The position numbers and the translations under genes are program-made. This document shows positions 1 to 24,048 of a DNA stretch of 24,048 nucleotides, piece after piece. Source of the DNA: Deltaproteobacteria bacterium (GTDB taxonomy: Bacteria > Campylobacterota_A > Desulfurellia > JAGGSF01); NCBI GenBank assembly GCA_021159235.1, contig JAGGSF010000022.1:1-24048 (forward strand). The letters run 5' to 3'. The notes beneath the pieces were generated by a model, which was given only the letters and a program-made list of their open reading frames with translations, searched no databases and was not told the origin of the DNA. Position 1 is the stretch's first letter, and every line of letters begins with the position of its first letter.

Positions 1-46
1 ACAAACCTATAAATCAAAAAAAAACAACCAGAATACCCTATAAACT

Positions 47-634
47 TTGCTTGTAATAGTCTATGCTGTAGGTATCTTTACTTTATTCCCTGCTATAAAA
101 CAGGATATCAAATACAGTTTTAATATACCAGATAAAAAAACGGAAAAGTTAAATGTTTTGTGGAAGCTTTCTCAAAATCCCTATCTTTTCTGGTTAGCAT
201 CTTCAAAATTCACCTATCTGGGAACACCTTACTATCTTCAGCTTACCACAGGTAAAAAATATCTGCCCAGAATTAAAGAAGATATAAAAAACAAAAAGAT
301 GACGCAAGAAGAGATAAAAGAATCCGAAATTTTAAAACAAAGACTTCTTATCACTTCTAAGAAATTAGAAAAACTCCACAAGATATGGCTCTCCGAATAT
401 TATCTGGGAATGGCATATCTATTCAACGGAAATATAAAACAGGCAAAATCTCATGCCAGAGCTGGCATAGAGATGAATCCAAACTCCAATGCCTTATGGA
501 CACTCTTGCACTTTTGTAATATAAAATTAGCCTCTAAAAAAACAGGAAAACCTGTTGTTTATTTTCTTCCTTCTAAAAAAGAGGTAGAACTTTTGAGAAA
601 ATCATTTGAAGAACAGATAAAAAGATTTAAATAA
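47..634 (+). CDS. membrane-anchored TPR-like protein, possibly 5'-truncated
   Basis: Hypothetical protein of 195 residues if read from the TTG at 47. It opens with a short hydrophobic stretch (residues 2-17), followed by a basic, helical, soluble region. Residues about 114-147 look like a single tetratricopeptide unit (LSEYYLGMAYLFNGN, then a helix ending in NPNS). I do not recognise a specific family. The TTG start has no visible Shine-Dalgarno sequence, and the membrane segment is short. In another frame the preceding bases (12-53) encode a basic peptide beginning NQKKTTRIPYKL, as expected for the cytoplasmic flank of a membrane anchor, so a frameshift or sequence error near 44-50 is possible. 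It ends 56 bases before argB, which has its own promoter. Coding is likely; the start and function are uncertain. Confidence 0.6.
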   Translation: MLVIVYAVGIFTLFPAIKQDIKYSFNIPDKKTEKLNVLWKLSQNPYLFWLASSKFTYLGTPYYLQLTTGKKYLPRIKEDIKNKKMTQEEIKESEILKQRLLITSKKLEKLHKIWLSEYYLGMAYLFNGNIKQAKSHARAGIEMNPNSNALWTLLHFCNIKLASKKTGKPVVYFLPSKKEVELLRKSFEEQIKRFK

Positions 635-645
635 AACCAGAACGC

Positions 646-674
646 TTGACTTTCAATATGTCAAAGTTTATTGT
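646..674 (+). promoter_or_regulatory. promoter of the argB operon
   Basis: TTGACT at 646-651 and TATTGT at 669-674 are separated by 17 bases. The predicted transcription start near 681 gives a leader of about 10 bases before the argB ATG at 691. A short inverted repeat, TTGAC (646-650) and GTCAA (660-664), overlaps the -35 box and spacer and could be an operator half-site pair. This is inferred by eye. Confidence 0.5.
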
Positions 675-690
675 GTGTAGGAATTGAGAA

Positions 691-1527
691 ATGAGTAAAA
701 AAAGGGTTGAGATTCTCATAGAGGCGTTGCCCTACATAAGAAAGTTTTACGAAAAGGTATTTGTAATTAAATATGGGGGTAGTGCCCGGAAAGAATTGGA
801 GAGCTTTTGTGAAGATGTTGTTCTCCTGAAATATGTAGGAATAAACCCTGTAGTGGTGCATGGTGGTGGACAGGAAATAAGTGAAACACTAAATAAGTTG
901 AGGATGACAACGACTTTCCATAAGGGATTGAGGGTAACCGATGAGAAAACGATGGAAATAGTAACTATGGTTCTGGCAGGCAAGATCAACAAACAAATTG
1001 TAGCATCTATAAACAGTATAGGTGGAAAGGCAATCGGTATAAGTGGAACAGACGGAAAACTTATAAGAGCAAGGAAAAAGACTACAGATGTAAATCTGGG
1101 ATATGTAGGAGAAATCGCAGGCATTGACCCTTTACCTGTAGTAACCATCTCTAAAGCCGGATACATCCCTGTAATTTCTCCCATTGGTTCTGGTGAGGAT
1201 GGTAAAGATTACAATATCAATGCAGATACAGTGGCAAGTGGAATAGCCATAAGCTTAGAAGCAGAAAAACTCATTTATCTTACAGATACGGATGGAATAA
1301 TGGATAAAGATGGAAACAGGGTTTCTTCTCTCACCGCAGAACAAGCAAGATTCTTTATAGAAAAAAACATAGTGCAGGGAGGAATGATTCCTAAACTGGA
1401 AGGTGCTATCGGTGCAGTTAAAGCAGGTGTAAAAAAATGTCACATTATCAACGGCAAAAAGAAACATGCCCTCTTAGAAGAGATATTCACTAAAAGTGGT
1501 GTGGGAACGGAAATATGTCTGAATTAA
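691..1527 (+). CDS. argB: acetylglutamate kinase
   Basis: Catalyses ATP-dependent phosphorylation of N-acetyl-L-glutamate, the second step of arginine synthesis, in the cytoplasm. The 278 residues match the amino-acid kinase family throughout: VIKYGG with Lys27, the HGGG loop at 57-60, GLRVTD (79-84) in the substrate site, NINADTVASG, and LIYLTDTDGI in the nucleotide site. The usual GGNAM after the first glycines reads GGSAR here. An N-terminal helix precedes VIKYGG and the C-terminus carries SGVGTEI; both are hallmarks of arginine-inhibited NAG kinases, so feedback inhibition is likely (family inference). AGGA lies about 9 bases before the ATG. The gene leads an operon with galT-like, glgA and a two-component pair, and overlaps the next gene by 13 bases. 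No other arginine gene is in the window. Confidence 0.96.
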   Translation: MSKKRVEILIEALPYIRKFYEKVFVIKYGGSARKELESFCEDVVLLKYVGINPVVVHGGGQEISETLNKLRMTTTFHKGLRVTDEKTMEIVTMVLAGKINKQIVASINSIGGKAIGISGTDGKLIRARKKTTDVNLGYVGEIAGIDPLPVVTISKAGYIPVISPIGSGEDGKDYNINADTVASGIAISLEAEKLIYLTDTDGIMDKDGNRVSSLTAEQARFFIEKNIVQGGMIPKLEGAIGAVKAGVKKCHIINGKKKHALLEEIFTKSGVGTEICLN

Positions 1528-2528
1528 GAAAGGATTTTTTATCCGAAAGATGGGTAATTATCTCTACTGAAAGGGGGAAAAGACCAACGGATTTTAAGGT
1601 AGAGAAGACAAAAAGGAAGGGTGGTTTTTGTCCTTTTGATCCAGGAAATGAGAAATATGTCCCACCAGAGATATATGCAGTGAGAAAACCGGGAAGTGCC
1701 CCGAATGATCCCAACTGGGAACTGAGGGTAGTGCCAAACAAATTCCCTGCACTGGGGATTGAAGGAGAACTGGGCAAGCGTGGTATAGGCATGTACGATA
1801 TGATGAATGGCATAGGAGCACATGAAGTGATAATTGAAACACCCAACCACGATGAAACAATAGATACCATGCCTCTTCATAGGGTGAAAAATATTGTTAT
1901 TGCATATAAGGAGCGCATTGCCGACCTGCATAAAGACAGAAGAATGAAATATGTTTTAGTATTCAAGAATTTCGGTGCTTTAGCTGGTGCCTCCTTAGAG
2001 CATTCCCATTCTCAACTCATTGCCCTCCCTATTTTACCCAAGAGGGTAAGTGAAAATTTAAAGGGAACAGAAAGATATTTTGGATACAGGGACAGATGTC
2101 CAATGTGCGACATGCTACAGCAAGAGCTTTATTCACAGGAAAGAATTGTTGAGGAAAACGACAGTTTTGTATCTCTATGTCCTTTCGCCTCCCGTTTCCC
2201 CTTTGAAATGCAAATAATACCCAGGGAACACCAAACCCATTATGAACAGCAGGACGAGAAAACATACGATGATTTTGCGAAAATTTTAAAATCTACGATA
2301 AAAAGATTGTCTAAAGCCTTAGATAACCCCCCTTACAACCTTGTTCTTCAGAATGCACCGTTTACAGAAAAGTGTGACGAATACTACCATTGGTTTTTAG
2401 AAATTATGCCCAGACTGACGCGGATAGCAGGCTTCGAATGGGGAAGTGGATTTTATATCAATCCCACACCACCAGAGGAAGCAGCAAAATTTCTGAAAAA
2501 TCTCACTATTGATCAGGAGGAGTTATGA
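1515..2528 (+). CDS. galT: galactose-1-phosphate uridylyltransferase family (GalT-like; possibly ADP-glucose phosphorylase)
   Basis: A 337-residue HIT-superfamily nucleotidyltransferase. The catalytic signature is HSHSQ at 163-167 (HPHGQ in E. coli), with His165 the expected uridylylated nucleophile. By alignment to E. coli the zinc ligands would be Cys39, residue 42, His112 and His163, but residue 42 is Asp (CPFD) rather than Cys. A further CPMC lies at 195-198 and a C-terminal EYYHWFLEIMPR at 289-300. Family activity is exchange between a hexose 1-phosphate and UDP-glucose. Because the stop overlaps the glgA start by 4 bases and no galK or galE is nearby, an alternative is the related ADP-glucose phosphorylase activity acting on the glycogen precursor. 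The family call is firm; the substrate is open. Confidence 0.88.
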   Translation: MSELRKDFLSERWVIISTERGKRPTDFKVEKTKRKGGFCPFDPGNEKYVPPEIYAVRKPGSAPNDPNWELRVVPNKFPALGIEGELGKRGIGMYDMMNGIGAHEVIIETPNHDETIDTMPLHRVKNIVIAYKERIADLHKDRRMKYVLVFKNFGALAGASLEHSHSQLIALPILPKRVSENLKGTERYFGYRDRCPMCDMLQQELYSQERIVEENDSFVSLCPFASRFPFEMQIIPREHQTHYEQQDEKTYDDFAKILKSTIKRLSKALDNPPYNLVLQNAPFTEKCDEYYHWFLEIMPRLTRIAGFEWGSGFYINPTPPEEAAKFLKNLTIDQEEL

Positions 2529-3973
2529 AAATTTTACTGGTCTCACCAGAAATTTTTCCTTTTTCTAAGACGGGAGGACTGGCCGATGTAGCAGGAGCAT
2601 TGCCCAGGGCTCTACAGAAAAATGGCATGGAAGTGAAACTTATCTCACCAAAGTATAGGTGTGTAACGGAAAAGGATTTCTCCTTGGAACCAGTAATCGG
2701 AGACCTGAAAGTGCCGATAAAGAATACAATAGAAAGTGCTTCTCTATGGAAAACAGATTACAATGGAATGGAAGCCTACTTTATAGGGAAAGATGTGTAT
2801 TACAACAGGGAAGGGTTGTACGGAATAGAAGGAAGAGATTATGAAGACAATGCAGAAAGATTTGCATTTTTCTGTAGAGCTGTTATTGAATCCTGCAGGC
2901 AAACAGGATACAAACCGGACATCATTCACTGCAATGACTGGCAATCGGGACTCATACCTGCATACCTGAAAACCCTGTACAAAGATGACCCATTCTTCCA
3001 CCATACAAAAACTGTGTTTACAATCCACAATATCGGCTACCAGGGCTTGTTTGAACCCGGTCTTTTACCCATGACAGGCTTGCCCCAGAGTGTTTACAAT
3101 ATGGAAGAATTGGAATTCTATGGAAAGATAAATTACCTGAAGGCAGGCATAGTCTTTTCGGACATTATAACCACCGTAAGCAAAACTTATGCAGAAGAGA
3201 TACAAACCAAAGATTACGGAGCGGGATTGGATGGTGTTTTGAGAAAGAGAAGAAAAGATTTATATGGCATAATGAATGGGATTGATTATGAAAAATGGAA
3301 TCCTCAAACAGATCCCTTAATTTATGTAAACTATACATACAGAAAAATATCCGCACGAAAGAGAAATAAAAAAAATCTGCAAAAAGAGATGAAACTCGCA
3401 TATAGAGATTACCCATTGATAGGAATAATCAGTAGACTTGCCACACAGAAAGGAATAGACATTGCTGTTTCTGCTATGCAAACATTACTAAAAAAGCACC
3501 AGGTGGAGTTTATTATCCTGGGTGAAGGAGACAGGCAATATGAAGATGCATTGCAAAGTATCTCCAGAAAATATAAAAATAGGGTATCTGTAAATATAGG
3601 ATTTGATGAGGCACTGGCCCACAAAATATACGCATCCTGCGATTTCTTCCTTATGCCTTCTCTATATGAACCATGTGGATTAGGTCCTCTTATTGCTTAC
3701 AGGTATGGCGCTATTCCTGTAGTAAGAGCAACAGGCGGACTAAAGGACAGTGTAAAGAATTTTAATCCTAAAAAGAAAGAAGGCACCGGTTTCTCATTCA
3801 GAGCATACACCGAAGATGCCCTTTACAGGACTATGGAAAAAGCACTATACTTATACAACAATGATAAAGAGACATTAAATAAAATAATAAAACAGGATAT
3901 GAAGATGGATTGGTCATGGGAAGAACAAGCTAAGAAATATATTAGGTTATACAGAAGAGCAATAAAAAGATGA
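2525..3973 (+). CDS. glgA: glycogen synthase (ADP-glucose type, GT5)
   Basis: Transfers glucose from ADP-glucose to the non-reducing end of alpha-1,4-glucan. The 482-residue length is normal for bacterial GlgA. The N-terminal KTGGLADVAGALPRAL (15-30) is the family's sugar-nucleotide signature. NDWQSGLIPAYL follows at about residue 138, and the GT-B C-terminal domain shows SRLATQKGID and the retaining glycosyltransferase region LYEPCGLGPLIAYRYG. The start has a strong Shine-Dalgarno sequence (AGGAGG) inside the end of the preceding gene and overlaps it by ATGA. Its own stop overlaps the following histidine kinase by 4 bases. No glgC, glgB or glgP is present in the window. Confidence 0.96.
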   Translation: MKILLVSPEIFPFSKTGGLADVAGALPRALQKNGMEVKLISPKYRCVTEKDFSLEPVIGDLKVPIKNTIESASLWKTDYNGMEAYFIGKDVYYNREGLYGIEGRDYEDNAERFAFFCRAVIESCRQTGYKPDIIHCNDWQSGLIPAYLKTLYKDDPFFHHTKTVFTIHNIGYQGLFEPGLLPMTGLPQSVYNMEELEFYGKINYLKAGIVFSDIITTVSKTYAEEIQTKDYGAGLDGVLRKRRKDLYGIMNGIDYEKWNPQTDPLIYVNYTYRKISARKRNKKNLQKEMKLAYRDYPLIGIISRLATQKGIDIAVSAMQTLLKKHQVEFIILGEGDRQYEDALQSISRKYKNRVSVNIGFDEALAHKIYASCDFFLMPSLYEPCGLGPLIAYRYGAIPVVRATGGLKDSVKNFNPKKKEGTGFSFRAYTEDALYRTMEKALYLYNNDKETLNKIIKQDMKMDWSWEEQAKKYIRLYRRAIKR

Positions 3974-5352
3974 GAGAAACAGATTACTTTAAGCTTTTAT
4001 ACGAAGCAGGCATAGCAATAAGCTCTACTGATAATATAGAACAGCTGTTTCATATTATTCTCACTTCCGTGACACTGGGTGATGGCCTGGGATTTAACAG
4101 GGCTGCTCTTTTTCTGGTGGATAAAAAAGAAGGCATAATCAAAGGTGTTCTGGGTGTTGGCCCAGATTCTGCAAAAGAAGCTGCCCGTATATGGGATGGA
4201 TTGAAAAATTTAAACTTAAAAGGAAAAATGAGTGAATGGCTTTTGAATGAAATAAACATAGAAGCACAAAACAAAAGCAAATTTTGCAAAGAAGTGCAGA
4301 GTATCCAGTATCGCATAGAAGAAAGTCCTATCGTTCAAAAGCTCTTACAGACAAAACAACCGATACTGCTAAAAGCCGGACAAGAAAAAGAGATAGACAG
4401 GCAGATAACGGATAAAATAATCCTGGAGGAGTTTGCGATTTCTCCTCTCATCTCCAGGAGCAACCTTATTGGATTTATGCTTGTAGACAACTTCTTCAAC
4501 AAGAAACCCATCACGGAAGATGACCTCAATATACTTTTACTCTTTTCCAATCGTGTGGCGATAGCCATAGAAAATCTGTTAAACATTGAAGAATACAAAC
4601 AATTAAACAGAATGCTTATATCTATTCAAACCCGGCTTCTCCAGGATGAATCTCTAAAAAAATTGGGAGCAGCAACAGCATCGGTAATTCACGAAGTCAA
4701 AAATGTTCTGCTGGGCATTTCCGGGTTCTTCAATCGATTAAAAGAATATATCCCTGAAGACGAGGGAAAAGCAACGAGATATGTAGAAATAATTGAAAAG
4801 GAACTGCAGCGATTGGACAGACTGGTGATAGATATAAGCAGATTTTCTAAAACCTCAACAAAGAGTGTGCAAACCTACTTTGATATAAATCAGATCGTAC
4901 AAAATGCGATAAAATTGGTCAAAGAGCAGACAACAAACAAAGATATTGAATTTCAATGCTTGCTGGATAAAGATGCAAAACAGTGTTATGGCAATGCAGA
5001 CCGTATAGAGCAAGTGTTATTGAATCTACTGAATAATGCAGTTGATGCGCTGAGATTAAAAAGAATGGGAAAGATAATGGTAAAAACGGGCACAGATGAC
5101 AAATATGTATCCGTGAGTGTTCAGGACAATGCAGGAGGCATTAATTTAGATGTAATGCCACATATCTTTAAACCCTTTTACACCACAAAATCCGATGGGA
5201 CAGGACTGGGTCTTTCCATTGTGAAACAGATCGTTCAGGAACACAACGGAAAAATAGAAATAGATAACAAAATAGGAGAAGGTGTTACATTTACCATCAA
5301 ATTGTTGAAGGAGAAATCAAATGAAAAAGAAGATTTTAGCGATAGACGATGA
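3970..5352 (+). CDS. sensor histidine kinase with N-terminal GAF domain
   Basis: A 460-residue soluble kinase with no membrane segment. Residues about 10-205 resemble a GAF sensor domain. A helical linker leads to the dimerisation and phosphoacceptor helix with HEVKN (His241). The HATPase_c domain has the N box NLLNNAVDA (352-360), DNAGGI (386-391), FKPFYTTK (400-407) and the G2 box GTGLGLS (410-416). It begins with ATGA overlapping the glgA stop and has no separate ribosome site, so its translation is probably coupled to glgA. It overlaps the following receiver gene by 32 bases. The signal is unknown; the cytoplasmic GAF domain and position suggest an intracellular metabolic or redox cue (inference). 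Confidence 0.93.
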   Translation: MRETDYFKLLYEAGIAISSTDNIEQLFHIILTSVTLGDGLGFNRAALFLVDKKEGIIKGVLGVGPDSAKEAARIWDGLKNLNLKGKMSEWLLNEINIEAQNKSKFCKEVQSIQYRIEESPIVQKLLQTKQPILLKAGQEKEIDRQITDKIILEEFAISPLISRSNLIGFMLVDNFFNKKPITEDDLNILLLFSNRVAIAIENLLNIEEYKQLNRMLISIQTRLLQDESLKKLGAATASVIHEVKNVLLGISGFFNRLKEYIPEDEGKATRYVEIIEKELQRLDRLVIDISRFSKTSTKSVQTYFDINQIVQNAIKLVKEQTTNKDIEFQCLLDKDAKQCYGNADRIEQVLLNLLNNAVDALRLKRMGKIMVKTGTDDKYVSVSVQDNAGGINLDVMPHIFKPFYTTKSDGTGLGLSIVKQIVQEHNGKIEIDNKIGEGVTFTIKLLKEKSNEKEDFSDRR

Positions 5353-5677
5353 AGAGAGTATCTGCCTGCTCTACGAGGAGGAATTTAAGGATGAAGGATA
5401 CGATGTAATTACGGCAAGGACAGGAAAAGAGGCAATTGAGCTCTTTGAAAAGGAAAAACCAGACCTGGTAATCCTGGATATAAACATGCCAGAGATGACA
5501 GGTATTGAAATTCTGAGGATACTCAAGGAAAAATCTCCCAAGACACCAGTTATTATGTCCACCGCCTATAGCCACTACAAACAGGACTTCACCGTATGGG
5601 CAGCAGATGCTTACATCATCAAATCACCGGACCTTACAGAGCTAAAGCAAAAGGTAAAAGAACTTTTACCTACTTGA
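5321..5677 (+). CDS. receiver-only response regulator (CheY-like)
   Basis: A 118-residue single REC domain with no output domain. The acidic pair is Asp9 and Asp10, the phosphoacceptor Asp53 lies in LVILDINMP, the switch Thr81 in VIMSTA, the switch aromatic Tyr98, and the conserved Lys101. It is the expected partner of the kinase it overlaps by 32 bases; its Shine-Dalgarno sequence (AAGGAG) lies inside the kinase coding sequence. With no DNA-binding domain, it presumably acts by protein contact or as a relay intermediate; its target is not visible here. Its last 8 bases overlap the convergent mtnA gene, and a hairpin sits in its final codons. Confidence 0.93.
   Translation: MKKKILAIDDEESICLLYEEEFKDEGYDVITARTGKEAIELFEKEKPDLVILDINMPEMTGIEILRILKEKSPKTPVIMSTAYSHYKQDFTVWAADAYIIKSPDLTELKQKVKELLPT
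5652..5671. terminator. hairpin at the RR/mtnA convergent overlap
   Basis: AGGTAAAAG (5652-5660) and CTTTTACCT (5663-5671) form a perfect inverted repeat, in practice an 8-bp stem with the loop GAAC. It lies inside the last codons of the response regulator and abuts the mtnA stop (5670-5672). On the minus strand it is followed by CTTTTGCTTT, a modest T-rich tail, so it could end the mtnA transcript. On the plus strand there is no T tract. Confidence 0.45.
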
Positions 5678-6686
5678 AGTTATATGGATAATGGAAGATA
5701 CCTTCTTCCGTAATAATAGCGGAAACAAACTCTGCATTTGTAATATCAAAAGAGAAATTAAGTGTTTTTGAACCCTGTGGTGCAACAGCACAATCTTTAA
5801 TCCGTGTTATTTCGCTGTCACCTCTTATTTCTATGGGAATGTCCTTTCCGGATGCAATGCTTTTGTCTATGGTTTCAAAAGGGGCAACTACGAAAAAGGG
5901 CACCTTAAACCTCTTTGCTACGGTAGATAAAGAAGCAGTGCCAATTTTGTTTGCCACATCACCATTTCTTGCAATTCTATCCGCTCCAACAATTACACAA
6001 TCCACCAGACCTCTATCCATCAACATACAACATGCACCATCTACAACAATCCTGTAGGGAATATCCAATTTTTTTAACTCCCATGCTGTTAATCTGGATC
6101 CCTGCAAAAAGGGACGCGTTTCATCCACTATCACCGTTATGTCCTTGTTTTTTTCCCATAGTTTTCTAATTACTCCCAATGCTGTTCCATATCCACCTGT
6201 AGCCAGTATACCTGTATTACAGTGGGTAAGGATACGCCTTTTATCACTTAAATAATCTGCTCCTGTTTCAGCCATCCTTTCTTCCATTTCTCTTTCCCTC
6301 TCCCACAAAGATATCGCCTTTGCCCTTAACTTATTCTTCAATTTATGTTCCGGTAAAATGTTAAATTCATTGATGCATTTTTCCATTTCATCCATTGCCC
6401 TAAACAGGCTTACAGCCGTGGGTCGGGTCTGAGAAATTCTGCCTTTAGCCTCATAAAACCGGGAAAACATATCCTGTTTTGTTTCCGCATCTTTTATGGA
6501 TAGATAAATACCAAAAGCAGCAGCAATACCTATTAAAGGGGCACCACGCAAAACCATGTTATCTATGGCATATGCTATATCCTTGTAGGTCTTTGCTTCA
6601 AAATACTCTTCTTTTGAAGGCAACTTTCTCTGGTCCAATATGTATAAAACATCATCAACAAATCTTATTGCTTCATAACCAGTCAT
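5670..6686 (-). CDS. mtnA: S-methyl-5-thioribose-1-phosphate isomerase (MtnA/eIF2B-like)
   Basis: Isomerises an aldose 1-phosphate (5-methylthioribose-1-P, or 5-deoxyribose-1-P in DHAP-shunt relatives) to the ketose. I chose the ATG at 6686 (338 residues, MTGYEAIRF) because family proteins begin like this; the reading frame stays open to 6746, but that extension runs into the upstream gene. Motifs: LRGAPLIGIAAAFG (47-60), THCNTGILATGG (154-165) with catalytic Cys156, ETRPFLQGSRLTAWEL (189-204), and GADRIARNGDVANKIGT with catalytic Asp236. It overlaps the SDR gene by 14 bases and is last in its operon. No other methionine-salvage gene is in the window, so the exact substrate is uncertain. Confidence 0.92.
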   Translation of the reverse strand: MTGYEAIRFVDDVLYILDQRKLPSKEEYFEAKTYKDIAYAIDNMVLRGAPLIGIAAAFGIYLSIKDAETKQDMFSRFYEAKGRISQTRPTAVSLFRAMDEMEKCINEFNILPEHKLKNKLRAKAISLWEREREMEERMAETGADYLSDKRRILTHCNTGILATGGYGTALGVIRKLWEKNKDITVIVDETRPFLQGSRLTAWELKKLDIPYRIVVDGACCMLMDRGLVDCVIVGADRIARNGDVANKIGTASLSTVAKRFKVPFFVVAPFETIDKSIASGKDIPIEIRGDSEITRIKDCAVAPQGSKTLNFSFDITNAEFVSAIITEEGIFHYPYNFK

Positions 6687-7611
6687 TTTCCATATACCAC
6701 CGAGCTGTTTCTTTGAAGCCTTTTTCAATTGTATAGGAAGGAACAAAACCCGTCTTTAAAAAGAGGCGAAATGAATTGCATACCCATTTTTTCTGCACAA
6801 AATCCCTCATCTTATCTACGGTAAGAACAGGTTCATATTTAAAAATTTTGGAAAAGACTCTGGAGCAGTAAGCAAGAACATAAGGTGAAAACTCGGGAAA
6901 TCTTATTACCTTCCCCTTCACATTCACACTGTCGAGTAAAACCCGAGCGGCATATCCCCAGGTATAGATGTGATTATCCGAAAGCTGAAAAATCTCTGGT
7001 TCAGGACTGTTTCTGTCTATGAGCAGACTTATCGCTTTTGCCACATCTTTTACATAAACAAGACTGATATACCTTTCTCTTCTCAAAATAGGGACTGTAC
7101 CCTTTTTAGCCATCTTAAAATAGAAATACATCTCTCTATCGTAAGGACCGTAGATGACTGCCGGTCTAATAATGCTTATCTGCAATCCATCTTTATGTTG
7201 CAAGAGTTTCTTCTCAGCCAGAAGTTTTGACCTTCCATAATGAGAAACAGGATTTTCAACAGAAAGACTGCTCACATATATAATCTTTTTAACACCACAT
7301 AATTGCGAGGCACGGGCTAAATTCTCCGTTCCTGTAACATTGGATGTGTAAAATTCGCTATTTTCATTTGTTTTTATAAGACCTGCTATGTGAATGACAA
7401 CATCTATACCTTTTAGGGCAGAATATACCTTTTCCCTATCTCTCAGATCCGCTATACGCAATTCAACGTTCTTCCCCCATATCTCTTCTGCTTTTTCTCT
7501 ATTTCTGACCAGAGCTATGCATTCCCTGTCTTCTTTACTCAACCTGTCTATAACATTTCTACCCACAAAGCCCGTGGCACCCGTTATGAGTATTTTTACC
7601 TTTTCCACCAC
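6673..7611 (-). CDS. NAD(P)-dependent epimerase/dehydratase (extended SDR)
   Basis: A 312-residue extended short-chain dehydrogenase/reductase. The Rossmann motif GATGFVG is at 11-17, an NAD-binding IADL follows at 53-56, and the catalytic set is Ser114/Ser115 in YVSSLS with Tyr125 and Lys129 in YGRSK. The C-terminal substrate-binding half resembles nucleotide-sugar epimerases and sterol-dehydrogenase-like proteins, but no residue fixes the substrate. It sits between the zinc-ribbon protein gene (16-base overlap at its start) and mtnA (14-base overlap at its end), so the three are co-translated. Confidence 0.88.
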   Translation of the reverse strand: MVEKVKILITGATGFVGRNVIDRLSKEDRECIALVRNREKAEEIWGKNVELRIADLRDREKVYSALKGIDVVIHIAGLIKTNENSEFYTSNVTGTENLARASQLCGVKKIIYVSSLSVENPVSHYGRSKLLAEKKLLQHKDGLQISIIRPAVIYGPYDREMYFYFKMAKKGTVPILRRERYISLVYVKDVAKAISLLIDRNSPEPEIFQLSDNHIYTWGYAARVLLDSVNVKGKVIRFPEFSPYVLAYCSRVFSKIFKYEPVLTVDKMRDFVQKKWVCNSFRLFLKTGFVPSYTIEKGFKETARWYMENDWL

Positions 7612-8066
7612 ACTCTCACCGCTTTTACACCCGCTTTATACTTTATTTCCAGCTCACCCTTGTATGCTCTTGCCAGAGCCTTCCCTATGCGAGCAGCTAA
7701 ATGTTCAAATGTAGTGTAGATAACCATCTTTCCCTTCTCTACATCTTCTTCTATCTTTCCCACTCTTCTTAAGGGATTTACCCTTTGCGTCTTTTCTTCT
7801 TCATTTCTTATGAGATTTTTAATCTCCTCGTTTTTTGTTCTTACCAGATCACTATTTATGCGCAACACTCCAGCAAAATACTTATCCCTTATACATCTGC
7901 AGGCAGGACACAGCTCCATATTCACTTCTCCTTCCGGTTTTTCTTCCAATCTTTTCCACTTTCCGCCTGTAAATACCAATCCACATTCAGGGCAAACTGT
8001 GGGTTCCTTGTACTTTTTATTTTTCAAATATAACCGTCCCCTTGCAGGATACAAATTCGTTTTCAT
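7596..8066 (-). CDS. small zinc-ribbon-like protein, possibly BCAM0308 family
   Basis: A 156-residue protein with two CxxC pairs, Cys25/Cys28 (CPECG) and Cys53/Cys56 (CPACR), forming a probable zinc ribbon around GGKWKR. A mixed alpha/beta C-terminal half follows, with an HLAARIGKALARAYKGE helix near 122-139 and a strongly basic end. The pattern reminds me of small proteins annotated BCAM0308 family, and the zinc region loosely of NMD3; both are recollections, not searches. The function is unknown, though a nucleic-acid or ribosome-associated role would fit the basic charge and ribbon. GGGAG precedes the ATG, and its promoter faces that of the TPR lipoprotein. It leads the operon to the SDR and mtnA genes. 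Confidence 0.8.
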   Translation of the reverse strand: MKTNLYPARGRLYLKNKKYKEPTVCPECGLVFTGGKWKRLEEKPEGEVNMELCPACRCIRDKYFAGVLRINSDLVRTKNEEIKNLIRNEEEKTQRVNPLRRVGKIEEDVEKGKMVIYTTFEHLAARIGKALARAYKGELEIKYKAGVKAVRVWWKR

Positions 8067-8091
8067 TTCTCTCTCCCGAAAAAATTGATTA

Positions 8092-8120
8092 TTGAAAGTA
8101 TATATTAAGCATTATATAAT
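8092..8120 (+). promoter_or_regulatory. promoter of the TPR lipoprotein gene (leaderless)
   Basis: TTGAAA (8092-8097), a 17-base spacer and a perfect TATAAT (8115-8120). Only eight bases separate the -10 box from the ATG at 8129, placing the predicted transcription start within about 2 bases of the start codon. There is no Shine-Dalgarno sequence. It interleaves with an opposing promoter on the same DNA. Confidence 0.65.
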
Positions 8121-8125
8121 TTCAA
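8097..8125 (-). promoter_or_regulatory. opposing promoter for the zinc-ribbon/SDR/mtnA operon
   Basis: Read on the minus strand: TTGAAA (8125-8120), a 17-base spacer and TATACT (8102-8097). The predicted start near 8090 gives a leader of about 24 bases carrying GGGAG before the ATG at 8066. Its -35 and -10 boxes each share one base with the -10 and -35 boxes of the plus-strand promoter, so the two are interleaved. Confidence 0.6.
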
Positions 8126-8128
8126 CGG

Positions 8129-8881
8129 ATGTTTAAAAGACATACTTTTTTGTTGTTACTGTCCTTTATATTCCTTTCTTCATGTGCAACAACCAACCCT
8201 GCACAGAATAAGAGAGAATCGCTTATCTATTATGAAATGGGAAGAAACATTGTCTATCATAAAGACATAAAAGCCTTGCCTCAAGCCTTCACCTATCTTG
8301 AGCATGCAAGAAAGCTGGATCCTTCCAACCCACAAATATATTACATGATAGGTATGGCTTATAGGTTAAGGGGAGAAAGAGAGAAGGCAAAGAACTATTT
8401 CTTGCAGGCAATAGAAAGGGATAAGAAATTTGGAGATGCCTATAATGCTCTGGGAATAGCCTATGCAGAGGACAATGAATTTGAAAAAGCCATACAGTGT
8501 TTTACAAAGCTTATAGATGATCCCACTTATCCTCATCCAGACCTGGCTTATTACAACAGAGCCAGCGTCTATATGAAATTGAAGAATTATGAAAAGGCAG
8601 AAGAGGACCTTGAGGATGCCATTGCTTTTTCAAATGGAGAAAACAGAGATTACTTACAGGCTTTGTCTTTTTTATACATAGCTAAAAAAGATTACTGGAA
8701 AGCTCTTATTACAATGAACAAGATAGCAGAGAAATTCGGTATGACTGATGACATAAAATATTACAAAGGGTATTGTTATCTAAAACTATCCCTGCGGAAA
8801 AGGGCAGAAAACATACTTCATTCAATAGATAAAAAAAGCCCTTTCTATAAAAGAGCATGTGAACTTCTCAAAAACAGGTAA
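8129..8881 (+). CDS. TPR-repeat lipoprotein (PilF/PilW-like organisation)
   Basis: A 250-residue secreted lipoprotein. Residues 1-18 form a type II signal peptide with the lipobox LSSC and lipidated Cys19. The rest consists of tetratricopeptide repeats, for example PQIYYMIGMAYRLRGEREKA, then a GDAYNALGIAYAEDNEFEKA unit and an AYYNRASVYMKLKNYEKAEE unit, with about five or six helical pairs in all. The domain order resembles PilF/PilW pilotins and other outer-membrane TPR lipoproteins, but no pilus gene is adjacent, so the role is open. The start fits the signal peptide, and the promoter lies immediately upstream with no ribosome site. It is monocistronic and ends 7 bases from the convergent FAH-family gene. 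Confidence 0.9.
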   Translation: MFKRHTFLLLLSFIFLSSCATTNPAQNKRESLIYYEMGRNIVYHKDIKALPQAFTYLEHARKLDPSNPQIYYMIGMAYRLRGEREKAKNYFLQAIERDKKFGDAYNALGIAYAEDNEFEKAIQCFTKLIDDPTYPHPDLAYYNRASVYMKLKNYEKAEEDLEDAIAFSNGENRDYLQALSFLYIAKKDYWKALITMNKIAEKFGMTDDIKYYKGYCYLKLSLRKRAENILHSIDKKSPFYKRACELLKNR

Positions 8882-8888
8882 CCGCCAT

Positions 8889-9653
8889 TCAGGCACTTTC
8901 TACTTTGTTCTTGAGAGTGCCTACACCCTCTATAGAAATTTCTACCTCATCACCTGCATTGAGAGGACCTACACCCTCCGGTGTCCCGCTCGCTATCACA
9001 TCACCTGGCAAAAGCGTCATGATTTTAGAAATATAAGAAACAAGCTCATAGACATTGAATATCATATGAGATGTAAATGAATCCTGTTTTATCTTTCCGT
9101 TTACATATGTAACAATGTGAAGATTTAAGGGATCTACATCTGTTTCTACCACATCTCCTATGGGACAGAAGGTATCAAAACCCTTAGCCCTGGTCCACAC
9201 TCCATCTGACCTCTGTAAGTCTCTTGCAGTTACATCGTTGACAATGGTATATCCAAATATACAATCTTTAGCTTCCTCTACATCCACATTTTTAGTGATT
9301 TTTCCTATAACAATCCCCAGTTCCCCTTCATAATCAACCCTTTTTGACATATGGACTGGATATATGATTGCCTCTCCTGTTCCTATAACACTGGTGGAAG
9401 GTTTCATAAATATCTTCGGTGCAGCAGGCTTTTTATCTTTCATCTCTCTTATGTGCCCGGCATAATTTAAACCTATACCTATAATCTTTGAAGGCGTAAC
9501 AGGACTTAGAATTTTTACCTCTTCAAGGCTATATATCTTTTTGGTGTATATTAAAGGTTTTTCAAAAGGTAGCCCCGAAATTTCTGCAATATCTTTTCCA
9601 TTCAAAACACCGTAGCTGATTTTATCATCCCTTTCAAATCTCACGAATTTCAT
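8889..9653 (-). CDS. fumarylacetoacetate hydrolase family protein
   Basis: A 254-residue FAH-fold enzyme with a short N-terminal domain (1-50) and the catalytic domain. Metal ligands by family pattern are Glu109 and Glu111 (YEGELG) and Asp140 (GYTIVNDVTARD). IIGIGLNYAGHI (57-68) and RAKGFDTFCPIGDVV (155-169) are typical of the acylpyruvase / 2-hydroxyhepta-2,4-diene-1,7-dioate isomerase branch. Members cleave acylpyruvates, decarboxylate oxaloacetate or hydrate dienoates, and sequence alone does not separate these. A good Shine-Dalgarno sequence, AAGGAGAG (complement of 9659-9666), precedes the ATG at 9653. It stands alone, diverging from the Cas6-like gene. Confidence 0.9.
   Translation of the reverse strand: MKFVRFERDDKISYGVLNGKDIAEISGLPFEKPLIYTKKIYSLEEVKILSPVTPSKIIGIGLNYAGHIREMKDKKPAAPKIFMKPSTSVIGTGEAIIYPVHMSKRVDYEGELGIVIGKITKNVDVEEAKDCIFGYTIVNDVTARDLQRSDGVWTRAKGFDTFCPIGDVVETDVDPLNLHIVTYVNGKIKQDSFTSHMIFNVYELVSYISKIMTLLPGDVIASGTPEGVGPLNAGDEVEISIEGVGTLKNKVESA
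8891..8922. terminator. hairpin at the TPR/FAH convergent junction
   Basis: AGGCACTTTC (8891-8900) pairs with GAGAGTGCCT (8913-8922) as a 10-bp stem with one wobble pair and a 12-base loop. It lies 10 bases after the lipoprotein stop and covers the last codons and stop of the FAH gene. Neither side has a T tract, so an intrinsic terminator is only one reading; an mRNA 3'-end stabiliser is another. Confidence 0.35.
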
Positions 9654-9762
9654 AACATCTCTCCTTACATTTCAAACATATTTTCACCTTTAATTTACAT
9701 CATATATGTTCTACAATATTAACACAGTCTTAAAATGAATGTAAGAGGGTCTTCTGTTTAAT
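9654..9762. other. divergent intergenic region between the FAH and Cas6-like genes
   Basis: A 109-base AT-rich gap that must hold promoters for both divergent genes. On the plus strand TACAAT at 9712-9717 is the best -10 candidate, but its -35 is poor. On the minus strand TATGAT (9704-9699) is a possible -10 without a convincing -35. Direct repeats typical of CRISPR are absent. Confidence 0.3.
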
Positions 9763-10671
9763 ATGTATAGTTTTAAGTTGCCTGTTAGAAAATTCATTGT
9801 TTCACTGAAATTCATCAAAAAACACTATCTGCCAGATTTTTCAGGTATAATTCTGAGAAGTGCGTTTGGTGTTGCTTTAAAGAGGGTATCCTGCATCTTT
9901 AGAGGCAGAGATTGTAAACATTGCCCTTTAAGAGATAGCTGCACCTGGATTTACCTTTTTGAAACACCTATTGAGAAAAATAATCGTTATTTGAAAGGGA
10001 GAAATTACGCACCACATCCCTTTGCTTTAACCCCATTACATTCAACAGATAACAGTCTTGTTTTTGAGCTTTTACTTGTGGGAAAAGGCATAAATCATTT
10101 ACGCTGGATATGCGCTGCATTTTCCATCCTGCAGGATATGGGAATAGGGAAAAGGAGGGTAAAATTCAAAATAGAGGATATTAAGGAATATTTACCAGAC
10201 GGAACAAAAAAATCTGTTCTGAGTGATTTTGATTATGATAAAAAACCATTTTTACTGGAAGATTTTGTTGAATATCGTCTGAGAAATTTTAACAAGGATA
10301 AGTTGAATGTCCATTGCATTACACCTCTAAGGATAAAAGATAGAGGAAAATACACAGACCAGATTACATTCCCTGTCTTTTACAGGGCATGCCAGAGAAG
10401 AATAAGGATATTATCTGAATTTAACGGTGCAAAATACAGATATATTGAGGATATACGGGACGATATAGGTGCTTATCTGCAAAACAGTCGCTGGTATGAG
10501 CTTGCAAGGTATTCCGTAAGACAGAGAACATATATGAATATGGGCGGTGTGGTGGGAGACATCTCGTATATCGGGAATTTTAAAGAGTATCTCCCTGCAA
10601 TCTTTGCAGGGGAATTCCTATGCATAGGTAAAAATACAAGCTTTGGATTGGGGAGGTTTGAAGTAAAATGA
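9763..10671 (+). CDS. stand-alone Cas6-like RAMP protein
   Basis: A 302-residue protein with the architecture of the Cas6 precursor-crRNA endoribonuclease family (PF10040 type). The N-terminal part has GIILRSAFGVALKRVSC followed by CX6CX2CX5C (Cys44, Cys51, Cys54, Cys60) and WIYLFE. The C-terminus ends in the ferredoxin-fold, glycine-rich region GVVGDISYIGNF, then AGEFLCIGKNTSFGLGRFEV, which is characteristic. Known members cleave CRISPR repeat RNA, but no repeat array and no other cas gene lies in this window; the neighbours are an FAH enzyme and a TRAP transporter. It may serve a distant array in trans or have another RNA target. The catalytic residues of this branch are not obvious; His21 and His53 are candidates only. 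An imperfect ribosome site (GAGGG) is about 13 bases upstream. Confidence 0.82.
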   Translation: MYSFKLPVRKFIVSLKFIKKHYLPDFSGIILRSAFGVALKRVSCIFRGRDCKHCPLRDSCTWIYLFETPIEKNNRYLKGRNYAPHPFALTPLHSTDNSLVFELLLVGKGINHLRWICAAFSILQDMGIGKRRVKFKIEDIKEYLPDGTKKSVLSDFDYDKKPFLLEDFVEYRLRNFNKDKLNVHCITPLRIKDRGKYTDQITFPVFYRACQRRIRILSEFNGAKYRYIEDIRDDIGAYLQNSRWYELARYSVRQRTYMNMGGVVGDISYIGNFKEYLPAIFAGEFLCIGKNTSFGLGRFEVK

Positions 10672-10696
10672 AAATTCCTGAATATATTAAAAACTG

Positions 10697-10725
10697 TTGA
10701 AATTTTATCCCATTCATTGTATCCT
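10697..10725 (+). promoter_or_regulatory. candidate promoter of the TRAP transporter operon
   Basis: TTGAAA (10697-10702), 17 bases, TATCCT (10720-10725). The predicted start near 10732 gives a leader of about 23 bases carrying GGAGGGG. The -10 box is weaker than at the other promoters here. Confidence 0.4.
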
Positions 10726-10754
10726 GCTACATATCTTAAGCTGGAGGGGTGAAG

Positions 10755-11774
10755 ATGAAGAGGATATGGTTTGTGATAATCACTATTTTAACAGTAACAT
10801 GTTTTTCTGGTGTTAAGGGATATGGTGCTGATAACTCCATAGAGCTTGTCTACAGTAATTTCTTTCCACCTGTCCATGTGCAGTCTCAATTAGCGGAATC
10901 ATGGATTAAAGAGATTGAAAAACGAACCAATGGAAGGGTGAAATTCAGTTACTTTCCGGGCGGAACCCTGTTAAAAGGCCCACAGATTTACGATGGAGTT
11001 TTAAAAGGTATTACTGATATAGGAATGTCCTGTTTTGCTTATACCAGAGGAAGATTTCCCGCTATGGAGGCAATTGATCTACCCTTAGGTTATCCAAGCG
11101 GTAAAGTAGCGACACAGGTAATTAATAAATTTTATGAAAAGTTTCAGCCAGAAGAACTCAAAGGGGTTAAAGTGCTCTATCTCCATGCTCATGGACCGGG
11201 ATTGCTCCATACCAGAAAACCCGTTCATAAAATGGAAGATTTAAAGGGAATGAAGATAAGATGCACAGGATTTAGCGCTAAAGTGGCTAAGGCACTGGGA
11301 GCAGTGCCAGTTGCAATGGGACAGGGTGATGCATACGAAGCCTTAAGAAGAGGTGTAGTGGATGGGACCTTTACTCCTGTTGAAACCTTGAAAGGTTGGA
11401 GGCAGGCTGAGGTGATAAAATATACCATCGATTGCAAGGACATTGGCTACACCACAGGAATGTATGTTGTCATGAATAAGCAGAAGTGGGCATCCCTGCC
11501 AGAGGATGTTAAAAAGGTATTCATAGAGGTAAGCAAAGAATGGATTGTAAAACATGGGAAAGCATGGGATGAAAGTGACGAAGAAGGATACGAGTATAGT
11601 TTGAGCAGGGGCAATAAAGTTATTGAACTCAGTCCTGAAGAAAGTGCCCGATGGGTAAAAGCGGTAAGGCCGGTGATCAATGAATACATCAAGGAAGCCA
11701 AAGCCAAAGGGCTGCCCGGAGATGAATATATAAAAACCATAAAGAGCCTTATTGAGAAATCCGGTAGTCAATAA
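10755..11774 (+). CDS. dctP: TRAP transporter solute-binding protein (DctP family)
   Basis: The periplasmic receptor of a TRAP transporter, 339 residues from the ATG at 10755. I chose this start over the in-frame GTG at 10749 because GGAGG (10743-10747) stands 7 bases before the ATG but only 1 base before the GTG. Residues 1 to about 24 form a Sec signal peptide. The DctP fold shows FPPVHVQSQLAESWIKEIEKRTNGRV and the central MKIRCTGFSAKVAKALGAVPVAM, whose Arg is the family's carboxylate-binding residue, then the EALRRGVVDG motif. The ligand is probably an organic acid (family inference). It is followed after 11 bases by the membrane subunits. Confidence 0.94.
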   Translation: MKRIWFVIITILTVTCFSGVKGYGADNSIELVYSNFFPPVHVQSQLAESWIKEIEKRTNGRVKFSYFPGGTLLKGPQIYDGVLKGITDIGMSCFAYTRGRFPAMEAIDLPLGYPSGKVATQVINKFYEKFQPEELKGVKVLYLHAHGPGLLHTRKPVHKMEDLKGMKIRCTGFSAKVAKALGAVPVAMGQGDAYEALRRGVVDGTFTPVETLKGWRQAEVIKYTIDCKDIGYTTGMYVVMNKQKWASLPEDVKKVFIEVSKEWIVKHGKAWDESDEEGYEYSLSRGNKVIELSPEESARWVKAVRPVINEYIKEAKAKGLPGDEYIKTIKSLIEKSGSQ

Positions 11775-11785
11775 AGAGAAGAAAA

Positions 11786-12274
11786 TTGCATGGATTTTTT
11801 CGGTTTACAAAGGGCCTTTCCACAACACTTAACGTTTTTGCAGCTGTAGCTTTAATTTTAATGACAGTGCTTGTGTGCACCGATGTAGTTTTGCGCATTT
11901 TCGGTCGTAGCATCTTAGGCACCTATGAAATTGTGGGCTTTTTGGGAGCCATAGTGAGTGCCTTTGCCCTTCCTCAAACCACCCTGGATAAAAAACATGT
12001 AAGTGTGGAAGTTTTAATCAACCACTTTCCCGCACATTTTAAAAGAACAACCCGTATCCTTGCAGACTTGTTAGCCCTGTGCCTGTTTGGATTTATAACC
12101 TATGCTGGAATTGCTTATGGTTACGATCTTAAAGTAAGTCACGAGACTTCCATGACCCTCCGGCTACCTGTTTTCCCCGTTTTATATGGAATCGCTTTTT
12201 CATCTTTTGTGGTAATGCTCGTTTATTTAAGAGATTTAATTTTGGTATTCAAAAAGGATAAGGCAAAACAGTGA
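11786..12274 (+). CDS. dctQ: TRAP transporter small membrane subunit (DctQ)
   Basis: A 162-residue protein with four predicted transmembrane helices, at about 14-34, 46-62, 86-108 and 127-150, typical of DctQ. The segment VCTDVVLRIFGRSILGTYEIVGFLG is the characteristic first-loop region. The start must be the TTG at 11786: no ATG or GTG exists in frame before helix 1, and a stop lies at 11765. A purine-rich AGAGAAG precedes it. Its stop overlaps the dctM start by 4 bases (GTGA). It pairs with DctM to form the sodium-dependent membrane complex. Confidence 0.93.
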   Translation: MHGFFRFTKGLSTTLNVFAAVALILMTVLVCTDVVLRIFGRSILGTYEIVGFLGAIVSAFALPQTTLDKKHVSVEVLINHFPAHFKRTTRILADLLALCLFGFITYAGIAYGYDLKVSHETSMTLRLPVFPVLYGIAFSSFVVMLVYLRDLILVFKKDKAKQ

Positions 12275-13569
12275 ACACCCTTGTCGGTATTGCTGGAATA
12301 GTCTTGCTTATTTTTCTCCTTTTCTCCGGTATGCCCGTAGGATTCCTTATGGCTCTTCTGGGATTTGCTGGTTTCAGCTGCGTAATTTCCATTAAAGCGG
12401 GCCTGGGAATAGTTATTAAGGATATATTTGGTGTTTTCAGTTCTTACAACCTCACTGTTATTCCCCTTTTCATTCTCATGGGGCAAGTTGCATTTCATGC
12501 TGGCATTGGCAGGCGTTTATATGATGCTGCTTACACTTTATCGAAACATCTACCCGGGGGATTGGCTATAGCCACTATTGGTGCCTGTGCCAGTTTTGCT
12601 GCTATCTGTGGTTCAACCAACGCCTCTGCTGCAACCATGACAACTGTAGCATTACCAGAGATGAAAAGATATGGGTATGATATGAAATTAGCCACAGGAA
12701 CTATTGCCGCAGGTAGTAGTTTGGGAATCATGATACCACCCAGCGTCATTTTCATTATTTATGGTATTATGACCCAACAATCCATCGGCAAATTATTTGT
12801 GGCTGGTATCGTTCCGGGCATTCTAATAGCTCTTTTATTCATTGTTACCATTTATGCTTGGGTAAAACTAAAACCTGGTGTAGCTCCTTATAAACAGAAT
12901 AATTCTGGATGCGCAAAGCTGGATGTGCTGATTGGTGTAGCTGAAAGCATCTTTTTGTTCCTGTTAGTAATGGGAGGATTGTTTGCCGGATTCTTCACCC
13001 CTACGGAGGCAGGTGCTATAGGAGCAGGTGGAGCTATTCTGCTGTCCGTATTAAGAAAAAACCTCACCTGGTCTAAATTCATACAGGCTGTTTTAGAAAG
13101 TACAAAAATCTCCTGTATGGTGCTGGTTATTGTAGCCGGAGCAACTATTTTTGGCCATTTTCTGGCCATTACCCGCCTTCCATTCACCTTGGCTAACTGG
13201 GTAACTGGTCTTCCCCTACCGCATAGTTTTATTATGATAATCATTATCCTCCTCTATTTCGTTTTAGGCTGTTTTATCGACGCTTTAGCCCTCATTCTTT
13301 TAACTATACCCATCTTTTATCCGGTCATTATAACGATGGGCTATAATCCCATCTGGTTTGGAGTGCTCATTGTTCTCGTAACACAGATAGGAGTTATTAC
13401 ACCTCCGGTGGGTGTAAATGTTTATGTAGTAAGTGGTATTGCGAAAGGTATTCCATTGGAAACTATTTTTAAGGGCGCTTTCCCTTTTTTACTATCCCTG
13501 CTTATATGTGCACTGCTTCTGGTTCTTTTTCCCCAAATTTCCCTATTCTTGCCAGGATTGATGAAATAA
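12271..13569 (+). CDS. dctM: TRAP transporter large permease subunit (DctM)
   Basis: A 432-residue, very hydrophobic protein with about 12 membrane spans, the sodium-coupled transport subunit of the TRAP complex. Conserved regions include CGSTNASAATMTTVALPEM, LGIMIPPSVIFIIYG and a second-half counterpart, QIGVITPPVGVNVYVV, reflecting the internal duplication of the family. It starts at a GTG within the dctQ stop, giving obligate coupling. It ends only 2 bases from the convergent pyrB, with no strong hairpin between them. Confidence 0.95.
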   Translation: MNTLVGIAGIVLLIFLLFSGMPVGFLMALLGFAGFSCVISIKAGLGIVIKDIFGVFSSYNLTVIPLFILMGQVAFHAGIGRRLYDAAYTLSKHLPGGLAIATIGACASFAAICGSTNASAATMTTVALPEMKRYGYDMKLATGTIAAGSSLGIMIPPSVIFIIYGIMTQQSIGKLFVAGIVPGILIALLFIVTIYAWVKLKPGVAPYKQNNSGCAKLDVLIGVAESIFLFLLVMGGLFAGFFTPTEAGAIGAGGAILLSVLRKNLTWSKFIQAVLESTKISCMVLVIVAGATIFGHFLAITRLPFTLANWVTGLPLPHSFIMIIIILLYFVLGCFIDALALILLTIPIFYPVIITMGYNPIWFGVLIVLVTQIGVITPPVGVNVYVVSGIAKGIPLETIFKGAFPFLLSLLICALLLVLFPQISLFLPGLMK

Positions 13570-13571
13570 TT

Positions 13572-14456
13572 CTATTTTAACAGGTGATGAAATATTGCCA
13601 TCCTTACAAATACGCCATTTTCTACCTGCTTAAGGATTAAAGAGTGAGGATGACATAAAAGAGAGTCGTCTATTTCTACATTCCTATTTACCGGTCCAGG
13701 ATGAAGAAGGTATGCATTTCCTACCTCTTTCAATGCAAAATACTTGTAATATTCAGATAAAGAAGGAATAGAACTTCTGCTTTTTCTTTCCAGTTGTATT
13801 CTTAAAAGCATAATGAAATCTCTATCTGTGCATGCTTCCTTCAGGCTTTTAGCTATTCTTACTCCCAGTTTTTCTATTTGAGGAGGAATCATGGTTTGTG
13901 GTCCGAACACCATCACATCATTTTTAAACATTCTCTGTAAAAAGATATTTGATCTGGCCACCCTGCTATTTAAAACATCTCCAATAATAGATAGTTTTAT
14001 CCCCTCCATTTTCTTCTCTATTTCCCACATTGTAAATAGATCTAATAAGGCTTGCGAAGGATGTTCAAACGTCCCATCTCCAGCATTTATAACAGGAATT
14101 GAGGTATTCCTGCTCAAAAAGAGTGGAAAACCAGAATCCGGATGGCGAACGACAAATACCGCTGGATGCATCTGTTCCAGGTTTCTTACCGTATCCTTTA
14201 CCGTTTCTCCCTTTTTCAGGCTGGACATTTTCGTATCTATGTTTATTACCTGTCCGCCTAAATTTTTAGCGGCTATTTCAAAAGAGGTGCGAGTGCGGGT
14301 GCTCGCTTCAAAGAATATACTGATTACTGTTTTTCCCCGCAAGATCTTTTCAAATTCCGCTTTCTTACAAAATGCTTCTTTATAAGCCTTTGCCGTCTGT
14401 AATATAGAGATTACATCCTCTTTATTTAGAAAGCTTATTCCCAGCAGGTTTTTCAT
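13572..14456 (-). CDS. pyrB: aspartate carbamoyltransferase catalytic chain
   Basis: Joins carbamoyl phosphate and aspartate, the first committed step of pyrimidine synthesis. The 294-residue protein carries STRTR (52-56) and the loop Ser79-Lys82 for carbamoyl phosphate, VRHP near 103, GDGTFEHPSQALLD at 127-140, and a late HPGPVNR for aspartate. Ornithine transcarbamylase is excluded by the aspartate-type HPGPVNR. Its ATG overlaps the rapZ stop by 4 bases and it is the last gene of the eight-gene operon. No pyrI, pyrC or other pyr gene is adjacent, which is an unusual position for pyrB. Confidence 0.95.
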   Translation of the reverse strand: MKNLLGISFLNKEDVISILQTAKAYKEAFCKKAEFEKILRGKTVISIFFEASTRTRTSFEIAAKNLGGQVINIDTKMSSLKKGETVKDTVRNLEQMHPAVFVVRHPDSGFPLFLSRNTSIPVINAGDGTFEHPSQALLDLFTMWEIEKKMEGIKLSIIGDVLNSRVARSNIFLQRMFKNDVMVFGPQTMIPPQIEKLGVRIAKSLKEACTDRDFIMLLRIQLERKSRSSIPSLSEYYKYFALKEVGNAYLLHPGPVNRNVEIDDSLLCHPHSLILKQVENGVFVRMAIFHHLLK

Positions 14457-15322
14457 GTTTTCCCCACATCACGGTGAAAGGTGTTTACCACAAACCCTTT
14501 TTTCTGTAAGAATTTACTCATATACTCCACAATGGCTACCGATCTATGTTTTCCTCCTGTGCAGCCATAAGAAAGAGTAAAATAACTTTTTCCCTCTTTT
14601 TCGTAAAGGGGAAGTAGAAAAGACAAAAGTTCTTCACTCTTTTTTAAAAATATCTGCGTTTCTTTTTTGTTGATTACAAATTCATATGTCTTCTCATCCT
14701 TTCCTGTAGTATCCCTCAGTTCCTTTATAAAAAATGGATTGGGCAAGAATCGAACATCAATCACCATATCGCTTTCTACCGGTATACCATACTTAAACCC
14801 GAAAGAGATAAGCGTTAAAATGATCTTTTTCTCTGTTCCTTCTTTTAGAAATTCTTTCTTTAGAATTTCACCGAGGAGCTGCGGGGTAAGATGAGAGGTA
14901 TCTATAACTGCATCAGCGAAGGGTTTTATCCTGTTCATGATTGTTTTTTCCTCAGTAATAGCCTGTGATAGAAAAATATTCCTGCCTATGGTAAGGGGGT
15001 GGGTTCTTCTTGTTTCCTTAAACCTTGAAATTATTGTTTCATCCTGCGCTTCAAGGTAAACAATCTTTCTGTGAAGCTTTTTTTCGTCTAAAAAATGCAT
15101 CAGCTTTATGAATTCTTCTATTTCGCCACTCCTTATATCTATTACCAATGCAATCTTGGGTACCGGTGTCTTGCTGTATTCCAGCATCTGAACAAATGCA
15201 GGAAAGAGTGCAATGGGAAAGTTGTCCATGGCAAGAAAACCGGCATCCTCCAGTATCCTCAATGCTGTGCTTTTCCCTCCGCCTGAAAGACCTGTAATAA
15301 TGGCAAATCTTGTGTCTATCAT
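14453..15322 (-). CDS. rapZ: RNase adapter / nucleotide-binding protein RapZ
   Basis: A 289-residue P-loop protein. Walker A is GLSGGGKST (11-19) and FKETRRTHPL lies near 107. The C-terminal RNA- and metabolite-binding domain ends in SYGCTGGKHRSVAIVEYM, the family signature. In E. coli RapZ senses glucosamine-6-phosphate and presents small RNAs to RNase E; in other bacteria the homologue binds nucleotides and its role is less defined. Position beside ptsN and hpf matches the conserved proteobacterial neighbourhood, although rpoN, hprK and HPr are missing here. It starts with ATGA overlapping ptsN and ends overlapping pyrB. Confidence 0.94.
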   Translation of the reverse strand: MIDTRFAIITGLSGGGKSTALRILEDAGFLAMDNFPIALFPAFVQMLEYSKTPVPKIALVIDIRSGEIEEFIKLMHFLDEKKLHRKIVYLEAQDETIISRFKETRRTHPLTIGRNIFLSQAITEEKTIMNRIKPFADAVIDTSHLTPQLLGEILKKEFLKEGTEKKIILTLISFGFKYGIPVESDMVIDVRFLPNPFFIKELRDTTGKDEKTYEFVINKKETQIFLKKSEELLSFLLPLYEKEGKSYFTLSYGCTGGKHRSVAIVEYMSKFLQKKGFVVNTFHRDVGKT

Positions 15323-15780
15323 AAGCCTGTTTTATCCTTCTCCGTGAATCTTTCGTAAATCTCCTTTGCATCTTTCGCATCTAATATACTTTTTATAAAT
15401 TGTTTATCCTTTGATACTTTTGCCACCGCAGCCAGTGCCTTTAAGAGTTTTATTGGTTTTCCTATAGGGGAAAGGAGAACAAAAAAGAGTCTTACCGGTT
15501 TATTGTCTACGGCATTAAAATCTATTCCCGTTTTATTTCTAAACACCCCCCCTATAACCCTATCCACCATATCTGTCTTTGTATGGGGAATGGCAAAACC
15601 ATTGCCAATACCTGTTGTGCCCAAAGTTTCCCTTTCTTTCAGAAATTCTTTCAGCTTTTCTTTGTCTATAGAGGGATATTTTTTTGAGAAGGCAGAAGCT
15701 ATCGTTGAAAAGAGACTATCTGCTCCATCCACATTCACATCGCATATCAGTTCCTTATCCAGGAATTCATCTACTTTCAT
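15319..15780 (-). CDS. ptsN: PTS EIIA (PtsN/fructose-mannitol type)
   Basis: A 153-residue EIIA type-2 domain. The phosphorylated histidine is His66 in GNGFAIPHTK, and LFFVLLSP follows at about 104-111, as in PtsN and EIIA-Fru. There is no EIIB or EIIC domain, so this is a regulatory or orphan phospho-carrier rather than a complete sugar transporter. It overlaps hpf upstream and rapZ downstream by 4 bases each. Linkage to hpf and rapZ suggests a nitrogen-PTS type regulatory role; EI and HPr are not in the window. Confidence 0.9.
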   Translation of the reverse strand: MKVDEFLDKELICDVNVDGADSLFSTIASAFSKKYPSIDKEKLKEFLKERETLGTTGIGNGFAIPHTKTDMVDRVIGGVFRNKTGIDFNAVDNKPVRLFFVLLSPIGKPIKLLKALAAVAKVSKDKQFIKSILDAKDAKEIYERFTEKDKTGL

Positions 15781-16271
15781 CTCGTTTCAATTAGCCCATA
15801 ATTTCCATCTGTTTTGCAAAAAAGAATGCTTACCTTCCCGTTTTCTACATTTTCAAAAACCATGAACTGCTCTTTTGCAGCCTCCAGATATGTTACTGCC
15901 TCCTCTACTGACATTGGCCTCAGGGTGAAATTCTCCATAATTATCCGGGGTTCTGTGGTTATCTCTGTCTTGCTTGCCGTTATTTTTCTTCTATCTTCGT
16001 ACCGTTCTTTCAATCTTCTCAACTGCCTTTCCAGCACTTCGTAAACAAGGTCTACAGAGGTATACATGTCCTTGCTTGTCTCTTTTGCTTTTATGATTTC
16101 TCCATCTGCATTGAGTTTTACATCTACAATCTGCCTGTATTTCTCCACACTCAATGTTACCCATATTTCATTTATATCTGTGATTTTCTCCAATCTACTC
16201 ATCTTCTTTTCTACATATCCTCTTAACGCATCCGTTACTTCTATATTTTTCGCAGTAATGCTCAGGTTCAT
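15777..16271 (-). CDS. hpf: ribosome hibernation promoting factor, long form
   Basis: A 164-residue protein with an N-terminal S30AE domain (1 to about 98, beginning MNLSITAKNIEVTDALRGYV) that binds the 30S decoding site. The C-terminal dimerisation domain covers about 110-164, with FTLRPMSVEEAVTYLE and the end DGNYGLIE. This places it in the long HPF class that forms 100S ribosome dimers. The linker is shorter than usual for long HPF (about 180-190 residues). It lies between a methyltransferase and ptsN with 4-base overlaps on both sides. Confidence 0.94.
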   Translation of the reverse strand: MNLSITAKNIEVTDALRGYVEKKMSRLEKITDINEIWVTLSVEKYRQIVDVKLNADGEIIKAKETSKDMYTSVDLVYEVLERQLRRLKERYEDRRKITASKTEITTEPRIIMENFTLRPMSVEEAVTYLEAAKEQFMVFENVENGKVSILFCKTDGNYGLIETR

Positions 16272-16888
16272 AACTCCTCCTCCATAAAGATTTGCGCCGT
16301 ATAAAATACATCTCCTCCGATTAACCTACCATATACCTCAAATCTGCATCCATCGCATATCTTTCTTGCTGCCTTTTTAATATTAGAAGGCATTATCATC
16401 TTCATATGGCGAAAAGGTGAAAAACAGAAAAGAGATCTGAATTTTCTTCTTATATTGACAAAGTGAAAGGGATTGAGTAAGAGAAAGATAATCGTTTTTC
16501 TGGTAACCCTTTTAGCTTCCTTCAGCACTTTGATGCTTTTTTTCATGAATTCAAAAGATGTAACAAATAATGCAATATCAAAGCTTTTATCTCTGAAGGG
16601 AAGGAAATGTGCATCTGCTCTCACACCGGTTATACCTTTAAGATGGGTAAGCCTTAACATTTGCCATGCCTTATCCACCCCCACCACCTGAAAACCTTCC
16701 CTCTTGAGCAGGCGAGAAAAATAACCCGTTCCACAACCTATTTCCAAAATACTCATCCCTCTGAAATCCTTTAAGAGCGAAAGCAAAGCATTGATTTCTC
16801 TTCTGGCAACCTTTTTCCCTTCTTTCTCATACCAGCTTTCATAGTTTTTCGCGCCTGTGTCACTTAGCGAATCATAGAGGTTACTCAT
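16268..16888 (-). CDS. class I SAM-dependent methyltransferase
   Basis: A 206-residue Rossmann-fold methyltransferase. Motif I is LEIGCGTGYFSRLL starting near residue 48, with the acidic Asp (VVGVD) at the end of strand 2. A post-I region, GVRADAHFLPFRDKSFD, is typical of the UbiE/Methyltransf_11 group. The substrate is unknown. The C-terminal half contains several basic segments and FHFVNIRRKFRSLF, which might contact an RNA or membrane substrate, but this is speculative. It starts 8 bases inside the thiamine-binding protein gene and overlaps hpf by 4. Confidence 0.88.
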   Translation of the reverse strand: MSNLYDSLSDTGAKNYESWYEKEGKKVARREINALLSLLKDFRGMSILEIGCGTGYFSRLLKREGFQVVGVDKAWQMLRLTHLKGITGVRADAHFLPFRDKSFDIALFVTSFEFMKKSIKVLKEAKRVTRKTIIFLLLNPFHFVNIRRKFRSLFCFSPFRHMKMIMPSNIKKAARKICDGCRFEVYGRLIGGDVFYTAQIFMEEEL

Positions 16889-17183
16889 TCAGTTTTTCTT
16901 TTACTGAACCTACTTTTCCTTCCATGGATAGCTTTTTATCTATTCTTTCGTCTATATGTATATGCATGGATACCCTTTTTAAACCTATTTCAAACATATG
17001 TTTGTATATAGCTTTCACTGTTTCGAATATTTCATCTATTTCACCTTCTAAAACGGTATCCGCAGGTGTAAGCTGATGTTTTATTCCCTTCTCTTTGATA
17101 ACTTTATGCACTTCTGCCACATACTTGCTTACGCTGGGAGAACCTGTACCAAGAGGTGTAACTACCAACGAAGCAACAGCCAT
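16881..17183 (-). CDS. MTH1187-family thiamine-binding protein (YqgV/DUF77)
   Basis: A 100-residue single-domain alpha/beta protein, MAVASLVVTPLGTGSPSVSKYV, with LTPADTVLEGEIDEIF in the middle and VSMHIHIDER near residue 72. These match the MTH1187/YkoF-like family, which binds thiamine or hydroxymethylpyrimidine in a pocket between ferredoxin-like subunits. Its physiological role is unsettled; nothing nearby points to thiamine synthesis. It has the strongest Shine-Dalgarno sequence in the window, so it may be expressed above its operon neighbours. Confidence 0.87.
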   Translation of the reverse strand: MAVASLVVTPLGTGSPSVSKYVAEVHKVIKEKGIKHQLTPADTVLEGEIDEIFETVKAIYKHMFEIGLKRVSMHIHIDERIDKKLSMEGKVGSVKEKLNE

Positions 17184-17185
17184 AA

Positions 17186-17195
17186 ATCACCTCCT
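17186..17195 (-). promoter_or_regulatory. extended Shine-Dalgarno of the MTH1187-type gene
   Basis: On the minus strand AGGAGGTGAT lies just before the ATG at 17183, matching the canonical bacterial 16S 3' end over ten bases. It shows that the organism uses classical ribosome binding, in contrast to its apparent leaderless genes. It overlaps the stop codon of the J-domain gene. Confidence 0.85.
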
Positions 17196-17529
17196 ATAAA
17201 AATTTTTCCATCCACCAGGCAGTATATCCCCATTCATTTTCTGTATTATACTTTTCGCCTTTCTGTTCACCATCTTCTTTTCTATTCATATCAAACTCTA
17301 TACCATCTACATTCATGTTTTCATCCGTTAAAATTTTATACGCAAGTATTATCTTTCTAAATGATTCTTCATCCCCACCTTTATCCGGATGATGCCTTTT
17401 CGCCATACTTAAAAATTGTTTTCTAATATCTTTCTTTGATGCACCCTTCCTTAAACCGAGAATAGAGAGTGCTTTTTCCTTTAATCTCTCTCTTTTTTTA
17501 AGTTCATCCTGAAATGAATAATCGTACAC
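17194..17529 (-). CDS. small J-domain protein
   Basis: A 111-residue protein with a J domain at about 18-75 containing RHHPDKGG (HPD at 47-49, the Hsp70-stimulating motif). It lacks the Gly/Phe region, zinc centre and substrate-binding domains of DnaJ, so it is a specialised co-chaperone. The C-terminal 35 residues are acidic then aromatic (NEWGYTAWWMEKF). It starts at a GTG whose G is also the last base of the M24 peptidase stop (TAGTG), so translation is coupled. The client is unknown. Confidence 0.88.
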   Translation of the reverse strand: MYDYSFQDELKKRERLKEKALSILGLRKGASKKDIRKQFLSMAKRHHPDKGGDEESFRKIILAYKILTDENMNVDGIEFDMNRKEDGEQKGEKYNTENEWGYTAWWMEKFL

Positions 17530-18686
17530 TATAATTCAACCACCGTTTCTTTAAATTTAGTCAGGCTTTCCACTCCACTATCCCCTACCACATATGTATT
17601 TTCTATTCCCACCGCTCCTTCTTCAAATACCACCTTTGGTTCAAACGCAAAAACCATTCCACTTTCCAATGGATAGTCCATTCCCCGGGCAATGAATGGA
17701 TGTTCATCTATTTCCAATCCTACCCCATGTCCTATAAAAGGAACAGGATTGTTGTTAACACCCATGAAATTCTCTTCAAATCCATATTTCTTTGCCCATT
17801 TCCATCCGCGCTCATACAGGTCAACCGCCCTTATACCTGCTCTTGCCACATTTTCCATATCCTTCATTACAAAAATGCAGAAGTCTAAAGCTTCTTTCAT
17901 TTTGGAAGAGAGTTTCCCTACAACAAAGGTGCGCGTCTCATCCGCATAGTATCCATTAAGACTGGTTACATAGTCTACAATAATGGGTTCGTTTTCCTCA
18001 ATAGTCTTTCTGGATGGTCCCTGAGGAAATACAGGATGAAGACCTCTACCGGATACAGGCACCAGTAGCGTAGAGGGAGAACCACCTGAACATCCGCTTA
18101 CCACCTGTCCGATAGCCTCACCGCTAAATCCACGCATGCGGTGGAAGGGTATATTTCCCCGTTTTCTGATTTTCATTTCTATCTCAGCCGCTACATCTAC
18201 TTCCCTCTTGCCCGGTTCTATAATATCTTTTGCTATATTTATAACCTCATCACAGAGTAAAGCACTTTCTCTTATCATCCTCAATTCATAACTGCTTTTT
18301 ATTCTTCTCTGCCAGCGTATGTCGTCACCTATATCCTTGAATTCAGAGTCTGGAAACAATCTCCGAATATGCAAAAAAATCTTATGCGGTAAAACATCAA
18401 ATTCCAAGCCTATACAGGAGGAAGGCATCTTTCTGCTCTGTAGCATCTCTCTTATGTCATGAAAGCCTTTTATTTTTACCACTTCCCATGGAGACTCCTG
18501 TTTTACCCTTTCCTCTCCTCTTCTTGTAAAACATAGAACATCTCCATCTTTTGATATGAGCAATGTTCCGTTGTATATACTGCCTGCAAAATAGAAGAGA
18601 TCTACATTCTGTAATATAAGAGCGAAATCTATATCTTTTTCCGTTAGTCTTTGGGCTAACGTTTTCACTCTCTTTTCTAATTCCAT
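17529..18686 (-). CDS. M24B metallopeptidase (Xaa-Pro aminopeptidase/dipeptidase-like)
   Basis: A 385-residue protein with an N-terminal creatinase-like domain (1 to about 125) and a C-terminal pita-bread catalytic domain. All five metal ligands of the family can be placed: Asp238 (IVDYV), Asp249 (YADETRT), His320 (FIGHGVG), Glu349 (AFEPK) and Glu362 (GIENT). It is probably a cytoplasmic Xaa-Pro aminopeptidase or dipeptidase; sequence alone does not choose between them. It leads the eight-gene operon, with its promoter directly abutting the ATG. Confidence 0.92.
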   Translation of the reverse strand: MELEKRVKTLAQRLTEKDIDFALILQNVDLFYFAGSIYNGTLLISKDGDVLCFTRRGEERVKQESPWEVVKIKGFHDIREMLQSRKMPSSCIGLEFDVLPHKIFLHIRRLFPDSEFKDIGDDIRWQRRIKSSYELRMIRESALLCDEVINIAKDIIEPGKREVDVAAEIEMKIRKRGNIPFHRMRGFSGEAIGQVVSGCSGGSPSTLLVPVSGRGLHPVFPQGPSRKTIEENEPIIVDYVTSLNGYYADETRTFVVGKLSSKMKEALDFCIFVMKDMENVARAGIRAVDLYERGWKWAKKYGFEENFMGVNNNPVPFIGHGVGLEIDEHPFIARGMDYPLESGMVFAFEPKVVFEEGAVGIENTYVVGDSGVESLTKFKETVVEL

Positions 18687-18692
18687 ATTTTT

Positions 18693-18720
18693 ATTATAGG
18701 AATATATGGGTGTAATTCAA
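18693..18720 (-). promoter_or_regulatory. promoter of the M24-to-pyrB operon (leaderless)
   Basis: On the minus strand: TTGAAT (18720-18715), a 16-base spacer and a perfect TATAAT (18698-18693), then six bases to the ATG at 18686. A start seven bases after the -10 would fall exactly on the A of the ATG. No Shine-Dalgarno sequence is present. Confidence 0.6.
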
Positions 18721-18727
18721 TCCAAAA

Positions 18728-19603
18728 TCATGGATAAAAACACCTCACCTTTCGCATACCTACCACTTCTAAAGGAGGTAACTCTTCGGTGCATCTTTTT
18801 TTTACCTTTTCGCAAATACTCTGGTAAGGACAGCCCTTTACTGCAGGAGAAATTTCCTTTACCTGCAGATGGGTTCTTCTATAATGCATATCTTTCTTGG
18901 GAATGGCATTCAAAAGGTATGCGGTGTAAGGATGTAAGGGGTCATCCATTACCTCCTCTGCGTTTCCTTCTTCCACGATCATGCCTTTATGCATTACGAT
19001 TACTCTACCCTGCATGAGTTTTACTACATTGAAATCATGGGTGATGAGAATCAACGCTACACCATTTTTATTTATATTTTTCAGAAGCCTCAGAACCTGG
19101 GCTGAAACGGTTACATCCAGTGAAGAGGTAGGCTCATCTGCAACGATAAGTTTGCTTCCCATGGCTATTGCCATGGCAATAAGTATTCTCTGTTTCATCC
19201 CTCCACTCAAACTGTGAGGATAGGTTTTTAGAATCCTCTGTGTATCCTCCAGCCCTACAGCTATTAAGGACTCTTCTATTTTCCTTTTTGCCTCACCCTC
19301 AGAAAATTTTCTTAAAGCGGGAATTTCTCTCATCTGCTTATATATGGTAAATACAGGGTCTAAGGATTCACCCACATTCTGTGGCACAAGAGCAACCTGT
19401 TTTCTTACCTCTATAATTCCTTTTACTTCCAGACCATATACTCTGTGTAGACCCACCATAATATGTGCCAGTGTGGATTTTCCTGCCCCGCTTTCTCCTA
19501 TGATGTTCAATATTTCTCTTTCTTTTATAGAAAGATCTATGTGATGGAGAACAGCTTTTTCCCCGTAATATGCGCAGAGACCTTCAGTATGGATTATCTC
19601 CAT
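18728..19603 (-). CDS. ABC transporter ATP-binding protein, oligopeptide/nickel (DppD/OppD) type
   Basis: A 291-residue ATPase. Walker A is GESGAGKST (36-44), the Q loop is Gln75, the signature LSGGM is at 132-136, Walker B ends at Asp156-Glu157 in LIVADEPTSSLD, and the switch histidine is His189. The C-terminal extension carries four cysteines (258, 264, 271, 288; CX5CX6C then RCFYP), the Fe-S-type motif of DppD/OppD ATPases. It has no permease, binding protein or second ATPase nearby, so its partners must be encoded elsewhere. Its start lies 20 bases inside the purE end, making it the third gene of a pur operon. Confidence 0.92.
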   Translation of the reverse strand: MEIIHTEGLCAYYGEKAVLHHIDLSIKEREILNIIGESGAGKSTLAHIMVGLHRVYGLEVKGIIEVRKQVALVPQNVGESLDPVFTIYKQMREIPALRKFSEGEAKRKIEESLIAVGLEDTQRILKTYPHSLSGGMKQRILIAMAIAMGSKLIVADEPTSSLDVTVSAQVLRLLKNINKNGVALILITHDFNVVKLMQGRVIVMHKGMIVEEGNAEEVMDDPLHPYTAYLLNAIPKKDMHYRRTHLQVKEISPAVKGCPYQSICEKVKKRCTEELPPLEVVGMRKVRCFYP

Positions 19604-20054
19604 ATTCTCTTTTCAGTTTATCCCTGTAGGTGTTGATCTTTTCTCTCAGTTTTTTGTCACCTAAGGCAAGTATCTGTATGGCAAACAGGGCGGCATTTTT
19701 AGCTCCCTGTTTTCCGATACTCATTGTTCCCACGGGAATACCTGATGGCATTTGAACAATGGAAAGGAGAGCATCCAGACCCTGAAGCGGACCACATTCC
19801 ACCGGGACACCGATTACCGGCAATGTAGTGTAGGAGGCAATAATTCCTGGTAGATGGGCGGATAAGCCGGCAATTGCGATAACAACAGAAAAATCCTTTT
19901 CTAAGTTCTGAGATAGAAAAGCTGTTTTCTGTGGTGATCTGTGAGCGGATGAGATAAATACCTTATACTCCACTCCAAAATCCTCAAGCATCTTCTTTGC
20001 CTCTTCTACCAAAGGAAGATCGCTCTTACTACCTGCAAATATTGCAACCCTCAT
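19584..20054 (-). CDS. purE: N5-carboxyaminoimidazole ribonucleotide mutase (PurE)
   Basis: Converts N5-CAIR to CAIR in purine synthesis. 156 residues from the ATG at 20054. I prefer this start over the in-frame ATG at 20066 because GGAG stands six bases before it and it forms a canonical ATGA overlap with the purD stop. Motifs: GSKSDLPLV near the N-terminus, SSAHRSP, AGLSAHLPGIIAS and the C-terminal MPSGIPVGTMSIG. No purK is in the window, so whether it works as a class I mutase or as an AIR carboxylase cannot be settled here. Confidence 0.95.
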   Translation of the reverse strand: MRVAIFAGSKSDLPLVEEAKKMLEDFGVEYKVFISSAHRSPQKTAFLSQNLEKDFSVVIAIAGLSAHLPGIIASYTTLPVIGVPVECGPLQGLDALLSIVQMPSGIPVGTMSIGKQGAKNAALFAIQILALGDKKLREKINTYRDKLKREYGDNPY

Positions 20055-21328
20055 CTTAATCTCCATAAGGCTTTATTGCCGATATCCTTCCTGTAGTGCA
20101 TTCCTTCAAAATGTATCTTTTCTACAGCCTCATACACTCTTTTCTGTGCAACTGCAAACTCTTCTGCATAAGATGTAATACCCAGCACCCTTCCTCCATT
20201 TGTTACTATTTTTCCTTTATCTCTTTTTGTTCCTGCATGGAATACATATACATCTTCCATCTTTTCTACATCTTCTAATCCCCGGATGACTTTGCCCTTT
20301 TTATACTTTCCAGGGTAACCACCAGAAGCCAGCACCACACACACACTGTATCCATTTTTCCACTTTATCTGCGTCTTTTCTATGCCCCCCTCAATAGAAG
20401 AGAGCAAAACAGGCAAAAGTTCGCTTTCCATAAGCATCGTCATGGGTTGTGTCTCTGGATCACCAAAACGGCAGTTGAACTCCAGCACATAAGGTTCATT
20501 ATCCTTAATCATCAATCCGGCATAAAGCACACCTTTGTACTTTATTCCTTCCTGTTTCAATCCTTCAATAGTAGGATGGATTATCCTCCCCATTATCTTC
20601 TGATAGAGTGTTTCATCTATTAGAGGGGCAGGTGCATATGCACCCATACCACCAGTATTCGGTCCTTTGTCTTCATCGAACACAGGTTTATGGTCCTGAG
20701 CACCAATCAAAGGAAGCACCTCTTCGCCATCACTTATAGCAAAGAAAGATGCCTCTTCTCCACTGAGTTTTTCTTCCACCACAACCCTTTTTCCCGCTTC
20801 ACCAAATCTTTTCTTTATAAATATATTATCTAATGCCCTATCCAGCTCATCGCTGGTATGAACAACAAAGGTTCCCTTTCCTGCACACAGTCCATCCGCC
20901 TTGATTACGATGGGCAAGCCATGTTTTTCTACATATGCCTCTGTATCCAGTATATTGCTGAATACACGAAAGTCAGCAGTGGGAATATTGTGCCTGCGCA
21001 TGAATTCTTTGGCAAAAACTTTACTTGACTCAATAACGGCGGCTCTTTTACCGGGCCCGAAGACCTTTATCCCTGATTTAGACAACTCATCTACAATACC
21101 TACGGCAAGAGGATCTTCTGGTCCTACCACCACTAAATCTATCTTTTTCTCAATACAAAAAGTCTTTATCTCTGATATTCTTTCTGGCGAAATATTTACA
21201 TTCTGAGATAATTTTTCCGTGCCTGCATTTCCTGGAGCAGTAAAGAGATTTTTTATCCCTTTACTTTCTTTTAATTTATATACCAGGGCGTGTTCCCTTC
21301 CTCCTCCACCAACAACCAAAACATTCAT
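20051..21328 (-). CDS. purD: phosphoribosylamine-glycine ligase
   Basis: GAR synthetase, the second step of purine synthesis; the 425-residue length is typical. The N-terminal phosphate loop is VVGGGGREHAL. The ATP-grasp core contains PIVIKADGLCAGKGTFV, the GARS signature GPNTGGMGAY, and EFNCRFGDPETQ with its metal ligands. GGAGG lies six bases before the ATG. It is first in purD-purE-ABC and diverges from the symporter gene. Confidence 0.97.
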   Translation of the reverse strand: MNVLVVGGGGREHALVYKLKESKGIKNLFTAPGNAGTEKLSQNVNISPERISEIKTFCIEKKIDLVVVGPEDPLAVGIVDELSKSGIKVFGPGKRAAVIESSKVFAKEFMRRHNIPTADFRVFSNILDTEAYVEKHGLPIVIKADGLCAGKGTFVVHTSDELDRALDNIFIKKRFGEAGKRVVVEEKLSGEEASFFAISDGEEVLPLIGAQDHKPVFDEDKGPNTGGMGAYAPAPLIDETLYQKIMGRIIHPTIEGLKQEGIKYKGVLYAGLMIKDNEPYVLEFNCRFGDPETQPMTMLMESELLPVLLSSIEGGIEKTQIKWKNGYSVCVVLASGGYPGKYKKGKVIRGLEDVEKMEDVYVFHAGTKRDKGKIVTNGGRVLGITSYAEEFAVAQKRVYEAVEKIHFEGMHYRKDIGNKALWRLR

Positions 21329-21345
21329 TCCATACCTCCGAAGTA

Positions 21346-21374
21346 TTTATAACATTGAAGAGGTTAATTTTCAA
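21346..21374 (-). promoter_or_regulatory. promoter of purD
   Basis: On the minus strand: TTGAAA (21374-21369), 17 bases, TATAAA (21351-21346). The predicted start near 21339 leaves a leader of about 10 bases with GGAGG. It lies back-to-back with the symporter promoter. No purine riboswitch fits in this gap. Confidence 0.6.
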
Positions 21375-21380
21375 TGCAGC

Positions 21381-21409
21381 TTGTAAGATCAAATATGTTA
21401 ATCTATAAA
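21381..21409 (+). promoter_or_regulatory. promoter of the SSS symporter gene (leaderless)
   Basis: TTGTAA (21381-21386), 17 bases, TATAAA (21404-21409), then seven bases to the ATG at 21417. The predicted start near 21416 leaves almost no leader, and there is no Shine-Dalgarno sequence. Its -35 is six bases from the purD -35. Confidence 0.55.
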
Positions 21410-21416
21410 ATTGAAT

Positions 21417-22775
21417 ATGTTCACAGTTATTTTTATATATCTTTTCCTCATGATTGGAATAGGAATATGGCAGAGAAAAAAGGCAAAAGGCAAAGATGAT
21501 TTTTTTGTTGCAGGCAGAAGGGGAAATTTAGCTTTCATCTCTGGTTCTCTGCTGGCTACCATCATGGGGGGCTCATCTGTTATTGGTTTAGCAGGCTTGG
21601 GATTCAGGCAGGGGCTTGTGGGCAGCTGGTGGCTTCTTTCAGGAGCTTGTGGTCTTTTAATCCTGGGTTGCTTTCTGGTAGGAAAGGTAAGGGCTACCTG
21701 TGTCTATACACTCCCGGAAATTCTAAAAAAACAATACAATGCCGCTGTGGCATTGGCAGCCTCAATTCTTATTGTTGTTGCCTGGACAGGCGTGGTGGCA
21801 GGTCAGATTGTTGCGGCAGGAAAGGTTTTATCCATCACAGGGACAGGTTCCACCACCTTCTGGATGGTCATCTTTACCGTAGTGTTTGTAATTTATACTA
21901 TCTTAGGAGGACAATTTTCCATTATTCATACAGATTTTCTGCAAGCTTTAATCTTCATCTCTGGAACAATGTTAGTTTTAATAATGCTCCTTCCAGACTT
22001 TAGTTTAGTAAGATCTCTTCCCCCGGATTACTTCTACTTCCCTGTAAACGACAAATTTAATATCCTGGATCTTTTTTTATTGTTAATCTTGGTGGGAGGA
22101 ACTTACATAGTGGGTCCGGATATATATACCAGAATACTCTGTGCTAAAGACAAAGAAGTGGCAAGAAAATCTGTTTTTATTACGGCAATGATAATTACCA
22201 TCCTTGCTTTTGCCATCACCTTTACAGGTATGAGTGCAAGGGCTCTATATCCAGAAATCTCTCCTGAACAAGCATTTCCCCAGATAATAAAGGAAGCATT
22301 GCCACCGGGCTTAAACGCAATTGTCCTTGCGGCGTTACTTGCCGCACTCATGTCTTCCGCAGACACCTGCCTTCTGTCCCAAAGTATTATTCTAACTGAA
22401 GACATATTAAAAAATCTCTACCCGCTCAATGAAAAAAAGACCATCTTATTTACACGAATAAATTTAATTATCCTGGGTTTGATAGCACTGGTTTTAGCCT
22501 TAACCTTAAAAGGTGTAATCTCTTCCCTTTTATTCGCCTACACCATCTTTACCTGCGGTCTGGTGATTCCCACCATTGCAGGATTTTATAAAGAAAAACT
22601 GAAACTGAGTTCCAGAGGAGCTTTATCAGCCCTCATTGGCGGAGGAACAGCAGGACTGTTGGGTAAAATTCCACATCTCAACATTCCTTTTAAAGAACAT
22701 CTACCCTTAATGGGTATTGTTATATGCACAATCCTTCTGTTCGGCGTAAGTTTTATAACAAGAGAAAAATATTAA
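21417..22775 (+). CDS. sodium:solute symporter (SSS family)
   Basis: A 452-residue polytopic protein with about 12-13 membrane helices. The DDFFVAGRRG region after helix 1, the unwound-helix region IMGGSSVIGLAGLGFRQG and AALLAALMSSADTCLLSQS near residue 305 are SSS (SLC5) signatures; the last contains the Ser residues expected at the Na2 site. The substrate (proline, pantothenate or a carboxylate) is not determinable. I use the ATG at 21417 rather than the TTG at 21411, which lies only one base after the -10 box. TauE/SafE follows after 54 bases with its own promoter. Confidence 0.93.
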   Translation: MFTVIFIYLFLMIGIGIWQRKKAKGKDDFFVAGRRGNLAFISGSLLATIMGGSSVIGLAGLGFRQGLVGSWWLLSGACGLLILGCFLVGKVRATCVYTLPEILKKQYNAAVALAASILIVVAWTGVVAGQIVAAGKVLSITGTGSTTFWMVIFTVVFVIYTILGGQFSIIHTDFLQALIFISGTMLVLIMLLPDFSLVRSLPPDYFYFPVNDKFNILDLFLLLILVGGTYIVGPDIYTRILCAKDKEVARKSVFITAMIITILAFAITFTGMSARALYPEISPEQAFPQIIKEALPPGLNAIVLAALLAALMSSADTCLLSQSIILTEDILKNLYPLNEKKTILFTRINLIILGLIALVLALTLKGVISSLLFAYTIFTCGLVIPTIAGFYKEKLKLSSRGALSALIGGGTAGLLGKIPHLNIPFKEHLPLMGIVICTILLFGVSFITREKY

Positions 22776-22779
22776 AAGA

Positions 22780-22808
22780 TTGGATTTCTATGTTGATATC
22801 AATACAAT
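22780..22808 (+). promoter_or_regulatory. promoter of the TauE/SafE gene with internal palindrome
   Basis: TTGGAT (22780-22785), 17 bases, TACAAT (22803-22808). The predicted start near 22815 gives a 15-base leader with AAGGAG (22818-22823). The spacer contains the perfect 10-bp palindrome TTGATATCAA at 22793-22802, a plausible operator for a repressor. Confidence 0.5.
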
Positions 22809-22829
22809 AAATATTCTAAGGAGTAAAAA

Positions 22830-23624
22830 ATGATTGAAATTATGATAGCGGCTATTTTGATATTTGCAGTGTCCCTCTTCTTTTCTATGTTTGGAAGAGG
22901 TGGAGGAGAACTTTATTTGCCTATAATGATTACCTTACTCGGTATCTCTTTCTATACTGCGGCAGGTGTAAGTTTATTCCTTATATTCCTTCAAGGATTG
23001 TCTATGGTATTTATCTATTCACAAAAGCACAAGTTGACAGATTGGCCTGTTGCTCTTGCTACTGCTTTTATAGTAGGTATATCATCTTTTCTTGGAGGAT
23101 TTTTATCTAAGGGAATACCGGGCATCTATTTAAAAATGTTATTTATTGGATTTCTTATAGTCGCAGCATTTCTACTCTTCCTGAACAAGAATGTAAATGT
23201 TAAAGCCAAAGGATTTGGAGTGTGGCATAGAAGATTCAGAGGCGGCGAATATGACTTAAATATACTTTACCTTACAATAGGTGTTGCAACAGCAGGATTT
23301 TTAGCAGGAATGATAGGAATATCCGGCTGTGGATTGATTATACCTATCGCAATTCTTATCTGCGGGATGCCACTTAGAATCGCAATGGGAACAAATACAT
23401 TTATCGTCTTCGCATCTTCCTCTATGGGTTTTTTGGGACATCTTGTAAAAGGAGGCATAAATTGGGAATTAGCTTTGATATTCGGTGCAGCCATAGTGGT
23501 TGGTTCTCAAGTTGGTTCAAGACTTCATGCAAAGGCAAGTGAAAAATTCTTGAGAATAGGTTTCGCTGCCATATTAATATTTGCGGCGTCTATAATGACA
23601 TTGAAGACTCTTCATGCTATGTAA
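22830..23624 (+). CDS. TauE/SafE family permease
   Basis: A 264-residue membrane protein with about eight helices in two homologous halves (formerly DUF81), each with a glycine-rich entry: FSMFGRGGGELYLPI in the first and AGFLAGMIGISGCGLIIPI in the second. Members export sulfite, sulfoacetate or other organosulfur anions. A hydrophilic loop (about 110-140) separates the halves. AAGGAG six bases before the ATG sets the start. It may be transcribed alone or with the symporter. Confidence 0.9.
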   Translation: MIEIMIAAILIFAVSLFFSMFGRGGGELYLPIMITLLGISFYTAAGVSLFLIFLQGLSMVFIYSQKHKLTDWPVALATAFIVGISSFLGGFLSKGIPGIYLKMLFIGFLIVAAFLLFLNKNVNVKAKGFGVWHRRFRGGEYDLNILYLTIGVATAGFLAGMIGISGCGLIIPIAILICGMPLRIAMGTNTFIVFASSSMGFLGHLVKGGINWELALIFGAAIVVGSQVGSRLHAKASEKFLRIGFAAILIFAASIMTLKTLHAM

Positions 23625-23638
23625 AGTTTATGAAGAGT
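23607..23638. terminator. hairpin at the TauE/permease convergent junction
   Basis: ACTCTTCAT (23607-23615) and ATGAAGAGT (23630-23638) form a perfect 9-bp stem with a 14-base loop that contains the TauE stop codon. The two arms lie in the terminal codons of the two convergent genes. There is no T tract on either strand. Confidence 0.4.
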
Positions 23639-24038
23639 TAACTATCCTTTCAACAACCAATCCATTGATCACAGAAAAGATAATCATATAGATAGTGAGT
23701 ATTATAGTAAGTGGACAACCAAAATAATATACCATCATAGGTAAGAGAGGTACCTTGACTGCTCTGGAATATAAAAAAGCAACGATGAGTGATGTTTTCA
23801 TTCCCTTCTGTCTTAAGTCTTTAAGAAAAATATACCATATATAAGCAGAACCCATTGATATTATCCCTCCGACAATGGTGATAATCCAGCTCAAAATACC
23901 CGAGCCTTTGCCGAAATGTTTTGCTATCTTTTTTGGTTTTAAAAATAGATTGGATAAAAATATCAGTGCAAAAACAACACAGATTACAGGTAAAATTTTT
24001 AAGAATAGCTTCCCAAAGTTGAAAATGGATAGTTTCAT
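23628..24038 (-). CDS. half-size ArsP/UPF0718-like permease
   Basis: A 136-residue membrane protein with about four helices. GSAYIWYIFLKDLRQKGM, then FLYSRAVKVPLLPMMVYYFG, recalls one half of the UPF0718/ArsP permease family (PF03773), whose full-length members have about 300 residues and two such halves. It could be a natural half-size member working as a dimer. The ATG at 24038 has no Shine-Dalgarno sequence, and only 10 bases of upstream sequence are available, so a leaderless start, a longer N-terminus or a partner gene just outside the window cannot be excluded. The substrate is unknown. Confidence 0.7.
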   Translation of the reverse strand: MKLSIFNFGKLFLKILPVICVVFALIFLSNLFLKPKKIAKHFGKGSGILSWIITIVGGIISMGSAYIWYIFLKDLRQKGMKTSLIVAFLYSRAVKVPLLPMMVYYFGCPLTIILTIYMIIFSVINGLVVERIVNSS

Positions 24039-24048
24039 TAAATTAAAG

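What the first reader, a model, noticed from the sequence alone, without database searches (positions are those of the whole stretch)
9763..10671. Orphan Cas6-like RAMP nuclease without CRISPR context
The protein has the LRSAFG...CX6CX2CX5C N-terminal module and glycine-rich C-terminus of Cas6, but sits between metabolic and transport genes with no array and no cas gene in 24 kb. It may process arrays in trans, be a remnant of a lost system, or have been recruited to another RNA. This is the strongest candidate in the window for an unfamiliar function.
Basis: partly seen in the sequence, partly recalled or inferred. Interest (0 to 1): 0.6.

Follow-up and report, generated by a model that had tools for sequence, protein, structure and literature searches.

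The report
Cas6 left from eroded CRISPR locus
The gene is a genuine Cas6, the enzyme that cuts CRISPR RNAs, and it is most likely the last intact piece of a type III-A CRISPR locus that the bacterium's lineage has deleted from this spot, so it is ordinary rather than a new kind of nuclease.

Summary
The protein at 9763-10671 is a real Cas6, shown by Pfam, PADLOC and an AlphaFold model matching solved Cas6 chains (Z about 20). No other cas gene or array lies in the 24-kb window, which is a whole contig. Two comparisons explain the isolation. (1) The genome is not CRISPR-free: contig C60 carries cas1b, cas2b and a 29-repeat array, and C57 carries a type I-B cas6b whose frame is broken in the assembly. 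(2) Congeneric genomes show the FAA-hydrolase/TRAP-transporter site to be an eroded type III locus. One relative keeps a 5' cas6 fragment there. Another keeps a frame-broken Cas10/Csm1 start and a repeat-like sequence there, and its 85%-identical cas6 heads a cas6-csx20-csx1-cas1-cas2-cas2 operon elsewhere. Homology to that operon stops within bases of the stop codon. The gene is as diverged and as constrained (dN/dS 0.10-0.14) as its neighbours, so it was inherited vertically. At least 52 of 80 wider relatives lie beside type III effector genes. Best reading: a detached type III Cas6, perhaps cutting the remaining array in trans. Recruitment to an unfamiliar RNA has no support but is not excluded.

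The parts
9763..10671 (+). cas6, type III-associated Cas6 endoribonuclease (302 aa) with an N-terminal CX6CX2CX5C motif and a C-terminal glycine-rich loop
   Evidence: PF10040 50.7 bits; PADLOC PDLC01477 E 5e-70; AF2 model pLDDT 88, two beta-alpha-beta-beta-alpha-beta domains; best solved-structure matches are Cas6 chains, Z 16-20
9684..9762 (+). conserved leader of cas6 (TTTAATTTACATCATATATGTTCTACAATATT...), shared with the leader of cas6 in both congeners; likely promoter region
   Evidence: alignment of the three leaders; promoter role is inference
10669..10675 (.). right-hand break: homology to the G002 cas6 operon stops at the cas6 stop codon, and homology to the common flank upstream of dctP in G001 and G002 starts at 10673
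10673..10748 (+). ancestral right flank of the lost CRISPR locus, shared with both congeners and leading into dctP
8889..9653 (-). left syntenic anchor, fumarylacetoacetate hydrolase family gene
   Evidence: PF01557 E 1e-69; same anchor in G001 and at the end of G002 contig C22
10749..13569 (+). right syntenic anchor, TRAP transporter dctP-dctQ-dctM
   Evidence: PF03480, PF04290, PF06808; collinear in G001 and G002

Best explanation
The gene encodes an ordinary Cas6 pre-crRNA endoribonuclease of a type III (most likely III-A) CRISPR-Cas system that stood at this site, between the FAA-hydrolase gene and the dctPQM transporter, in the ancestor of this Desulfurellaceae genus. The rest of the locus (such as csx20, csx1, cas1, cas2, array, cas10/csm1 and the csm genes) was deleted or moved. 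In this genome the break fell just behind the cas6 stop codon and left cas6 whole with its own leader. In one congener the break cut cas6 after about 86 codons; in another the site keeps only a Csm1 start and a repeat-like sequence. Shown: Cas6 identity and predicted fold, synteny, remnants, vertical divergence and average purifying constraint. Inferred: that the protein is still made, that it cuts repeat RNA and leaves the usual 8-nt handle, and that in this cell it could act in trans on the I-B array of contig C60.
For: Cas6 profile and fold matches. The congener G002 has an 85%-identical cas6 heading cas6-csx20-csx1-cas1-cas2-cas2. G001 has a cas6 5' fragment at the same syntenic site. G002 has, at that site, a Cas10/Csm1 N-terminal piece (PADLOC Cas10 E 1.5e-5; BLAST to Cas10 residues about 10-80, E 1e-8) that is cut short, plus the sequence CTGTAAAAAGGGATTGAGAC, which looks like a repeat 3' end. 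The leader and right flank are shared by all three genomes. dS of cas6 (0.66 NG86 / 0.51 YN00) equals that of dctP (0.63/0.47), and dN/dS is 0.10-0.14 against 0.09-0.21 for neighbours. In 52 of 80 wider relatives type III effector genes lie nearby, and in 49 cas10 lies downstream on the same strand. In the same phylum, an Arcobacter cloacae plasmid has cas6 directly before a large gene and csm2-csm3-csm5.
Against: All three genomes are draft assemblies in 90-230 contigs, so missing effector genes could lie in unassembled or unbinned DNA. G002 carries its cas6 operon on a separate contig, so the ancestral gene order at the site is reconstructed, not seen. The dN/dS test is pairwise and averages over the time before the loss; it would not detect a recent loss of constraint. 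The clade (this genome and G002) has lost two near-invariant family histidines (H221 to N, H287 to C), which might alter activity, although both changes predate the orphaning.
Confidence: 0.85

Rival explanations
1. Present role, option 1 (compatible with the origin given above): detached but working Cas6 in trans. It is kept because it cuts the pre-crRNA of the I-B array on contig C60, whose own cas6b is broken.
For: The genome has cas1b-cas2b-array (29 repeats) on C60 and a cas6b that matches the Cas6b profile at 1-36 in one frame and 39-234 in another, so the window Cas6 is the only uninterrupted Cas6 ORF found. The I-B repeat ends in AATTGAAAT, similar to the type III repeat-like end ATTGAGAC. 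Lack of differential specificity between two Cas6 paralogues in a I-B/III-B genome is reported for Methanosarcina mazei (cited in PMC4041471).
Against: No Cas7, Cas3, Cas10 or RAMP effector was found to use the crRNAs. The cas6b frameshift may be an assembly error. No cleavage data.
Confidence: 0.35
2. Present role, option 2 (compatible with the origin given above): pure relic, an intact ORF with no remaining role that will decay as it has in G001.
For: The G001 copy at the same site is truncated at about 86 codons. No type III array or effector was found in this genome.
Against: Full-length ORF with every position that is at least 99% conserved in the family kept. Average dN/dS is 0.10-0.14, and no strongly conserved family residue is lost in this copy while kept in the G002 operon copy.
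Confidence: 0.4
3. Recruited to a non-CRISPR RNA (a host-RNA processing enzyme).
For: Cas6-3 of Sulfolobus cuts a repeat-like non-coding RNA (PMC4041471), so it is biochemically possible. A few relatives (L128, L135) also show no cas gene within about 9 kb on both sides.
Against: The gene is truncated at the same site in one of the two congeners, sits in a cas operon in the other, and the family's usual context is type III loci.
Confidence: 0.07
4. Not Cas6 but another RAMP (Cas5/Cas7-like) or a chance match.
For: TIGR01877 is below its cut-off.
Against: PF10040, PADLOC and fold all point to Cas6; annotated relatives are called Cas6.
Confidence: 0.02

Closest known systems
Cas6 of the cas6-csx20-csx1-cas1-cas2-cas2 operon of Desulfurellaceae bacterium RS_18_25 (JAGMDW010000060.1; L030/L097)
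   Same: 85% protein identity over full length, homologous leader, same lost histidines, same dS as the genomes
   Different: Sits at the head of a cas operon; the window copy stands alone
Type III-A locus of Arcobacter cloacae plasmid pACLO (NZ_CP053834.1; L179)
   Same: Same Cas6 family and phylum; the plasmid also carries a second, I-B Cas6 and csx20, like the two-Cas6 state here
   Different: cas6 followed by a large gene, csm2, csm3, csm5 and cas1; 29% identity
Marinomonas mediterranea Cas6 domain of Cas6-RT-Cas1 (PDB 6dd5)
   Same: Best structural match, Z 20.4, rmsd 3.4 over 244 residues
   Different: Fused to RT-Cas1; 14% identity over aligned residues
Sulfolobus solfataricus Cas6 paralogues (PMC4041471)
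   Same: Precedent for a genome with several Cas6 enzymes and for a Cas6 acting on an RNA outside the arrays
   Different: That genome retains several complete effector complexes

Membership tests
Cas6 (CRISPR pre-crRNA endoribonuclease) | Significant match to curated Cas6 profile | tested here: met
   PF10040 50.7 bits, cut-off 25; PADLOC Cas6 E 5e-70. The NCBIfam TIGR01877 equivalog cut-off is not reached
Cas6 (CRISPR pre-crRNA endoribonuclease) | Two RRM/ferredoxin-like domains (definition in PMC3150331) | tested here: met
   AF2 model pLDDT 88.4, pTM 0.88 with two beta-alpha-beta-beta-alpha-beta units; Z 16-20 to Cas6 chains
[quoted passage not shown]
   GKNTSFGLG 289-297 precedes the strand at 299-301; G289, K290, G295 and G297 invariant in 58 sequences
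Cas6 (CRISPR pre-crRNA endoribonuclease) | Cleavage of repeat RNA | not testable with these tools
   No biochemistry; family-invariant H85, R190, R213, S251 and R253 are kept
Type III-A CRISPR-Cas locus at this site | Cas10/Csm1 at the locus | tested here: not met
   Absent in this genome (PF22335 hit is a GGDEF protein). Only a broken Csm1 start at the same site in congener G002
Type III-A CRISPR-Cas locus at this site | RAMP effector subunits (Csm3-5) | tested here: not met
   PF03787: nothing over cut-off in the three genomes. Draft assemblies
Type III-A CRISPR-Cas locus at this site | Cognate repeat array | tested here: not met
   No match to the repeat-like sequence with up to 3 mismatches in this genome; the repeat-like sequence is a single copy in a congener, so the cognate repeat itself is inferred
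Type I-B CRISPR-Cas (elsewhere in the genome) | Cas1b, Cas2b, array, Cas6b | tested here: met
   Cas1b TIGR03641 484 bits, Cas2b, 29 repeats; cas6b present but frame-broken
Type I-B CRISPR-Cas (elsewhere in the genome) | Cas3 and Cas7 | tested here: not met
   No hit over cut-off for TIGR01587, PF05107 or PF01905

The most novel reading that the evidence does not exclude
After losing its type III complex, the retained Cas6 was put to work in a genome that has an adaptation module and an array but no recognisable interference genes, cutting either that array's RNA or a host RNA for a purpose other than defence.
Probability: 0.07. Interest if true: 0.55.

Novelty: new member of a known kind. Interest (0 to 1): 0.2.

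Why it matters
It shows erosion of a type III-A locus at one chromosomal site, with a different remnant in each of three congeners, and explains an 'orphan' Cas6 without a new function. It also warns that an orphan cas gene in a draft contig should first be checked against the rest of the genome and against the same site in relatives.

Tried and rejected
Looked for an array or cas genes in the window: none. Apparent Cas10 hits in the genomes are GGDEF response regulators or unrelated genes. Cas3-core hits are all below cut-off; the large ORFs there look like general helicases by size, not checked further. No relative in phage records; plasmid relatives are annotated cas6 in 10 of 11 cases, so no evidence that this copy rides on a phage or plasmid. 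A wide 7-sequence alignment was not conserved enough for a contig scan. A direct comparison of the I-B cas6b with the Arcobacter Cas6b gave no match in the output seen; the frameshift was established with PADLOC profiles instead. The second piece of the G002 Csm1 remnant found no Cas10 match, so only the first piece is claimed.

Full report
What is there. The ORF at 9763-10671 is a full-length Cas6 (302 aa). PF10040 gives 50.7 bits and PADLOC's Cas6 model covers residues 5-301 at E 5e-70; the narrower NCBIfam equivalog is not reached. An AlphaFold model from 58 aligned sequences is confident (pLDDT 88.4, pTM 0.88) and shows two beta-alpha-beta-beta-alpha-beta domains. Its best solved-structure matches are Cas6 proteins, led by the Cas6 domain of Marinomonas Cas6-RT-Cas1 at Z 20.4. 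That meets the definition of Cas6 given in PMC3150331. Every position that is at least 99% conserved among 77 relatives is kept in the window protein. Two near-invariant histidines (221, 287) are N and C here and also in the operon copy of G002, so they changed before this gene became isolated.

The genome is not free of CRISPR. The window is the whole of contig C14 in a 1.13-Mb, 122-contig assembly. Contig C60 holds cas1b, cas2b and an array of 29 repeats of GTTTTTACCCTACCTATGAGGAATTGAAAT. Contig C57 holds a second, type I-B cas6 whose first 36 codons lie in a different frame from the rest; this may be a real mutation or an assembly error. No Cas7, Cas3 or RAMP effector gene passes a cut-off, and the one hit over the cut-off of the Cas10 palm model is a GGDEF response regulator.

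The site is an eroded type III locus. Two other genomes of the genus are held. G002 is a Desulfurellaceae MAG by its record title. In G002 the 85%-identical cas6 heads cas6-csx20-csx1-cas1-cas2-cas2. In G001 the same syntenic site as the window, between the FAA-hydrolase gene and dctP, holds only the first 86 or so codons of cas6 followed directly by the common right flank. In G002 that same site holds the start of a Cas10/Csm1 gene, cut short, and just upstream CTGTAAAAAGGGATTGAGAC, which looks like the end of a CRISPR repeat. The cas6 leader is shared by all three genomes, and the right flank is shared from window position 10673 on. The simplest history is one ancestral type III-A locus here and a different deletion in each lineage. 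In the window lineage the deletion began right behind the cas6 stop codon. The gene order of the ancestor is reconstructed, because G002 carries its operon on a separate contig.

Inheritance and constraint. Cas6 differs between this genome and G002 by dS 0.66 (NG86) or 0.51 (YN00), the same as dctP (0.63, 0.47), so it diverged with the genomes and was not acquired recently. Its dN/dS is 0.10-0.14, within the range of its neighbours. This shows constraint over most of the divergence; it cannot show whether constraint continues after the loss.

Family context. Of 80 relatives from a collection of 84,980 species genomes, 52 have type III effector genes in the stretch fetched, 8 only adaptation or ancillary genes, 1 only an array, and 19 none, most of these near contig ends. 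In 49, cas10 lies downstream of cas6 on the same strand. Two (L128, L135) have about 9 kb on both sides without a recognised cas gene, so isolated copies of this family occur elsewhere. On plasmids, 10 of 11 matches are annotated cas6; of the seven regions opened, some are type III loci, some type I, and one shows no annotated cas neighbour.

How it most likely works. By family, the protein cuts repeat RNA within the repeat and leaves an 8-nt handle; this is established for Cas6 in general and inferred here. Its own complex and array are gone from the assembly. The one remaining array is I-B, its cas6b is broken in the assembly, and Cas6 paralogues can process each other's repeats (M. mazei, cited in PMC4041471), so action in trans is plausible but unproven. 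Whether that role, or simply slow decay, explains its survival is open; both are compatible with the data and neither is a new kind of system.

Noticed in passing
L029 (G000:C60) 151-3437: cas1b-cas2b followed by a 29-repeat array, with no open frame in the 150 bases before cas1 and no Cas3/Cas7 found in the assembly: an adaptation module and array without visible interference genes.
   Followed up: partly
L081 (G000:C57) 131-879: Type I-B cas6b whose codons 1-36 and the rest lie in different frames; mutation or assembly error.
   Followed up: partly
L030 (G002:C183) 233-1982: Cas1 of 385 aa with an apparent acidic insertion before its C-terminal part, followed by two different tandem cas2 genes.
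   Followed up: no
L078 (G002:C22) 7112-7743: An AbrB-like/PIN-like gene pair (toxin-antitoxin-like, by eye) sits next to the Csm1 remnant at the eroded site; an AbiE pair and another PIN-like gene flank the cas6 operon on C183.
   Followed up: no
window 7596-8066 (-): Small bacterial protein with a weak but above-cut-off match to NMD3 (PF04981, 27.9 bits), a family best known from eukaryotic and archaeal ribosome factors.
   Followed up: no
L128 and L135: Same-family Cas6 genes in a Syntrophaceae MAG and a Thermodesulfovibrio MAG with no recognised cas gene or array within about 9 kb on either side.
   Followed up: partly
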